Under the pieces are notes generated by a model. That model searched no databases. It had not been told where the DNA came from and worked only from the letters and a program-made list of their open reading frames with translations. Of a stretch of DNA of 64,000 nucleotides, positions 1-64,000 are shown piece by piece. The translations under genes and the position numbers were made by a program. Within the stretch, counting starts at the first letter, position 1. Each line of letters starts with the position of its first letter. This DNA is from Marinifilum flexuosum (GTDB lineage: Bacteria; Bacteroidota; Bacteroidia; Bacteroidales; Marinifilaceae): NCBI RefSeq assembly GCF_003610555.1, contig NZ_RAPQ01000008.1, positions 62,001 to 126,000 on the forward strand, given 5' to 3'.

Positions 1-1
1 G

Positions 2-838
2 GATGAGCATATCAAACTGCAGGTAAATCATATACATTATATCGACAAACTACAAAAGATAGATTCTTATAGTCCTATTGTAATTGATTTTATAGTGAAT
101 ATGAAAGATGAACCTATTGCCTGTAAAATAACTGCAGATATTTTTAAAACCTACATCAAGTACCATATTGATAATATCAATTACCAGGAATTAGAAAGCA
201 GATATTCACCGGTTTTTATTGACTTGTTTACCAAGGCTATGTATCATTATTTGCGCGATACTGAGAATAAAGGAGATAGTCAGAATGTTAAAGGATTAAA
301 TTGGTACAAACAAACTGCCTACTATCAAAATCACAGGGAAAAATTTGAGCCGGAAATTACACCTATTGATGTTACTGAATTTAAGAACAAGATCAAAAAA
401 GTAAGTTTATTGGATGTAAACCAGAACAGCCTGATGTTGGAAGACATTGTAAAAAATAATCCGGCTGATTTTTATTTAATTGATTTTTGGGCTACCTGGT
501 GTGGACCTTGCAAGTCTGGAATAAAAAAAATTGAAACACTGCCAATTCCGAATAATGTTAAGGTTATCAACTTGAGTTTGGATAAGGTTCAAAACATTGA
601 AAAATGGAAAAGATTTGTAAGAGAAAACGGTCAAAAATTAAGTTATCTAATCAACAAAAAAGATCTAAACAATAAAGACTTTATCAAATACATTCGTGTA
701 AAATCCATACCTCGTTATTTAATCATCGATAAACATATGAACTTGGTTGATGAAGAATTTTACCGACCACACGAGCCTAAGTTTATTTCTGATTTAATGA
801 AGATAAGTGCTGGTGATAATCAGATGGTTAACCAATAA
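2..838 (+). CDS. Thioredoxin-fold (TlpA-like) protein, 5' end outside the window
   Basis: The reading frame is open from base 2, so the start lies upstream of the window; the GTG at 95 is not needed as a start. About 278 residues are visible. The N-terminal ~130 are helical and unlike known domains. The C-terminal ~130 form a thioredoxin fold with the motif ATWCGPCK at about residues 164-171 and a cis-Pro segment (SIPRYLII) later. This arrangement is typical of Bacteroidota TlpA/ResA-like periplasmic thiol-disulfide oxidoreductases, which keep cysteines of exported proteins reduced or isomerise them. A signal peptide cannot be seen because the N terminus is missing. The next gene starts 16 bp downstream and a C39-type peptide exporter follows, so a role in maturing exported peptides is plausible but inferred. 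Confidence 0.8.
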   Translation, partial: DEHIKLQVNHIHYIDKLQKIDSYSPIVIDFIVNMKDEPIACKITADIFKTYIKYHIDNINYQELESRYSPVFIDLFTKAMYHYLRDTENKGDSQNVKGLNWYKQTAYYQNHREKFEPEITPIDVTEFKNKIKKVSLLDVNQNSLMLEDIVKNNPADFYLIDFWATWCGPCKSGIKKIETLPIPNNVKVINLSLDKVQNIEKWKRFVRENGQKLSYLINKKDLNNKDFIKYIRVKSIPRYLIIDKHMNLVDEEFYRPHEPKFISDLMKISAGDNQMVNQ

Positions 839-854
839 ATTGTGCTGCAATCTA

Positions 855-1535
855 ATGAAGCATTTAGTATTGATCTTATTGTGTTTGTTAGGCAATTACA
901 GTTTGCATAGCCAAGTTTATAGCAAAAAAATCATCTATAAATACCAGATTGAAAATTCTTCGACTGAAGGAATAAAGAAGAAGCAAATCATGTATTTGGT
1001 ATGTAATGGTAAAGCTTGGGTTTTCGATCCTCAAAAGCAATTTTCAGTTGGTTGGGTTGATGAAGAGAAGGATATATCCTCACCTAATAGTAGTACAGGA
1101 GTTATTGATAATGGAGACACCGTTTGGCTGCATCCGCCAAGGCATGATATCTATTTTGTACATGAATTTACTCCTTTTCCAGAGGTAAGACTTCCTTTAG
1201 AAGTAGGTAAACAGTGGACAACGGATTTTGGCTATGTTTGGTCTAGTAAAGAATTGAATATACCGGCAGGAGTTAAAGTAAAACCGCACTATACTGTAGA
1301 AGCAAAGTTTGAGGATTATTCTGATATTTTGTATCGAACTATTAACTGTTACAAAGTTATGGGAGAGATAAATAATCAATTTATAAATTCAAAGTGGATA
1401 GGAATTTTTAATGATGAGTTGGGATTTATAAGAATGGAATTTATCAACACCAACAAATCAATTACTAAAATGAACTTATTGGATTCTTTTGACTGGGATC
1501 AATGCAAGGAGAGATTTGGATTGTTTAGTTTATAG
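855..1535 (+). CDS. Secreted protein of unknown function
   Basis: 226 residues. I chose the ATG at 855 because it begins a clear signal peptide (MKHLVLILLCLLGNYSLHSQ); the longer frame from 807 would place non-signal residues in front and overlap the upstream gene. The mature part is rich in beta-type sequence and aromatic residues (for example WVDEEKD, PPRHDIYFVHEFTPFPEVRLP) and has no motif I recognise; it resembles in general form the small secreted or lipocalin-like beta proteins common in Bacteroidota. It sits 16 bp after the thioredoxin-fold gene and 87 bp before the C39-type ABC exporter, so it probably belongs to the same export or processing locus. No function is assigned. Confidence 0.7.
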   Translation: MKHLVLILLCLLGNYSLHSQVYSKKIIYKYQIENSSTEGIKKKQIMYLVCNGKAWVFDPQKQFSVGWVDEEKDISSPNSSTGVIDNGDTVWLHPPRHDIYFVHEFTPFPEVRLPLEVGKQWTTDFGYVWSSKELNIPAGVKVKPHYTVEAKFEDYSDILYRTINCYKVMGEINNQFINSKWIGIFNDELGFIRMEFINTNKSITKMNLLDSFDWDQCKERFGLFSL

Positions 1536-1622
1536 CAAGGTATTCATACATTTTTTTGTTTAGTGGTTTCCAACAATTTTCCTTATTTTTAGGCTTGATA
1601 CTAAATCTAACTCCTACTTAGC

Positions 1623-3830
1623 TTGAAAAAACGATTTCCACACTTTCGACAGTTGGATGCCATGGATTGTGGCCCAACCTGTTTGCGCATGATTGCCAAG
1701 CACTATGGCAAAAATTACACTTTACAATCATTACGCGATAAATCGCACATTACCCGCGAAGGCGTTTCGATGTTGGGTATTGCCGATGCAGCTGAAAGTA
1801 TTGGAATGCGTAGTATGGGCGTTCGTATTTCTTTCGATCAGTTGGCGAAGGAAGCTCCACTACCTGCAGTTTGTCACTGGGGACAAAACCACTTTGTGGT
1901 GGTGCATAAGGTTGAGGAGAAGCGCAACAAAACCATTGTGCATGTTGCTGATCCTGGTTCGGGCTTGCTAAAATTTACCAAAGAGGAGTTCATTAAACAA
2001 TGGGCAAGTACGCAAAGCCAAGGAGAGCTGAAAGGTTTGTGCTTGTTGCTGGAACCAACACCTGATTTTTACAGCAAGAATGGCGAGGAAGTTTCTCAGA
2101 AGAAAAGCATAGGTTTTCTGCTAAAATACCTAAAACCTTATCGCAAATTCATGATTCAGCTGGTATTGGGGATGCTATTTGGCTCTTTACTACAGCTGAT
2201 TTTTCCATTTCTTACCCAATCCATTGTCGATATTGGGATCAATACCCAAAACCTGAGTTTTATTTACCTGGTGTTGATAGCTCAGTTGGTATTGTTCATA
2301 TCCAGAATGTCGGTGGAGTTTATTCGTTCCTGGATTTTACTGCACATTTCAACTCGAATAAATATTTCTTTGATATCCGATTTCCTAATCAAGTTGATGA
2401 AGTTGCCTATAGGCTTTTTCGATATTAAAATGATTGGGGATTTGTTGCAAAGAATTCAAGATCATACCCGAATTGAGAACTTCCTTACATCATCAACATT
2501 AAACGTGTTGTTCTCTATGGTGAACCTCTTGATTTTTGGTGTTGTATTGGCAGTTTATGATATGCAAATTTTCCTGGTTTTTGTTTTAGGGTCAGGACTG
2601 TATATCCTTTGGATAAACTTGTTTTTGAGGAAACGAAGAGAATTAGATGGAAAACGATTTGCTCAAATGTCCAACAATCAGAATTCATTGGTACAGTTAA
2701 TTACTGGTATGCAAGAGATTAAGCTGAACAATTGTGAAAAGCAAAAACGTTGGGAGTGGGAACAAATTCAGGCTGAATTGTTCCAGGTTCGAACCAAAGG
2801 TTTGGCTTTAAATCAGTATCAGGTTACAGGATCGATATTCTTTAACGAAACCAAAAATATCGTTATTACCTTCTTGGCTGCAAAAGCTGTATTAGATGGA
2901 GGAATGACACTGGGTATGATGTTGGCGGTTCAATACATAATAGGTCAGCTGAATTCTCCAATAGATAATTTGGTTGAGGTTATTCATTCATGGCAGGATG
3001 CAAAAATCTCTTTAGAGCGTTTGGGTGAAATTCACCAAATGAAAGAGGAGGAGAGTGTAGATGAACAAACGCTTACCGAGATACCTGATGAGAAAATCAT
3101 TGATATTGAAAATGTTTGTTTTCAGTATGAAGGTCCGCATTCAGAAATGGTTTTGAATGATGTAAACCTAAAAGTAGAAGAGGGAAAAACTACGGCAATT
3201 GTTGGAGCATCGGGTAGTGGAAAAACTACCTTAATTAAACTGATGTTGGGATTTTATCCAACTACTAAAGGAAGAATTTCGCTTGGAGGAACCACGTTGG
3301 AAAATTATAGCTCTGCGATGTGGCGCCAAAACTGTGGTGTAGTAATGCAAGATGGATTTATTTTCTCGGATACCATTGCCAAGAACATCGCGGTAGGCGT
3401 TGAGCATATCGATAAAAAGAGATTGTTGTATGCGGTTCAGGTGGCTTGTATCGACCAATTTATTGAAAATTTACCTTTGCGTTATAATACCAATATTGGA
3501 GCCAATGGGCATGGATTAAGCCAGGGACAAAAGCAAAGAATATTGATTGCAAGAGCGGTTTATAAAAACCCTGAATTTTTGTTCTTCGATGAAGCAACCA
3601 ATGCATTGGATGCAAACAATGAGTTGGCCATTATGGATAATCTTGATGAATTTAATAAAGGCAGAACCGTTGTTGTTGTCGCGCATAGATTGAGTACGGT
3701 GAGAAATGCAGATAAAATCATTGTACTGGAGAAAGGTGAAATCGTAGAACAAGGTACGCACGAAGAACTTACTAGCTTGGAGGGTAAGTATTATCAGTTG
3801 GTTAAAAATCAGTTAGAACTTGGTAATTGA
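1623..3830 (+). CDS. Peptidase-containing ABC transporter (C39, PCAT family)
   Basis: 735 residues, TTG start followed directly by the C39 domain. Domains in order: C39 cysteine peptidase (about 1-135) with Q10, catalytic C16 in DCGPTC, and the His/Asp pair in CHWGQNHF and HVADPGSG; six-helix ABC exporter membrane domain (about 155-430); ATPase domain (about 485-730) with Walker A GASGSGKTT near 527, signature LSQGQKQR near 632, Walker B FLFFDEAT and an H-loop in VVAHRLST. All catalytic residues are present, so it should cleave a double-glycine-type leader and export the peptide. A HlyD adaptor follows after an inserted GxxExxY gene. The peptide substrate is not visible here and may lie upstream of the window. 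Confidence 0.93.
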   Translation: MKKRFPHFRQLDAMDCGPTCLRMIAKHYGKNYTLQSLRDKSHITREGVSMLGIADAAESIGMRSMGVRISFDQLAKEAPLPAVCHWGQNHFVVVHKVEEKRNKTIVHVADPGSGLLKFTKEEFIKQWASTQSQGELKGLCLLLEPTPDFYSKNGEEVSQKKSIGFLLKYLKPYRKFMIQLVLGMLFGSLLQLIFPFLTQSIVDIGINTQNLSFIYLVLIAQLVLFISRMSVEFIRSWILLHISTRINISLISDFLIKLMKLPIGFFDIKMIGDLLQRIQDHTRIENFLTSSTLNVLFSMVNLLIFGVVLAVYDMQIFLVFVLGSGLYILWINLFLRKRRELDGKRFAQMSNNQNSLVQLITGMQEIKLNNCEKQKRWEWEQIQAELFQVRTKGLALNQYQVTGSIFFNETKNIVITFLAAKAVLDGGMTLGMMLAVQYIIGQLNSPIDNLVEVIHSWQDAKISLERLGEIHQMKEEESVDEQTLTEIPDEKIIDIENVCFQYEGPHSEMVLNDVNLKVEEGKTTAIVGASGSGKTTLIKLMLGFYPTTKGRISLGGTTLENYSSAMWRQNCGVVMQDGFIFSDTIAKNIAVGVEHIDKKRLLYAVQVACIDQFIENLPLRYNTNIGANGHGLSQGQKQRILIARAVYKNPEFLFFDEATNALDANNELAIMDNLDEFNKGRTVVVVAHRLSTVRNADKIIVLEKGEIVEQGTHEELTSLEGKYYQLVKNQLELGN

Positions 3831-4319
3831 TTTTTTTAGACGCTGATTTTATAAGATGATTATGATTTTTATGATATGGAATTGCACATGATTGAGAATT
3901 ATAAATATACTGAGCTTACAGATAAGATTATTGAAGCATTTTATAAAGTTTATAATCAACTTGGAATTGGATTTCAAGAGAAAGTATATGAAAATGCCCT
4001 TTTGATAGAGTTAGATAAAAGGCTTTTGAACTTCGAGAAACAAAAAAATATCAAAGTTTATTATGAGGGGCAAATAATCGGTGATTTTTATGCTGATATT
4101 ATTGTAAATAAATGTGTAATTATTGAGCTAAAAGCCGTAGAATCGATCCGTCTTGAGCATGAAGTTCAGTTGGTAAACTATTTAAGAGCAACTAATATAG
4201 AGGTAGGATTACTTTTAAATTTTGGGCACAAACCTCAAATAAAACGAAAGGTTTTTGCGAATGACAGAAAAGTAAATCTTAATGATCATATAAAATCATA
4301 AAAATCTGCGTCTAAAAAG
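3831..4319. mobile_element. Inverted-repeat-flanked cassette carrying a GxxExxY gene
   Basis: Directly after the exporter stop codon (3831-3876) and overlapping the end of the GxxExxY gene (4282-4319) are imperfect inverted repeats. The outer ends are TTTTTTTAGACGC at 3831-3843 and GCGTCTAAAAA at 4308-4318, and the inner parts share TATGATTTTTATGAT-like sequence on opposite strands. The cassette separates two genes, exporter and HlyD adaptor, that are normally adjacent. GxxExxY genes are often found as orphan units beside AGACGC...-type repeats in Bacteroidota and other phyla (known pattern from memory). No transposase is present, so any movement would need help in trans. Confidence 0.55.
3876..4301 (+). 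CDS. GxxExxY protein
   Basis: 141 residues. The family signature is visible as GIGFQEKVYENAL (G-x-x-E-x-x-Y) near residues 30-42, followed by YYEGQIIGDFYADIIV and IIELKAVESI, the PD-(D/E)xK-like core typical of the family (PF13366). A second possible start is the Met at residue 5. The biochemical role of GxxExxY proteins is not established; the restriction-endonuclease-like fold suggests nucleic-acid binding or cleavage. The gene has very low GC and is bracketed by inverted repeats that include its last codons, so gene and repeat appear to have arrived together between the exporter and its HlyD partner. Confidence 0.85.
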   Translation: MELHMIENYKYTELTDKIIEAFYKVYNQLGIGFQEKVYENALLIELDKRLLNFEKQKNIKVYYEGQIIGDFYADIIVNKCVIIELKAVESIRLEHEVQLVNYLRATNIEVGLLLNFGHKPQIKRKVFANDRKVNLNDHIKS

Positions 4320-4329
4320 AATCAAAAAC

Positions 4330-5628
4330 ATGGAGAAAGACCCGAATATAGAATTACGATCAGACGAAGTAAAAGAGATACTTGGAAGAGTTCCAAACTG
4401 GATTATTAGAAGCGGAACAACTTTGTTTTTTGTAGTGATTATTGCCATTGTTATTGGTAGTTATTTTTTCCGATATCCGGATATTATTGATTCAAGATTG
4501 GTATTAACTACACTAAATCCTCCTGCTGAATTGGTGGCGCGATCAAGTGGAAAAATACAGGAATTGTATGTAAAGGATAATGAGGAAGTTAAAGAGGGTA
4601 GCCTGCTGGCAATTATTGAAAATCCTGCTTTCAATGAGGATATCTTTGAATTAAAACAAAAGATGAAGACCTTTCAAGGACATTTAACAGGAGCGGAAAA
4701 TGTGAATGCTGAAATTGTAGAGGGTACATTCAGACTAGGTGAGGTACAAACTTATTACAATACCTTTTTAAAGTCTTGTGTTGATTATCAACGGTTTTTT
4801 GAGTTAGAGTATTACGACCGAAAAATTGACTCTTACAAGAATCAGATAAGTAAATACAATATGTTTTACGATCGCCAATATCAGCAAAAGAAAATATTGG
4901 AGAGTGAATTGGCAATATCCAAGAAACAGTATGAGAGGGATTCTTCATTATTTGAAAGAGGAGTAATTGCACAACAAAACTTCCAGAATTCAAAGAAAAA
5001 GTATCTTGAGAGTTCGTATTCTTTTCATGGAGCAAGATCTGCATTGGCTTCAACCCAAATTAAAATTTCGGACGTAGAGCAACAGATTATCGACCTTGAA
5101 TTAAAGAAGGAGAGAGAAAGAAAGGATCTTCAAAACTTCATGATTCAATCCTTCGATCAGTTAAAAGCACAAATTGATATCTGGGAGCAAAAATACCTCA
5201 TTAAAACACCTATAGATGGTAAGGTAACTTTTAATAAGTTTTACAGTTCGAATCAGAATGTCAAAACTGGAGATAGGGTATTTACGGTACTTCCTAATGA
5301 TTCAACAAAAATAGTTGCAAGAGTTGAATTAGGCATGCGAGATGCAGGTAAAGTAAAAGTTGGGCAAAGAGTGAATATAAAACTCGATAATTATCCTTAT
5401 CTTGAATATGGGATGCTAGAAGGGACGATACAATCTATTTCAAAGGTGCCAGAAAATCAAAAATATACTCTCGATGTTAACTTGTCAAATGGTTTGGTTA
5501 CGAATATCGGAACGGAATTACAGTTTGCTCAGGATAGTGAGGGTAAAGCGGAGATTATCACAGAAAATCTTCGATTACTACAACGAATTTTTAATCCAAT
5601 ACGAGCATTGTTAAAAGAGCGTTTGTAA
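4330..5628 (+). CDS. HlyD-family membrane fusion (adaptor) protein
   Basis: 432 residues. A short cytoplasmic N terminus (about 1-32) leads to one membrane segment (TLFFVVIIAIVIGSYFF, about 34-50). A lipoyl/biotinyl-like half-motif follows (ARSSGKIQELYVKDNEEVKEG), then a long coiled coil (about 100-270) and the second lipoyl half (IKTPIDGKVTF) with the beta-barrel domain. This is the layout of periplasmic adaptors that link a C39-type ABC exporter to an outer-membrane TolC-like channel. The gene lies 28 bp after the GxxExxY gene and would be co-transcribed with the exporter if the cassette does not terminate transcription. No TolC homologue is in the window. Confidence 0.9.
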   Translation: MEKDPNIELRSDEVKEILGRVPNWIIRSGTTLFFVVIIAIVIGSYFFRYPDIIDSRLVLTTLNPPAELVARSSGKIQELYVKDNEEVKEGSLLAIIENPAFNEDIFELKQKMKTFQGHLTGAENVNAEIVEGTFRLGEVQTYYNTFLKSCVDYQRFFELEYYDRKIDSYKNQISKYNMFYDRQYQQKKILESELAISKKQYERDSSLFERGVIAQQNFQNSKKKYLESSYSFHGARSALASTQIKISDVEQQIIDLELKKERERKDLQNFMIQSFDQLKAQIDIWEQKYLIKTPIDGKVTFNKFYSSNQNVKTGDRVFTVLPNDSTKIVARVELGMRDAGKVKVGQRVNIKLDNYPYLEYGMLEGTIQSISKVPENQKYTLDVNLSNGLVTNIGTELQFAQDSEGKAEIITENLRLLQRIFNPIRALLKERL

Positions 5629-5658
5629 GTTCCTGTCCCGTAAATTAGAATTGGTGAT

Positions 5659-6609
5659 ATGAAAGAACTTGCAGTTGGAATTGATATTGGTGGTACACAT
5701 ACTGTTTTTGGCTTGGTAGACAAGTTAGGCAATTGTCTGGCTCATAATAGGATGTATACCAGGGATTTCGATACATTTTCCGACTTTGTTTCTACTCTTT
5801 CAAGAAGAATTAAGTCTCTGGAAATACCAAATCAAACAAATTTTAAAGTAATTGGAATTGGTGTAGGTGCGCCTAATGCTGACTATAAGAAACAAACTAT
5901 CGAAAATGCATCAAACCTTTCGTGGGAAGGGATTTTGCCACTAGGTAATTTACTTCGCGAGAATTTCGGTTTGCCAGTTAAAGTTACCAATGATGCAAAT
6001 GCATCAGCAATGGCAGAGATGCTATATGGTGGTGCTGCGGGTATGAAAAACTTTATGGTTTTAACCCTTGGTACAGGTTTAGGTAGCGGAATTGTTGTTA
6101 ATAGCGAAATTGTATATGGTCATTCAGGTTTTGCAGGTGAATTAGGACACATTATAGCTCGTCCTGAAGGCAGACAGTGCGGATGTGGAAGATATGGCTG
6201 TTTGGAGACATATGTTTCGGCTACGGGTATCAAAAGAACTGTAAGTAAGTTACTAGCCAAATATTCTTTTAAAAGTGAGTTAAGAGGAATACCTTTTAAT
6301 CGCATGAGCGCAAAAAAACTTGCTGAAGCAGCTTATAGAGGTGATGAGATTGCGTTGGAATCATTCGAATATACCGGAAAAATACTTGGAATTGCATTGG
6401 CCAATGTTGTGGCAATTAATAATCCTGAGGCAATTTTTTTAGCTGGTGGATTATCAAAAGCTGGAGAATTGTTATTAAAGCCTACTCAACATCATATGGA
6501 AGAAAACTTACTTTCCGTTTATAAAGGAAAAACCATTCTGAAAATAACTTCAGTTAACGGAAATTCTGGGATTTTAGGATCTGCAGCTATGATATGGAAT
6601 CTAATTTAA
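5659..6609 (+). CDS. ROK-family sugar kinase (glucokinase-like)
   Basis: 316 residues. The N-terminal phosphate-binding motif is DIGGTHTVFGLV (from residue 9), the sugar-binding/catalytic region is NDANASAMAE, and the ROK zinc signature is CGCGRYGCLE near residues 173-182, preceded by GHSGFAGELGHI (EGH-type). These identify an ATP-dependent hexose kinase of the ROK family acting in the cytoplasm, most likely on glucose or N-acetylated sugars. There is no N-terminal helix-turn-helix, so it is a kinase rather than a NagC/XylR repressor. It starts 30 bp after the HlyD gene, but a functional link is not evident. Exact substrate not determinable. Confidence 0.9.
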   Translation: MKELAVGIDIGGTHTVFGLVDKLGNCLAHNRMYTRDFDTFSDFVSTLSRRIKSLEIPNQTNFKVIGIGVGAPNADYKKQTIENASNLSWEGILPLGNLLRENFGLPVKVTNDANASAMAEMLYGGAAGMKNFMVLTLGTGLGSGIVVNSEIVYGHSGFAGELGHIIARPEGRQCGCGRYGCLETYVSATGIKRTVSKLLAKYSFKSELRGIPFNRMSAKKLAEAAYRGDEIALESFEYTGKILGIALANVVAINNPEAIFLAGGLSKAGELLLKPTQHHMEENLLSVYKGKTILKITSVNGNSGILGSAAMIWNLI

Positions 6610-6616
6610 TTATTTG

Positions 6617-6624
6617 TAGATTTG
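6617..6624 (+). promoter_or_regulatory. Bacteroidota -7 promoter element (TAGATTTG)
   Basis: Matches TAnnTTTG and lies 33 bp before the ATG of the DUF3187 gene, in the gap after the ROK kinase. A clear -33 TTTG box is not visible. Confidence 0.4.
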
Positions 6625-6656
6625 ATTTTCATTCTATTAAAGCCTGACAATTATAG

Positions 6657-7643
6657 ATGAGCCTGCGATTCATTAGCATTATTCTTATTTTATTAACGAG
6701 CAAATCTTATGCTCAAAAAAATGTAGATCCGTTTCCTACCCATAATCAAAGTCCATTAATTCATTTTTTTGGATTACCGAATCATCATGGAGGGAAGGTA
6801 TTGTCTAAAAATGATTTTGCGTTTGGCAATTATCTCAATGTTGCAAACAATGCAACGTCTTCCCAACTGCTCACGGAAGCCATATATCTTGATGGTGAGA
6901 TGTACCGTAATGATTTAGTTCTGAGATACGGAGTATTGGACAATTTACAAATAGAATTGAGTATACCTCTAGTAAGACATTCTACTGGAGTGATGGACCC
7001 GATAATAAGTGGATGGCATGATACGTTTGGTTTACCTGGTAAATCAAGAGAAATAATGACTAATTTTAACCTTACCTATTTGTATCGCGAGAATGAGGAG
7101 ACTCATATTTTAATGAATGAGAGCAAATTGAAATTTGGTGATATTGCTTTGAAGTTGGATGTGCCTTTAATAAATAATAATTCGCATTTAGTATCTGTTG
7201 GAACTTTTTATAAGTTTTCAACAGGTGATAAAAAGCAGCTAATAGGAAGTGGTACCAATGATTTAGGTGTTCATTTATCAGGTAGAATTTTACCTAGGTT
7301 TGAAAAAAAATCATTTACTTGGTTTTATTCAGCAGGATATATGCATATTGGTTCTGGAGCTCTTTTGTCTGATATTCTCACCAGAAATATTGTTTTTGGA
7401 AGTGTTGGAAGTGCTTTTGATTTAAGCAAAAGTTGGGTTCCAAAGGTGCAGTTTGATTTCCATACTGGATTTTATAAAAAATCAGCTACCAAACAGTTGG
7501 GTAGAGAATCCATTCAATTCGTATTAGGAACTGATTATTTTATTTCGGACAATTTAAAATTATCATTCTCTTTTTCAGAGGATTTAATCGTAAATACTGC
7601 ACCGGATTTTGTATTGCAATTTGGTGTTTCATATAAACTTTAA
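6657..7643 (+). CDS. DUF3187-family outer-membrane beta-barrel protein
   Basis: 328 residues with an N-terminal signal peptide ending near SKSYAQ. The mature protein starts with the family's conserved segment (HNQSPLIHFFGLPNHHGG) and continues as alternating beta-strand sequence ending in an aromatic C-terminal strand (FVLQFGVSYKL), as expected of an outer-membrane barrel assembled by BAM. The match to DUF3187 is by remembered pattern (the N-Q-S-P-L and P-L motifs). Function of the family is unknown. It precedes yccF by 12 bp and may be co-transcribed with it. Confidence 0.75.
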   Translation: MSLRFISIILILLTSKSYAQKNVDPFPTHNQSPLIHFFGLPNHHGGKVLSKNDFAFGNYLNVANNATSSQLLTEAIYLDGEMYRNDLVLRYGVLDNLQIELSIPLVRHSTGVMDPIISGWHDTFGLPGKSREIMTNFNLTYLYRENEETHILMNESKLKFGDIALKLDVPLINNNSHLVSVGTFYKFSTGDKKQLIGSGTNDLGVHLSGRILPRFEKKSFTWFYSAGYMHIGSGALLSDILTRNIVFGSVGSAFDLSKSWVPKVQFDFHTGFYKKSATKQLGRESIQFVLGTDYFISDNLKLSFSFSEDLIVNTAPDFVLQFGVSYKL

Positions 7644-7655
7644 CCCATTACAATT

Positions 7656-8024
7656 ATGAGTATTATTGGAAATATTATTTGGATCATTTTTGGAGGCCTT
7701 TTTATCTTCTTTGAATATTTAATTGCCGGCCTTTTAATGTGCTTCACCATTGTCGGAATTCCTTTTGGAATTAAAATTATGCAATTATCCATTTTGGGCT
7801 TGGCACCTTTTGGACAGAAAGTTGAGTACAACGATCATGCTGGAGGATGCCTGAGCATTATTTTGAATGTGATTTGGATTTTTATTGGAGGCTTGTGGAT
7901 CGCATTAACGCATTTGGTATTTGCTTTGATTTTTGCAATAACCATTATTGGAATTCCTTTCGCTGCTCAGCATGTAAAGTTAGCTGGTTTTGCTCTTACA
8001 CCCTTTGGAAAAAGTATTCGATAG
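7656..8024 (+). CDS. yccF: YccF domain-containing inner membrane protein
   Basis: 122 residues made of two related halves, each with the YccF pattern of a Trp/Phe-rich membrane helix followed by a second helix with T-I-x-G-I-P-F: NIIWIIFGGLF...TIVGIPFG and NVIWIFIGGLW...TIIGIPFA. About four membrane segments. The duplicated half-motif and the length match the YccF family, whose function is unknown. A 382-bp non-coding region follows. Confidence 0.85.
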   Translation: MSIIGNIIWIIFGGLFIFFEYLIAGLLMCFTIVGIPFGIKIMQLSILGLAPFGQKVEYNDHAGGCLSIILNVIWIFIGGLWIALTHLVFALIFAITIIGIPFAAQHVKLAGFALTPFGKSIR

Positions 8025-8290
8025 TTTAAAAACACAAAGTTTTATAAAAAGAAATATCCCGGCCGGAGAGGCGCGGGATAATCACAAAATACTTAAACAA
8101 CAAACACTAACATAAACGTTCCTTAACGCGTATGGAGAGCAAATGTGAGAAAAATTTTTTGGATATGAAAATGATTCGGTCTTTATAATGTCAAAAATAT
8201 CAAATACTTACACCGAAAACGTTTGTATGAACCTTATTTATTTTAAATTTAAATACTGAAAAGTCTTTTTTTCGATAAAAAAATGAAATT

Positions 8291-8306
8291 GCTCCACGTG
8301 GAACAT
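8291..8306. promoter_or_regulatory. parS-like ParB binding site
   Basis: The 16-mer has core CCACGTGG. Read on the minus strand it is ATGTTCCACGTGGAGC, which fits the widely conserved parS consensus (TGTTNCACGTGNAACA) except in one arm position and the outermost bases. Its non-coding position, and a nearly perfect second copy at 21569, make a true ParB site plausible. Confidence 0.55.
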
Positions 8307-8371
8307 TCTTTAAATCTTTTCTGATTCATTTTCAGTTGGTTTACAATAATGCTATAAATCGTATTTTCTAA

Positions 8372-8379
8372 TATCTTTG
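8372..8379 (+). promoter_or_regulatory. Bacteroidota -7 promoter element (TATCTTTG)
   Basis: A perfect TAnnTTTG match 27 bp before the TTG start of the flippase gene. Confidence 0.5.
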
Positions 8380-8406
8380 CATTTTTAATCAAAATATTGC
8401 ACAAAA

Positions 8407-9882
8407 TTGAATCCTCTTAAGAAACTTGCTGGCGAAACAGCCATTTATGGCGTAAGCTCCATTGTTGGTCGATTTTTAAATTGGTTATTATTTCCAGTCT
8501 ACACCTATATTTTTGCACCTGATGAGTATGGGATTGTGGCTAATTTAATGTCGTATGTGGCTTTATTTTTAGTGCTTCTTACCTATGGGATGGAAACCGG
8601 CTATTTCCGTTTTGCAAACAAGGAAGGCAAGGCAGAAATCACATTTACGACAGGATTCTTAAGTTTAAGTGCATCCACACTTGTTTTTTGGTTACTGATT
8701 TTTGTTTTTTTTAATCCATTGGCCGATTATTTAAAAATATCTGAACACAAAGAGTATATATTATTGTTGGCAGCAACATTGGGTTTAGATGCCATAACAG
8801 CCTTGCCGTTTGCTAAACTAAGACTACAGAATAGAGCTTTCCGCTATGCGGGACTTAAGCTGATAAATATATTCGTTAATGTAGGTATTAACTTGTTTTT
8901 CTTGGTTTTATGTCCTTGGATTCATGAAAAATTCCCGAATATTCCAATCGAATCCATATGGAATCCTAATATTGGTGTAGGCTATATATTTATCGCATAT
9001 TGTGTAGCTTCTGTGATCAACTTTCTATTGTTATTGCCAGATCTTAAATCTGTAAAATTTAAAATGGACTCTAGCTTACTTAAGGAGATTTTAGCTTATT
9101 CCTGGCCAATATTAATTGTAAGTGTTTGTGGTCAGATCAATTTAAATTTGGATAAGATGTTAATGCCGAACCTGATTCCAGAAGCTATGGATCCAATGTA
9201 TCAAACGGGGATTTATGGTGCGAATTACAAGTTGGCTGTTATCATGACCTTATTTATACAAGCATTCAGATATGCATTTGAACCTTTCTTTTTTGCACAG
9301 GCAAAGCAGGAAAATTCAAAGCAGGTTTATGCTGACGTGTTGAAGTATTTTACGCTATTCTGTTTATTGATTTTCTTAGGTGTAATGTTCTACATCGACA
9401 TTGTAAAACTACTGATTAAATCGAATTATCATGAGGGCTTAAGCATTGTCCCTTATGTGCTTCTTGGGAATTTGTTCTTTGGTGTTTTCTTTTCTTTATC
9501 TCTTTGGTACAAGTTAAGCGATAAAACAAAATATGGAGCAATTATGGCTATTATTGGATCGGTAATTACCATCGTTCTAAATATTATTCTGGTTCCTAAA
9601 ATTGGTTATCAGGGAGCTGCTTATGCTGTATTTATTTGCTTCGGTATAATGATGGTTGTTTCCTATTTATTGGGACAAAAACATTACCCAGTTCCATACG
9701 ATATCAAAAGAATCCTTTTTTATTTCATTTTTGCAATGATACTTTTTGCAGTAGGTTCTCAAATAAGAATTGAAAATCAATGGCTTAAAATGCTTGCCAA
9801 GACACCACTATTATTGGCTTTTATTGCTCTTGTAATACAAAAAGAACAATTATGGGGAATGCTTAAAAAGCGCTCAAATTAA
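8407..9882 (+). CDS. Lipopolysaccharide/polysaccharide flippase (MOP superfamily, Wzx-like)
   Basis: 491 residues, TTG start. It opens with MNPLKKLAGETAIYGVSSIVGRFLNW, typical of polysaccharide-biosynthesis (Wzx/PST) transporters, and has about 12-14 membrane segments over the full length. The conserved PDEYGIVANLMSY segment (Y-G) and the second-half repeat (GIYGANYKLAVIM) are as expected of the family. It probably flips lipid-linked glycans across the inner membrane. Its position upstream of dut and a sugar nucleotidyltransferase, with no glycosyltransferase cluster, is a conserved Bacteroidota arrangement rather than an O-antigen locus (from memory). The exact substrate is unknown. Confidence 0.85.
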   Translation: MNPLKKLAGETAIYGVSSIVGRFLNWLLFPVYTYIFAPDEYGIVANLMSYVALFLVLLTYGMETGYFRFANKEGKAEITFTTGFLSLSASTLVFWLLIFVFFNPLADYLKISEHKEYILLLAATLGLDAITALPFAKLRLQNRAFRYAGLKLINIFVNVGINLFFLVLCPWIHEKFPNIPIESIWNPNIGVGYIFIAYCVASVINFLLLLPDLKSVKFKMDSSLLKEILAYSWPILIVSVCGQINLNLDKMLMPNLIPEAMDPMYQTGIYGANYKLAVIMTLFIQAFRYAFEPFFFAQAKQENSKQVYADVLKYFTLFCLLIFLGVMFYIDIVKLLIKSNYHEGLSIVPYVLLGNLFFGVFFSLSLWYKLSDKTKYGAIMAIIGSVITIVLNIILVPKIGYQGAAYAVFICFGIMMVVSYLLGQKHYPVPYDIKRILFYFIFAMILFAVGSQIRIENQWLKMLAKTPLLLAFIALVIQKEQLWGMLKKRSN

Positions 9883-9990
9883 ATAAAAACCCTACTTTCT
9901 TAAACATTAATTTATCTTTCATAAGAGAGATGAATAATGTATCTTAGCGAATCGATAAAATAGAGTGTAAAAACTTCAAAATAAAAGCAC

Positions 9991-10425
9991 ATGAAAGTAA
10001 AAATCGTTAATAAATCGAAACACGATTTACCTAAATACAGCACTGAATTATCAGCAGGTATGGATTTAAGAGCAAATCTTAGCGAGCCGGTTTTTCTTAA
10101 ATCATTGGAAAGAAAATTGATTCCTACTGGTTTATTTGTTGAATTACCAGCTGGTTACGAAGCTCAAATTCGTCCAAGAAGTGGAATGGCATTAAAAGAG
10201 GGGATTTCAGTTTTGAATACACCAGGAACAATCGATGCGGATTATCGTGGCGAAATAGGTGTGATCCTGGTAAATTTATCCAATCAGGTTGTAGAAATTA
10301 ACGATGGTGATAGAATCTGTCAAATGGTAATTGCAGTGCACGAAACGGTGCAATGGGAATCGGTTGAAGATCTAGAAGTATCGGAGCGTGGTGCTGGTGG
10401 ATTTGGTCACACAGGAAAAGCTTAA
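9991..10425 (+). CDS. dut: dUTP diphosphatase
   Basis: 144 residues, the normal length for the trimeric dUTPase. All five conserved motifs are visible: SAGMDLRA (I), RPRSGMA (II), the uracil-binding [13 protein letters not shown] (III), GDRICQMV (IV) and the C-terminal P-loop-like [10 protein letters not shown] (V). It hydrolyses dUTP to dUMP and pyrophosphate, keeping uracil out of DNA and supplying dTMP synthesis. It starts 108 bp after the flippase gene and 93 bp before the nucleotidyltransferase. Confidence 0.98.
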
Positions 10426-10518
10426 TCGTTAAAAAATATTAATTCGGATTGATTCTTAAGCCGAAATCTTAAATTTGATCCGAATTTTAGCTAATTTAAA
10501 CATTACTACTACAAAGCA

Positions 10519-11523
10519 ATGAAAATTATAGTACCTATGGCAGGAATGGGGAAGCGAATGCGTCCTCATACTTTAACAGTGCCAAAACCATTAATTCCTA
10601 TTGCAGGAAAGCCTATTGTTCAACGATTAGTTGAAGAAATTGCAAAAGTTTCGAATGAGAGCATCGAAGAAATTGCTTTCATTATTGGAGATTTTGGCAA
10701 GGAAGTTGAGAATCAGTTATGCGAGATTGCGGAAAATATTGGCGCAAAGTCGAGCATTTATTACCAAAATGAAGCTTTGGGAACTGCACATGCAATTCAT
10801 TGTGCTGCAGACTCTCTTTCAGGAAAAGTTGTTGTTGCTTTTGCTGATACATTGTTCAAAGCCGATTTTGTACTGGATGCCGAGGCAGACAGTGTGATTT
10901 GGGTACAGAAAGTGGAAGATCCATCGGCATTTGGAGTAGTTAAACTTGATGGTGAAAATAGAATTACCGATTTTGTTGAAAAACCTCAGGAGTTTGTTTC
11001 TGATTTAGCAATTATCGGAATCTATTACTTTAAAGATGGTGAAAACCTAAGAAGTGAATTACAGTACTTGTTGGATAACAAAGTGGTTGTGAATGGTGAA
11101 TACCAGTTAACCGACGCGTTGGAAAACATGAAAAATAAAGGTTTGGTATTTAAACCAGGTCAAGTTATCGAGTGGATGGATTGTGGAAACAAGGATGCTA
11201 CAGTTCATACTAATCAAAGAATTCTTGAATATCATAAAGATGATGAATTGGTATGTGATTCATCGAATATTGAGAATTCAATTGTTATTCCTCCATGTTA
11301 CATTGGAGAAAATGTGGTAATAAAAAACTCTATTGTTGGGCCACACGTATCTGTGGGAGCAGGAACAGTAGTTAGTAATACAATGATTCGCAATACAATT
11401 GTTCAACGCAATTCGAACTTGGAGCATTTAAATCTTGAAAATTCTATGATTGGAAATCATGTAGACATTCAGGGTGATGTTGCTGAGTTAAATGTTGGCG
11501 ACTTTGCGAGCTTTACAAAATAG
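10519..11523 (+). CDS. Sugar-1-phosphate nucleotidyltransferase
   Basis: 334 residues. The N-terminal Rossmann-like NTP-transferase domain has the signature VPMAGMGKRMRPHTLTVPKP (G-x-G-x-R-x-x-P-x-T, then K) and a metal-binding Asp in VVAFADTLF. The C-terminal part shows left-handed beta-helix hexapeptide repeats (SSNIENSIVIPPCYIGENV..., about 250-330). This domain order is that of glucose-1-phosphate thymidylyl- or uridylyltransferases, giving an activated sugar for envelope glycans. The specific nucleotide and sugar cannot be read from the sequence. It is 7 bp upstream of the TPR gene. Confidence 0.85.
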   Translation: MKIIVPMAGMGKRMRPHTLTVPKPLIPIAGKPIVQRLVEEIAKVSNESIEEIAFIIGDFGKEVENQLCEIAENIGAKSSIYYQNEALGTAHAIHCAADSLSGKVVVAFADTLFKADFVLDAEADSVIWVQKVEDPSAFGVVKLDGENRITDFVEKPQEFVSDLAIIGIYYFKDGENLRSELQYLLDNKVVVNGEYQLTDALENMKNKGLVFKPGQVIEWMDCGNKDATVHTNQRILEYHKDDELVCDSSNIENSIVIPPCYIGENVVIKNSIVGPHVSVGAGTVVSNTMIRNTIVQRNSNLEHLNLENSMIGNHVDIQGDVAELNVGDFASFTK

Positions 11524-11530
11524 ATAAAGG

Positions 11531-13303
11531 ATGAAGGCGGGAAGAAAATTGTTATTATCAATCTTGGTTGGAGGCTGTGTTTTATGCAGTATTCCTTCTC
11601 ATGCAAAGAGTGTAAAATCTACCAAAAAGGATAAGCTTCAAAAAGAAGTAAAACTTACAGAACAGCAAAAGTTGGAGTTCGACTACGCTTTTGCCGAGGC
11701 TACCAAAGCCATTTTACTTGGTGAGGTAGAAAAAGGAATTTCTTTGTATGTTTCCTGCCTTAAAATAGACCCTTCGAGTGCTGTTGTACGATACGAGTTA
11801 GCAAACATCTATCTAAGTAAAGAAAATTACAACAGTGCTCTTGAATTGGCTCGTGGTGCGGTAGAACAGCAGCCTCGTAACCTTTGGTATCAGATTCAGT
11901 TGGCAAATATTTACCAAAAAAAAGGCATGATCGATCATGCTTGTAAGGTATATGATGAATTGATTGAAATGTATCCGGAAAGAAAAGATTTCTTTTACCT
12001 TCAAGCTGCTTTGTATGCTTCGGTTGAGAAGTTTGAAGAAGCAGTGAAGGTTTACGATCGCTTAGAAAAAAAAGAAGGAATTCAGGAAGGTGTTTCTCTT
12101 GAAAAAGAAAGACTTTACATTAAAATGGGAGATAAGAAATCGGCCTATGCAGAAGTGCAAAAGTTGATTAAGAAATATCCGTATCGTGCCGATTTTTATG
12201 GAATGTTAGCTGATTTATATTTGGCCGATAACGAAGAGGAAAAAGCCTTTAAACAGTATCAGGAAATTTTGAAAATTGATCCGAATAATGGTTTAGTTCA
12301 TTTTTACCTGGCTGATTTTTACAGAAAAAAAAGTGAAATCGACAAGGCAAATGCTTCATTGGCAAAGGCTTTTGAGCAAGAAGAGGTACAGGCCGATCAG
12401 AAAATACAGTATTTAATTGCCATGCTAATGGCTCCTGATCAACCTGAATTGTCCGACGATTATTTGAAATCTTTACTTGACACTTTGGTAAAAGTGCACC
12501 CTGGACATGTTCGTGTTCATGCATTATATGCCGACTTTTTAAGAAAAAGAAAAGACAATGAAGGTGCTAAATACCATCTGGAAAAAGTATTGGAAGAGGA
12601 AAAATCCAATTATGTAGTTTGGGAAGAGTTATTGCTGATTTATAATGAACTATTGGATTTTGATGGGATGTTAAAAGTAAGTACTGAAGCATTAACATAT
12701 TTTCCAAGTCAACCTCTGTTGTATGTATTTAAAGGAGTAGCAGCAGCTCAAAAGAACGATTATCATACTGCTATTAGTGCATTCGAAAAAGGGATGCTAT
12801 ATGTTGGCGATAATATAAGGTTGCGCATTCAGTTCAGAACTTATATGGGTGATGCTTATTACCAAAATGGTGATGCTAAAAAGGCATTTAAAGCTTACGA
12901 TGAAGTTCTCTTGTATGAACCTGATAACGTGATCGTATTGAATAATTACAGTTATTACCTTTCGGTTCGTGGAGAACAGCTTGGAAAAGCAAAGAAGATG
13001 AGTTCAAAATGTATTGAATTGGAAGCAGAAAATGCGACTTATTTAGATACTCATGCATGGGTTTTATACCGATTGGGAGAATACAGTGAGGCAAAGGAAA
13101 TCATGGAAAAGGCCTTGCAATTTGGAGGCAATGATTCAGCTGTACAAGTAGAACATTACGGCGATATTCTTTTCAGACTGGGAGAAGGTGAGAAAGCCAT
13201 GGAAGAGTGGAAGAAAGCAATGGATTTGGGCGAAGGTTCGGAATACTTAGCAGAAAAAGTAAAAACAGGAACTATTCCTGAAGAAAAAGAAGATGAAGAA
13301 TAA
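11531..13303 (+). CDS. Tetratricopeptide repeat protein with signal peptide
   Basis: 590 residues. A signal peptide (about 1-25, ending at SHA) is followed by a charged linker and at least ten TPR units from about residue 50 to 570, recognisable by their W/Y-LG-Y-A-F-P pattern (for example YELANIYLSKENYNSALELA, YQKKGMIDHACKVYDELIEM). It is likely a periplasmic scaffold. Its last codons overlap the start of the DUF4292 gene by 11 bp, which argues for translational coupling. TPR proteins at this position next to a DUF4292 lipoprotein recur in Bacteroidota; partners are unknown. Confidence 0.85.
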   Translation: MKAGRKLLLSILVGGCVLCSIPSHAKSVKSTKKDKLQKEVKLTEQQKLEFDYAFAEATKAILLGEVEKGISLYVSCLKIDPSSAVVRYELANIYLSKENYNSALELARGAVEQQPRNLWYQIQLANIYQKKGMIDHACKVYDELIEMYPERKDFFYLQAALYASVEKFEEAVKVYDRLEKKEGIQEGVSLEKERLYIKMGDKKSAYAEVQKLIKKYPYRADFYGMLADLYLADNEEEKAFKQYQEILKIDPNNGLVHFYLADFYRKKSEIDKANASLAKAFEQEEVQADQKIQYLIAMLMAPDQPELSDDYLKSLLDTLVKVHPGHVRVHALYADFLRKRKDNEGAKYHLEKVLEEEKSNYVVWEELLLIYNELLDFDGMLKVSTEALTYFPSQPLLYVFKGVAAAQKNDYHTAISAFEKGMLYVGDNIRLRIQFRTYMGDAYYQNGDAKKAFKAYDEVLLYEPDNVIVLNNYSYYLSVRGEQLGKAKKMSSKCIELEAENATYLDTHAWVLYRLGEYSEAKEIMEKALQFGGNDSAVQVEHYGDILFRLGEGEKAMEEWKKAMDLGEGSEYLAEKVKTGTIPEEKEDEE

Positions 13304-14159
13304 ATTACATTCAAAAATATACCTGGGAGCCATGGTTTTAATCATGGCTTTTATTCAGTTTTCCTGTAAAACAACTTACGATCTTGGTGTAATAAAAGCT
13401 AAACCAATGTCGGATGCAAAGTTGTATAGAAATTTAATTGACAGTAGTTTACATTATAATACCTTATTCGTAAAGAAATACTCGGCCAATTATACTGTTG
13501 ATGGTGTAAAAAAGAGCTTTAAAGGAGCAATTAAAATTCAGAAAGACAGTTTGATTTGGATTTCAATTACAGCTCCGGTTGGAGGTCTGGAAGTTGCTCG
13601 CTTAATGATTACTCAGGATTCTGTTAAGATGATTGACAGGATGAAAAAGAAATACTTTATAGATGACTATGATTTCTTTAAAGAAAAACTGAATGTAGAC
13701 TTAAATTTTAAATCGCTTCAGGCAATTCTTACCAACTCAGTTTTTCAGGCAACAAATGGGGAAAAAGAAAAATCTTTTATTCGTAGTTTTAATGGACGAA
13801 TTGTTGATAATATGTACGTTTTCACCTCTGAAAAATCAAGAAAAGTTGATCGTAAACTTCGTAAAGATAAGTTGAAAAGACTGTCTCGATTTGGATACCA
13901 AAGAGTTGATATTGATCCATCTTTAATGAGAATTACTGATGTTTTGGTTAAGGATTTTATTGATTTACGAGATGTAAGCGTAAAATACCGGGATTTTAAA
14001 ATGTATGAAGATCGTAAATTTCCACAACGATTAAGTTTCGAGGTTGTTGATCCGAAACATTTATTATCTTGTAGTGTTAAATTTAATAAGATTACTTTCG
14101 ATGATGAATTGAAATTTTCATTTAAAATTTCAAGTAAGTACGAAAGAATATATCCTTAA
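13293..14159 (+). CDS. DUF4292 lipoprotein
   Basis: 288 residues. The signal peptide ends in a lipobox-like FSC (residues 23-25, IQFSCKTT), so it should be a lipoprotein. The mature protein resembles the LolA/LppX-type half-barrel family DUF4292, with the characteristic I-W-I-S-I-T-A-P-V-G-G-L-E-x-A-R segment near residue 87-103. Such proteins may bind lipids or lipoproteins in the periplasm, but this family has no proven role. It overlaps the TPR gene by 11 bp and lies 8 bp before the EnvC-like gene, so all three are probably one transcript and act at the envelope. Confidence 0.85.
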   Translation: MKNKLHSKIYLGAMVLIMAFIQFSCKTTYDLGVIKAKPMSDAKLYRNLIDSSLHYNTLFVKKYSANYTVDGVKKSFKGAIKIQKDSLIWISITAPVGGLEVARLMITQDSVKMIDRMKKKYFIDDYDFFKEKLNVDLNFKSLQAILTNSVFQATNGEKEKSFIRSFNGRIVDNMYVFTSEKSRKVDRKLRKDKLKRLSRFGYQRVDIDPSLMRITDVLVKDFIDLRDVSVKYRDFKMYEDRKFPQRLSFEVVDPKHLLSCSVKFNKITFDDELKFSFKISSKYERIYP

Positions 14160-14167
14160 AATAGATT

Positions 14168-15394
14168 ATGGGCGTTTCAAGAAAAAGATTCTTTAAATTT
14201 CCGCTGTGCATAATTATTCTACTGATAGTTTTATCTATAGAAGGATTTTCGCAGACAAGTATATCGACATTAAAAAAGCGAAAAGAACAGAACGAAAAAG
14301 ACATCGCATACACAAATACGCTCATTAAAAGCACAGTAAAAAACAAGAAAGTAAGCTTGGGGCGATTGAATTTATTGAACCAAACAATTCGATCACGACA
14401 ATCATTAATAAGTTCTATCGAGAATGAAATAAGCTACATCGGCAAACAGATTCTCCAAAAGAATAGAGAAATCTCGAAATTGGAAGATGAATTAGAGAAG
14501 CTAAAAAAACAATATGCCAAGGTTATTGTTTACGCTCACAAGCAAAAAAATTCCTACGAAAAATTAATGTTTTTGCTCTCTTCCAAGGATTTTAATCAAG
14601 CCTACAAACGATACAAATACCTGCAACAATTTTCGGAATACAGCAGAAAACAAGGAAAAACGATTGGAGTTAAAAAGGGTTCCTTATCGGCAAAAATTAT
14701 AGAATTAAATAAAGTTAAGGCGGAAAAAGTTAGTCTTTTGGCACAAAAAACTGAAGAAAACAACAAGTTATCTGCCGAAAAATCGCAACAATCAGCCCTG
14801 GTTCAGAAGTTAAAAAAGCGCGAAAAACAACTTCGTGATGATTTGAGAAAACAAAAAAGATACGCCCAAAAACTACAAAAGGAAATTCAAAGAATTATAG
14901 AACGACAGGCTCGATTGGCCAAAAAATCGAGTAAATCTTCAGGAAAATATGCGATTACTCCAGAGGACAAAACACTTTCCATATCCTTTGATAAGAATAA
15001 AGGAAAATTGCCTTGGCCAACCAAAACCGGTTTTATTTCCGAAAAGTTTGGAGAGCATCCACACCCGGTTTTAAAGCATGTTACTGTTAGAAACGATGGT
15101 GTTAATATTACTACAGATGCTAAATCGGATTGTAGGTCGGTGTTTAAAGGTGAGGTTACTCACATTCTTTCCATGCCTGGTTTAAATAATGTTGTGATTA
15201 TCCGCCATGGTGAATTTTTCTCGGTATATTCAAATTTGGCAAGTGTGAATGTAAAAAAGGGAGATGTAGTCCAATCAAAAGAAAAAATTGGTGTAGTTTA
15301 CACTGATAATACACAAGACCAGACAGTATTAAAATTCCAATTGTGGAAGGGAAGTAGCAAATTAAATCCTGCACAGTGGTTGTATCGTAACTGA
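14168..15394 (+). CDS. EnvC-like murein hydrolase activator (degenerate M23 domain)
   Basis: 408 residues. A signal peptide (about 1-29) is followed by long coiled coil (about 35-260) and a C-terminal LytM/M23 domain (about 275-405: KLPWPTKTGFISEKFGEHPHP ... VVIIRHGEFFSVYSNL). The usual zinc ligands are not conserved: the H-x-x-x-D position reads N-D-G-V-N, and the H-x-H position near the end reads Y-S-N-L. This fits EnvC-type proteins, which activate amidases rather than cut peptidoglycan. It probably regulates septal cell-wall hydrolysis. It sits between the DUF4292 and DUF4175 genes in a tight run. Confidence 0.88.
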   Translation: MGVSRKRFFKFPLCIIILLIVLSIEGFSQTSISTLKKRKEQNEKDIAYTNTLIKSTVKNKKVSLGRLNLLNQTIRSRQSLISSIENEISYIGKQILQKNREISKLEDELEKLKKQYAKVIVYAHKQKNSYEKLMFLLSSKDFNQAYKRYKYLQQFSEYSRKQGKTIGVKKGSLSAKIIELNKVKAEKVSLLAQKTEENNKLSAEKSQQSALVQKLKKREKQLRDDLRKQKRYAQKLQKEIQRIIERQARLAKKSSKSSGKYAITPEDKTLSISFDKNKGKLPWPTKTGFISEKFGEHPHPVLKHVTVRNDGVNITTDAKSDCRSVFKGEVTHILSMPGLNNVVIIRHGEFFSVYSNLASVNVKKGDVVQSKEKIGVVYTDNTQDQTVLKFQLWKGSSKLNPAQWLYRN

Positions 15395-15417
15395 TTGTAT
15401 TGCGTAGAAGATAAGTA

Positions 15418-18400
15418 ATGGAAAATAATCGGGATATTTTTATTGCGAAACTGGATCGTTTTATTCGCAAATACTACCAAAATTTACTATTACGTGGATT
15501 TCTGCTATGTATTGTATTGCTTTTAAGTTACTGTTTCCTAATTTCTTTTTCCGAATATTTTTTATACCTATCGGTAGCTGTTAGAACGACATTAATCTTT
15601 TTATTTTTTGTATTAATTATTGTTTTAGGATATCAGTTTCTAATTCGTCCAATTGTTGGATTATTAAAAATTGGAAAACGAATTTCGTATCGACAAGCAA
15701 TTGATATTATTTCAACACATTTTCCAAATCTTCAGGACAAACTAATCAATACCCTTGAATTAACGGAGCAAGCCGAACAATTGAATCAAAATGAGAATTC
15801 TTTGCTCTTGGCCAGTATCCATCAAAGAATCGAATCGGTTAAAATTATTCCTTTCCGAAAAGCAGTTTCGTTTAAGGCAAATTATAAATATTTAAAGTAC
15901 CTTTTTGCCATTGCAACTGTAATTGCTTTAGTACATTTTTTAATCCCTGATATGTATTCAAACAGTACGGAAAGACTTGTTAATTACCGTACAAAATACA
16001 CGCCTCCTGCCGATTTTTCATTTGAGTTGGATCATTGGACTGGTAGAGCAGTTAAAGGCTCAAATTTTAGCTTAAAAGCTCACACCAAAGGGAAGTACAT
16101 TCCAAGTGAAGTGTACTTGCTTACAGACAATTCGAGGTTTTTGATGAAAAAAGAAAATTCGATAGAATTTTCCTATTTATTTCGAAATATCAACACAGAT
16201 ATCAAATTTAGACTACAATCAGGAAATGTAATTTCTGAAGAATTTAAAATTGAAGTGATTTCGAAGCCAGGCATTAAAAATTTTTCTATTTCAATAAAAT
16301 CTCCAGCCTATACAAATTTGCCTTTGCGGATTGAAAAAAACATCGGAGATGTCAGTGTACCAGAGGGTTCGGAATTGGAGTGGATGTTTGAAACTGACTT
16401 TTCAAGTGCAGGAGAATTAATTTTTTCTGATTCACTGAATCCTAGCCCGGTAATTTTAGATGGAAATAGACTTAAATTTTCACGAAAAATCAGGAAACCA
16501 AACTCATATAGAATTTATCTAAGTAATAATGAATTTAATAGAGAATCCTATGCAAAATACAATGTCGATGTAATTCCTGATTTGTATCCACAAATTAAAA
16601 TTGCAAGTATGCAAGATTCTTTGATCGAATCGGGATATTATTTTCGTGGTCAGATAAAAGATGATTATGGATTTTCAAAATTGAGATTTGTATACGAAGC
16701 AGATAATTTATCTCCGGTTTACATTCCAATATCTTTGAATCGAAAATTAAGTGCACAGGAGTTTTTCTTCTCTTTCGATTTTGCATCTGAAAATTTTCAA
16801 GAGGGAAGCAACGTAAAATATTATTTCGAAGTTTTCGATAATGATGGTATTAATGGAGCAAAGAAAGTAAGTTCACAACAATTCAATTATTACATTCCTA
16901 ATTCGAAACAACTTTATGATTTAAACTCTGCTGTCCAGGATAGCATTGGAAGTAAAATTAACCAGAGTATTCAATTAAGTGAATCCATTCAACAGGATAT
17001 TTTGCGCATGCAAAAAAACACATTGGATGGATCGGCAGAGAAATGGCAGCAGGAACAATTGCTTAATGAGATAGGAAATAAGAAAAAGCAGTTAGATAAT
17101 TTGTTGCAAGAGGTGATCCAGGAAAATCAGCGTAAAAATCGTTTGATGAACTCAGCCAGAATGGATGATCCACTTTTAATGGAAAAGCAAAAGCAAATAG
17201 AAGATTTGCTTGAAAAAATAATGGATCCCGAACTACAGAACTTGTTTGATGAGTTCAATAAATTAGCCGAAGATCTTAATTCTGAAGACATCAATAAGTT
17301 AGGAAATCAGCTAAAAATGTCGGTTGATGATTTTCAAAAACAATTGGATAGGAATCTGCAATTGCTTGAAAGATATGAGATTGAAGTTCGCGTTAAGCAA
17401 TTGACAGATCGAATTAATAAATTGGCTGAACAGCAAGATATATCTGCGGATAAGAATCGACGAGATGCTGAAAAAATAAGGCAAGATCAGAAGTTGGGAG
17501 AGGAAAAGTGGAATGAATTAAAAGAAGATTTAAAAGATGTTCTTGATAAAAATTCCTCTATTCAGAAACCATATGATTTCGATGGAGATTTAAATGATCT
17601 TCAGGATGAAATTGATGAAATGATACAAGAATCAAATCAATTTTTTGAGAACAATAAATTTGGTAAAGGGGCAAAGAATATGAAAAATACCTCTTCCAAA
17701 CAGAGGAGTTTTGCTCAAAAACTGAATGATAATATTGCCAATAGTACTTCAGCGCAAATGACTGCTGATATTGGAAATTTAATTCGATTGATGAATAATT
17801 TGATTGAATTTTCTTTTCAGCAAGAAGAGGTTTTAAAGAGCTTTAAAAGAATTGGATATTTAAATCCAAAGTATGTTAAAATGATTGAAAAACAAGGTGA
17901 TCTAAAAGAAGAATATGCTCTTATACAAGATTCTTTAATCACCTTATCAACCAGGTCACCTCAGGTTGCCTCATTAATTGGTAATAGAATATTCAATATC
18001 GAAAACGAGTTGGAAAAAGTCATTACTGAAGCAAGTGAGAGAAGAAAAATACAAGCAGCTACAGCGCAACAAAAAGTTTTAACTGACGTTAATGAGTTAA
18101 GTGTATTTTTGTCGGAAGCCTTGAAACAGATGATGGAGCAAATGGCAAATGCTATGCCTGGAGATCAAATGGGAGATAAGAAAGGTGGACAACCATCTTT
18201 TTTAGATTTGAAATCTGATCAAAAATCGCTAAAAAAAATGCTGGAGGAATTAATTTCTGATATGAAAAAAGGAAAGTCGGGAAAAGAGTCCAAAGAGAAG
18301 TTGGGCAAATTTCTACAGCAACAAGAAATGTATCGTCAAAATTTGCAAGAAATGCTTCAAAATGGAGGTCTTGGAAACGAAAGTGAGAAAATCTTACGTG

Positions 18401-18714
18401 AAGTAACCAAAATGCTTGACCAAATGGAGTCGGACATTTCTAATTTTTCGATAAATTCGAATATGATTTTACGCCAAAATCGTATTTTTTCAAAATTATT
18501 AGAAGCTGAAAATGCCCATAGAGAAAAAGATTTTGATAAAAAACGAGAAAGTAATTCAGGAAATATTTTAAAATTGAGTAACCCTAGAGAAATATTTGAG
18601 TATAAAAGAGTACGAACAGATTTTGAAGGAGTATTCTATGACTCAAATGTAAAATTGTTCGACTATTATAATAAGTTGTACTTGGATTATATGATAAAAC
18701 TTAATAATGACTAA
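15418..18714 (+). CDS. DUF4175-like large membrane protein
   Basis: 1098 residues. Two membrane helices near residues 24-80 and a third near 158-178 are followed by a beta-rich extracytoplasmic part (about 180-490) and a very long glutamine/lysine/glutamate-rich coiled-coil region (about 500-1070). The N-terminal topology (YRQAIDIISTHFPNLQDKLINTLEL between helices 2 and 3) matches the DUF4175 family seen in Bacteroidota and alphaproteobacteria. Function unknown; the coiled coil suggests a structural or scaffolding role at the envelope. The gene overlaps the next one by 8 bp. Confidence 0.78.
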   Translation: MENNRDIFIAKLDRFIRKYYQNLLLRGFLLCIVLLLSYCFLISFSEYFLYLSVAVRTTLIFLFFVLIIVLGYQFLIRPIVGLLKIGKRISYRQAIDIISTHFPNLQDKLINTLELTEQAEQLNQNENSLLLASIHQRIESVKIIPFRKAVSFKANYKYLKYLFAIATVIALVHFLIPDMYSNSTERLVNYRTKYTPPADFSFELDHWTGRAVKGSNFSLKAHTKGKYIPSEVYLLTDNSRFLMKKENSIEFSYLFRNINTDIKFRLQSGNVISEEFKIEVISKPGIKNFSISIKSPAYTNLPLRIEKNIGDVSVPEGSELEWMFETDFSSAGELIFSDSLNPSPVILDGNRLKFSRKIRKPNSYRIYLSNNEFNRESYAKYNVDVIPDLYPQIKIASMQDSLIESGYYFRGQIKDDYGFSKLRFVYEADNLSPVYIPISLNRKLSAQEFFFSFDFASENFQEGSNVKYYFEVFDNDGINGAKKVSSQQFNYYIPNSKQLYDLNSAVQDSIGSKINQSIQLSESIQQDILRMQKNTLDGSAEKWQQEQLLNEIGNKKKQLDNLLQEVIQENQRKNRLMNSARMDDPLLMEKQKQIEDLLEKIMDPELQNLFDEFNKLAEDLNSEDINKLGNQLKMSVDDFQKQLDRNLQLLERYEIEVRVKQLTDRINKLAEQQDISADKNRRDAEKIRQDQKLGEEKWNELKEDLKDVLDKNSSIQKPYDFDGDLNDLQDEIDEMIQESNQFFENNKFGKGAKNMKNTSSKQRSFAQKLNDNIANSTSAQMTADIGNLIRLMNNLIEFSFQQEEVLKSFKRIGYLNPKYVKMIEKQGDLKEEYALIQDSLITLSTRSPQVASLIGNRIFNIENELEKVITEASERRKIQAATAQQKVLTDVNELSVFLSEALKQMMEQMANAMPGDQMGDKKGGQPSFLDLKSDQKSLKKMLEELISDMKKGKSGKESKEKLGKFLQQQEMYRQNLQEMLQNGGLGNESEKILREVTKMLDQMESDISNFSINSNMILRQNRIFSKLLEAENAHREKDFDKKRESNSGNILKLSNPREIFEYKRVRTDFEGVFYDSNVKLFDYYNKLYLDYMIKLNND

Positions 18715-19114
18715 ATCTGATAACTTGTTGGTATTTCCATCTGAACTAGAAAACATAAGTAGGGTTGAAAGATTAATAGATGATATTTCATCTTCCTACA
18801 ATTTAAGCTCTGAAATTTACGGTAAGATTTCAGTTGCCATTATTGAAGCTGTTAATAATGCCATTCTTCATGGTAATAGATTAGATGTCTCAAAAAACGT
18901 AAAAGTTGAGTACAACATCAATGAAGAAGCCATTCAGTTTATTGTTGAAGATGAAGGATCTGGCTTTGATTTTGAAAATATTCCTGATCCAACTTTACCT
19001 GAAAATATTGAAAAAACTCATGGTAGAGGTATTTTTCTTATGAATCATTTAGCTGATGATATTGAATTTTGCGAAAATGGCGCATTAGTTGATATGAAAT
19101 TTAGATTTGCATAG
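18707..19114 (+). CDS. RsbW-like ATP-binding protein (HATPase_c_2)
   Basis: 135 residues forming a single GHKL ATPase domain: N-box EAVNNAILHGN (about 45-55), G1 box EDEGSGFDFENIPDP and G2 box HGRGIFLMNHLAD. There is no dimerisation/phosphoacceptor domain, so it is of the anti-sigma-factor serine kinase type (RsbW/SpoIIAB-like). In Bacteroidota such orphan proteins usually lie beside ybeY; their targets are mostly unknown. It overlaps the DUF4175 gene by 8 bp and ybeY begins at the base after its stop codon. Confidence 0.85.
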   Translation: MTKSDNLLVFPSELENISRVERLIDDISSSYNLSSEIYGKISVAIIEAVNNAILHGNRLDVSKNVKVEYNINEEAIQFIVEDEGSGFDFENIPDPTLPENIEKTHGRGIFLMNHLADDIEFCENGALVDMKFRFA

Positions 19115-19540
19115 ATGTTGATTACATATAATTCGTGTGAAACAGAAATTCCCGCGATTGATCAAAAACGCATTAGCGATTGGGTCAGTCGCGTTGTCGT
19201 TAATAATGGCGGCGAAATAGGAGAGGTAAATTATTACTTTTGCTCCGATGATTACCTGTTGGAAATGAATCGTGAACACCTTAATCACGATTATTATACA
19301 GATATAATAACCTTCGATTACACCGTAGCTAATATTATCTCGGGAGATCTTTTTATAAGTGTTGATACAGTACGTGATAATGCGGAAGAGTACAAGTGTG
19401 AGTATTTAGACGAACTCCATCGTGTTATTATTCATGGTATACTGCATTTGTTAGGTATTGATGATAAAACTGATGAAGATCAGGCGATCATGACACAAAA
19501 GGAGGATGAATCATTAGCATTACTTTCCAAGATTATTTAA
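19115..19540 (+). CDS. ybeY: rRNA maturation endoribonuclease YbeY
   Basis: 141 residues. The metal-binding motif is HGILHLLGIDD near residues 109-119; the usual third histidine (H-G-x-L-H-L-x-G-Y-D-H) is replaced, with Asp following. Bacteroidota YbeY proteins are known to differ here, so it is probably still functional. YbeY takes part in 16S rRNA 3'-end processing and ribosome quality control. The ATG at 19115 directly abuts the upstream stop codon, indicating co-translation with the RsbW-like gene. Confidence 0.9.
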   Translation: MLITYNSCETEIPAIDQKRISDWVSRVVVNNGGEIGEVNYYFCSDDYLLEMNREHLNHDYYTDIITFDYTVANIISGDLFISVDTVRDNAEEYKCEYLDELHRVIIHGILHLLGIDDKTDEDQAIMTQKEDESLALLSKII

Positions 19541-19640
19541 ATTTGTGAAATTTTTTAATTTATTTTGCTGGATTACAAGATGTTAGAAAACGCTGCTGTT
19601 TTCTAGTGTTTTGATATTCAGTGGATTAGTTTAATTTGTT

Positions 19641-19648
19641 TATCTTTG
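19641..19648 (+). promoter_or_regulatory. Bacteroidota -7 promoter element (TATCTTTG)
   Basis: Perfect TAnnTTTG match 42 bp upstream of mnmG, in the 150-bp gap after ybeY. Confidence 0.55.
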
Positions 19649-19690
19649 TAGGTAAATAAGGAATAAAGAATACAAATATCTTATAATAGT

Positions 19691-21568
19691 ATGTTGCCTA
19701 AATATGATGTAATAGTAGTAGGGGCTGGACATGCCGGATGTGAAGCAGCAACAGCTGCAGCTAATCTTGGTTCATCTGTTCTTTTAATAACAATGGACAT
19801 GAACAAGATTGCCCAAATGTCTTGTAATCCGGCAATAGGTGGAATTGCGAAAGGTCAAATTGTTCGAGAACTTGACGCATTAGGCGGATATACCGGTATT
19901 GTTACAGATCGTTCTTCGATTCAATTTAGAATGTTGAATAGATCGAAAGGACCAGCAATGTGGAGTCCAAGAGCACAATGTGATAGAATGATTTTTTCAG
20001 CAGAATGGCGCAAAATTGTTGAAAATACTGACAATTTAGACATGTGGCAGGATGCTGTAGTTGGAATTATTGTTGAAGATGGTGTTGTAAAGGGTGTAAA
20101 AACCAAACTAGGAATTGATATACTTTCTGAAACTGTTGTATTGACCAATGGAACTTTTCTGAATGGATTAATGCATATTGGACGAAAGCAAGAAACAGGA
20201 GGCCGATCTGCAGAACCAGCATCATTTGGTATTAGTGAACAATTAAAGTCTTTTGGATTTGAAGTAGGAAGAATGAAAACTGGTACGCCAGCCCGATTAG
20301 ACGGAAGAACCATTGATTTTTCTGTAATGAGAGAGCAGGGGGGTGAAGAAGGTTTTTATCAATTTTCTTACCTTAATAATCATGTAGAGAAAACGCTTCG
20401 CCAGAGACCTTGTTATATTACTTATACAAATCCTGAAGTTCATGATAATTTAAGGGAAGGGTTCGAAGATTCTCCAATGTATAATGGTACCATTCAAAGT
20501 ACAGGTCCAAGATATTGTCCAAGTATTGAATCTAAACTTTCAACCTTTGCTGAAAAGAATGAACATTTGTTATTCTTGGAACCAGAAGGGGAGCATACGC
20601 ATGAATATTATATTAATGGATTTTCATCAAGTTTACCTTGGGATGTTCAATTAAAAGCACTTCAAAAAGTTCCGGGATTGGAGAATGTAAAGATGTATCG
20701 TCCTGGGTATGCAATAGAGTATGATTACTTTGCTCCAACTCAATTGTTCCATACTTTAGAAACCAAAATTATCTCAAAACTGTATTTTGCAGGTCAAATT
20801 AATGGAACTACAGGATATGAAGAAGCCGGTGCTCAAGGAATGATGGCAGGTATTAATGCAGCTTTATCGGTTCAAGCTAAGCCAGAATTTACCCTTAAAA
20901 GGGATGAAGCTTACATTGGAGTTTTAATTGATGATTTGGTTACAAAAGGGGTAGATGAACCATATCGAATGTTTACATCTCGAGCAGAATATAGAATTTT
21001 ACTTCGCCAAGATGATGCAGATGTCCGCTTAACTTCAAAAGCATTTGATTTAGGTTTGGCTGATCAGGAAAGAATGGATCTACTTGAAGAGAAGATTCTG
21101 TACAGAGACAAATTGTTTCAATTTTGTAAAGAGTTTAGTTGTAAACCAAAATTCTTAAATCCGGTATTGGAAAAATTAGGAACGAGTCCTCTGAAACAAG
21201 GAGTCAAATTATATGATATTATTTTGCGTCCTCAAGTAGGTATTCAAGATCTTATTGAAGATGTAACACCATTAAAAGAAATGGTAGATGAAATTCCAAA
21301 TCGTAAAGATGAAATTATCGAAGCAGCTGAGGTTTTAATAAAGTATAGCGGATATATCGATAGAGAAAAACTAATAGCTGACAAGCTTACGCGTTTGGAA
21401 AATATCGATATAAAAGGTAGATTTGATTATATGACATTACAATCTTTATCTACCGAAGCCAGACAAAAATTGGATAAGATTCAGCCTCAAACAATAGGAC
21501 AGGCATCACGTATTTCGGGTGTCTCACCAAGTGATATAAACGTTCTTTTGGTGCTTATGGGACGATAA
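19691..21568 (+). CDS. mnmG: tRNA uridine-5-carboxymethylaminomethyl modification enzyme MnmG (GidA)
   Basis: 625 residues, full length. The FAD-binding GxGxxG motif ([19 protein letters not shown], from residue 9) is followed by the family motifs [37 protein letters not shown] and ACQ-type [17 protein letters not shown], and ends with the helical C-terminal domain that contacts MnmE. With MnmE it installs the cmnm5U modification at wobble U34. mnmG lies close to oriC in many bacteria, and a parS-like site starts at the base after its stop codon here. Confidence 0.98.
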
Positions 21569-21584
21569 TGTTCCACGTGGAACC
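21569..21584. promoter_or_regulatory. parS-like ParB binding site
   Basis: TGTTCCACGTGGAACC, a near-perfect palindrome that matches the conserved bacterial parS consensus (TGTTNCACGTGNAACA) at 15 of 16 positions. It begins at the base after the mnmG stop codon. A weaker copy lies at 8291-8306. parS sites nucleate ParB-CTP clamps that recruit SMC and partition the origin region. Confidence 0.75.
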
Positions 21585-21671
21585 AAGGAGTATTTTTAAA
21601 AAGTTTACTCCTTAAAACGCCCGAAATCGATCTCCTTGTTGTAAACAAAGGGAAAGTTTCGGGCCTTTTTG
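21585..21671 (+). terminator. Terminator region after mnmG
   Basis: Two stem-loops follow the parS-like site. The first pairs AAGGAGTA (21585-21592) with TACTCCTT (21606-21613). The second pairs GCCCGAAA (21619-21626) with TTTCGGGC (21657-21664) and runs into a T tract (CCTTTTTG), so it is the likely rho-independent terminator of mnmG. Confidence 0.75.
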
Positions 21672-21702
21672 TAAGTGTATTTATGCTCTTAAAATCTCTA
21701 TC

Positions 21703-23346
21703 ATGAAAGATCAAAAATTTAAAATATCGGGTAAAATTGTAGATGTAATTTCACGAGAAATAATTCAAGGTGAAATTGAAGTAGTTGATGGATACATTAA
21801 ATCAATTGTTCCAAAACAAGATGTTCCCAATCGATATATTGTACCAGGATTGGTCGATTCTCATATGCACATCGAAAGCTCTTTGTTAATTCCAAGCCGA
21901 TTTGCAGCCGAAGCGGTAAAGTGTGGAACCTTAGGCTTGGTTACCGATCCTCACGAAATTGCAAATGTATTGGGCGAAATAGGCGTAGACTTCATGATTA
22001 ATGATGCAAAAAAGGTTCCTCTTGAAATTAAATTCGGAGTTCCTTCTTGTGTTCCGGCAACAAAACATGAAACCTCGGGTTTTGTTTTAGATAGTAATAT
22101 TGTGGAAAGTTTGCTCAAAAGAGAAGAGGTAGTTTGCCTGGCAGAGGTGATGGATTTTGTAGGAGTTGTAGAGGAAGATCTTGAAGTGCTCAAAAAAATA
22201 GTAGCCTGTAAAAAGTTAGGAAAAAAGATAGATGGTCATGCACCAGGTTTAAAAGGTACAGATCTGAAAAAATATGTTGCTGCAGGAATTTCAGCGGATC
22301 ATGAATGTTCAACCATTGAGGAAGCATTAGAGAAAATTGCTTTAGGTATGATGATTCAAATTAGAGAGGGGAGTGCTGCAAGAGATTTTGATTCGTTATG
22401 CTTTTTACTCGAATCGCATCCTGATAAGGTGATGTTGTGTACAGATGATCTTCATCCGGATGATATGGCGGAAAATGGTCATATCGATTACTTAATTAAG
22501 AAAGGGCTGAATAAGGGATATGATATTTTTAATTTACTTCGAGCTGCAAGTTACAATCCAATCCACCACTATGGTTTGGATTTAGGATTACTTCAAATTG
22601 GGGATTCCGCCGATTTCATTGTGGTGGATAACCTTGAACAATTCTCGGTAATGGAGGCATATCGAAAAGGGAAGTGCATATTAAAAAATGGCAATCCTTC
22701 TTTTGAGGTTCACAACGAAATTCTATTGAATAATTTTAGTCGTAAACCTATTAGTCTAACTGAAATTTCTGTCGCCCCTAAGAATGGTAAAATAAAAGTA
22801 ATGGTTGCTAAGGATGGAGATTTAATCACAGATTCTATCTTATGTGATCCTAAAATAGAGAATTCAAATCTTGTTGCTGATGTAGAAAATGATCTTTTAA
22901 AAATGGTTGTCATGAGTAGGTATGACAATGGGAAACCAGTTGTAGGTTTCGTTAAAGGTTTTGGTTTTAAAAAAGGTGCCATTGCGGAAAGTATAGCTCA
23001 TGACAGTCATAATATTATTGCCATTGGAACTAGTGATGAAGAGTTGATGTATGCCATAAATACCTTAATTGATTTAAAGGGGGGAATTGTTGCAGTTAGT
23101 AACAGTAAGAGTAAATTTGTGAAGCTTGAAGTGGCAGGCTTAATGTCTAATAAAACCGGGAGTAAACTTATACAAGAATACTCAGGATTGTCTGAATTTG
23201 CATCAGAATTGGGTTCCGATTTTGAATCGCCATTTATGACACTTGCTTTTATGTCACTTCTGGTTATTCCAAAATTGAAGTTATCCGATAAAGGTTTGTT
23301 TGATGTAGACCAATTTAAAGTGGTAGATTTATTTGCCAACGAATAG
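21703..23346 (+). CDS. ade: Adenine deaminase
   Basis: 547 residues, usual for the microbial Ade family. Metal-binding motifs of the amidohydrolase fold are present: DSHMHIESS (about 52-60), DPHEIANV, EVMDF, GHAPGLKG, DHECSTIEEA and the catalytic-region CTDDLHPDDM. The C-terminal domain (about 380-547) has the family's GFVKGFG...AHDSHN segment. It converts adenine to hypoxanthine and ammonia in purine salvage. The gene is followed 21 bp later by uvrC, probably on the same transcript. Confidence 0.95.
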   Translation: MKDQKFKISGKIVDVISREIIQGEIEVVDGYIKSIVPKQDVPNRYIVPGLVDSHMHIESSLLIPSRFAAEAVKCGTLGLVTDPHEIANVLGEIGVDFMINDAKKVPLEIKFGVPSCVPATKHETSGFVLDSNIVESLLKREEVVCLAEVMDFVGVVEEDLEVLKKIVACKKLGKKIDGHAPGLKGTDLKKYVAAGISADHECSTIEEALEKIALGMMIQIREGSAARDFDSLCFLLESHPDKVMLCTDDLHPDDMAENGHIDYLIKKGLNKGYDIFNLLRAASYNPIHHYGLDLGLLQIGDSADFIVVDNLEQFSVMEAYRKGKCILKNGNPSFEVHNEILLNNFSRKPISLTEISVAPKNGKIKVMVAKDGDLITDSILCDPKIENSNLVADVENDLLKMVVMSRYDNGKPVVGFVKGFGFKKGAIAESIAHDSHNIIAIGTSDEELMYAINTLIDLKGGIVAVSNSKSKFVKLEVAGLMSNKTGSKLIQEYSGLSEFASELGSDFESPFMTLAFMSLLVIPKLKLSDKGLFDVDQFKVVDLFANE

Positions 23347-23367
23347 TAATTCTCTCTTTCTGATTCG

Positions 23368-25170
23368 ATGATTAAAAACAAAAACATTGACCATTTAAAG
23401 TCGCTGATTTCAGCTTTACCTGAAGAACCAGGCGTGTATCAATTCTTCGATGAGAATAGTACCATTATATATGTAGGAAAAGCCAAGAGGTTAAAACGAA
23501 GAGTAGCCTCTTACTTTAACAAGGTTCATGATAATGCTAAAACCAATATCATGGTCCGAAAGATTTCTGAGATACGACATATTGTTGTGAACTCGGAAGA
23601 GGATGCATTGCTATTGGAGAATAACCTTATTAAAAAGCATCAACCAAGGTATAATGTATTATTGAAAGATGATAAATCTTTTCCCTGGATATGTATTAAG
23701 AAGGAGAATTTCCCACGTGTGTTTGTAACAAGAAACCTTGTAAAAGATGGATCGGAGTACTTTGGTCCATATACAAGTGTAAAGATGGTAAGAACGCTTA
23801 TGGATATGATTCGATCTTTGTACAAGCTTCGAACATGTAATTTAAGTTTGAATTCGGAAGGGATTTTAAATGGAAAATTTAAGCTTTGTTTAGAATATCA
23901 TATTGGTAATTGTAAGGCACCATGTGAAGGTAAAATCAACCAGGAAGAATACAACGAGACAATTCAAGCAATAAGGAATATACTCAAAGGAAATATTAGA
24001 ATGGTTACGTCTCATCTTAAAGAAAAGATGACAGACTTAGTAGTGGAGTATAGGTTTGAAGAAGCACATTCTATTAAAGAAAAACTTGAACTCTTAGATA
24101 AATATCAAAGCAAATCTACTATAGTAAACCCATCAATTAATAATGTTGATGTCTATTCTATTTTAGAGGATGAAGAATCGGCCTACGTTAACTTCTTAAA
24201 AGTGGTAAATGGAGCAATTATTCAGGCACACACAATTGAGTTAAAAAAGAAAATAGAGGAGAGTAAAGAGGATTTATTACTTATGGCAATTACTGAAATT
24301 CGACAAAAGATATATAGCACAGCCAAGGAGATCTTGGTGCCTTTCGAAATAGATTTGCCTTATACTGGAGTAAAATGCTTGATTCCACAACGCGGTGACA
24401 AACGAAAATTACTGGACTTATCTTTACGAAATGTCAAATATTACCGTCTCGAGAAGTTAAAACAGGGTGAGAAATCAAGAAAGCAATCCAATTCGGATCG
24501 AATTATGGAAAGAATGAAAACCGATTTGAGATTGAAAGATCAACCGATTCACATTGAATGTTTCGATAATTCAAATATACAAGGAACAAATCCGGTTGCT
24601 TCCTGTGTTGTATTTCGAAATGGCAGACCGTATAAAAAGGATTATCGACACTTTAATATTAAAACCGTGGTTGGTGCAAATGATTTTGCCTCCATGGAAG
24701 AAATCATTTACCGTAGGTATAAGAGATTGTTAGACGAAAATCAGACATTACCTCAGCTAATAGTTATCGATGGAGGTAAAGGGCAGTTGGGCGCAGCTCT
24801 AAATAGTTTAGGCAAATTAGATTTAAGAGGTAAAATATCTGTCATTGGTATCGCGAAGAAATTAGAAGAGATTTATTTTCCAGGTGATCCTTATCCATTA
24901 TACTTAGATAAGAATTCTGAAACATTAAAAATCATTCAATATTTAAGAAATGAATCGCATCGATTTGCAATAACTTTCCATAGACAAAAGCGCTCTAAAG
25001 CATTTATCGGTTCCGAATTGGATAAAATTGATGGAATCGGTCCAAAGACTGTTCAAAAGTTAATTCAAAGGTTTAAGTCTGTTGATAATGTGAAGAAGGC
25101 TACTTTAAATGAAATATCAGAAGAAATAGGAAGTTCAAAAGCCTTAAGTGTTTGGAAATATTTTAATTAG
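23368..25170 (+). CDS. uvrC: Excinuclease ABC subunit UvrC
   Basis: 600 residues. N-terminal GIY-YIG nuclease domain (GVYQFFDENSTIIYVGKAK, about 19-37; 3' incision), cysteine-containing region (CNLSL...CLEYHIGNCKAPC), a UVR-type helix near 205-235, the RNase H-like endonuclease domain (IECFDNSNIQGTNPVAS ... LIVIDGGKGQL, 5' incision) and C-terminal helix-hairpin-helix (IDGIGPKTVQKL). It makes both incisions in nucleotide excision repair with UvrA and UvrB, neither of which is in the window. Confidence 0.97.
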   Translation: MIKNKNIDHLKSLISALPEEPGVYQFFDENSTIIYVGKAKRLKRRVASYFNKVHDNAKTNIMVRKISEIRHIVVNSEEDALLLENNLIKKHQPRYNVLLKDDKSFPWICIKKENFPRVFVTRNLVKDGSEYFGPYTSVKMVRTLMDMIRSLYKLRTCNLSLNSEGILNGKFKLCLEYHIGNCKAPCEGKINQEEYNETIQAIRNILKGNIRMVTSHLKEKMTDLVVEYRFEEAHSIKEKLELLDKYQSKSTIVNPSINNVDVYSILEDEESAYVNFLKVVNGAIIQAHTIELKKKIEESKEDLLLMAITEIRQKIYSTAKEILVPFEIDLPYTGVKCLIPQRGDKRKLLDLSLRNVKYYRLEKLKQGEKSRKQSNSDRIMERMKTDLRLKDQPIHIECFDNSNIQGTNPVASCVVFRNGRPYKKDYRHFNIKTVVGANDFASMEEIIYRRYKRLLDENQTLPQLIVIDGGKGQLGAALNSLGKLDLRGKISVIGIAKKLEEIYFPGDPYPLYLDKNSETLKIIQYLRNESHRFAITFHRQKRSKAFIGSELDKIDGIGPKTVQKLIQRFKSVDNVKKATLNEISEEIGSSKALSVWKYFN

Positions 25171-25240
25171 AATAATTCATTTAAATAGAATTATTGGCTG
25201 TAATTTACTCCTTTTCAGACATTTACAAGAATAAAAGCAT

Positions 25241-26224
25241 TTAGAAAAACAATTGATATAACTCTTTAGAGCTTATTTTATTAAAGTATAAGTCTAAATA
25301 CATATCGTTAAGTTTGTTGTAAATCAATGAATTAGTATGATTAGATCCTTTGATTTTTTCAAGAAATAGATTAAAATCTTCGTTTTTAATGCAATTGCCC
25401 GAAATATCGATCTCGGTAATGACACCTTTTTCGATCTGCATTTCGATTTCTAAAATTTTACCTGAAGGATAATTGCAAATTTTCTCGAACCTGTAATTTG
25501 GAGAATATCCAAAATTCCATTCCCAACTTTCGAATTTATCTGTTTTTAAATTTTCAATGGCATTAATGTCTTCATCTGAAAAAGTAAATTTATTTGAATT
25601 GGGATAAGTAAGGCCAAATTCACGAATGACTTTATCTGCAAAATCTGATATAGAAATGGGAGAGGATAGATATTCTGATATATTCGTTACACGACTTCTA
25701 ATGGACCTAACGCCTCTATCTTTAAACTTCAATGGATTTACCTTTAATAGATGGTTTAAACGCTTTAAATCGCTTGAAAAAAGCATTGTGCCATGTTGTA
25801 AAACTTTGTTCTTGTACACATGGGATGCATTTCCCGAAAATTTTTTTCCATCAATGGTTAAATCACTTTTTCCTTCGAATTTTGCATTTACACCAAGTTT
25901 TTGCAATACTTGAATAATTGGCGAACTGTAGCCTTTAAAATCGACTAACTTTCCTTTTTCTCCTTTTTTGATCAGGCAATAGTTTAGATTACCAAAGTCA
26001 TGATAAACGGTTCCTCCTCCTGATAAACGACGAACAACAGGAATATTTTCTTCATTTACACGATCAAGATTAATCTCTGCAAGTGTGTTCTGATGTTTTC
26101 CAACCACCAGAGAATCTTGATTAATGTATAGGAAAAAGAAATCTTCATCGTAGTTTTTAAGAAGATATTCTTCACAGGCAAGATTGTAATATGGATTGTT
26201 TGAATTGCTAATGAAATAATTCAT
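25241..26224 (-). CDS. lplA: Lipoate--protein ligase
   Basis: 327 residues. The conserved ligase motifs are visible: an N-terminal NPYYNLACEEYLL, the lipoate/ATP-binding RRLSGGGTVYHD (about 65-76), GNLNYCLI and KFSGNASHVYKNKVLQHGTML, including the catalytic lysine region. The C-terminal ~80 residues form the small accessory domain. It attaches lipoate to E2 subunits and GcvH via lipoyl-AMP. It is transcribed alone against its neighbours uvrC and dtd. Confidence 0.93.
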   Translation of the reverse strand: MNYFISNSNNPYYNLACEEYLLKNYDEDFFFLYINQDSLVVGKHQNTLAEINLDRVNEENIPVVRRLSGGGTVYHDFGNLNYCLIKKGEKGKLVDFKGYSSPIIQVLQKLGVNAKFEGKSDLTIDGKKFSGNASHVYKNKVLQHGTMLFSSDLKRLNHLLKVNPLKFKDRGVRSIRSRVTNISEYLSSPISISDFADKVIREFGLTYPNSNKFTFSDEDINAIENLKTDKFESWEWNFGYSPNYRFEKICNYPSGKILEIEMQIEKGVITEIDISGNCIKNEDFNLFLEKIKGSNHTNSLIYNKLNDMYLDLYFNKISSKELYQLFF

Positions 26225-26405
26225 GATTTTGATTTTGTTTTTCTAACACAAATATGATTAATATTTGTGAAATGTCTTAATTTAGACTCAGTTTTAATAA
26301 GTTATTTTTTTTGAACATGTCATCGATTTCATCAATCGATCTTAATTGGAGTAACTTATCTTTAAAAACGATTATAGTTTAAAATATCTTAAAAAAAATT
26401 TAGTT

Positions 26406-26858
26406 ATGCGTGTTGTAATACAACGAGTAAGTAAAGCCTCTGTAACAGTTGAAAACGAAGTTGTTGGTAAAATTAATGAAGGTCTGATGATTTTGGTTGG
26501 AATTGAGAATGAAGACAAGAAGGAAGATGCTGATTGGTTGAGTAAAAAGATATGTAATCTCAGAATTTTTGATGATGAAGAGGGTGTAATGAACAAATCT
26601 TTACTTGATGTAAAAGGCAACATATTAACGGTTAGTCAATTTACATTGCATGCTAAGACCAAAAAAGGGAATAGGCCATCATACATAGCAGCTGCAAAAC
26701 CTGATATTTCAGTCCCTTTATATGAGTACTTTGTGGAAAAATTAAAAAATGAATCTGGGGCAAATGTAGAGACAGGAAAATTTGGTGCCCATATGGAAGT
26801 TGCTTTGGTGAACGATGGACCAGTTACGATATTAATAGATACCAAAAACAAAGAATAG
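26406..26858 (+). CDS. dtd: D-aminoacyl-tRNA deacylase
   Basis: 150 residues, full length. It has the two active-site motifs of DTD: SQFTL (LTVSQFTLHAK, about 76-86) and the C-terminal GPVTI (NDGPVTILID). DTD hydrolyses D-amino acids mischarged onto tRNAs. Its stop codon is directly followed by the start codon of the MazG-like gene, so the two are translated from one message. Confidence 0.97.
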   Translation: MRVVIQRVSKASVTVENEVVGKINEGLMILVGIENEDKKEDADWLSKKICNLRIFDDEEGVMNKSLLDVKGNILTVSQFTLHAKTKKGNRPSYIAAAKPDISVPLYEYFVEKLKNESGANVETGKFGAHMEVALVNDGPVTILIDTKNKE

Positions 26859-27200
26859 ATGGATAACTTAACGATTAAAGAAGCCCAAAAAAGAGTGGAT
26901 GACTGGATTAAGGAATATGGTGTTCGCTATTTTAATGAGCTTACCAATATGGCTATTCTTACCGAAGAAGTAGGCGAAGTTGCCAGAATCATATCGAGGA
27001 AATATGGAGAGCAATCGTTCAAAGAAAAGGACAAGGAAATCGATTTGGCTGATGAAATGGCAGATGTACTTTGGGTTTTGATCTGTTTAGCCAATCAAAC
27101 TGGTGTTGATTTGAATAAAGCATTAATTAAAAACCTCGAGAAGAAAACCAATCGAGATGCGAATCGGCACAAGGAAAATACGAAACTTTCTACTGATTAA
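26859..27200 (+). CDS. MazG-like nucleotide pyrophosphohydrolase
   Basis: 113 residues. The metal-binding pattern of all-alpha NTP pyrophosphatases is present: EEVGEVARIISRK (E-x-x-E) and DLADEMADVLWVLI (E/D-x-x-D). It likely hydrolyses non-canonical (d)NTPs to monophosphates, a house-cleaning role that fits its coupling to dtd, from which it is separated by no bases. Exact substrate unknown. Confidence 0.88.
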   Translation: MDNLTIKEAQKRVDDWIKEYGVRYFNELTNMAILTEEVGEVARIISRKYGEQSFKEKDKEIDLADEMADVLWVLICLANQTGVDLNKALIKNLEKKTNRDANRHKENTKLSTD

Positions 27201-27243
27201 TGAAATAAGATCAAAATCAGGCACAAAGAACTGTTTTTTTATT

Positions 27244-27251
27244 TAGTTTTG
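27244..27251 (+). promoter_or_regulatory. Bacteroidota -7 promoter element (TAGTTTTG)
   Basis: TAnnTTTG match about 110 bp upstream of deoC, which would give the deoC mRNA a leader of roughly 100 nt. Confidence 0.4.
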
Positions 27252-27352
27252 TAGCTTCACGAAGAGTACTGAAAAGTACGAAATGGAAAAATCAGCGAAA
27301 ATATTCGCAACCGGTTAAAATTTAATTAATTACATTTTTGAAACGTCAAAAA

Positions 27353-28252
27353 ATGAAGAAAAACATTTTAGAGATCTTGAAAACGTACAATTTAGAATTG
27401 AACGATCAAGAAGTAGCAAATCAAGTTAAAGAGATTATTGCTTCTGATTATGATTCATTGTACAGTGTAGAGAATTTAAAGAAGAACTTTTCGTTAATCG
27501 ATCTTACAACTTTAAATTCTACCGATACACACGAAAGAGCCAAAAGTTTTGCTGATAATGTAAATAACTTCCGGAATGATTTTGACATGCCAAATGTTGC
27601 TGCCATCTGTGTATATCCATACCAGGTTCCAACATTAAATGAAAACTTAAAAGCAGAAGGAGTAAATATTGCTTCTGTGGCCGGTGTTTTCCCATCTTCT
27701 CAATCATACATTGAAGTTAAGGCATTAGAATGCAAAATGGCTGTTGAAAAAGGAGCAGACGAAATTGATATCGTTATTTCGATTGGAGCATTCCTTGCTG
27801 GTGATTATCAAACAGTATTCAATGAGATTGTAGCTCAAAAAGAAGCTTGTGGAAAAGGACACTTGAAAGTGATTCTAGAAACTGGCGAGTTAAAAACAGC
27901 AACGAATATTAGAACGGCTTCAATTTTAGCAATGGAAGCTGGTGCAGATTTCATTAAAACATCAACAGGTAAAGTTCCTGTTAATGCAACTTTAGAAGCT
28001 GCTCATATCATGACTCAGGCAATTGCGGAATATCATGAGAAAACTGGCAGAATGGTTGGATTTAAACCTGCAGGTGGAATTTCAACAGCAAAAGATGCCA
28101 TTGAATTTTACTCAATTTCTAATAGAAATTTGGGAGAGAAGTGGTTGAACAATGAGTACTTAAGAATTGGTGCCTCAAGTTTAGCAAATAATCTTCTTAC
28201 CGAGATTCATAAAATAGAAACAGGAGAAGAAAAGACAATCACATATTTTTAA
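27353..28252 (+). CDS. deoC: Deoxyribose-phosphate aldolase
   Basis: About 299 residues from the ATG at 27353; an in-frame TTG 15 bp upstream would add five residues but looks less likely. TIM-barrel motifs: IDLTTLNSTDT, VCVYP-like AAICVYPYQV, DEIDIVISIGAFLAGDY, KVILETGEL and the Schiff-base lysine in DFIKTSTGK, with a final GFKPAGGIST. It splits deoxyribose-5-phosphate into glyceraldehyde-3-phosphate and acetaldehyde. The length (about 300) matches the longer Bacteroidota form. A strong terminator follows. Confidence 0.95.
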   Translation: MKKNILEILKTYNLELNDQEVANQVKEIIASDYDSLYSVENLKKNFSLIDLTTLNSTDTHERAKSFADNVNNFRNDFDMPNVAAICVYPYQVPTLNENLKAEGVNIASVAGVFPSSQSYIEVKALECKMAVEKGADEIDIVISIGAFLAGDYQTVFNEIVAQKEACGKGHLKVILETGELKTATNIRTASILAMEAGADFIKTSTGKVPVNATLEAAHIMTQAIAEYHEKTGRMVGFKPAGGISTAKDAIEFYSISNRNLGEKWLNNEYLRIGASSLANNLLTEIHKIETGEEKTITYF

Positions 28253-28278
28253 TATTGTGAATATAATTTTAAGAAAGG

Positions 28279-28303
28279 GTCGGAAAAATTTTCCGACTTT
28301 TTT
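28279..28303 (+). terminator. Rho-independent terminator of deoC
   Basis: GTCGGAAAAATTTTCCGAC forms a perfect stem (28279-28297) followed by six T. Confidence 0.9.
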
Positions 28304-28381
28304 CGTTAAATGCAAAAAAAATATTTAACTTCAGAAAAAATATTGATAATATAAATAACCCTGCTGTTAATTTTTAACTCG

Positions 28382-30289
28382 ATGTACAAAGAATCTACAG
28401 AACATCTGCTATTAAGAATAAAAGAGCTTGAAGCTGAGTTAAAAGCTGTAAAACAATCGTTTGGAGCAAAATCTGGTTTGGTAAAACATTTATTAAGAAA
28501 TGCAAAAAGCCAAACGCAAGAGTATTTGTCTGTAATTGATTCGGACTTTACCCTTATAGAAGTAAACAAAAATCGTTTAAGTCAACTAGGTAAAAAAAGG
28601 AATGAAATTATAGGAGATAAGTGCTACAAAGTATTTTACGATTTAGATAAAGAGTGTAGGGAGTGTATTGTTAATGAGGTTATTAGTTCAAGAAGCGCAA
28701 ATCGTTTTTTAAAATCATACGAATTTAATAATGCCATTAAGTTTGAGGAGAAAACGGTTAGCCCAATTCTAAATGAAGAGGGATTTGTTGAGCGTTTGGT
28801 TATCGAAAGTAAGGATATTAGTGGTTATTATCAACTAGTAGATAAAGTAGGGCAAAGAGAAGAGTTTTTTAAAAACATTTTCGAATCAGCTGGAGATGCA
28901 TTTTTAATTCATGATTCCCATGGTAATATTTTGGATTTCGGCTCCAAATTGCCAATTTTATTGGGTTATAGCCAGGAGGAGTTTAAAAGATTATCCTTAA
29001 TTGATATTGATGATCCACGTTATTCTATGAAAATTGACAGCCGTCAGGAGCATATGAAGGATAAGGATCATTTATTATTTGAAACTGAATTAATTTGTAA
29101 AACAAGAGAAAGAATTCCTGTTGAAGTAAGTGCAACCTTGATTCCTTTGCAAGGGCAGAGGTTATTTTTCGTTTCTCTACGTAATTTAGAAAAGAGGAGA
29201 AAAGCAGAAGAAGATTTGAAAATAAGTGAAAAGCGATTTAGAACTTTAGTGGAGAATGCACCGGATCTTATAATGCGATTCGATAAAAACTACAAGCATT
29301 TGTTTGTTAATTCTGCAACAAAAACTCTTTTGAATATTGATCCTGAAGAATTTATAGGAAAAACACACGAAGAACTTGGTTTTCCAGAACACATGTGTAA
29401 GTTTTGGGAAGAAGAAATGAACAAAGTTTTTCAAAGTTCGAAGTTAAAAGCTGTCGAGTTTTCAATTCAGATCGATGGGGAAGATAAATATTTTGATTGG
29501 CAGTTAATTCCTGAGTTTGATGAAAAAGGTCAAACAGAAACGATTTTGGCCGTTGCCAGAGACATTACCGCTCGTAAATTGAATGAAAAAGCACTGGAAG
29601 AGGCAGTGAAAACAAAAGATAAGTTCTTTTCAATTATCGCGCATGATTTGAAAAACCCTTTTAATGCGATGTTACCTATCGTACACATTTTAAAGGAGAA
29701 TCATATTGATATGCAAAGGGAACAGCTTTCTGAAATGATCGAACTAATTGATTCTTCGGTAAAGCAGGAATACAATCTTTTGAAAAACCTTTTGGAATGG
29801 TCAAGAGCACAAACAGGTGCAATCAAATTAAAACCTGAGAGCATTCAGCTGCGAGATCTCCTTGATTCAAATCTACTGCTTCATAGGGCAGTAGCTGAGG
29901 GTAAAAATATTTCCATTGAAGTGGATGGTGTTCAAGCTAATGTTTTGTCGGATAAGTATATGCTTGAAACCGTTATCCGCAATCTGATTTCGAATGCGTT
30001 AAAGTTTACCGAAATAGACGGTAATGTAAAGATTCAAATTACTGAGAATAAGGACCAGGTAATTTGTAGTGTTCAGGATAATGGAATAGGAATTAGTCCT
30101 GAAAATCAGCAAAAACTATTCAGAATTGACACCAATTATACCCGATTGGGAACAAAAGATGAATCAGGAACAGGATTAGGACTAATACTTTGTAAAGAGT
30201 TTATAGAAAAAAATGGTGGAAACATTACAGTAAAAAGTGAGGTAGCTGTAGGGAGCAAGTTCACTTTTAGTTTGCCTAAAGCTACCTAA
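28382..30289 (+). CDS. PAS-domain sensor histidine kinase
   Basis: 635 residues without obvious membrane segments. A short N-terminal coiled coil is followed by three PAS-type domains (about 45-150, 155-275, 280-400), each ending in PAC-like sequence (for example LAVARDITARKLNEKA). Then come the HisKA domain with phosphoacceptor FSIIAHDLKNPFNAM (about 420) and the ATPase domain with N box NLISNALKFTE, G1 DNGIGISPE and G2 GTGLGLILCKEF. It is probably a cytoplasmic sensor. No response regulator is adjacent. Its stop codon abuts the end of the convergent polyprenyl synthase gene. Confidence 0.9.
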   Translation: MYKESTEHLLLRIKELEAELKAVKQSFGAKSGLVKHLLRNAKSQTQEYLSVIDSDFTLIEVNKNRLSQLGKKRNEIIGDKCYKVFYDLDKECRECIVNEVISSRSANRFLKSYEFNNAIKFEEKTVSPILNEEGFVERLVIESKDISGYYQLVDKVGQREEFFKNIFESAGDAFLIHDSHGNILDFGSKLPILLGYSQEEFKRLSLIDIDDPRYSMKIDSRQEHMKDKDHLLFETELICKTRERIPVEVSATLIPLQGQRLFFVSLRNLEKRRKAEEDLKISEKRFRTLVENAPDLIMRFDKNYKHLFVNSATKTLLNIDPEEFIGKTHEELGFPEHMCKFWEEEMNKVFQSSKLKAVEFSIQIDGEDKYFDWQLIPEFDEKGQTETILAVARDITARKLNEKALEEAVKTKDKFFSIIAHDLKNPFNAMLPIVHILKENHIDMQREQLSEMIELIDSSVKQEYNLLKNLLEWSRAQTGAIKLKPESIQLRDLLDSNLLLHRAVAEGKNISIEVDGVQANVLSDKYMLETVIRNLISNALKFTEIDGNVKIQITENKDQVICSVQDNGIGISPENQQKLFRIDTNYTRLGTKDESGTGLGLILCKEFIEKNGGNITVKSEVAVGSKFTFSLPKAT

Positions 30290-31276
30290 TTATGCAGTTC
30301 TTGAGATGGTGTATTCAACCAGTTCCTGCAATGATGTATTGGCTTCGGATTCAGAAAAATCAGATAGAATTTCTAAGGATTTCTGTTTATATTCCAGCAT
30401 TTTATCTCGAGTATAGTCGATACCACCTTTTTCCTTTACAAACTGAATTAACTCATTAACTTTTTCAGTATCTTTGTTATGTTTTTTAATGATTTTAAGA
30501 GCCCATTTGCGTTCCTTATCAGAAACATTTCTGAGTACATATATCAATGGGAGAGTGAGTTTCTTTTCTTTGATATCATTACCTGTTGGTTTCCCAATAT
30601 TGCCTTGCTTTTCGTAATCGAACAAATCATCCTTCATTTGGAAGGCAACTCCTAGGTATTCACCAAATTTCTTTAGTTTTTCTTGCTGATCTTTAGTAGC
30701 GCCAACCGATAAAGCACCCAGTTGAGTACACGAGGCTATTAAGCTTGCAGTTTTCTTGTAAATGATATCAAAGTAAACATCTTCAGTAATGTCTAGCTTA
30801 CGCGATTTTTCAAGCTGTAAAAGTTCACCTTCACTCATTTCTCTAACAGCATCCGAAACAACTTGTAGCTGATCATATTCCTTATTCTCCAGTGCAACTA
30901 GCAATCCTTTTGAAAGCAAGAAATCACCAACTAAAACCGCAGCTTTTGATTTCCAAAGTGCATTAATAGAGAAAAAACCTCTTCTTTCGTAAGCTTCGTC
31001 AACAACATCATCATGAATAAGTGTAGCAGTATGTAGTAATTGAGTTAAAGCAGCGGCAACGTAAGTCGATTCTTGAATATCACCAAGCAACTTGGCACTA
31101 AGAAAGGTAAGTATAGGTCTTACTTCCTTACCTTTACGTTTAATAATATAATTATTGATAATATCCAGTAAGCGAACTTTGCTTTTCATCGATTCCTTAA
31201 AGTAAGAATCAAACTGTTTCATTTCCTTTTCAATAGGAGCTTTTATAATACTAATACTGCTTTTTTTCAAACTCAT
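30290..31276 (-). CDS. Polyprenyl diphosphate synthase
   Basis: 328 residues from the ATG at 31276; a TTG 9 bp further upstream would add three residues. Both aspartate-rich motifs of trans-prenyltransferases are present: LIHDDVVDEA (first DDxxD) and FQMKDDLFDYE (second), together with the KGKEVRPIL substrate-binding motif (G-K-x-x-R-P). It condenses isopentenyl diphosphate into a long polyprenyl chain, probably octaprenyl for menaquinone. It is convergent with the histidine kinase gene with no bases between the stop codons and no terminator hairpin. Confidence 0.93.
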   Translation of the reverse strand: MSLKKSSISIIKAPIEKEMKQFDSYFKESMKSKVRLLDIINNYIIKRKGKEVRPILTFLSAKLLGDIQESTYVAAALTQLLHTATLIHDDVVDEAYERRGFFSINALWKSKAAVLVGDFLLSKGLLVALENKEYDQLQVVSDAVREMSEGELLQLEKSRKLDITEDVYFDIIYKKTASLIASCTQLGALSVGATKDQQEKLKKFGEYLGVAFQMKDDLFDYEKQGNIGKPTGNDIKEKKLTLPLIYVLRNVSDKERKWALKIIKKHNKDTEKVNELIQFVKEKGGIDYTRDKMLEYKQKSLEILSDFSESEANTSLQELVEYTISRTA

Positions 31277-31439
31277 AGAAACCAAAGTTAATAATTTAAA
31301 CTTCTCATGGAAGTCTTGCTGGATCTAAATTTTCAGATACAAATATCTCGTTTTTATTAAGACTACAAATAAATTATATACAAAACGAGAAATTTAAATA
31401 TTTCAATATGATTGTAGCACTCATTCACGAATATATTTA

Positions 31440-31447
31440 TATATTTG
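31440..31447 (+). promoter_or_regulatory. Bacteroidota -7 promoter element (TATATTTG)
   Basis: TAnnTTTG match 33 bp upstream of the ArsR-type gene. Confidence 0.55.
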
Positions 31448-31479
31448 CATTTGATAATTTACGTGATTAATCTTAGTGT

Positions 31480-31779
31480 ATGAAAATTAAAGAATTAGAA
31501 CCTGAAAAACTGGAGCAGGCGGCTAATATGCTAAAAGCAATCGCCCATCCAATGAGAATTGCAATTTTGGGTTATCTGGAAGATGGTAAGAAGCTGACGG
31601 TGACTGAAATTCATGAATTACTAAAAATAGAACAATCTACAACTTCTCATCATTTGGGAATTTTAAAAGATAAAGGTGTTCTTTCATCAAAACGAGAGGG
31701 AAAAAACACTTATTATTTCTTAAAGCACTGTAGTTTGAGTAATATTGTTGATTGTATCAGCAATTGCACACATGGATAA
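31480..31779 (+). CDS. ArsR-family winged-helix regulator
   Basis: 99 residues. The winged helix shows HPMRIAILGYL, the recognition helix region IEQSTTSHHLGILKDKGVL and the wing KREGKNTYYFL, typical of ArsR/SmtB repressors. There is no CxC metal box in the recognition helix region, but three cysteines cluster at the C terminus (HCSLSNIVDCISNC), which could sense metal or redox state. Target genes are not obvious; it may regulate itself. A perfect terminator separates it from queD. Confidence 0.88.
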   Translation: MKIKELEPEKLEQAANMLKAIAHPMRIAILGYLEDGKKLTVTEIHELLKIEQSTTSHHLGILKDKGVLSSKREGKNTYYFLKHCSLSNIVDCISNCTHG

Positions 31780-31784
31780 GACTT

Positions 31785-31808
31785 AAAACCGGATAAAACC
31801 GGTTTTTT
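31785..31808 (+). terminator. Terminator of the ArsR-type gene
   Basis: AAAACCGG (31785-31792) pairs with CCGGTTTT (31799-31806), ending in a run of T. Confidence 0.85.
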
Positions 31809-31821
31809 TATTATATAAACA

Positions 31822-32271
31822 ATGACAAAGATTAGATTAACAAAAGAGTTCCGATTTGAAATGGCACATGCCTTATGGAACTACGATGGATTGTGTAAAA
31901 ACATTCATGGTCATTCTTACATTTTATTTGTTACGGTAATTGGAGAACCCATTACCGATAAGACAAATCCTAAATTGGGAATGGTAATGGATTTTGGAGA
32001 ATTGAAGGGAATAGTATCAGAGGAAGTTGTTGATCAGTTGGATCATGCATTGGTTCTTAGTAAGGATACTCCGAATATCGATCAATTAAATATCCCACAG
32101 ATGTTCGATCGATTTTTTGTAATGGATTATCAACCAACCTGTGAAAATATGATTGCGGATTTTGCAGAAAGAATTAAAGCAAGACTACCAAAGGGAGTTG
32201 AGCTTCATTCATTGAAACTGCACGAAACGGCAACTTCATTTGCAGAGTGGTATGCTTCCGACAATCAATAA
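31822..32271 (+). CDS. queD: 6-pyruvoyl-tetrahydropterin synthase / 6-carboxytetrahydropterin synthase family protein
   Basis: 149 residues of T-fold. Zinc ligands: H in FEMAHALW and H-x-H in NIHGHSY; catalytic Cys in LCKNIHGH; the Asp-His pair in QLDHALVL; and the substrate-binding Glu in LKLHETATSFAEW. This is the QueD/PTPS family. In bacteria without biopterin synthesis it makes 6-carboxy-tetrahydropterin for queuosine; no other que gene is present to confirm it. Bounded by terminators on both sides, so transcribed singly. Confidence 0.85.
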   Translation: MTKIRLTKEFRFEMAHALWNYDGLCKNIHGHSYILFVTVIGEPITDKTNPKLGMVMDFGELKGIVSEEVVDQLDHALVLSKDTPNIDQLNIPQMFDRFFVMDYQPTCENMIADFAERIKARLPKGVELHSLKLHETATSFAEWYASDNQ

Positions 32272-32290
32272 GGTTTAAAAATATAGGATG

Positions 32291-32318
32291 AGCCCGAATT
32301 AGATATTCGGGCTTTTTT
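32291..32318 (+). terminator. Terminator of queD
   Basis: AGCCCGAAT (32291-32299) pairs with ATTCGGGCT (32304-32312), followed by a T tract. Confidence 0.9.
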
Positions 32319-32398
32319 ATTGCTCCTAATTTTCAATCCATCCTGTAATTATTCATTAATAATTACTCATTGATAATTGCGATAGCAGTATTATCTTG

Positions 32399-32406
32399 TA
32401 TTTTTG
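32399..32406 (+). promoter_or_regulatory. Bacteroidota -7 promoter element (TATTTTTG)
   Basis: TAnnTTTG match 29 bp upstream of the polA start codon. Confidence 0.5.
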
Positions 32407-32435
32407 TTTGGATACATTAAATACATACAATTTTT

Positions 32436-35210
32436 ATGCACTCATCAGCTAGCAATTCTGGCAAAAAGCTATTTTTATTAGATGCTTTTGCCTTGATATA
32501 CAGATCGTATTACGCATTTATAAAAAACCCAAGATTTACTTCAACAGGCATTAATTCTTCTGCCATGTTGGGATTTACCAATACCTTACTCGAAGTATTG
32601 GAAAAAGAGAAACCATCGCATATTGCGGTTGTTTTTGATCCTGTGGGACCAACTTTCCGTCACGAGATGTTCAAAGAGTACAAAGCGCAGCGTCCGCCAA
32701 TGCCTGAGGATCTTCGTAAATCAATCCCTTACATCAAAAGCATTATTCAAGGTTTTAATATTCCTGAATTGGATGTGGAAGGTTTTGAAGCAGACGACGT
32801 TATTGGAACTTTGGCTAAGAAAGCTGAAAAGGAAGGGTTTTCGGTTTACATGATGACTCCCGATAAGGATTATGCACAGTTGGTGAGTGAAAACATTTTC
32901 ATGTACAAACCTAAACGATCGGGAAAAGAAGTAGAAGTATGGGGATTGCCTGAAGTTCAAGAAAACTTTGGAGTAGAAACTGCAGATCAGATTATCGATT
33001 ATTTGGGGTTAATGGGTGATTCGGCAGATAATATTCCTGGTTGTCCTGGTATTGGACCAAAGACTGCACAAAAATTGATTGGATTGTATAAATCAATAGA
33101 TGGACTCTATGAGAATACCGATCAGTTAAAAGGAAAGCAGAAAGAAAAAATTGTAGCTTCAGAAGAGCAGGTTCGATTTTCGAGAGAGTTGGCAACAATT
33201 GCATTGAATGCTCCTATAGATTTCGATGAAGAGAAATTTAAGTTGATAGATTTCGACGAAGCCAAATTGAGAGCCATTTTTAAAGAATTGGAATTTTTTA
33301 CGCTTGCTGAAAGAGTGTTTAAAAATCAAACTGAACTTTTCGACTCTCAGAATGAGAAATCTACGGACAGTGATTCGACAGAAGAAAAAGAAATCATTCT
33401 CAGAGACATAAATACTTTGAATTCTAAGTTTTTTATGCTTGATAACGAGCAGGTAAGGGCTGATTTAAAGGCAGAATTGTGCGTTCAAAAAGAGTTTGTT
33501 TTTAGAACAATTTTGTCTGATTCCGATCCAAACACTTCAAAATTGAGAGGCATGTGCTTCTCTTTTAAGAGCGACAAGTCTTTTTTTGTTCCATTTCCGG
33601 AAAATTTGGAAGAAGCAAAAAAAATTGCTCAAGAATTCAAATATATTTTTGAAGATGAGAAAATCATCAAAATTGGTCACGATTGCAAAAAAGACATTTT
33701 AGCACTTCGTTGGTTGGGCTGTGAAGTAAAAGCTCCAATTTTTGATACGATGATTGCACATTACCTGATTCAACCAGAATTGAAGCATGAATTCTCTTTT
33801 GTGGCAAATTCTGTTTTGAATTACAATGTAATTCAGGAAGAGGTGAAGGGGAAAGGCAAAAAAGCTCAACTGAGTTTGATGATGGAACCTGAACCAGTCA
33901 AACATGATCGGTATTGCGAAGAAGTTGTACTGGGTTTAGAGCTTAAATCGGAGCTTGAAAAGCAAATGGAGGACAATGGCCTAATCAAGTTGTTTAATGA
34001 GGTAGAAATGCCTCTAATGAGCATTTTGGCCGACATGGAATTCAATGGTGTATCGCTTGACGTTCCAACTTTAAATGATTACGCCAAAGTACTGAACGAA
34101 GAGGTAAATGGGATAGAGGCTGAAATCAAAGAAATGGCAGGTGTTGAATTCAATGTAGCATCGCCAAAACAGTTGGGAGAGGTCTTGTTCGAAAAAATGG
34201 AATTGGATAGCAAAGCCAAGAAAACCAAGTCAGGACAGTACTCAACTTCTGAAGCTGTACTAGCCAAACTTAAAGGCAAGCATGAAATCATTCAAAAGAT
34301 TTTGGATTTCAGATCGCTGAAAAAGTTGATTTCGACCTATGTGGAAGCTTTGCCAACCTATATTAACCAGGCATCAGGAAAAATTCATACATCATTCAAT
34401 CAGGCAGAAGCCGCAACGGGTCGATTGAGTTCTACCAATCCAAACCTGCAGAACATTCCTATTCGAACAGAGCAGGGAAGGTATATCCGTAAGGCATTTG
34501 TTCCTTCAACGGATGAGCACATATTCCTTTCTGCCGATTACTCGCAGGTAGAATTGCGTTTGATGGCACATATGAGCAAGGATCAGAACATGATTGATGC
34601 CTTTAATCATGCTGCAGATTTCCACCAGGCAACAGCCGCAAAAATTTACAAGCTCCCAATTGAGGAGGTTAGCAAAGACATGCGATCTCGTGCGAAAACC
34701 GCTAATTTTGGTATCATATACGGTATTTCAGCATGGGGATTGGCCGAACGCCTGGATATCTCAAGAAAAGAGGGAAAAGAGCTTAAAGACGGATACTTTG
34801 AATCTTATCCTGAGGTAAAAGCCTTTATGGATGCCAGTATCGAAAAAGCCCGCGAGGATGAATATGTGGAGACTTTGATGGGACGTAGAAGATACTTGAA
34901 GGATATCAATTCGAGCAATGCGATTGTACGCGGAGTGGCCGAAAGAAATGCCATTAATGCGCCAATTCAAGGCTCTGCAGCCGATGTTATCAAAATTGCA
35001 ATGATCAACATCGACAAACGCATGAAAAAGGAGGGAATGCAATCAAAAATGATCATTCAGGTACATGATGAATTGAACTTTGATTGTGTGAAATCTGAAT
35101 TGGAACAAATGAAGGTAATCCTTCGCGAAGAAATGGAGAATGCAGTGCAGCTTTCGGTACCTCTTACCGTTGATATGGGGGTAGGAGAGAACTGGTTGCA
35201 AGCACACTAA
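32436..35210 (+). CDS. polA: DNA polymerase I with degenerate 3'-5' exonuclease site
   Basis: 924 residues. 5'-nuclease domain (about 1-290: LLDAFALIYRSYYAF, FEADDVIGTLAKKA, GDSADNIPGCPGIGPKTA), a 3'-5' exonuclease-fold domain (about 330-530) and the family A polymerase domain with motif A DYSQVELRLMAHMS, motif B RSRAKTANFGIIYG and motif C VHDEL. In the exonuclease fold the motif I DTE is replaced (FVFRTILSD), motif II reads GHDCKKD and motif III lacks the YxxxD pattern, so proofreading is probably lost, as in some other PolI enzymes. It serves in repair and Okazaki fragment maturation. A second, diverged copy of its last ~32 codons lies at 36192-36290. Confidence 0.97.
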   Translation: MHSSASNSGKKLFLLDAFALIYRSYYAFIKNPRFTSTGINSSAMLGFTNTLLEVLEKEKPSHIAVVFDPVGPTFRHEMFKEYKAQRPPMPEDLRKSIPYIKSIIQGFNIPELDVEGFEADDVIGTLAKKAEKEGFSVYMMTPDKDYAQLVSENIFMYKPKRSGKEVEVWGLPEVQENFGVETADQIIDYLGLMGDSADNIPGCPGIGPKTAQKLIGLYKSIDGLYENTDQLKGKQKEKIVASEEQVRFSRELATIALNAPIDFDEEKFKLIDFDEAKLRAIFKELEFFTLAERVFKNQTELFDSQNEKSTDSDSTEEKEIILRDINTLNSKFFMLDNEQVRADLKAELCVQKEFVFRTILSDSDPNTSKLRGMCFSFKSDKSFFVPFPENLEEAKKIAQEFKYIFEDEKIIKIGHDCKKDILALRWLGCEVKAPIFDTMIAHYLIQPELKHEFSFVANSVLNYNVIQEEVKGKGKKAQLSLMMEPEPVKHDRYCEEVVLGLELKSELEKQMEDNGLIKLFNEVEMPLMSILADMEFNGVSLDVPTLNDYAKVLNEEVNGIEAEIKEMAGVEFNVASPKQLGEVLFEKMELDSKAKKTKSGQYSTSEAVLAKLKGKHEIIQKILDFRSLKKLISTYVEALPTYINQASGKIHTSFNQAEAATGRLSSTNPNLQNIPIRTEQGRYIRKAFVPSTDEHIFLSADYSQVELRLMAHMSKDQNMIDAFNHAADFHQATAAKIYKLPIEEVSKDMRSRAKTANFGIIYGISAWGLAERLDISRKEGKELKDGYFESYPEVKAFMDASIEKAREDEYVETLMGRRRYLKDINSSNAIVRGVAERNAINAPIQGSAADVIKIAMINIDKRMKKEGMQSKMIIQVHDELNFDCVKSELEQMKVILREEMENAVQLSVPLTVDMGVGENWLQAH

Positions 35211-35272
35211 ATCATCAGTTATAAAATATTACAAATGCCGAATGGAGATTGAATTCTTTGTTCGGCGTTTTT
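35112..35272 (+). repeat. Direct repeat, copy 1: polA 3' end plus terminator
   Basis: This stretch (last 33 codons of polA including the stop, and its downstream terminator) recurs at 36192-36352, offset by exactly 1080 bp, with about 11 mismatches in 161 bp and no indels. The dinD gene lies between the copies. Confidence 0.95.
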
Positions 35273-35275
35273 TTG
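35235..35275 (+). terminator. Terminator of polA
   Basis: ATGCCGAA pairs with TTCGGCGT (one G-T pair) and is followed by seven T. It is duplicated at about 36315-36354. Confidence 0.75.
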
Positions 35276-35319
35276 ATCTTAATGGTAAATGATAATGTAA
35301 TAATTGGTATATTTATGTT

Positions 35320-36156
35320 ATGAAAAAATCCGTAATATATACTTTAACTGATAACTTTGAATCTCAAGCGCATTCAACTTCAGAAGGAGTTGAATTTTGG
35401 ATGGCTAGAGATTTGCAACACCTTTTAGGTTATTCAAAATGGGATAATTTCCAGGGAGTTATTTTAAAAGCAAAAACAGCATGTGAGCTTTCAGAGCAAA
35501 AAATTGAAGACCATTTTGCTGACGTCGGGAAAATGGTCGTAATTGGTTCAGGAGCGGAAAAGAAAATCTCCGACATTATGCTTACAAGATATGCTTGTTA
35601 TTTAGTAGCACAAAATGGAGATCCTAGAAAAGAACAAATAGCATTTGCTCAACGTTATTTTGCTGTTCAGACCAGAAAAGCTGAATTAATAGAGCAAAAA
35701 ATGCTTGAACACGAAAGAGTTCAAGCCAGAAATAAACTCAAAGAGACAGAAAAAGAATTGTCTCAAGTTATTTTTGAACAAACAGGAGGGAATCAAAATT
35801 TTGCTATTATCAGGAGTAAAGGGGATGCCGCTTTATTTGGAAGAACTACTCAACAAATGAAGGAGAAGTGGGAAATTAAAAATAAACCTTTAGCTGATTT
35901 TATGCCAACCATTTTATTAAAAGCTAAGGATTTTGCTACTGAGATTACCATTTTTAATGCAAAGGAAAATGAAATGAGTTCTGAGCGTCAGATTTCAAAT
36001 GAGCATATAACCAACAATGAAACTGTAAGAAAAACATTGATATCCCGTGGAATTCAGCCTGAAAACTTAGATCCAGAAGAGGATATAAATAAGATTGATA
36101 GAAGACTTAAAAGCGATGAAAAGAAGAGTTTAAAAAATCCTAAAAAATTAAAATAG
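35320..36156 (+). CDS. dinD: DinD-like DNA-damage-inducible protein
   Basis: 278 residues, close to the 274 of E. coli DinD. The N-terminal half has the Bro-N-like pattern (EFWMARDLQHLLGYSKWDNF, and MLTRYACYLVAQNGDPRK with FAQRYFAVQTRK) and the middle the DinD-typical FAIIRSKGDAALFG. E. coli DinD is SOS-induced and inhibits RecA filament function in vitro (established for that protein). Here it is a single-gene islet between two copies of the polA 3' end, which points to acquisition by integration or recombination. No SOS box can be called. Confidence 0.88.
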   Translation: MKKSVIYTLTDNFESQAHSTSEGVEFWMARDLQHLLGYSKWDNFQGVILKAKTACELSEQKIEDHFADVGKMVVIGSGAEKKISDIMLTRYACYLVAQNGDPRKEQIAFAQRYFAVQTRKAELIEQKMLEHERVQARNKLKETEKELSQVIFEQTGGNQNFAIIRSKGDAALFGRTTQQMKEKWEIKNKPLADFMPTILLKAKDFATEITIFNAKENEMSSERQISNEHITNNETVRKTLISRGIQPENLDPEEDINKIDRRLKSDEKKSLKNPKKLK

Positions 36157-36191
36157 AATAACAATTGCTAAAAATTTGCACTAAAAAAATT

Positions 36192-36290
36192 AACGTAATC
36201 CTTCGTGAAGAAATGGAGAATGCAGTGCAGATTTCGGTACCATTTACCGTTGATATGGGGGTAGGAGAGAACTGGTTGCAAGCGCACTAA
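36192..36290 (+). pseudogene. polA: Displaced copy of the polA 3' end
   Basis: Thirty-two codons and a stop (36288-36290) matching the end of polA with six base differences; the peptide differs by only a few substitutions (Leu to Ile and Leu to Phe among them). It has no start and no upstream polA sequence. Base changes are mostly silent or conservative, so the copy diverged while under selection as coding sequence, for example in another strain, rather than after duplication here. Confidence 0.9.
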
Positions 36291-36352
36291 ATCATCAGTT
36301 ATAAAATATTACAAATGCCGAAAGGAGATGAAGTTCTTTGTTCGGCATTTTT
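36192..36352 (+). repeat. Direct repeat, copy 2: polA tail plus terminator
   Basis: Partner of 35112-35272. It includes the diverged terminator (ATGCCGAA / TTCGGCAT, then T). Together the repeats bound a ~1.08-kb islet carrying dinD. Confidence 0.95.
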
Positions 36353-36393
36353 TATATATAATTAAATAGAATCCTCTGTAGTCCTGTATTTAC

Positions 36394-36602
36394 CGATCGG
36401 AGTTAATAAAATAGCGTCTGAGTAGTCATTAGACCCATTTGAGTAAGGTAGATACCCTTTTGAGTAGGCCAAATACCCATCAGAGTTAACAATTACCCCT
36501 TCTGAGTAGCGAAAATACCCATCGGAGTAACCAGGTAAGCCGTCTGAGTTACTGAAACACCCTTCTGAGTTACAAATATTGGCGTCTGAGTTAACTCAAA
36601 TC
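36394..36602. repeat. 21-nt-period tandem array, 10 forward units
   Basis: Ten diverged units share the pattern CCnTCTGAGT followed by an A-rich variable half ending in ATAC-like bases. The GAGT core falls at 36400, 36420, 36441, 36462, 36483, 36504, 36525, 36546, 36567 and 36588: one step of 20 and eight of exactly 21. Units differ at roughly half their positions outside the core. The array lies between the polA-tail copy and the convergent S41 protease gene. It is not CRISPR-like, and is not an open frame on the plus strand. Confidence 0.9.
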
Positions 36603-36720
36603 AGTAAAAATGCTACTCAGAGAGGAATGTAATTAACTCAATTGCTAAATTTTCTTACTCAAAAGACAATATAAAAAACTCATTTGGTCATATTGCATAC
36701 TCAATGGGTTCAAATGGCAA
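36594..36720. repeat. Inverted continuation of the 21-nt array, 6 units
   Basis: The complementary core ACTC recurs at 36594, 36615, 36636, 36657, 36678 and 36699, exactly 21 apart. The junction of the two halves is the perfect palindrome GAGTTAACTC at 36588-36597. Further on, a weak seventh unit may be present at 36720. Confidence 0.85.
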
Positions 36721-36776
36721 CAAGAGGGTAGTGCTATTACAAATGAATATCCATATCGGTAGGAGTGTTGTTAAAG

Positions 36777-36816
36777 AAAAAGCTCATTCCTTCCGCAGAA
36801 AGAATGAGCTTTTTTA
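36777..36816. terminator. Bidirectional terminator before the S41 protease gene end
   Basis: AGCTCATTC (36781-36789) pairs with GAATGAGCT (36802-36810); T-rich tracts flank the stem on both strands. It would end transcription of the protease gene from the right and anything crossing the array from the left. Confidence 0.85.
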
Positions 36817-36872
36817 TATCAATTTTATTTAAGCTTCAGGCAAATAACTTAATCCTTTTGCCCTATTCCTTT

Positions 36873-38561
36873 TTACTTGTTTATTGCATGCAATCCAATG
36901 CTGCCATCTAAAATACCTACGTATTCGTTATTGCTTTCAAGAACCTCGATGGCACGAAGTAAAGTTTTGTCATCGCGCAAGCTGAATTCTATGCCTCCTT
37001 TTTGGTAGTGATATCTCTTCACGATTTCGTGAGCCAGAAGCTCTTTTAATTCATCTTTGAAGCGTTGTATGTCGCGATCTAAATTAGGTGCTAATTTAGC
37101 CTCTAATGCATCAAATTCATCAGTCGAAATATCAAAGTTCTTCTCTTCTTTGGCCGATTTCTTCAATGCTTTTAAGATCTCAGTACTTTCTGATTTGTAA
37201 GTGAAATCTTTACTTTCCTTCACAAATTCAACAAACTCATTAAAAAGATCATCGCTTACTTTAAATTCTTTAGCAGATTCAATGCTTTCCGTTTTGTTTG
37301 CATAAAGGGTAGCAAAATCAAAGAACATAAAATCACGTATCATATTTAAACTTAAAATACTGTAGGTGTCAGCATCTACTTTTATATCAGGAAGAATACC
37401 TCCGCCATCATATACCGAACGACCATTTTTAGTATGATATTCCGTTATCAAGGAATCAGCAACTTTACCAACGCTGCCATCTTCGTTTCTGTTGCTGTAA
37501 TCCAAAGCCTGAATACATCTTCCACTAGGGATGTAATACTTGGCTGTAGTTACCTTTAATTTGGTATTGTAAGTAAGATTTCGGGTAGTTTGAACCAATC
37601 CCTTACCAAATGTTCTATTACCTAGTACAACGCCTCTATCAAGGTCCTGAATCGCGCCAGAAACAATTTCCGAAGCCGAAGCCGATCCTCTGTTTACCAG
37701 TACCGCGATAGGAATCTCAGAATCAAGTGGCGACTTTGTTGCTTTGTAGCTTTTGTCCCACTTAGAAACTTTCCCTTTGGTACTAACAATATCTTCACCT
37801 TTATTCACAAAAAGGTTGGTAATTTCAATTGCCTGATCCAACAAACCTCCTGGGTTTCCTCTTAAGTCTAATACAATCGATTTGGCATTTTGCACCTTTA
37901 ATTCTTTCAATGCATTTTTCACTTCACCTGCCGATTTGTTAGTGAATTGGTTAAGGTGAATGTATCCTATTGAGTCGGTAATCATGCCATAGTAAGGAAC
38001 CGATTTAAGCTGAATTTTTTCACGAACCAACTTTTTATCCATGGTTTTCTTTACACCAGGGCGTTTGATTTTAATGGTAAGCGGAACGTTAGGTTGGCCT
38101 TTTAACAAGTTGCTCACATCATCGGTGCTTTTATCTTTGGTTGATGTCCCATTGATCTCAAGCATCACATCACCCGCTTTTAAACCCGCTTTATAGGCAG
38201 GAAAACCTTCGTAAGGTTCTGCAATAATAACTTCATCTTTGTGTTTACTGATTAAAGCTCCAATTCCAGCATACTCACCAGTTGTCATCAATTTAAAATC
38301 TTCAATATCTGATTCTGATATATAGGTGGTATATGGATCGAGAGTTTTTAGCATGGCATCCATACTCTTTTTTACCAAGTCACCCGGATCAATTTCATCT
38401 ACGTAAAACAAGTTCAATTCTCTGAACATGGTGTAGTAAATATTCAGGTTTTTACTGATTTCAAAATTTCTCTCATCCCTGCTGAACCCGAAAAATGCCG
38501 CACTACAAAACAGTAGAATAGCCAGCATCCAAATGGCTCCTCTTTTTCCTCGAAGCTTCAT
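36873..38561 (-). CDS. S41-family C-terminal processing protease
   Basis: 562 residues. An N-terminal signal anchor (about 8-26) leads to a short helical region, a PDZ domain (about 95-180: GEYAGIGALISKHKDEVIIAE, AGLKAGDVMLEINGTS) and the tail-specific protease domain with LDLRGNPGGLL, catalytic serine in RGSASASEIVSG and lysine in FGKGLVQT. The C-terminal ~150 residues are an extra domain seen in Bacteroidota CtpA-like enzymes. It acts in the periplasm on substrate C termini. A -7 element at 38660-38667 lies upstream; no co-transcribed partner is evident. Confidence 0.92.
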   Translation of the reverse strand: MKLRGKRGAIWMLAILLFCSAAFFGFSRDERNFEISKNLNIYYTMFRELNLFYVDEIDPGDLVKKSMDAMLKTLDPYTTYISESDIEDFKLMTTGEYAGIGALISKHKDEVIIAEPYEGFPAYKAGLKAGDVMLEINGTSTKDKSTDDVSNLLKGQPNVPLTIKIKRPGVKKTMDKKLVREKIQLKSVPYYGMITDSIGYIHLNQFTNKSAGEVKNALKELKVQNAKSIVLDLRGNPGGLLDQAIEITNLFVNKGEDIVSTKGKVSKWDKSYKATKSPLDSEIPIAVLVNRGSASASEIVSGAIQDLDRGVVLGNRTFGKGLVQTTRNLTYNTKLKVTTAKYYIPSGRCIQALDYSNRNEDGSVGKVADSLITEYHTKNGRSVYDGGGILPDIKVDADTYSILSLNMIRDFMFFDFATLYANKTESIESAKEFKVSDDLFNEFVEFVKESKDFTYKSESTEILKALKKSAKEEKNFDISTDEFDALEAKLAPNLDRDIQRFKDELKELLAHEIVKRYHYQKGGIEFSLRDDKTLLRAIEVLESNNEYVGILDGSIGLHAINK

Positions 38562-38659
38562 ATATTTCTTTTTTAATTGATATTTTTAATTAACCCTTGC
38601 GGAGATTTCCCTATCAAACACTAATCACTTAGCAGTATAATTTTATTAGTAGGTAATAA

Positions 38660-38667
38660 CAAATATA
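38660..38667 (-). promoter_or_regulatory. Bacteroidota -7 promoter element for the S41 protease
   Basis: CAAATATA on the plus strand, TATATTTG on the minus strand, about 99 bp upstream of the start codon. Confidence 0.45.
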
Positions 38668-38827
38668 GGCAATCCCGACGGAAATCTAACACCTTTAACA
38701 TTTCTTAACCCTATTGCATTGAATTACAATGAATGTGCCAGAATAAACTCTAACAAGCTTACGATAAATTTACTAAATTGTTTTTTTGAACTTAAATGAC
38801 CATTAATCTGTTATCTATTGCCTTTTA

Positions 38828-39070
38828 TTAAGGCACAGGATCATGACCATGTCCACCCCAGGGATGACAGGATAAAATTCTCTTGATAGCAAGATAAGAT
38901 CCTTTAAATGGGCCGTGTTTTTTTAAAGCTTGAATGGCGTAGGAAGAACAGGTAGGAGTATACCTACAAGCAGAAGGAGTAAGGGGAGAAATAAAATACT
39001 GATAGAACTTAATCGGCAGAATCATGATGAACAGAGCTGCCTGTTTCAGTAGGTTTAGAATGTTTTTCAT
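38828..39070 (-). CDS. yidD: Membrane protein insertion efficiency factor YidD
   Basis: 80 residues. The family motif is clear: [32 protein letters not shown] with its three cysteines, then GHDPVP at the C terminus. YidD is a small membrane-associated protein that aids YidC-dependent insertion. Its start lies inside the 3' end of rnpA (62-bp overlap, different frame), the usual rnpA-yidD coupling. Confidence 0.96.
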
Positions 39071-39455
39071 ATTCTCTAGGAATTCGTTGCATTGCCTTTT
39101 TTAATTGCTCTTCCATATCCTTTGTTTCCATGATTTTTTTAGGAAGATATACAATCATAAAAGCAATTTGAACTTCTTTTTTCTCTAGCTCTTCGTAAAG
39201 CTTGTGTTTATTTAAACGGTAAATTTCCCGAATTCGTCTCTTTAAAAGATTTCTCTTAGGTGCTTGCTTAAAGTTTCTTTTAGAGACAGTTATGGCAACT
39301 TGTGCTGGATATTCGGAATGAAGATCAGCAGCTTTCCAAACCACTCGAAAAGGATAACAGGTAAATCCGTTCCCTTCGGAAAATAGTTTGCCTATAAGAA
39401 TCTTGTGAGTGAGTCTTTCAGCTTTTTCAAAAGTAAAACGTGTTTTACGTGTCAT
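39009..39455 (-). CDS. rnpA: Ribonuclease P protein component
   Basis: 148 residues from the ATG at 39455. A longer frame from 39503 was rejected because its extra residues are encoded by the terminator hairpin of hemD. The RnpA signature is visible: [27 protein letters not shown] (K-R-x-x-R-N-x-x-K-R-x-x-R). It binds the RNase P RNA to process tRNA 5' ends. The C-terminal ~20 residues overlap yidD. Confidence 0.95.
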
Positions 39456-39483
39456 GCTATTCAGGATTATACTACAAAAATCG

Positions 39484-39512
39484 ACAAAAAAAGGGGAAAA
39501 CAAATTCCCCTT
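39484..39512 (-). terminator. Terminator of hemD
   Basis: AAGGGGAA (39491-39498) pairs with TTCCCCTT (39505-39512), with a T tract after the stem on the minus strand. Confidence 0.85.
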
Positions 39513-39534
39513 CTTTTTTTTATGTGGCTATAGA

Positions 39535-40293
39535 CTATTTGTCTTTATTGTCTTTGTTATATTTCTTGATGAATTGATCCAAAGCCATAGTCATAGATGG
39601 AGCTTGTGGCATTGGAGCCTGAATATCAAGTCTTAACTTCGCATCGTTAACTGCTTTTGAAGTAGCAGGTCCGAATGCAGCAATAATTGTATTGTTTTGC
39701 TCAAACTCCGGGAAGTTTTGTAACAAAGAAGCAATACCTGATGGGCTATAGAAAGCCAAGATGTCGTAATTAACATCCGCTAAATCAGATAAATCGCTAC
39801 TTACAGTACGATACAAAATTGCTTTCGTATACTTGATTTTGTTTTTATCAAGTAAAGCAGGGATTGATTGTTTATGAATATCTGAAAGTGGAATCAGGAA
39901 TTTTTCTGATTTGTGCTTCACGATAATATCCATTAACTCTTCAAAACGTTTTTCTCCAAAGAAGATTTTTCGTTTTCTGTAAACGATGTACTTCTGAAGA
40001 TAGAATGCAGTTGATTCAGAAATACAGAAATATTTCATATCATCAGGAACTGTAATTCTTAATTCCTCACAAACTCTGAAAAAATGGTCAATAGCCGTTC
40101 TACTAGTAAAAATAACAGCTGTGTGATCTAAAATATTGATTCTTTCCTGTCTAAATTCTTTGGTTGAAACACCTTCAACTTGGATGAAAGGACGAAAATC
40201 AATTTTCAAATTGTATTTTTCTGCCAAATCAAAATACGGTGACTTTTCGGTTTGGGGCTTGGGTTGTGATACCAGTATAGTCTTGATTCTCAA
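39535..40293 (-). CDS. hemD: Uroporphyrinogen-III synthase
   Basis: 252 residues. The two-domain HemD fold is indicated by AVIFTSRTAIDHFF (about 56-69), KFLIPLSDIHKQSIPALLDK, and the C-terminal DILAFYSPSGIASL and IAAFGPATSKAV segments. It closes hydroxymethylbilane to uroporphyrinogen III in tetrapyrrole synthesis. It lies 37 bp after the DUF4271 gene, the usual Bacteroidota order, and is followed by a terminator before rnpA. Confidence 0.93.
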   Translation of the reverse strand: MRIKTILVSQPKPQTEKSPYFDLAEKYNLKIDFRPFIQVEGVSTKEFRQERINILDHTAVIFTSRTAIDHFFRVCEELRITVPDDMKYFCISESTAFYLQKYIVYRKRKIFFGEKRFEELMDIIVKHKSEKFLIPLSDIHKQSIPALLDKNKIKYTKAILYRTVSSDLSDLADVNYDILAFYSPSGIASLLQNFPEFEQNNTIIAAFGPATSKAVNDAKLRLDIQAPMPQAPSMTMALDQFIKKYNKDNKDK

Positions 40294-40330
40294 AACACTA
40301 GAGTTTAGTTCAACAATTCTTTACACCGCC

Positions 40331-41221
40331 TTATACCAATGATATTAACAGTTTGTAAATCACAAGTAAGGGCAAAATTTCCAAGGCACAAAGGTACAAA
40401 ATCATATAAAATATTGAAACATGTTTGCGAAATAATATTTTAATCCCTCGAAATAGTCGAAATAAATAAAATATTAGAGCAATAACTAAACCTGTATTTA
40501 GTAGTAGATATGCAGCAAAATCAGCTATGAAAGGTACGCTAAGGGTAATTGGCAAAAGAAAAATTCCAAGATTTTTATTGTAGATAAAAACGTTGTGCAG
40601 GTATTCTTTTCCCTCTTTTACACCATCAAAAATGTATGCCAATGTCCTTATCACGACAAATTTTCCGAAGTAAATTATCAGAAAAGTAGCTAATGTATAA
40701 AGGAAGGTTAGCAAGCTTGTTCTGATACCAGAATCGGAATACCAATAGTTGTAATATAGTACTGTAAAAAATGAGGCATTGATAAAAAACAATCCATTCA
40801 AGAAAATACTTCCTCGAAGGTTTCTCATATTTTTCTCCAGAAATAAATTGCTTGAAACTTGGTAATTGATAATTGCATCAATCAGGCGCTGAAGATATTT
40901 ACCGAATGAAAACCGAATAATTGCCATTAGAATCACCACAAAAAGGCTAACACCTACCATCCAATCACTTTGAGAGCTTTCAATTAGCTTTCCTTCTTTG
41001 ACTAATGGTCTTTCAATACTATCAGTAAGGATTGAATCTCGAAGTGAGATAGGATTTAGATGAATTGAGTCTGTTATGGTACTATCAGCAATAATTTTGA
41101 CTGTCTGATCAGTTGTATCTTTCCCATTATTTAAGCTATCTAGCTTAAAATTGACTTGAAAAGAAGAATCTTGAAATGCCGTTTTATGAACGGGAGAGAC
41201 TGATGAGTTGATGAAAGCCAT
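40331..41221 (-). CDS. DUF4271 membrane protein
   Basis: 296 residues. An N-terminal soluble part (about 1-85) is followed by about six membrane helices from residue 92 (WMVGVSLFVVILMAIIRFSFGKYL) to the C terminus (LCALEILPLLVIYKLLISL). Topology and its place directly upstream of hemD match the Bacteroidota DUF4271 family. Function unknown; the linkage to hemD suggests, without proof, a role near the membrane in heme supply. A -7 element (41255-41262) lies just upstream. Confidence 0.85.
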   Translation of the reverse strand: MAFINSSVSPVHKTAFQDSSFQVNFKLDSLNNGKDTTDQTVKIIADSTITDSIHLNPISLRDSILTDSIERPLVKEGKLIESSQSDWMVGVSLFVVILMAIIRFSFGKYLQRLIDAIINYQVSSNLFLEKNMRNLRGSIFLNGLFFINASFFTVLYYNYWYSDSGIRTSLLTFLYTLATFLIIYFGKFVVIRTLAYIFDGVKEGKEYLHNVFIYNKNLGIFLLPITLSVPFIADFAAYLLLNTGLVIALIFYLFRLFRGIKILFRKHVSIFYMILYLCALEILPLLVIYKLLISLV

Positions 41222-41254
41222 TATAATTCGTGTACCATTACCACTAATTAATTA

Positions 41255-41262
41255 CAAAGATA
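41255..41262 (-). promoter_or_regulatory. Bacteroidota -7 promoter element for DUF4271-hemD
   Basis: CAAAGATA on the plus strand (TATCTTTG on the minus), 34 bp upstream of the DUF4271 start. Confidence 0.5.
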
Positions 41263-41291
41263 ATTTTATTTTATTGAGCTCTTGCATGAAG

Positions 41292-41325
41292 CAAAAAGAA
41301 AGCCCGTAAATTTCTTACGGGCTTT
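41292..41325 (-). terminator. Terminator of the e(P4) phosphatase gene
   Basis: AAAGCCCGTAA pairs with TTACGGGCTTT (41299-41325), followed on the minus strand by a T-rich tract. Confidence 0.9.
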
Positions 41326-41330
41326 GGGTT

Positions 41331-42137
41331 TTAAATTTCTTCGTATCCTATTAAGCGTTTTATTCTAAGCTTTTCTTTTTCATTAGCATTTAGCTTTTTG
41401 TCGCTCTTTAAAACTTGTCTTTCCCATGAACCATACATCGGATTAGGCAGCACAATAAATTTTGCTCCGAAAAGATTTTTCATGCGATCAACTTTTCCGA
41501 AACCATAATTTTCTGACCTGTCTTCTAAAATTTCATCAAAATCTCCAATGTTATCACCAGCAAGAATCAGAATATCATGCGTTTCGCTCACCTTATTTCT
41601 TCTTACAGTTTTTACACTAGTATTGGTTTTTAGCAGAATGTGTGCTTTATCTGCAAAAGGAAAACCTAGCTCTTTAAGGTTTTGTAATGTTTTGTTTGTA
41701 GCAGAAGTATCTCTGTTAGAAATGTAAAAAGTTTCAACCCCTTTCGATTCAGCATATTTTAAAAACTCCAATGCTCCTGGCGTTGCCTGAGCCTTTGCCA
41801 TATCGGTCCACTCTTTCCATGCTGTTGATGAATAAGATTTTCCTGTTCTAATGGAGTTGGTTTCGAATGGACTATTGTCCAGAACTGTTTCGTCAATATC
41901 AACCACAACGGCTTTGGCTTTTTTTCCAGAATAAGTAGCCAATTGTTTGTCTAAAGATAGTTTGGCAGCATTAAATGCCTGATAGTATAAAGCTCTGCAT
42001 TCTGATGCTCTCTGATACCATAGAGTAGCCATTACCAAATGTTCATTTGGGTTTTGTGTATCCTTATTGTTTGCAGGATTTTGCTGACAAGCAAACAGGC
42101 CGGAAGCGATTAGAATCGCAAAAAATATTTTTCTCAT
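41331..42137 (-). CDS. Class C acid phosphatase, lipoprotein e(P4) family 5'-nucleotidase
   Basis: 268 residues. The signal peptide ends in a lipobox (GLFACQQ, Cys at about 17). The HAD-type catalytic motif VVDIDETVLDNS (DxDxT, about 80-91) and the later ISNRDTSATNKTL and LAGDNIGDFDE (motifs II and IV) are intact. It is an outer-membrane-anchored phosphatase that releases phosphate from nucleotides, for example in NAD or phosphate scavenging as in Haemophilus e(P4). Transcribed alone, with its own terminator. Confidence 0.93.
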   Translation of the reverse strand: MRKIFFAILIASGLFACQQNPANNKDTQNPNEHLVMATLWYQRASECRALYYQAFNAAKLSLDKQLATYSGKKAKAVVVDIDETVLDNSPFETNSIRTGKSYSSTAWKEWTDMAKAQATPGALEFLKYAESKGVETFYISNRDTSATNKTLQNLKELGFPFADKAHILLKTNTSVKTVRRNKVSETHDILILAGDNIGDFDEILEDRSENYGFGKVDRMKNLFGAKFIVLPNPMYGSWERQVLKSDKKLNANEKEKLRIKRLIGYEEI

Positions 42138-42290
42138 GTGAGTTTGTGTTATAATTTTAAACTTTCACCTTCTTTTTGATGATCGGATTTACACGGAAAG
42201 GAAAAATAAATGGTTTAAATTCGAAGATAATAAAAAAATAGCTGTAACATTTCAAATATGTTGTGCGTCCTAGATATGAAACTGGCCTAA

Positions 42291-42776
42291 ATGAACACTG
42301 TAGAGTACAATAAAAGCGTAGACAAGTATGCCGATGGCATGTTTCGCTTTATCCTCAAAAATATTAAAGATGAGGATAAAGCACGTGATATCGTACAAGA
42401 CAGTTTCGAGAAATTGTGGCGTAATATTGAGAATGTAAATTATCAGAAAGTAAAGTCATATCTTTTTACTACGGCTTATCATACCATGATCGATTTGATA
42501 AGAAAAGAGAAAAGAAAAGAAGATTTTGAGAATGTTGATGTAAAAGAATATTCACATTCGGAACAGTATAGCGATTTAAAAGAGGTTTTAAATATTGCAT
42601 TGGAGAAGCTTTCAGATATTCAAAGATCTGTAATACTATTGAGGGATTATGAAGGATATTCCTATGCAGAAATAGCAAAGATTACCGATTTAAATGAATC
42701 GCAGGTGAAAGTTTACATTTACAGGGCCAGGAAAAATTTGAAAAGTTTCATTGGTAGTATAGAAACATTGGTGTAG
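42291..42776 (+). CDS. ECF-type RNA polymerase sigma factor
   Basis: 161 residues with region 2 (DEDKARDIVQDSFEKLWRNI, about 25-44) and region 4 (LSDIQRSVILLRDYEGYSYAEIAKIT ... VKVYIYRARKNLKSF, helix-turn-helix) and no other domain, as in the ECF group. It is followed 8 bp later by a single-pass membrane protein that fits an anti-sigma factor, and then by an outer-membrane-type protein, so it probably answers an envelope signal. Confidence 0.93.
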   Translation: MNTVEYNKSVDKYADGMFRFILKNIKDEDKARDIVQDSFEKLWRNIENVNYQKVKSYLFTTAYHTMIDLIRKEKRKEDFENVDVKEYSHSEQYSDLKEVLNIALEKLSDIQRSVILLRDYEGYSYAEIAKITDLNESQVKVYIYRARKNLKSFIGSIETLV

Positions 42777-42784
42777 AAAGATTG

Positions 42785-43894
42785 ATGATGAGAAGAATAG
42801 ACAGACACAATTACGAAGAATTCTTTCTTGATTATTTGGAAGGAAACATGAACGATTCAGAGAAGAAAAATCTGGAAAGTTTCCTTGCGCTTAATCCTGA
42901 TTTAAGAGAGGAGTTGGACGAAATGTGCCTGGTAGAGTTGGAGGAGGAGGACATTATTTTTGACAAATCATCATTGAAACAGATTCCTTTTGAAACAGAT
43001 TTTGAGGATTTTTGTGTAGCCAAACTGGAAGGTGATTTAGAGCAAGAAGAAGAGATCGCTTTCACGAAATATTTGAATGAGAATCTTATTGGCAAAGCTC
43101 AATACCAATTGTTTGAGAGAACAAAGCTTAAAGCTGATAATGATATCATTTATCCCGATAAGGAAGAACTGAAGAGAAAGGAACGTAAGATCATTCCTTA
43201 CTGGATGATTTCCGGAGTGGGTATTGCAGCATCGGTATTGCTTCTTTTTTCAGTTTGGAATACTTCCATTTCTGATAAAAACGCAATGCAAGATTCAGCT
43301 AAAAAAGTTGCTTATAATGATTCTGTAAAAAAGGTCGTGATTACACCAACAAAAGATTCCAATAGATTGGAAAAATTGGCAGGAATTAATTCAGAACCAA
43401 AAACAACAAAGCAAGAAGTAGTAAAATCAGGAATTGAGAAAGTTGAAAATGTGATTGCAAAGAACCAACCAATAGAAAAAAGAACAGATAGGATTGTTAC
43501 TAAACAAGCAATTACAGAGAATCCAATAGATACGAAGCAAGCCGCTTCTCAAAAAGTGAGTTTACCTGAAGTCATTAAAACAGCTGAGCTTGAACTTTTA
43601 GCCAATGTTGAAGTGGTTGACCAGAAAATTGAGGTTTCAAATCAGGAAAAAGAAATGAATGAGCTTCCTGTTAATACTGGTTTGGCTAATCTTGGCATGT
43701 CTTGGAAGTCAAGCGTAAAAGCGAAACGAAAAAACAATTCATTGCTTTATGCGGTTGCAAAAATGGGAGTTGACAAGATAGGAGAGATTGCCGGAAAGAA
43801 AGTACAATTAGATAAACAATACGATTCGGAAACAGAAAAAACACGTTTAAACTTCAATACCAAAGGTTTAGGCTTTTCTACTTCAATAAAATAA
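42785..43894 (+). CDS. Putative membrane-bound anti-sigma factor
   Basis: About 369 residues from the ATG at 42785 (adjacent TTG and ATG codons leave the exact start open). The N-terminal half is acidic with two similar modules (FFLDYLEGNMNDSEKKNLESFL and FCVAKLEGDLEQEEEIAFTKYL), as in anti-sigma domains that bind a sigma factor in the cytoplasm. One membrane helix (about 138-158, WMISGVGIAASVLLLFSVW) is followed by a Lys/Thr/Glu-rich periplasmic tail. Its position after the ECF gene supports the role; there is no FecR domain, so it is not a standard SusCD-type FecR. Confidence 0.7.
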   Translation: MMRRIDRHNYEEFFLDYLEGNMNDSEKKNLESFLALNPDLREELDEMCLVELEEEDIIFDKSSLKQIPFETDFEDFCVAKLEGDLEQEEEIAFTKYLNENLIGKAQYQLFERTKLKADNDIIYPDKEELKRKERKIIPYWMISGVGIAASVLLLFSVWNTSISDKNAMQDSAKKVAYNDSVKKVVITPTKDSNRLEKLAGINSEPKTTKQEVVKSGIEKVENVIAKNQPIEKRTDRIVTKQAITENPIDTKQAASQKVSLPEVIKTAELELLANVEVVDQKIEVSNQEKEMNELPVNTGLANLGMSWKSSVKAKRKNNSLLYAVAKMGVDKIGEIAGKKVQLDKQYDSETEKTRLNFNTKGLGFSTSIK

Positions 43895-43958
43895 AAATTA
43901 CCTGTAACTAATGGGCTGTTGATTCGTCTTACCCATAGAATTACCTAAAAACATTGTT

Positions 43959-45017
43959 ATGAAGAAATTACTTGTAATGTATTTCGCACTTGCAATTGGG
44001 TGCAGTGCTTATGCTCAAAATACAATTGATACATTAAAAACGGATACGCTTAAGAAGAAAAAAATCTTAATAGAAGATAGTTGGTCTAATAAAAAGAAAA
44101 AAGCCAAAACCAAGCAAACTTTTCAGAAGTTTGAGCACCAGGATACCATGAAGGTAGAGTTTATGAACAGAGATGTTGTAAAAGCAGTTGAAACCGAAGG
44201 TGGCGCCAAGATTAAGGTAGGTAAGATTGGAAAATTTGCTTATCAGGAAGGCCGTGATACAACTAAAATTAGGATTGGTGGAAAGCAGATTAACATTATT
44301 GATGGTTGGCACGGAACTAGGATTAAGATTGAGAAAGTACATCCTTGGGATCCGGATCAGGATAAATTCTTTATGGAAAAAGAACCTGAATTTAGAGGAC
44401 ACTGGGCAGGATTTGAAATGGGGATAAATGGTTTTGCAAATGAAGATTACATAGGTTATTCCTATGATTTTATGGAATTGGATATGGCGAAATCCATTGC
44501 CGTTAACCTAAACTTTTTACAGTACGATATCAGTTTGCAAAAAGAAAGAAATACAATTGGCTTGGTAACAGGTTTAGGTTTAGAGTGGAACAACTACAGG
44601 TTTGATAATGATATTACTTTGCAAAAGGTAAATGGAGTGATACAACCTTTAGATTTATCTGTTTCGCATCCTGATTGGGATATTAAAAAGACAAAACTAA
44701 CAACGCTTTACCTTACGATTCCATTGTTAATGGAATTCCAAATTCCTGTAAAGTATAAGAAGAGAAGAATTCATATGTCGGCTGGTGTTGTGGGAGGTTT
44801 AAGACTTGGTTCGCACACCAAAATCAAGCATGGAGGCGATAAGGATAAAGATCATGATGATTTTAAGTTGAAAACATTGAGATATGCAGCACATGCTCGT
44901 ATTGGTTATCGTTCTTTAAACTTTTTTGCAACTTATGGTTTAACCGAATTATTTGAAAGTGGTAAAGGTCCCGACTTAACACCGTTTACAGTAGGAATTA
45001 CCTTGGTTAGCTTTTAA
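43959..45017 (+). CDS. Outer-membrane beta-barrel-type protein
   Basis: 352 residues with a signal peptide ending at SAYAQ. After a Lys-rich linker, the C-terminal ~200 residues (from about GHWAGFEMGINGF) have the alternating pattern of an eight-stranded PorT/OmpA-like barrel and end in an aromatic strand (FTVGITLVSF). It follows the sigma/anti-sigma pair by 64 bp and ends in a strong terminator, so it is probably the effector or sensor partner in that unit. No specific function. Confidence 0.7.
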   Translation: MKKLLVMYFALAIGCSAYAQNTIDTLKTDTLKKKKILIEDSWSNKKKKAKTKQTFQKFEHQDTMKVEFMNRDVVKAVETEGGAKIKVGKIGKFAYQEGRDTTKIRIGGKQINIIDGWHGTRIKIEKVHPWDPDQDKFFMEKEPEFRGHWAGFEMGINGFANEDYIGYSYDFMELDMAKSIAVNLNFLQYDISLQKERNTIGLVTGLGLEWNNYRFDNDITLQKVNGVIQPLDLSVSHPDWDIKKTKLTTLYLTIPLLMEFQIPVKYKKRRIHMSAGVVGGLRLGSHTKIKHGGDKDKDHDDFKLKTLRYAAHARIGYRSLNFFATYGLTELFESGKGPDLTPFTVGITLVSF

Positions 45018-45039
45018 AGTTAAAACTCTCATTTTGACA

Positions 45040-45074
45040 AAGGGCCAGATTTTATTGAAGTCTGGCCCTTTTGT
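45040..45074 (+). terminator. Terminator of the ECF sigma unit
   Basis: AAGGGCCAGA (45040-45049) pairs with TCTGGCCCTT (45061-45070), then TTT. Confidence 0.9.
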
Positions 45075-45138
45075 TGTTATGGGGTGTGCCATTTTGACTA
45101 ATGTTGATATTTTTAGCATAAAATAGTATATTAGAGGC

Positions 45139-47145
45139 ATGAAAAGACTCCCCCTATATATATTAGTAATGTTATGTTTTCCTCTGTATGGTTTTGAAAG
45201 TTTCGAAACTCAAGTTAGTTTGGATAGCCTACAAAAGAGATATGGTTCTTCGGCAGGTCAAAATAAATTGAATGCCCTACTGGACCTTAGTAAATTTTAT
45301 TGGAACATCGATCCTGAACAAGCAATAGAAAAATCTAAACATGCGCTAGGAACAGCGCAATCGCTTGAGAGTACCCCTGAAATTATAAAAGCGATGTTTT
45401 ATGTTGGGACTGCATACTACTACGATAACCAACTAGATTATTCACTAGATTATCTTCTTCAAGCACACCATCATGCCGAGCAAAATAATTTTAAGAAAGA
45501 AATAGCTGATATCAGCAAGCAATTGGCAACGGTCTATTATGAAACCAACCGTTTAAATAAATCATATTCTTACACCATTCAAGCTTTCAATATTTACGAA
45601 ATATTTGGTGATGAAGGAGGAATTGCTGCTTGTGAAAACTTGTTGGGTTTGTATTATAAGGGGATTGGTGTATTTGATGAAGCTCAAAAACATTTTGAAA
45701 TAGCACTTGAAATTGGTAAAAAATTATCCCGAGAAAAAATAATACGATCTGTTTTAAATGATTTAGGATCAATGTATGCCGAAATTGGTGAAACAGATAA
45801 AGCCATAGGAATTTACCAAGATGCATTGCAATACCATAAATCAAGTGGAAACAGCTTTAAAAGTGGGGCATTTGAGTTAGATTTATCTCAGTTATACATT
45901 AAAAATGGAGAGTTGACCAATGCAAAAAAACATTTGGATAGAGGATACGCTATTGCGGTAAATCTTAAATCCAAAAGGTTATATCGTGATTATTACAGAA
46001 TCCTGGCCAATTATCATATCCAAAGTGGCAAACAAAAAGAATCTGTACTGGCTTTTCAGAAGTTACAGCAATATCAGGATTCTATTGCAGATGATAAATT
46101 AAGCAATAAGATTGAAGAATTGGATTCGCGTCATGCAATTAGTATCAAGAATCAGGAAAATCAGGTCTTGAGGGATGAAAATCAGGAACAGCAATTAAAA
46201 ATTACTCGCCAGTATATTGTTGGTTTATTGATTTTAATGGTTTTCATTTCGGTAATTTTTATCTTGATTATCAGGTATAGAAATAATCTGAAAGACAACG
46301 AACTATTGCATCTGAAGAACAGCTTGGTTCACCAGCATCAAGAGGAATTGATTGAAGCCATGAAGCGAATCAAGGTAAGTGAAGATAAGCTTCGCGTTGC
46401 CAATGATACCAAGGATAAAATGTTTTCGTTAATTGCACACGATTTAAGAGGTGCAATTGGCAATATCAGTAATGGGTTGAGAATGTACCTTGGGGAGGAA
46501 GATTTAGACCTTTCAGAGGAAGATAAGGAGGAGTTTTTGCAAGCTCTGTTTCATTCTTCAGATAATGCCTATGAACTTCTGGAAAACCTTTTGTATTGGG
46601 CAAAAAATCAAACTTCAACACTTTCGGCTAACAAACAAATGGTTGATGCCTGTTCGATCATCAATTCCAATATTGGTCTATTGAGTGATTTGGCTAAAAT
46701 TAAATCCATTAATTTGTTTACTTCAGAGAACCCAAATATTGAGGTGTTTGTTGATTGGAACATGATTAATACCGTGTTGAGGAATCTTATTTCCAATGCC
46801 ATTAAGTTTACCAATAAAGGAGGTAGTGTGGAGATTAAATCGGAAATAGGAGAACACTTTGTGAAGATCTCGGTAATTGATGATGGTATTGGAATGCTAC
46901 CTGATCAGGTGGATAACATCTATGATGGAAAAACCACTGACGGAACGGCAGCTGAGAAAGGAACCGGTTTAGGGTTGACACTTTGTCGTGACTTCTTGAC
47001 TAAAAATCATGGTAAAATGATTGTTAGCAGTGAAGTAGATAAGGGAAGTACTTTTGCTTTTATTATTCCACGTCGCCCAATGAATCATGAAAAATATTTG
47101 GAATTAGTAGAAAAAGAGCCTCTTCTTTTCTTGATTAATAGTTAA
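45139..47145 (+). CDS. TPR-containing sensor histidine kinase
   Basis: 668 residues. A signal peptide (about 1-20) is followed by at least six TPR units (about 40-310) that would lie in the periplasm, a membrane helix (about 355-378, YIVGLLILMVFISVIFILII), a cytoplasmic coiled coil, and the kinase core: phosphoacceptor MFSLIAHDLRGAIGNI, N box NLISNAIKFTN, G1 DDGIGM and G2 GTGLGLTLCRDFL. The H box lacks the usual Pro after His (HDLRG). Such one-gene TPR kinases are common in Bacteroidota; no response regulator is nearby. Confidence 0.88.
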   Translation: MKRLPLYILVMLCFPLYGFESFETQVSLDSLQKRYGSSAGQNKLNALLDLSKFYWNIDPEQAIEKSKHALGTAQSLESTPEIIKAMFYVGTAYYYDNQLDYSLDYLLQAHHHAEQNNFKKEIADISKQLATVYYETNRLNKSYSYTIQAFNIYEIFGDEGGIAACENLLGLYYKGIGVFDEAQKHFEIALEIGKKLSREKIIRSVLNDLGSMYAEIGETDKAIGIYQDALQYHKSSGNSFKSGAFELDLSQLYIKNGELTNAKKHLDRGYAIAVNLKSKRLYRDYYRILANYHIQSGKQKESVLAFQKLQQYQDSIADDKLSNKIEELDSRHAISIKNQENQVLRDENQEQQLKITRQYIVGLLILMVFISVIFILIIRYRNNLKDNELLHLKNSLVHQHQEELIEAMKRIKVSEDKLRVANDTKDKMFSLIAHDLRGAIGNISNGLRMYLGEEDLDLSEEDKEEFLQALFHSSDNAYELLENLLYWAKNQTSTLSANKQMVDACSIINSNIGLLSDLAKIKSINLFTSENPNIEVFVDWNMINTVLRNLISNAIKFTNKGGSVEIKSEIGEHFVKISVIDDGIGMLPDQVDNIYDGKTTDGTAAEKGTGLGLTLCRDFLTKNHGKMIVSSEVDKGSTFAFIIPRRPMNHEKYLELVEKEPLLFLINS

Positions 47146-47191
47146 ATTTAGAGCTGAAATACACATAAGCTTAAACTAAATTTACATACAC

Positions 47192-47902
47192 ATGAGATTA
47201 TTACTGATTAGTAATTCTACGAATCCAGGGGAAGAGTACTTGGATTATCCGAAACACAATATCAAAGAGTTTTTAGGAGAGAAACCAGTAAAAGCACTAT
47301 TTATTCCTTATGCAGGTGTAACTGTATCTTTCGATGATTACGAAGCCAAAGTAAAAGAAAGATTCAACGAAGTGGGGCACGATATCATATCGATTCACCA
47401 TTTCGAAAATCCGATTCAGGCAGTTGAAGAAGCAGAGGCAATTGTTGTGGGTGGTGGAAGTACTTGGAACCTGCTTCACTTGATTCACAAATACAACCTA
47501 ACCGAACCAATTCGCAATAAGGTAATCAACGAAAAGGCTCCGTACATTGGTTGGAGTGCAGGATCGAATTTAACTTGTCCTACCATCAAAACAACCAACG
47601 ATATGCCGATTATCGACCCTATGGGATTCGATGCGTTAAACCTGATTCCTTTCCAGATTAATCCACACTATTTGGATAAAAATCCAGAAGGACATGGAGG
47701 AGAAACTCGCGAAGATCGTATCAACGAATTCATGGTATTGAATCCTGATGTATACATTGCCGGATTGAGAGAAGCAACCATGTTTTTGGTAGAGGATAAC
47801 AACATCAAATTAATTGGAGACAGACAATGTAGAATCTTTAAGAACGCTATAGAAGCTTACGAACTAAGTGCAAATGACGATTTTAATTTCTTGTTGAAGT
47901 AG
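47192..47902 (+). CDS. pepE: Dipeptidase E (alpha-aspartyl dipeptidase)
   Basis: 236 residues. S51 peptidase hallmarks: GGGSTWNLLHL (about 90), catalytic Ser in GWSAGSNLTCP (about 122-132), and the DALNLIPFQINPHY histidine region. It cleaves Asp-X dipeptides in the cytoplasm and is found widely in Bacteroidota. It starts 46 bp after the TPR kinase and ends at a terminator. Confidence 0.95.
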   Translation: MRLLLISNSTNPGEEYLDYPKHNIKEFLGEKPVKALFIPYAGVTVSFDDYEAKVKERFNEVGHDIISIHHFENPIQAVEEAEAIVVGGGSTWNLLHLIHKYNLTEPIRNKVINEKAPYIGWSAGSNLTCPTIKTTNDMPIIDPMGFDALNLIPFQINPHYLDKNPEGHGGETREDRINEFMVLNPDVYIAGLREATMFLVEDNNIKLIGDRQCRIFKNAIEAYELSANDDFNFLLK

Positions 47903-47924
47903 GATCATCACAATAATACATAAG

Positions 47925-47955
47925 AAGCGATTAGGGAGACTTAATCGCTTTTTTT
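47925..47955 (+). terminator. Terminator of pepE
   Basis: AAGCGATTA (47925-47933) pairs with TAATCGCTT (47942-47950), then a T run. Confidence 0.88.
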
Positions 47956-47967
47956 GTTTTGAATTTC

Positions 47968-47975
47968 TACCTTTG
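47968..47975 (+). promoter_or_regulatory. Bacteroidota -7 promoter element (TACCTTTG)
   Basis: TAnnTTTG match 34 bp before the ATG at 48010. It sits inside the longer open frame from 47959, which rules that start out. Confidence 0.55.
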
Positions 47976-48009
47976 TGGCCGAATTAAAAGTTTAAACAAA
48001 CACTTACTC

Positions 48010-49596
48010 ATGGACTTACTTTCATCGGCTTATTTTGTTCTATTTCTTATTGTTGCTATCGGATTTATTGTTGGAAACATTAAAATCAAAGGAATTTCTT
48101 TGGATGTTTCAGCAGTTATTTTTGTTGCCTTGGTTTTTGGGCACTTTGGTGTAAGCATACCTAAGGATATCCAAAATATTGGACTTACCCTGTTCATTTT
48201 TACCATAGGAATTCAGGCCGGACCAGGTTTTTTCGAATCCTTTAAAAAGAATGGGAGAGAGCTAATCGTTTTGGCTTTTATTTTGGTTGGTAGTGCCTCT
48301 TTAGTTACCGTTGTACTTGCCTTGATTTTTAAAATCGATACCGATATTGCCATAGGATTGTTAACAGGATCACTAACCAGCACACCCGGACTTGCAGCAG
48401 CTATCGAATCTACCCAATCAGCAATGGCATCTATTGGTTATGGTATTGCTTATCCTTTTGGAGTTATTGGGGTAATTTTGTTTGTGAGAATGTATCCGAA
48501 ACTGTTTAAAGTGGATATAGAAAAAGAAGCACAAAAGCTGGAAGATGAGGCTCAGCAGAACTTTCCTGAACTATTCAACAAGAATTTTGTAGTTGAGAAC
48601 GAAAATATTGTTGGCAGAAGCATTGCCGAGCTTAAAATTCGATCGATGACCCAAGCCAATATTTCAAGAATCATGCACAATGGAGAAAGCATTGTTCCTA
48701 CACCAAATACCATTTTAGAAACTGGCGATATTGTGAAACTTATTGGTACCGAACAGGCCTTGGAGAGAGCCAAAATGATTATTGGAGAAGAGACCGGGGA
48801 GAAGATCCCTTTAAGCCGCGATTATGTGGTGGAATCGGTACTGGTAACCAACAAGCAAGTAGTGAATAAAACCATAGGGCAGCTAAACGTTTTGGCCAAT
48901 TACAATGCTCGTATTACCCGTATCCGCAGAGCGGGAATTGATATGGTAGCCAGTTCAAAATCGGAAATCCGTTTTGGCGATAAACTGGTTGTAGCCTGTG
49001 GAACCGCTAATATCAACAACGTGCGTCACTTGTTTGGGAACGATAGCAAGAAGCTATCTGATACCGATTTCTTTCCAATTGCCACAGGAATTGTACTGGG
49101 TGTGTTGGTAGGGAAGTTAAAAATTTCCTTTACGGATGAGTTTACCTTTAGCCTTGGACTAACAGGTGGTGTGCTTATGGTAGCCTTGGTGCTAAGTAGA
49201 ATTGGTAAAACCGGACCTATTCTTTGGACTATGTCTGGATCGGCAAACCAATTGCTCCGTCAGCTTGGATTACTCATGTTTTTGGCCGTAGTGGGAACCA
49301 GTGCGGGAGCTCATTTGGTAAAAACTTTCCAGGAATCGGGATTGGCTCTATTTGCAATAGGTATTGCAATTACCTTGTTGCCAATGATACTTACGACCCT
49401 AATTGGCCATTTTGTGCTAAAAATGAACATTCTCAATTTACTGGGAGCTTTAACAGGCAGTATGACCAGTACTCCTGGATTAGCTGCAGTTGATGGAATG
49501 TCCGATTCCAGCGCACAATCTATAGCCTATGCAACGGTTTATCCCATCGCCATGGTGTTTTTAATTGTTTGTGTACAGATACTGAGTATGCTGTAA
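48010..49596 (+). CDS. AspT/YidE/YbjL-type transporter with RCK_C domains
   Basis: 528 residues from the ATG at 48010; the promoter at 47968 excludes the earlier frame start. Two homologous membrane halves (about 1-165 and 355-528), each with the TxTPGLAA-type motif (GSLTSTPGLAAAIESTQ and GSMTSTPGLAAVDGMSD), flank a central cytoplasmic part with two TrkA-C/RCK_C domains (about 195-340). This is the aspartate:alanine exchanger superfamily; the substrate of this member is unknown. The first half precedes the RCK domains, as in YidE. Confidence 0.88.
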   Translation: MDLLSSAYFVLFLIVAIGFIVGNIKIKGISLDVSAVIFVALVFGHFGVSIPKDIQNIGLTLFIFTIGIQAGPGFFESFKKNGRELIVLAFILVGSASLVTVVLALIFKIDTDIAIGLLTGSLTSTPGLAAAIESTQSAMASIGYGIAYPFGVIGVILFVRMYPKLFKVDIEKEAQKLEDEAQQNFPELFNKNFVVENENIVGRSIAELKIRSMTQANISRIMHNGESIVPTPNTILETGDIVKLIGTEQALERAKMIIGEETGEKIPLSRDYVVESVLVTNKQVVNKTIGQLNVLANYNARITRIRRAGIDMVASSKSEIRFGDKLVVACGTANINNVRHLFGNDSKKLSDTDFFPIATGIVLGVLVGKLKISFTDEFTFSLGLTGGVLMVALVLSRIGKTGPILWTMSGSANQLLRQLGLLMFLAVVGTSAGAHLVKTFQESGLALFAIGIAITLLPMILTTLIGHFVLKMNILNLLGALTGSMTSTPGLAAVDGMSDSSAQSIAYATVYPIAMVFLIVCVQILSML

Positions 49597-49605
49597 AGTT
49601 GGGTT

Positions 49606-49820
49606 CTAGACCAGAAAATACATCAACAAGACAAAAAGCATTATTAGCAAGACAAGGTGGAAGATTTTCCAAGACATGGAAGAAGCGCTGAAAGACCAAG
49701 GTAAAGTGCTCCAAGACACATCAAAACTTCTTCCAAGACAAGAGTGAACTGCTCCAAGACATGCAGTCGGAGCCTCCAAGACAGGTTTTTCTCGTTCCAA
49801 GACCAAAGAGTAGGATTTTC
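49606..49820. repeat. 21-22-nt-period tandem array, 10 units, CAAGAC core
   Basis: Units begin with CAAGAC at 49627, 49648, 49670, 49712, 49734, 49755, 49777 and 49798, with degenerate cores at 49606 (CTAGAC) and 49691 (AAAGAC). Steps are 21, 21, 22, 21, 21, 22, 21, 22 and 21. Each unit ends in TC or similar before the next core, leaving about 12-13 variable bases in between. The consensus is unrelated to the GAGT array at 36394, but the period and unit number are alike. Confidence 0.88.
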
Positions 49821-49955
49821 TACTGTCTTTTTCGTAGTACTTACTGTATGGTAGCTATGAGATTCGGGAATCAATCTATTCATTCGTGGGTGTATCACTT
49901 CAAGGGATGCTCTCTCAGTAGAGAAAAAGCTAAAAAAACTGTAGCATGGTTTAAA

Positions 49956-49985
49956 TTGATACCCTCACTGTAGTGAGAGCATCAA
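49956..49985. terminator. Hairpin downstream of xth
   Basis: A 30-nt near-palindrome: TTGATACCCTCACT, then GT, then AGTGAGAGCATCAA, 12 of 14 pairs. It lies just past the end of the minus-strand xth gene (49999) and may end its transcript, although the T tract is weak. Confidence 0.5.
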
Positions 49986-49998
49986 TTATAAATGTTTT

Positions 49999-50766
49999 TT
50001 AAAAGTCCATTTCCACAACAATCGGGCAGTGATCGGAATGCACAACATCGGCTAGGATAGAGGCATCTTTAAGCTTTTCTTCCAGGCTTTCACTTACCAT
50101 GTGGTAGTCGATTCTCCAGCCCAGGTTCTTACCTCTGGAACCAGCGCGGTAGCTCCACCAACTATATTTATCTGGCGATTGATCGAATACACGGAAGGAA
50201 TCAATAAAACCACTTTCCAGAAATTGGCTTACCCATTCTCTTTCCTCAGGTAAAAAGCCCGAAACTCCTTTTTTCTTTTCAGGTCTACTGATATCAATGG
50301 CTTTGTGACAGATGTTAAAGTCGCCACCAATTACAAGATTTGGTCTTTCCTTTTTCAGTTCGTTGATGTATTCCTGGAAATAGGCCAGCCATTCCATTTT
50401 ATAGTCCTGTCTTGGCCCTCCTGTAGTTCCCGATGGATGATAGGTGCTAAATACCGATATATCGCCAAAATCGGCTCTTATGGCCCTTCCTTCAATGTCG
50501 TATTTGTCGTTATTTATTCCAGTAACAATGGTATCTGGCTTTTCCTTGCTCAAAATGCCAACCCCGCTGTATCCCTTTTTCTCGGCAGAAAACCAGTAAC
50601 AGTGGTATCCCAACTCTTCAAACAAGTGAGATTCGATTTGCTCTGGCTGTGCCTTGGTTTCCTGAATCAGTAAAATATCAGGATTTTCCTGTTTTAGCCA
50701 TCCAATCAAGTCTTTTCCCAATGCAGCTCTAATGCCATTTACATTGTAGCTAATTATTTTCTTCAT
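49999..50766 (-). CDS. xth: Exodeoxyribonuclease III
   Basis: 255 residues. The endonuclease/exonuclease/phosphatase fold is complete: [11 protein letters not shown] (start), LIQETKAQ (metal Glu), GGDFNICH (Asp-Asn), SWWSYR and SDHCPI (catalytic Asp-His). It removes 3' blocks and cleaves AP sites in base excision repair. It is the only minus-strand gene between the transporter and rsgA. Confidence 0.97.
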
Positions 50767-50888
50767 GTATCTGGTGTGTGTTTATTTTAACGAATAAATC
50801 AAAATGCAATTTAGTAAAGATAAGTGCCATATTCGCACTTTGACAAATAACAAATCCTCTAAAATGCTCTCTTTTCCTTAAAATCAAC

Positions 50889-50896
50889 TATTTTTG
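50889..50896 (+). promoter_or_regulatory. Bacteroidota -7 promoter element (TATTTTTG)
   Basis: TAnnTTTG match 18 bp before the rsgA start, giving a very short leader. Confidence 0.5.
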
Positions 50897-50914
50897 TACA
50901 AAAATAGATAGACA

Positions 50915-51841
50915 TTGAAAGAAGGACTGGTTATAAAATCGACAGGAAGTTGGTATACTGTTAAAACCAACGATGGAGAAATTCACAATTGCCGTATCAA
51001 AGGGCGATTTAGAATGGAGGGAATTAGAACCACCAATCCAATTGCGGTGGGCGACAGAGTAAATTTTGAGGAAGATAAGGAGTCGAAAGTGATTGTAAGT
51101 ATTCATGATCGAAAGAATTATATCATTCGTAAGTCGTCGAACCTATCGAAGCACAGTCAGATTATTGCTTCCAATGTTGATCAGGCATTCTTGATTGTAA
51201 CCGTAAACTATCCTTTAACCACTACAACTTTTATTGATCGATTCTTGGCTGCCGCCGAAGCATATCGCATTCCGGTTCGCTTAATCTTTAATAAAATTGA
51301 TCGATATCGACCAAATGATATGGACAGACTGGATGAGTTGAAGGGAATTTATGAGAAAATAGGATACAAGTGTTACGAAATCTCTGCAAAGAACGGAACT
51401 CATCTTGATATCATTAAAGATGCTCTAAAGGATAATATCAATCTTCTTTCCGGACATTCTGGTGTAGGCAAATCAACATTGATCAATGCCATTCAACCAG
51501 GTTTAGATTTGAAAACCGGAGAAATTTCAGAAGCTCACTCACAAGGAAAGCATACGACTACTTTTTCTGAGATGTTTGGCTTGGATTTTGGTGGGTATAT
51601 TATCGACACTCCAGGAATTAGAGGGTTTGGTACTATCGATATGGAGAAGGAAGAGATGTCGCACTTTTTCCCAGAAATATTCGAAACTTCAAATGATTGT
51701 CAATTCAACAATTGTAGTCACATTCACGAACCCAAATGTGCCGTAAAAGCTGCTGTTGAAGCAGGCGAAATAAGTATTACTCGTTACGAAAGTTACCTGG
51801 GTATGGTAATGGAGGATGAGGATAGCAAATACAGAATTTAA
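50915..51841 (+). CDS. rsgA: Small-subunit-dependent ribosome GTPase RsgA
   Basis: 308 residues, TTG start. OB-fold domain (about 1-75), then the circularly permuted G domain in the order G4 (FNKID), G1 ([12 protein letters not shown], about 184), G3 (DTPGIRGFG), and a C-terminal zinc knuckle ([14 protein letters not shown]). RsgA matures the 30S subunit late in assembly. It ends at a strong terminator. Confidence 0.97.
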
Positions 51842-51875
51842 TTACAGTATAGATCACTGTTAAAACACAGAACTC

Positions 51876-51901
51876 AGCACGTATTTTTTACGTGCTTTTT
51901 T
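51876..51901 (+). terminator. Terminator of rsgA
   Basis: AGCACGTA (51876-51883) pairs with TACGTGCT (51889-51896), then T. Confidence 0.9.
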
Positions 51902-51932
51902 GATCAGGTAATAGCTGAAAAGAACAAAAAAA

Positions 51933-52964
51933 ATGGCAAAAGTACTTAGCCCGGAAGAATTCCTGGAATTGGGAAAATCACTTCCAATGATTGATGTAAG
52001 AACACCAGCAGAATTTGAAGAAGGACACATTCCTGATGCTTTAAATATTCCCATTTTTACGAATGAAGAAAGAGTTTTGGTTGGTACCAAATACAAAAGA
52101 GCTAGTAAGGATTCTGCCGTACTTTTAGGCCTTGAGTTGGTTGGGCCCAAGTTGGCCAAGTTTGTGAAAATGGCAAAGAAGTTTGCACCGCAAAAAGAAA
52201 TAATGGTGCACTGCTGGCGAGGAGGAATGCGTAGTGGAAGTATGGCATGGTTGTTCGAAACAGCAGGATTTAAGGTTTATTTACTAAAAGGAGGCTATAA
52301 GGCATATCGAGGATACATTCGCAAGCAATTTGCTGAAAAATCGGAATTGGTGGTTTTGGGTGGCATGACAGGCAGTGGAAAAACGGAAGTTTTACACGAA
52401 ATGCAAAAGCAAGGTGCACAGGTTCTGGATTTGGAAGGAGTAGCTCATCACAAAGGCTCTGTTTTTGGTGCTTTAGGGCAAACTGATCAACCAAGTAATG
52501 AGAATTTTGAGAATGAATTGGCTAAAGTGTGGTTGGATTTAGATCCGAACAAACCTATTTGGGTTGAAGATGAGAGCAAATCAATAGGTTCTGTATGGAT
52601 TAATGATGCTTTATTTGACCGCATGAGACAAACTGATGTGGTCAAAATTTTAATTCCAAAATCGGAAAGAATAAAAAGACTTGTAGAGGAATATGCTTGT
52701 TTCAACTCTGAAATTCTGGCTCACATGATCTCTAAAATTGGGAAAAGATTGGGAGGCCTAAATGTAAAACTAGCATATGAAAGTCTAGAGAAAGGTGATT
52801 ATGCGACAGTTGCAGATATTACATTAAGCTACTACGATAAAGCCTATAGGCATGGTTTATCGAAAAGAGAAGGCCAAACCATTCATTATTTGGAGCTGGA
52901 AAAAGACAATCCGGCAGAAAATGCTCAGAAGGTAATGGAGTTCTATAATTCTCTTAAAAAGTAG
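51933..52964 (+). CDS. mnmH: tRNA 2-selenouridine synthase
   Basis: 343 residues. An N-terminal rhodanese domain (about 1-130: MIDVRTPAEFEEGHIPDALNIP; active-site Cys in HCWRGGMRSG, about 92-101) is fused to a P-loop domain (GMTGSGKTEVLHEM, about 144-157). This is the YbbB/SelU architecture that replaces sulfur by selenium in 2-thiouridine at wobble U34, via a geranylated intermediate. No selD is in the window. The gene is convergent with the YceI gene, with one base between the stop codons. Confidence 0.95.
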   Translation: MAKVLSPEEFLELGKSLPMIDVRTPAEFEEGHIPDALNIPIFTNEERVLVGTKYKRASKDSAVLLGLELVGPKLAKFVKMAKKFAPQKEIMVHCWRGGMRSGSMAWLFETAGFKVYLLKGGYKAYRGYIRKQFAEKSELVVLGGMTGSGKTEVLHEMQKQGAQVLDLEGVAHHKGSVFGALGQTDQPSNENFENELAKVWLDLDPNKPIWVEDESKSIGSVWINDALFDRMRQTDVVKILIPKSERIKRLVEEYACFNSEILAHMISKIGKRLGGLNVKLAYESLEKGDYATVADITLSYYDKAYRHGLSKREGQTIHYLELEKDNPAENAQKVMEFYNSLKK

Positions 52965-52965
52965 T

Positions 52966-53490
52966 TTATTCAATTACACAGGTAATTGTAATGTCTATTA
53001 CTTTACCAACCAAAACACCGCTTCGAGGACCCACTTTAAAATCGAGGCGGTTTATTTGTAGTTTGCCTGTAAATATTTGGCGAGAGTAGTTAAAAATGAC
53101 TTCCACCTCCTTGCTTTCGCCATGCATTGTTAGTATTCCCGTAAGTTTATAACTCATTCCATTACGGGATACACCTGTTGATTTGAAGCAAATTTCAGGG
53201 TAACTGGCAACATCTAAGTACTTTTCTCCCTTTACCACTTGATCTCTCTTCTTCATTCTGGTATTAAATGTTGTTGCATCTATACATACATCAAAAGAGG
53301 CTGTGGAAATGTTTTTGGGATCGAACTTTACACTTCCTTTCATGCCCGAAAAGTTTCCTTTTACCTTGTTTGCACCAAGATTGGCTACTCGAAACTCAAT
53401 TTTGGATTTTTCGGGATTAATTTTCTGGGATGAACATGTAAAATGAATCCCTCCAATAATCATTGCCAACAACATCAACCTTCTGATCAT
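52966..53490 (-). CDS. YceI-family protein with signal peptide
   Basis: 174 residues from the Met at 53490, which begins a signal peptide (MIRRLMLLAMIIGGIHFTCSS) possibly ending in a lipobox (FTC). A longer frame would add 28 residues of no signal character. Family pattern: KSKIEFRVANLGANKVKGNFSG, the FNTRMKKRDQ and YLDVASYPEICFKSTG segments, and TGILTMHGESKEVE. YceI proteins are lipocalin-like periplasmic isoprenoid binders; the specific role is unknown. Confidence 0.88.
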   Translation of the reverse strand: MIRRLMLLAMIIGGIHFTCSSQKINPEKSKIEFRVANLGANKVKGNFSGMKGSVKFDPKNISTASFDVCIDATTFNTRMKKRDQVVKGEKYLDVASYPEICFKSTGVSRNGMSYKLTGILTMHGESKEVEVIFNYSRQIFTGKLQINRLDFKVGPRSGVLVGKVIDITITCVIE

Positions 53491-53708
53491 ATGATTTACT
53501 TTTATGGAGTTAATACTTGAAAAGGATGTAAGGCCTTTGCTTATAAACAAATATAATCCATAAAGGCTGATCAATGCAAAATTAAATTTTGGATGGTAAA
53601 ATAGGAATGGATGTAAAATGAACTATAGAATGAGATATTTTTTGACTCTGGAATAAGATTTAAATTGATTTGTCGTTACCTTTATCAGAAACCAATTAAT
53701 ATTCGACA

Positions 53709-54854
53709 TTGGACTTTTACCTTAATAACCGGAATTGGAAATACCACTTTTTAATTGTTGCAGTTGTGATTGTGGCTGTTTCATTACTTTATACCAATAG
53801 TTTGGTGAAGAAACTGGCCCACGAAGAAGCAAAGAAAGTAGAGCTTTGGGCTATTGGATTAAAGAGTCTTGATACTAATCCAAACCAGGATGTTGCCTTG
53901 ATTCAGCGGATAATGGAGGGAAATGAGACCATTCCAATGATTATAGCCGATGAAAATGATAGTATAATTGCTCACAGGAATATTAATTTTCCGGAGAACC
54001 AAGAGGCGAAAGTACTATCGAGGGAATTGATTAAAATGAAGAATGAGAATCATTCCATTACCATCGACTTGATTAACAGCAAAAATTACATTTACTACGA
54101 TGATTCAAATATTCTAAAGCGCCTTGCTTGGTATCCATTCATTCAGTTGGGAGCGATTATTACTTTCATTATCATTGCATTTTTGGCATTTTCATATTCA
54201 AAATCTGCAGAACAGAATCGTGTTTGGGTTGGAATGTCAAAAGAAACAGCTCATCAATTGGGAACTCCAATTAGTTCTCTTATGGCCTGGATGGAATTGA
54301 TGAAGTCGGGAAATCCAAGTCCGACAATGGTTGAAGAAATGTCGAAAGATGTAACTAGGTTGGAGGTAATTGCCGAACGATTCTCGAAAATTGGCTCAAA
54401 ACCGATCTTAAAACCCTATAAATTGAATGAAATTCTTGAAGTAAGTATTGAATACTTGAAGAAAAGAACATCGGATAAAATAGAATTTATTTTTACCCAT
54501 ACTGATTTAAAAAATGAATTAGTGCCTTTAAACAAAGAGTTATTTTCCTGGGTGATAGAAAATTTGACAAAAAATGCGGTTGATGCCATGGAGGGGAAGG
54601 GAAAGTTGCATTTTTCCTTAACTAAAGGCAAAGAAAAAATTGTCTTGGATATTAAGGATACTGGGAAAGGAATCGCCAAAGGTCAATTTAAAACTGTATT
54701 TAAACCCGGTTACACATCTAAAAAAAGAGGGTGGGGTTTAGGATTATCATTGGCCAAAAGAATTATAGAAAATTACCATAGTGGAAAAATTTTTGTTGCC
54801 AGCTCTGAATTGGGAAAAGGCACGGTTTTTAGAATTATTTTGCCTCTAAACTGA
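53709..54854 (+). CDS. Membrane sensor histidine kinase
   Basis: 381 residues, TTG start. Two membrane helices (about 13-30 and 147-166) bracket a periplasmic sensor domain of about 115 residues. The kinase core has the phosphoacceptor KETAHQLGTPISSLMAW, N box NLTKNAVDAME, G1 DTGKGIAKG and G2 GWGLGLSLAKRII. The H-box with GTP after His belongs to the HATPase group common in Bacteroidota. The gene is single; no response regulator lies next to it. Confidence 0.88.
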   Translation: MDFYLNNRNWKYHFLIVAVVIVAVSLLYTNSLVKKLAHEEAKKVELWAIGLKSLDTNPNQDVALIQRIMEGNETIPMIIADENDSIIAHRNINFPENQEAKVLSRELIKMKNENHSITIDLINSKNYIYYDDSNILKRLAWYPFIQLGAIITFIIIAFLAFSYSKSAEQNRVWVGMSKETAHQLGTPISSLMAWMELMKSGNPSPTMVEEMSKDVTRLEVIAERFSKIGSKPILKPYKLNEILEVSIEYLKKRTSDKIEFIFTHTDLKNELVPLNKELFSWVIENLTKNAVDAMEGKGKLHFSLTKGKEKIVLDIKDTGKGIAKGQFKTVFKPGYTSKKRGWGLGLSLAKRIIENYHSGKIFVASSELGKGTVFRIILPLN

Positions 54855-54907
54855 AAGTTCTGGTTTTCAAATCACCAGAAAAGTTTTGAAACCAAAAAAG
54901 AACTCCT

Positions 54908-54915
54908 TATTTTTG
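54908..54915 (+). promoter_or_regulatory. Possible -7 promoter element (TATTTTTG)
   Basis: TAnnTTTG match about 130 bp upstream of the DUF177 gene, followed by a weak hairpin (CCCG...CGGG near 54920-54938). A second, closer element lies at 55026. Confidence 0.35.
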
Positions 54916-55025
54916 CAGCCCGTTTTTAGGCGGGTTTGCTTATTGAATGCTTATTTGGCATCAGTAATTGCTTGAAATTGACAAAAAAGATGTATTTTTT
55001 TGTGAATTCGTAAGATTAATTTTTA

Positions 55026-55033
55026 TACTTTTG
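55026..55033 (+). promoter_or_regulatory. Bacteroidota -7 promoter element (TACTTTTG)
   Basis: TAnnTTTG match 11 bp before the TTG start of the DUF177 gene, with a TTTG run about 24 bp further upstream that could be the -33 box. Confidence 0.55.
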
Positions 55034-55044
55034 CAAAGTTTTAT

Positions 55045-55581
55045 TTGAATATTTTGGAATATCCAACAAAATATACGATTCCTTTTAAGGGTTTAAAGGA
55101 TGGTTTACATGAATTTGATTTCAAGGTAAACCAAGAATTCTTTGAGTATTTTCAAGAGGAAGATGTTTATCAGGCGAAAGCTGATGTAAAAATCACTTTC
55201 AATAAAAAAACTCTGGTAACCACTTTAAAGTTTGAAATAAAAGGAAAGTTAAACGTAGCCTGCGACAGGTGTTTGGAAGAGCTGGAGGTTGAAGTTGAGG
55301 GTGAAAATTCTCTACATTTGAAATTTGGTGAAGAACACGAAGAGTTGGCAGATGATGTAATTGTTCTTGCAGAATCGGAAAACGAGATCAATGTAGCACA
55401 ATACATCTATGAGCTGTTTGAATTGAGCTTACCATTAAGCTTTGTTCACCCTGACGATGAAGAAGGAAACAGCACTTGTAATGAAAAAATGATTCAAAAA
55501 TTGAATGACCTCTCGGTGAATGAGGAAGAGAAGATTGATCCGAGATGGAATGATTTAAGAAAATTGATTGATAATAACTAG
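55045..55581 (+). CDS. DUF177 (YceD-like) protein
   Basis: 178 residues, TTG start. The DUF177 pattern is a central CDRCLEELEVEVEGE motif (about 73-87) and an acidic C-terminal half with Y-I-Y-E-L-x-E-L-S-L-P followed by DPRWNDLRKL. DUF177 genes lie directly before rpmF across bacteria, as here (16 bp). YceD has been linked to 23S rRNA accumulation in plants and bacteria (known for relatives). Confidence 0.93.
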   Translation: MNILEYPTKYTIPFKGLKDGLHEFDFKVNQEFFEYFQEEDVYQAKADVKITFNKKTLVTTLKFEIKGKLNVACDRCLEELEVEVEGENSLHLKFGEEHEELADDVIVLAESENEINVAQYIYELFELSLPLSFVHPDDEEGNSTCNEKMIQKLNDLSVNEEEKIDPRWNDLRKLIDNN

Positions 55582-55597
55582 TTAAATAGGTTGAAAA

Positions 55598-55783
55598 ATG
55601 GCACATCCAAAACACAGAACGTCGAAGCAGAGAAGAAATAAGAGAAGAAGTCATCTTAGAACAACTCCTGCTACTTTAGCATCTTGCTCAAATTGTGGAG
55701 CAACTGTTAAATATCACACTGTTTGCCCTGAGTGCGGTTATTACAGAGGCAAATTGGCTATTGAAAAAGAAGTTACAGCATAA
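55598..55783 (+). CDS. rpmF: 50S ribosomal protein L32
   Basis: 61 residues: basic start MAHPKHRTSKQRRNKRRSH, then the zinc ribbon C-x2-C ... C-x2-C (CSNCGATVKYHTVCPECG), YYRGK and a short tail. All four cysteines are present, so this is the zinc-binding form. It is translated after the DUF177 gene and its transcript probably runs on to fabH. Confidence 0.98.
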   Translation: MAHPKHRTSKQRRNKRRSHLRTTPATLASCSNCGATVKYHTVCPECGYYRGKLAIEKEVTA

Positions 55784-55816
55784 TCTGAGTACAATTAATC
55801 AGGTTTGAAGCTATAT

Positions 55817-55852
55817 AAATTTGCTCCTCAGATTTTTCTCAGGGGCAAATTT
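55817..55852. terminator. Hairpin between rpmF and fabH
   Basis: AAATTTGCTCCT (55817-55828) pairs with AGGGGCAAATTT (55841-55852). There is no T tract after it on the plus strand, so it may be a processing or attenuation stem rather than a full terminator. Confidence 0.55.
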
Positions 55853-55996
55853 GCGTTATACATGATTGTTCTTGCTATAACCCAGAATGTTGAATATGCA
55901 GGATTAAGATTATGCTGTAAATTCCATGCATAGATAGAGAAAAATCTGTATACTTGTAAGCTGAATTATCTGAAGAACACTAAGTAAGCTTAAACA

Positions 55997-56995
55997 ATGT
56001 CAAAAATTAATGCAGTTATAACAGGAGTTGGGGCTTATGTTCCCGACTACATTCTTACCAACGACGAACTAAGTACCATGGTTGACACTTCTGATGAGTG
56101 GATCATGACTCGTATTGGTATTAAAGAAAGAAGAATTCTAAAAGGAGAAGAACAAGGTTCTTCAGAATTAGGAGTAAGAGCTGTTAATCAGTTGCTAGAA
56201 AAAACAGGAACTTCACCTGAAGAAGTTGACTTGGTGATTTGTGCAACAGTAACTCCTGATATGCAATTTCCTGCAACAGCAAACATTATCAGTGATAAGG
56301 CCGGAATAAACAATGCTTTTAGCTTTGACCTAAATGCAGGATGTTCAGGTTTCCTTTATGCTTTAGCGACAGGTTCTAAATATATACAGTCTGGTATGTA
56401 TAAGAAAGTTGTAGTAGTTGGTGCAGAAAAAATGTCATCAATCGTTGATTACACCGATCGTCAAACATGTCCAATTTTTGGTGATGGTTCGGCAGCAGTT
56501 ATGTTGGAACCAACAACTGAAGAGGTAGGTGTAATGGATGAAATGTTACACACAGCAGGTTTTGGTCGTAAGCATTTGCATCAAAAAGCAGGAGGTTCAT
56601 GTAAGCCAGCTTCACACGAAACTGTTGATGCTCGCGAACACTTCATTTACCAAGAAGGTAACCACGTGTTCAAACATGCGGTTTCTAACATGGCTGATGT
56701 TTCAGTAGAAATGATGGAAAAACACAACATGACAGCTGATGATTTGGCTTGGTTGGTTCCACATCAGGCAAATAATCGTATTATCGAGGCTACAGCTAAA
56801 AGAATGGGCTTAGCTAAGGAAAAAGTGATGATTAACATCGAGAAATACGGTAATACAACTTCAGCTACCATTCCATTGTGTTTATGGGAGTGGGAAGATC
56901 AATTGAAAAAAGGAGATAATATTATTCTATCAGGATTTGGTGCAGGTTTTACCTGGGGATCTATTCTGTTGAAATGGGGTTACGATCCTAAATAG
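55997..56995 (+). CDS. fabH: Beta-ketoacyl-ACP synthase III
   Basis: 332 residues. The Cys-His-Asn triad is visible in [11 protein letters not shown] (Cys about 115), [10 protein letters not shown] (His about 256) and [10 protein letters not shown], along with the N-terminal [14 protein letters not shown]. It starts fatty acid synthesis by condensing acetyl-CoA (or a branched primer) with malonyl-ACP. plsX, often found between rpmF and fabH, is absent here. A terminator follows. Confidence 0.96.
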
Positions 56996-57020
56996 AATTT
57001 TATTACCACAAGATATTATA

Positions 57021-57048
57021 AAGGCTTCCATTTGGAAGCCTTTTTTTG
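57021..57048 (+). terminator. Terminator of fabH
   Basis: AAGGCTTCCA (57021-57030) pairs with TGGAAGCCTT (57033-57042), then a T run. Confidence 0.9.
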
Positions 57049-57091
57049 TATTGAAACTTGACATAGAAGTGGGATTTCTGCCTCAAATTTT

Positions 57092-57099
57092 TATATTTG
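57092..57099 (+). promoter_or_regulatory. Bacteroidota -7 promoter element (TATATTTG)
   Basis: TAnnTTTG match 176 bp upstream of the bactofilin gene; if used, it gives a ~165-nt leader for the bactofilin-atp transcript. No fold is evident in that leader. Confidence 0.4.
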
Positions 57100-57274
57100 T
57101 ATGGTCCGCGAACATGGGTGCTGTAGATTGGAGAAAATAAAGAGAATGTTCGTATACTTTTTTAAGAAATTTAGAGTTGATATAGGTGTCAATTCAGGGC
57201 AATAAAAGAGTAGAATATTTGATTGTATTTTATCAGTTACAATAGATATTGTCCACCTCAATAAGATTTCAAAC

Positions 57275-57667
57275 ATGTTTAGTAAAAAGAATAAAATGAG
57301 CAGAAACAACGACGTACAACCAACCGCAGTAAACCTTATTTGTGATGGAACATCAATAAAAGGCGACGTTCAAGCATCTAGAGATATCCGTATTGATGGC
57401 TACTTAAACGGTAAAATGCAGGTAAACGGAAAGGTAGTTGTAGGAAATACAGGTAAAATCGAAGGTGATATTAGTTGTAAAACAATAGATGTATCGGGTA
57501 GAGTAGAAGGTAATATTATTGCTTCAGAAATGGTGAACCTGAAATCTACAGCTTTAATATTAGGAAACATTGCTACTGATAAGATTTCTGTTGAGCCTGG
57601 TGCTAAGTTTACCGGATCTTGTAAAATGGGTGAAGCAGCACCTGCAAAGGATGAAAAGAAAAAATAA
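57275..57667 (+). CDS. Bactofilin (polymer-forming cytoskeletal protein)
   Basis: 130 residues. The core (about 22-115) is the bactofilin beta-helix with repeating turns (GTSIKGDVQASRDIRIDGYLNGKMQVNGKVVVGNTG). Flanking residues are short and disordered. A second possible start is seven codons in (ATG at 57296). Bactofilins form membrane-associated filaments that localise cell-wall or partition proteins. Its 3' end overlaps the AtpZ gene by 17 bp, so it leads the ATP synthase transcript. Confidence 0.95.
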   Translation: MFSKKNKMSRNNDVQPTAVNLICDGTSIKGDVQASRDIRIDGYLNGKMQVNGKVVVGNTGKIEGDISCKTIDVSGRVEGNIIASEMVNLKSTALILGNIATDKISVEPGAKFTGSCKMGEAAPAKDEKKK

Positions 57668-57887
57668 TCCTGAAAAGGATAATAAAAGAAAACAGCTAAG
57701 TGGAGTTATTAAATACTCCGGCTTGGCTTTTCAAATGATTGTGGTAATTCTGGTGGTTTTATACGGAGGTATGAAACTCGATGAATACCTGCAAAAAGAA
57801 TTTCCCTTATTTACTATTATAGGAGCATTTTTAGGCGTGATACTATCCCTCTATTTCGCTTTAAAAGATTTTATAAAAATGAAGTAG
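57651..57887 (+). CDS. AtpZ/AtpI family protein
   Basis: 78 residues from the ATG at 57651; the longer frame from 57570 is internal to bactofilin and lacks family character. A basic N terminus is followed by two membrane helices (GLAFQMIVVILVVLYGGMKLDEYL and IGAFLGVILSLYFALKDF), the AtpZ pattern (GxxFQ...G...LD). AtpI/AtpZ proteins aid c-ring assembly or Mg2+/Ca2+ transport next to ATP synthase. Confidence 0.88.
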   Translation: MKRKNNPEKDNKRKQLSGVIKYSGLAFQMIVVILVVLYGGMKLDEYLQKEFPLFTIIGAFLGVILSLYFALKDFIKMK

Positions 57888-57894
57888 AAGTATT

Positions 57895-58287
57895 ATGGAA
57901 AAAAAATACAAATCATACATTCTTAGGTTAGGATTGATATCCGTTTTTCTACTATTTGGATCGATTGCTTTATTCCTTACAGTTTTAAAGCCTTGGTTCA
58001 ATTATATTTTTCCTTTCGTGATTTTATATTTTTTCTTATTCAATTCCATTCAACATTTTAAGTTGTTGAGATTATCAAAGGGAGATCCAAGAGTTTTCCA
58101 TACAAATTATATGGCTTGGTTTGGAATAAAATTATTTCTGAACTTGAGTTTCGTAATCGTATACGTATTGCTGAACAGGGCGCAGGCATTGAGTTTTGTA
58201 TTGTTCTTTGCCTTTTGTTATGTGGTATATACTACCTTCGAAGTAATTGTACTATCTAAGACTTTAAGGTCGGGAAATATTAAATAG
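57895..58287 (+). CDS. Small membrane protein of the atp locus (AtpI-like)
   Basis: 130 residues with four membrane segments (LGLISVFLLFGSIALFL, YIFPFVILYFFLF, IKLFLNLSFVIVYVLL, LFFAFCYVVYTTFEVIVLS). Hydrophobicity profile and place between AtpZ and atpB match the Bacteroidota subunit-I-like protein; sequence identity to AtpI is not evident. Function inferred only from position. Confidence 0.65.
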   Translation: MEKKYKSYILRLGLISVFLLFGSIALFLTVLKPWFNYIFPFVILYFFLFNSIQHFKLLRLSKGDPRVFHTNYMAWFGIKLFLNLSFVIVYVLLNRAQALSFVLFFAFCYVVYTTFEVIVLSKTLRSGNIK

Positions 58288-58290
58288 ACC

Positions 58291-58318
58291 AAAAAAGTTT
58301 TGTGGAGAACTTTTTTTA
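58291..58318 (+). terminator. Terminator-like hairpin between AtpI-like gene and atpB
   Basis: AAAAAAGTT (58291-58299) pairs with AACTTTTTT (from 58308), followed by T-rich DNA. It could separate or attenuate the atpB transcript from the upstream genes. Confidence 0.55.
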
Positions 58319-58457
58319 TTAAATTTGAGGGACAAAATTCAGGGATGGCAAATTTTTCAATACTGTCATTCTGATAATTTAGTCTATTGACAATTAAAAT
58401 AACAGATTGAATTGATCTGACTTTTGTAAGGATCTATTCATAGCAAGTGTTGTAAGT

Positions 58458-59540
58458 ATGAAAAACATTCATCGATTTCTACTAATCTTCTTCTTTATTG
58501 CTAGCGCTGTTCCAGCGTTCGCATCTGATGAACATGACCAACATGCTCACCACGATACTCACAAAAAGGAAAAATTCGAACCTGGTAACTTTATCATGGA
58601 CCATATTGCCGATGCTTACGATTGGCATATCTTATCCTATAAAGACAAGCATGTTTCGGTTCCTCTTCCTGTAATTGTGATATCTGAACAATCAGGTTTC
58701 CATATGTTCATGTCAAGTAAATTCCATCATGGGCATGATGCATACAAAGGTTTTTACATTGCGCAAGAAGGTGAATTTAGAGGCAAGGTTGTCGAAAAAA
58801 TTAATGGACATGAAGTACGACCATTCGATATTTCAATGACCAAGAACGTTGTTGCATTACTTATTAGTATGATAATCCTATTATGGGTTTTCATATCAGT
58901 TGCTAAAGCTTACACCAAAAGAAAAGGACAAGCACCTAAAGGGATGCAGTCACTAATGGAACCATTAATTCTGTTTGTACGTGACGAAATTGCAAAGCCT
59001 GCAATTGGTGAAAAGAAATACGAAAAGTACATGCCATTCCTTTTAACCATTTTCTTCTTTATATGGTTGAACAATTTAATGGGATTGGTTCCATTAATTC
59101 CGGGTGGTGCGAACGTAACAGGGAATATTACTATCACAATGGTTTTGGCTCTGTTTACATTTATTATCACTACAGTGAATGGCAATAAAAATTACTGGGT
59201 TCACATTTTTAATACACCAGGAGTACCTTGGTGGTTGAAATTTCCTGTACCATTAATGCCACTTGTTGAACTTATGGGTGTGTTTACAAAACCATTTGTT
59301 TTAATGGTCCGTTTGTTCGCAAACATCACAGCAGGTCACATGATCGTACTGGCATTTGTGAGCTTGATCTTCATATTTGGACAAATTAGCCCAATGTTGG
59401 GATACGGAACATCGGTTATCTCTGTATTGTTTGTAATTTTTATGGATATGTTGGAGCTGCTTGTAGCATTGATTCAGGCATATGTATTTACGCTTCTTTC
59501 TGCGCTTTACTTTGGTATGGCAACAGAAGAACATCATTAG
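58458..59540 (+). CDS. atpB: F0F1 ATP synthase subunit a
   Basis: 360 residues, long for AtpB because of a ~130-residue N-terminal extension: signal peptide ending SAVPAFA, then a His/Asp-rich segment (SDEHDQHAHHDTHKKE) typical of Bacteroidota. Five or six helices follow, with the essential Arg in VLMVRLFANITAGHM and the C-terminal ELLVALIQAYVFTLLSALY. It forms the proton half-channels with the c ring. Confidence 0.95.
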   Translation: MKNIHRFLLIFFFIASAVPAFASDEHDQHAHHDTHKKEKFEPGNFIMDHIADAYDWHILSYKDKHVSVPLPVIVISEQSGFHMFMSSKFHHGHDAYKGFYIAQEGEFRGKVVEKINGHEVRPFDISMTKNVVALLISMIILLWVFISVAKAYTKRKGQAPKGMQSLMEPLILFVRDEIAKPAIGEKKYEKYMPFLLTIFFFIWLNNLMGLVPLIPGGANVTGNITITMVLALFTFIITTVNGNKNYWVHIFNTPGVPWWLKFPVPLMPLVELMGVFTKPFVLMVRLFANITAGHMIVLAFVSLIFIFGQISPMLGYGTSVISVLFVIFMDMLELLVALIQAYVFTLLSALYFGMATEEHH

Positions 59541-59581
59541 AATTTTCAACTCCTTAAATGGAGCTATTTATAGTTTTTTAA

Positions 59582-59857
<276 letters not shown>

Positions 59858-59956
59858 TAGCATTATCCACAATTTGCCAAAAAGGGATTGCCTGAGGCAA
59901 ATTGTGGTAACAATTGATTATTAAAATCCACCGGAAGGTGAAAAAAATAGAATAAT

Positions 59957-60451
59957 ATGGGCTTGGTAACACCTGAATTAGGAACTTTTATATGGATGTT
60001 TTTGGCATTTGCCATTGTACTTTTTATCCTTAAAAAGTTTGCCTGGAAACCAATATTGAATGCCTTAAAAGAGCGTGAAGAGTCGATTGAAGACGCATTA
60101 CGTTCTGCTGATCGTGCTAAAGAAGAAATGGCTGAATTGCAGGCCGACAATGAAAGAATTCTTCAGGAGGCAAGAAAAGAGCGTGAAGGAATGCTTAAAG
60201 AGGCAAAAGAAATGAGTACTAAAATTGTTAATGAAGCGAAGCAAAAAGCAACTCAAGAAGCCGATAAACTGGTTGAATCTGCCAGAGCTAACATTGAGAG
60301 TGAAAAAGCGGCTGCATTAAACGAAATTAAAGCTCAGGTAGCTAATCTATCAGTTGAAATCGCTGAGAAAGTTCTTCGTCAGCAATTTGCCGAAGATCAG
60401 CAACAAAAAGATTACTTCAAGAAGTTAATGGACGAAGTAAAGCTTAATTAG
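59957..60451 (+). CDS. atpF: F0F1 ATP synthase subunit b
   Basis: 164 residues. One membrane helix near the start (LGTFIWMFLAFAIVLFILKKF) and a long charged helix (about 35-155) with FAWKPILNALKEREESIEDAL and EKAAALNEIKAQVANLSVEIAEKVL. It forms the peripheral stalk. Single b gene, so a homodimer. Confidence 0.96.
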   Translation: MGLVTPELGTFIWMFLAFAIVLFILKKFAWKPILNALKEREESIEDALRSADRAKEEMAELQADNERILQEARKEREGMLKEAKEMSTKIVNEAKQKATQEADKLVESARANIESEKAAALNEIKAQVANLSVEIAEKVLRQQFAEDQQQKDYFKKLMDEVKLN

Positions 60452-60519
60452 TATCCCGATAGTTCTCGGGAGAGTTAATGAGACAGTAATTCTCTCATCT
60501 CTTATCTAATAAAAAAAAC
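60452..60519 (+). other. Hairpin in the atpF-atpH gap
   Basis: CCCGA and TCGGG pair around TAGTTC near 60454-60470, and ATGAGA pairs with TCTCAT further on. These may tune expression of atpH and beyond relative to atpBEF. Confidence 0.4.
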
Positions 60520-61068
60520 ATGAACGAAAGTAAAATCTCGGTTCGATATGCCAAAGCTCTTTTCGAATTAGGAAAAGAGAAGAATTTGATCGAAACTTTT
60601 ATATCAGATATTAAAGTTATTGATGATCTGATTAAAGAAAGTTCTGATTTTTGGTTGATGATTGAAAGTCCGGTGGTGAAAACTCTTCAGAAAAGGAAGA
60701 CAGTGAAGCAGATATTTACTGGTAATATTGATGCGATGACATTGAATTTCCTTGATTTGGTTCTACAAAACAGAAGAGAGATTTACATCAAAGATATTTC
60801 CAGAAACTTCCTGGCTCTTTGCAGAAAAGATATGGGAATATTATCGGCAACTCTTACATCAGCAGCCAAACTTGAAGATGCAAGCAAGCAGAAAATATCT
60901 GATCTTCTTGAAAAATCTTTCAATTCTAAGATAGAATTAACAGAAGTGATCGATGAGGATATCATTGGTGGTTTTGTAATTCGTGTTGAAGATCAACAAT
61001 TAGATGCTTCGGTTGCCAGTCAATTGAATCAAATCAAACGAGAATTACTAACGAACAGAATTAGCTAA
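60520..61068 (+). CDS. atpH: F0F1 ATP synthase subunit delta
   Basis: 182 residues. N-terminal helical domain begins ISVRYAKALFELGKEKN, and the C-terminal part has DEDIIGGFVIRVEDQQLDASVASQLNQIKREL, the delta/OSCP signature. It joins the b stalk to the top of the alpha subunits. Confidence 0.96.
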   Translation: MNESKISVRYAKALFELGKEKNLIETFISDIKVIDDLIKESSDFWLMIESPVVKTLQKRKTVKQIFTGNIDAMTLNFLDLVLQNRREIYIKDISRNFLALCRKDMGILSATLTSAAKLEDASKQKISDLLEKSFNSKIELTEVIDEDIIGGFVIRVEDQQLDASVASQLNQIKRELLTNRIS

Positions 61069-61116
61069 AAGCTAATGGCTTATTAAGAATATAAATCAGT
61101 CTAATAAGAATTAAAT

Positions 61117-62718
61117 ATGGCTAGTATTAAACCTGCAGAAGTTTCGGAAATTCTAAAGCAGCAATTAGAAGGATTAAAAACCGAAGCAGAACTGGAAGAA
61201 GTCGGAACCGTATTGCAAGTAGGTGATGGTATCGCTCGCATTTACGGATTATCGAATGTAGAATCAAATGAGTTGATCGAATTCCAAAATGGTGTATTGG
61301 GTATTGTTTTGAACTTAGAGGAAGACAATATTGGTGCAGTACTTTTGGGTGAATCACAAGGTATTAAAGAAGGTGACGTAGTAAAACGTACCAAACGTAT
61401 CGCCTCTATCAATGTTGGAGAAGGCATGTTGGGACGTGTTATCAACACCATTGGTGAACCGATTGACGGTAAAGGTGAAATTACAGGAACAACTTACGAA
61501 ATGCCATTGGAGCGTAAAGCACCAGGGGTAATTTATCGTCAGCCGGTAAACGAACCTTTGCAAACAGGATTGAAAGCAATTGATGCAATGATTCCAATCG
61601 GACGTGGACAGCGTGAGTTAATCATTGGTGACCGTCAGACTGGTAAAACTGCTATTGCAATTGATACCATTATCAATCAGAAAGAATTTTACGACAAGGG
61701 TGAGCCTGTATACTGTATTTATGTAGCTGTAGGACAGAAAGGTTCAACCGTTGCGAATATTGCCAGAACTCTGGAAGAAAATGGAGCTATGGCTTATACA
61801 ACAATTGTATCTGCAACTGCATCAGATCCAGCTGCACTACAATTCTACGCACCATTTGCGGGTGCATCTATTGGTGAGTTCTTCCGTGATACAGGTCGTC
61901 CTGCATTAATTATTTATGATGATTTATCGAAGCAGGCAGTATCATATCGTGAGGTATCATTATTGCTTCGCCGTCCACCGGGACGTGAGGCTTATCCAGG
62001 AGACGTATTCTATCTTCACTCAAGATTATTAGAGCGTGCTGCTAAGGTGATTAACTCTGATGAAATTGCTCGTCAGATGAACGATCTACCAGAGAGTTTG
62101 AAGAATGCCAAGGATGAAAACGGAGAATCAATCATTAAAGGTGGTGGTTCGTTAACTGCACTTCCAATTATTGAAACTCAGGCGGGTGACGTATCTGCAT
62201 ATATCCCAACCAACGTAATTTCGATTACTGATGGTCAGATCTTCTTGGAATCAGATTTATTTAATGCTGGTATTCGTCCTGCAATTAACGTAGGTATCTC
62301 AGTATCTCGTGTGGGTGGTAACGCTCAAATTAAATCGATGAAGAAAGTTGCTGGTACCTTGAAACTTGACCAGGCACAGTATCGTGAGCTAGAGGCATTT
62401 GCCAAGTTTGGTTCTGATATGGATGCTGCGACCTTATCTGTTCTTGACAAGGGTGCTAAAAACGTTGAGATCTTGAAACAAGGACAGTATTCTCCTGTTA
62501 CTGTGGATAAGCAAGTTGCGATTCTGTACTGTGGTACTCAAGGTTTATTGAGAAATGTTCCTACTGATAAGGTAAAAGAATTTGAGCATGATTTCATTCA
62601 GTTTATGGAATTAAAGCATAAAGATGTATTGGTAGAACTTGGATCAGGGAAATATACGAAGGAAGCGCAGGATATCATGCGTAAAGTAGCTGAAGAAGTA
62701 GCTGCAAAGTATAAATAA
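61117..62718 (+). CDS. atpA: F0F1 ATP synthase subunit alpha
   Basis: 533 residues. P-loop [13 protein letters not shown] (about 170-182), the alpha signature [13 protein letters not shown], and the arginine finger in that Ser-Arg. Codon use here and in the rest of the operon is enriched for codons such as CGT and GGT, suggesting high expression. The 79-bp gap to atpG holds an AT-rich inverted repeat. Confidence 0.98.
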
Positions 62719-62797
62719 TTATCAATTAACAATTATCAATTAGTAATGAAAATTGCTTTATTACTAATTGTTAATTACTAATTACTAATTGAATCAA
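62719..62797. repeat. AT-rich inverted repeat between atpA and atpG
   Basis: CAATTAGTAAT (62737-62747) pairs perfectly with ATTACTAATTG (62760-62770), and the arms extend imperfectly to about 62724-62784 through reiterated CAATTA/TAATTG motifs. A related TTATTCATTAATAATTA sequence lies upstream of polA (32350-32380). It resembles an interspersed AT-rich repeat inserted between operon genes. Confidence 0.7.
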
Positions 62798-63667
62798 ATG
62801 GCTAATTTAAAAGAAATTCGTACTCGTATTTCGTCGGTTCAGAAAACCAAACAGGTTACTGCAGCGATGAAAATGGTTTCTGCTGCTAAATTGAAAAAAG
62901 CTCAGGATGCCATTGTACAAATTCGTCCGTATGCCGATAAATTACACGAGATTCTTTCGAATCTTACAGGAAGCTTAAATCCTGATGATAATTTGTATGG
63001 TGTGCAGCGAAAAGCCGACAAGATATTATTGATCGCCATTACTTCGAATAAGGGACTTTGTGGTGCTTTTAATTCAAATGTAATCAAGCAGGTAAATGTT
63101 CTTACCGAAGGAGTTTATGCCGATCAAAATCAAAAAGGGAATCTTGAAGTGCTCTGTATTGGTAAGCAGGCTAATGAAATACTTAAGAAGACTCATAAAG
63201 TAATTGGTGAACGCAATAGCTTGTACGATGATTTGAGCTTTGAGAATGTTTCGGCCTTGGCAGAATTAATCATGGAAGAATTTGTAGAAGGAAAATACGA
63301 TAAGGTAGAGTTGGTGTACAACCAGTTTAAAAATGCCGGTGTGCAAATTTTAACTACCGAACAATTCTTACCTGTTCAGCAAGATGAGGATGAGAACAAT
63401 GTTCAGTCGGATTACATTTTTGAGCCAAATAAAGAAGAGATTGTTCAGGATTTGATTCCTAAATCGCTAAAAACTCAATTCTTTAAAGCAATGTTGGATT
63501 CGTTTGCTTCAGAGCACGGAGCACGTATGACGGCTATGCATAAGGCAACCGATAATGCTTCTGATTTGATTCAGGAGTTGAACCTAACATACAACAAAGC
63601 TCGTCAGGCTGCAATTACCAACGAAATTTTGGAAATTGTATCTGGTGCGAACGCCTTAGCCCAATAA
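62798..63667 (+). CDS. atpG: F0F1 ATP synthase subunit gamma
   Basis: 289 residues. I chose the ATG at 62798 (MANLKEIRTRI) over an in-frame TTG nine bases earlier, because the former matches the family N terminus. The signatures MKMVSAAKL (about 25) and C-terminal MLDSFASEHGARMTAMHKATDNA and ITNEILEIVSGANAL are clear. It forms the rotor shaft. The operon ends here: atpD and atpC are not present in this order. Confidence 0.97.
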   Translation: MANLKEIRTRISSVQKTKQVTAAMKMVSAAKLKKAQDAIVQIRPYADKLHEILSNLTGSLNPDDNLYGVQRKADKILLIAITSNKGLCGAFNSNVIKQVNVLTEGVYADQNQKGNLEVLCIGKQANEILKKTHKVIGERNSLYDDLSFENVSALAELIMEEFVEGKYDKVELVYNQFKNAGVQILTTEQFLPVQQDEDENNVQSDYIFEPNKEEIVQDLIPKSLKTQFFKAMLDSFASEHGARMTAMHKATDNASDLIQELNLTYNKARQAAITNEILEIVSGANALAQ

Positions 63668-63727
63668 GCCTAAAAAGTGTCTTAAAAGGGATAAAAAGAC
63701 CATATTTAAAAGATTTATATTGCTGCG

Positions 63728-63758
63728 AAACCTCATCCTGTTTGGATGAGGTTTTTTT
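63728..63758 (+). terminator. Terminator of the atp operon
   Basis: CCTCATCC (63731-63738) pairs with GGATGAGG (63744-63751), flanked by A and T runs. Confidence 0.9.
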
Positions 63759-63798
63759 GTTGATTCAACTTTTATTCTACAAGATTAAAAATTTTTAC

Positions 63799-63806
63799 TA
63801 AATTTG
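63799..63806 (+). promoter_or_regulatory. Bacteroidota -7 promoter element (TAAATTTG)
   Basis: TAnnTTTG match 22 bp before the likely start of the GntR gene. Confidence 0.55.
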
Positions 63807-63828
63807 CATGTTCAAACATATGTACAAA

Positions 63829-64000
63829 ATGGAATTAAAGATAGATCACAATAGTCCGCTTCCCCTTCATGCGCAAGTCGAAACGTTATTAAGGAAAATG
63901 ATAGAACTTCCTGAATACAAGAATGGAGGCTTCTTACCAAAGGAGGTTGATTTAGCGAAGCGTTTGGGAATTTCCAGAAATACTTTGCGACAAGCCACTA
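63829..64000 (+). CDS. GntR-family regulator, 3' end outside the window
   Basis: The first 57 codons are visible (from the ATG at 63829; ATGs at 63808 and 63820 are in frame alternatives). The N-terminal winged helix shows IDHNSPLPLHAQVETLLRKMIE and LPKEVDLAKRLGISRNTLRQA, the GntR recognition helix. The effector domain is beyond the window, so the subfamily (HutC, FadR or other) cannot be told. Confidence 0.9.
   Translation, partial: MELKIDHNSPLPLHAQVETLLRKMIELPEYKNGGFLPKEVDLAKRLGISRNTLRQAT

Follow-up and report, generated by a model that had tools for sequence, protein, structure and literature searches.

Between two genes of Marinifilum flexuosum lies a row of GAGT tetranucleotides set 21 nt apart, and the question raised by this locus is what such an array is and whether its spacing, its sequence or neither is maintained. 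The array was analysed within a stretch of 64,000 nucleotides (the window, to which all coordinates refer). A sequence-only reading had reported ten GAGT cores with a strict 21-nt period, and all ten were recovered on the plus strand, at 36400, 36420, 36441, 36462, 36483, 36504, 36525, 36546, 36567 and 36588; all steps are of 21 nt from 36420 on, but the first is of 20 nt. Absent from that reading was an inverted arm of six ACTC cores (GAGT inverted) at 36594, 36615, 36636, 36657, 36678 and 36699, again with steps of 21 nt throughout, and the array is larger than first described. The whole is a mirror image in which the ten-core plus arm joins the six-core inverted arm through the palindrome TGAGTTAACTCA, which holds both the last plus core and the first inverted core. 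Both ends are capped, as read by eye, by degenerate units (CTGTAG at 36376 and ACAAG at 36720). The features of the locus are as follows.

36313 to 36353, plus strand: terminator-like hairpin directly 5' of the array, second copy of the hairpin at 35233-35270, read by eye
36375 to 36593, plus strand: plus arm, a degenerate leader unit with a CTGTAG core and ten GAGT units separated by nine steps, the first of 20 nt and the others of 21 nt; consensus of the unit (A/G)CCAAAATACCCnTCTGAGT(T/A)
36587 to 36598, no strand: central palindrome TGAGTTAACTCA, meeting point of the arms, with an offset of 6 from the last GAGT to the first ACTC
36594 to 36725, minus strand: inverted arm, six ACTC cores (GAGT on the minus strand), then a degenerate ACAAG unit at 36720, read by eye

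The scan for terminator hairpins reported the first copy alone (35233-35270). Inspection by eye also placed the start of the array leader right after a terminator-like hairpin at locus 1 (window 36313-36375), at locus 2 of the window genome and at locus 3 of G003 (L030, L081); elsewhere this is not clear.

The longest run of GAGT at period 21 is nine in the window, against one or two at every other period from 15 to 30. In a set of 100 first-order Markov sequences, each of 64 kb, the maximum over all these periods was two in 99 and three in one, and the array is therefore not a product of chance. A looser pair pattern matched 14 times in the window, with 11 matches inside the array, versus 1.67 expected. 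The divergence of the units is such that Tandem Repeats Finder scores no more than 36433-36530 of the array. Comparison of the eight dyad-proximal plus units of four arrays showed that GAGT is kept in 32/32 units and that the T three bases before the core is equally invariant (32/32); in the minus units the core is weaker, each base being kept in 18 to 23 of 24. The bodies of the two arms are unlike, A-rich versus T-rich when each is read on its own strand.

A search for three spaced GAGT cores throughout the genome (5.17 Mb, 16 contigs) gave 29 matches, all within three arrays: the window array (locus 1), one on C1 at 1054.3 kb and one on C2 at 656 kb. BLAST recovers the same three, and leader and register are common to all of them. 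Within the genome collection the leader pattern was found four times, at three loci of Marinifilum breve and at one of Marinifilum sp. D714, among matches from which the window's own record or a near one may be missing. The comparison with relatives proposed by the sequence-only reading gave a mixed outcome: the orthologous arrays of M. breve and D714 have a register identical to that of the window genome, but the number of units differs and some sites have no array. At locus 1, G001 retains part of the inverted arm, G002 and G003 carry other sequence instead of the array (an open frame, by eye), and G004 has no array after the terminator, where its contig is cut. The locus-2 array is also present in two further genomes of the genus, G002 and G003, is much reduced in a third, G004, and is absent from G001, and its minus-arm cores are partly lost. 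The locus-3 array is shared with G003 and has one extra unit in M. breve, and the gene adjoining it is present in two of five genomes. The fuller arrays of each locus are common to at least two genomes or records. The two arrays of G003 differ around the core (CGGAGTAAG versus CGAGTCA), so that a shared site could only be GAGT, which is short. Additionally, the M. breve array at locus 2 (L071) is a mosaic, its left half resembling that of D714 and its right half that of the window genome, which indicates that these arrays recombine.

The spacing was then compared among 11 arrays. The count covered nine fuller ones and excluded the remnants of G001 and G004 as well as matches outside the register (ACTC at 113 in two of the arrays, at 120 in one and at both 17 and 70 in one; GAGT past 370). 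In these nine, once the first step is passed, the cores are spaced by multiples of 21 nt. This first step is of 20 nt in five arrays, of 41 nt across a lost core in three and of 21 nt in one (G003 locus 2). The dyad offset of 6 from the last GAGT to the first ACTC is read directly in five of the nine and is implied in the other four by a second minus core at 27. The remnant at locus 1 of G001 has steps of 21 and 29 nt, and that at locus 2 of G004 has a dyad offset of 5.

The number of substitutions revealed that the cores are kept as well. The window and M. breve arrays align gap-free, with no indel within 330 bp, and differ by 33 substitutions in 308 sites, none of them in the 64 core sites (pooled P=2.8e-4; about 0.016 for each arm). 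Paralogues 1 and 3 differ by 89 substitutions in 308 sites, again with none in the cores; in these comparisons the cores were defined on the window array and those of the partner were free to be broken, although GAGT had itself been chosen from the array. The claim that spacing and not sequence is selected thus stands in its first half, as the register is kept in nine of 11 arrays while the bodies diverge, and has to be amended in its second, as the short core is kept too. In four array comparisons, 151 substitutions were accompanied by a single indel, of exactly 21 bp, and in the flanks 76 substitutions by 16 indels. Two of these comparisons have a sequence in common, and 13 of the flank indels sit downstream of L183, an unrelated array (3 indels per 54 substitutions without that region). 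Excluded from the count were the right flank of locus 3, which could not be aligned, every pair at locus 2, and a gap of 36 nt immediately to the right of the locus-1 array, which was trimmed because it fell at the end of the alignment. Among the excluded pairs at locus 2, that of the window genome and M. breve has a 20-nt and a 1-nt gap, which amount to one unit, and compensating 4-nt gaps, and the mosaic pair of D714 and M. breve has many gaps in the minus arm. A test free of any core definition revealed a 21-nt periodicity in the positions that vary among five arrays (z 12.4 and P 0.0002 for the plus arm, z 4.1 and P 0.001 for the minus arm), and this periodicity is also present between paralogues. 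The same register test was not significant for the one orthologous pair (P 0.36 and 0.95, with 14 and 16 variable sites). L183, of 42 nt, has kept its length in two relatives despite 47 and 56 substitutions, although a second aligner placed 3 gap cells at a column edge; in its periodicity, period 14 (z 3.8) outscores 21 (z 3.0).

Arrays of this period are not confined to the GAGT sequence. The sequence-only reading had proposed a genome-wide search for arrays, and besides the three GAGT arrays the window genome contains two of unrelated sequence: L184 (21 nt), which G003 lacks, and L183, which G002 and G003 both carry. A census of 1,329,191 bases, taken as stretches from 18 genomes of the family, gave 20 arrays with three or more copies that lay outside open frames of at least 150 aa; eight others fell within such long frames, half of these eight with period 21, and were excluded. 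Ten of the 20 have a period of 21 (two of these belong to one stretch in L181), two of 22, three of 41-42 and five other periods, so that 15/20 lie at 21, 22, 41 or 42, a fraction that becomes 5/10 without G007 and G019, which had been flagged beforehand and were sampled more. In other families of the order (20 stretches, 263,557 bases, no frame filter), one 21-nt and one 23-nt array were found among four array regions. According to mechanical gene calls, 16 of 18 arrays could be classified by gene placement, with four in convergent, eight in tandem and four in divergent gaps. The placement ties the array class to no single arrangement, and the arrays may have a promoter role, since tandem and divergent gaps can hold promoters. 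G019 carries many 21-nt arrays of differing sequence (L095-L101, L103-L108, L170-L177); several of these lie at the ends of contigs, and in some the units are palindromic. Palindromic units were rejected as a rule for 21-nt arrays: 4/21 consensus units had P<0.05 (Fisher P 0.003), the units being partly related and some hand-picked, and the GAGT unit itself is not palindromic (P 0.93). We also observed 7-nt head-to-tail repeats (TGAGTAA, TGAGTTA, ATTACTA) in G001, G003, G020 and at 62751-62790 of the window; seven is a third of 21, and TGAGT recurs. Neither these nor the unrelated 21-nt arrays were counted as relatives of the GAGT array; a reversed pattern gave no control for the search behind them, since TGAGT is identical when reversed.

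Literature searches returned no paper on such arrays in Marinifilum or Bacteroidales. The statement of the sequence-only reading that the array matches no known feature class is nevertheless wrong, as constant-size, variable-sequence non-coding repeats of 20-21 or 52 nt, with a short kept sequence in each repeat and no known function, have been described in bacteria, and their authors remarked on the two helical turns and proposed a nucleoid protein or an RNA, raising also a protein that would polymerise on DNA (Subirana and Messeguer 2021, PMC8161180). The GAGT array is a member of the 20-21-nt class as the available text of that paper defines it, by at least four repeats of which at least 60% have one length within 1 nt: its plus arm has one step of 20 and eight of 21 nt and its minus arm five of 21 nt; it is non-coding, with stops in orthologues, no parent gene in 38 genomes and 5 synonymous versus 14 non-synonymous changes; unrelated arrays of the same length occur in the genome (L184, L183) and in the family census; and GAGT is the short kept sequence, in all of the dyad-proximal plus units and more weakly in the minus units. 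It shares with that class, again in the available text, the two helical turns of its repeat, and differs from it in its two head-to-head arms about a palindrome, in the high divergence of its units, in the constraint on core and spacing measured across species, and in its host, a Bacteroidota family, a group not named in the 2021 main text (PMC8161180). The TAACTGA heptamer direct repeats resemble the array in being intergenic, in their short fixed core, in their occurrence in some Bacteroidetes and in their proposed role as binding sites; unlike it, they are 7-nt head-to-tail repeats, proposed as post-transcriptional regulator sites just 5' of start codons (PMC4679880, in its available part). 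A survey of prokaryote satellites likewise covers non-coding tandem repeats, but its available part describes no 21-nt constant-size class (PMC6749651). The literature searched gave no earlier account of two arms set head to head about a dyad, or of core and spacing, as opposed to the body, being constrained across species.

The array differs from CRISPR, in which near-identical repeats of 23 nt or more alternate with unique spacers, as only a 4-5-nt core is shared at the 21-nt period. Plasmid iterons and partition-site repeats are direct repeats about two helical turns apart that are bound cooperatively; the GAGT arrays, in contrast, are chromosomal, occur in three copies, have an inverted second arm and have no recognised replication or partition gene beside them. 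A Pfam scan of the six neighbour proteins of the three loci gave BRO-N, an S41 peptidase, DUF6249 (below cut-off), a carboxypeptidase-regulatory-like domain and two proteins without a match, and an iteron-type replication origin was rejected, as no initiator is among them.

Core and spacing are kept and the bodies drift in two arms whose bodies differ, and therefore a set of phased sites fits the data best. We consider it plausible, if somewhat short of an even chance, that the array is a non-coding, dyad-symmetric set of about sixteen putative cooperative protein-binding sites two turns of B-DNA apart. The equation of 21 bp with two such turns, made in the sequence-only reading, is upheld, and the sites would lie on one helical face in each arm. 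Each site would consist of the GAGT core and the T three bases before it, with CCC further 5' in the plus arm. The arms join head to head in the palindrome, where a DNA-binding protein could plausibly load and then spread cooperatively along both arms, and the use would probably lie in organising the chromosome or in keeping neighbouring genes apart, and not in controlling a single promoter. We infer binding, cooperativity, loading at the dyad and use from the geometry, the recurrence at three loci and in several species, the core and spacing kept in the fuller arrays, the lack of coding signal and the other 21-22-nt arrays of the family. Several results speak against binding sites: no binding protein was found, equal sites do not need arm bodies that differ, the GAGT shared by the G003 arrays is short for a site, the orthologous-pair register test was not significant, minus cores are partly lost at locus 2, and some orthologous sites have no array. 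The spacing broken in the remnants (the 29-nt step of G001, the offset of 5 in G004), the period of 14 in L183 and the gene placement, with only 4/16 arrays in convergent gaps, weaken the binding-site reading and raise that of a neutral satellite. A bolder form of the former, which we regard as rather unlikely, is that the arrays are loading and spreading sites of an undescribed Bacteroidota nucleoid or boundary protein, with a filament that would load at the palindrome and grow outwards both ways, and that the wider class of 20-23-nt satellites might serve the same use with other cores. Repeats of fixed length and variable sequence are an acknowledged puzzle, since their length seems selected and they have no known function (PMC8161180, in its available part). 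The arrays described here offer a handle on it: named marine strains carry orthologues, the core is 4 nt long, the centre of the dyad is defined and the constraint has been measured, so that experiments could ask what recognises a pitch of 21 bp.

A neutral old satellite, functionless and homogenised, whose units multiply by slippage or unequal exchange, is unlikely. It accounts for the extra unit at locus 3 and the two-allele mosaic at locus 2 of M. breve, for the end units being the most degenerate by eye, for the absence of the array from locus 2 of G001 and locus 1 of G002, G003 and G004, and for the off-register, reduced remnants at locus 1 of G001 and locus 2 of G004. Homogenisation acts on whole units, however, yet the cores stay while the bodies diverge, and the sole indel in the four comparisons is a whole unit, against the 16 of the flanks. 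The sequence-only reading had named a decaying duplication without spacing constraint, or a lack of similar arrays, as what would speak against it; the G001 and G004 remnants do break the spacing, but similar arrays exist elsewhere.

About equally unlikely is a transcribed RNA acting as a sponge or scaffold, in which the arms would fold into a long rod with paired core segments alternating with A-rich internal loops. On each strand the array folds better than its dinucleotide shuffles (z -4.85 and -3.47; 0/100 shuffles as good) and unit-order shuffles give a negative z in 13/16, but the stability is mostly generic to inverted arrays of these columns (column-shuffle z -2.63 to +0.46; unit-shuffle z -2.12 to +0.35). 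Bodies pair at 254/510 positions at the true dyad versus 883/2040 at shifts of +-42 and +-84 and 191/510 at +126; double changes at the dyad are not in excess (54 versus 54, 37, 67, 60 and 49). On the leader strand, A outnumbers T in the minus-arm spacer of 7/8 arrays, and the constant-size satellites of Bacillus coagulans are transcribed (PMC8625621, in its available part). A sigma-70-like site on the minus strand (36774-36746) points into the array from its right, at chance level (4 sites in the region versus 6.3 expected), and a Bacteroidota-type promoter pattern had no match in 36000-37000 and one in the locus-2 array of the window genome. The three Rfam matches in 35000-38000 are all below the gathering score, which places the array in no described structured RNA family. 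Pair-specific folding has at most weak support, and the phased RNA element suggested by the sequence-only reading is likewise weakly supported, the stability of the fold following mostly from the inverted cores.

It is very improbable that the array is a small non-autonomous mobile element made of repeats: leader and architecture are common to three loci of one genome and presence varies by species, but neither terminal repeats nor a target duplication were noticed by eye, phage and plasmid records give no match, and the sharing of the fuller arrays of each locus by at least two genomes or records reveals no recent move. A relic of a coding heptapeptide repeat (a YSDGYFG-like frame on the minus strand of the plus arm) is extremely improbable and was rejected, as, although 21 is divisible by three and one minus-strand frame crosses the plus arm without a stop in each of the three arrays of the window genome, that frame has stops in orthologues (TGA in G002, TAA and TAG in G003), its changes between the window and M. 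breve are blind to codons, the inverted arm has identical spacing, and a composite query of 38 genomes found no parent gene, the best match outside these arrays (E 0.009) lying in a 21-nt array of G019.

The region upstream of the window array may have a history of its own. A BRO-N gene (35320-36156), which we take to be DinD-like, is flanked on one side by polA, named by eye, and on the other by a repeated polA 3' end (window 35104-36310). This second copy, at 36184-36310, is 127 bp long and 94% identical. In M. breve and G001, polA runs on to the array without the BRO-N insert, and the segment therefore looks like an integration at the 3' end of polA.
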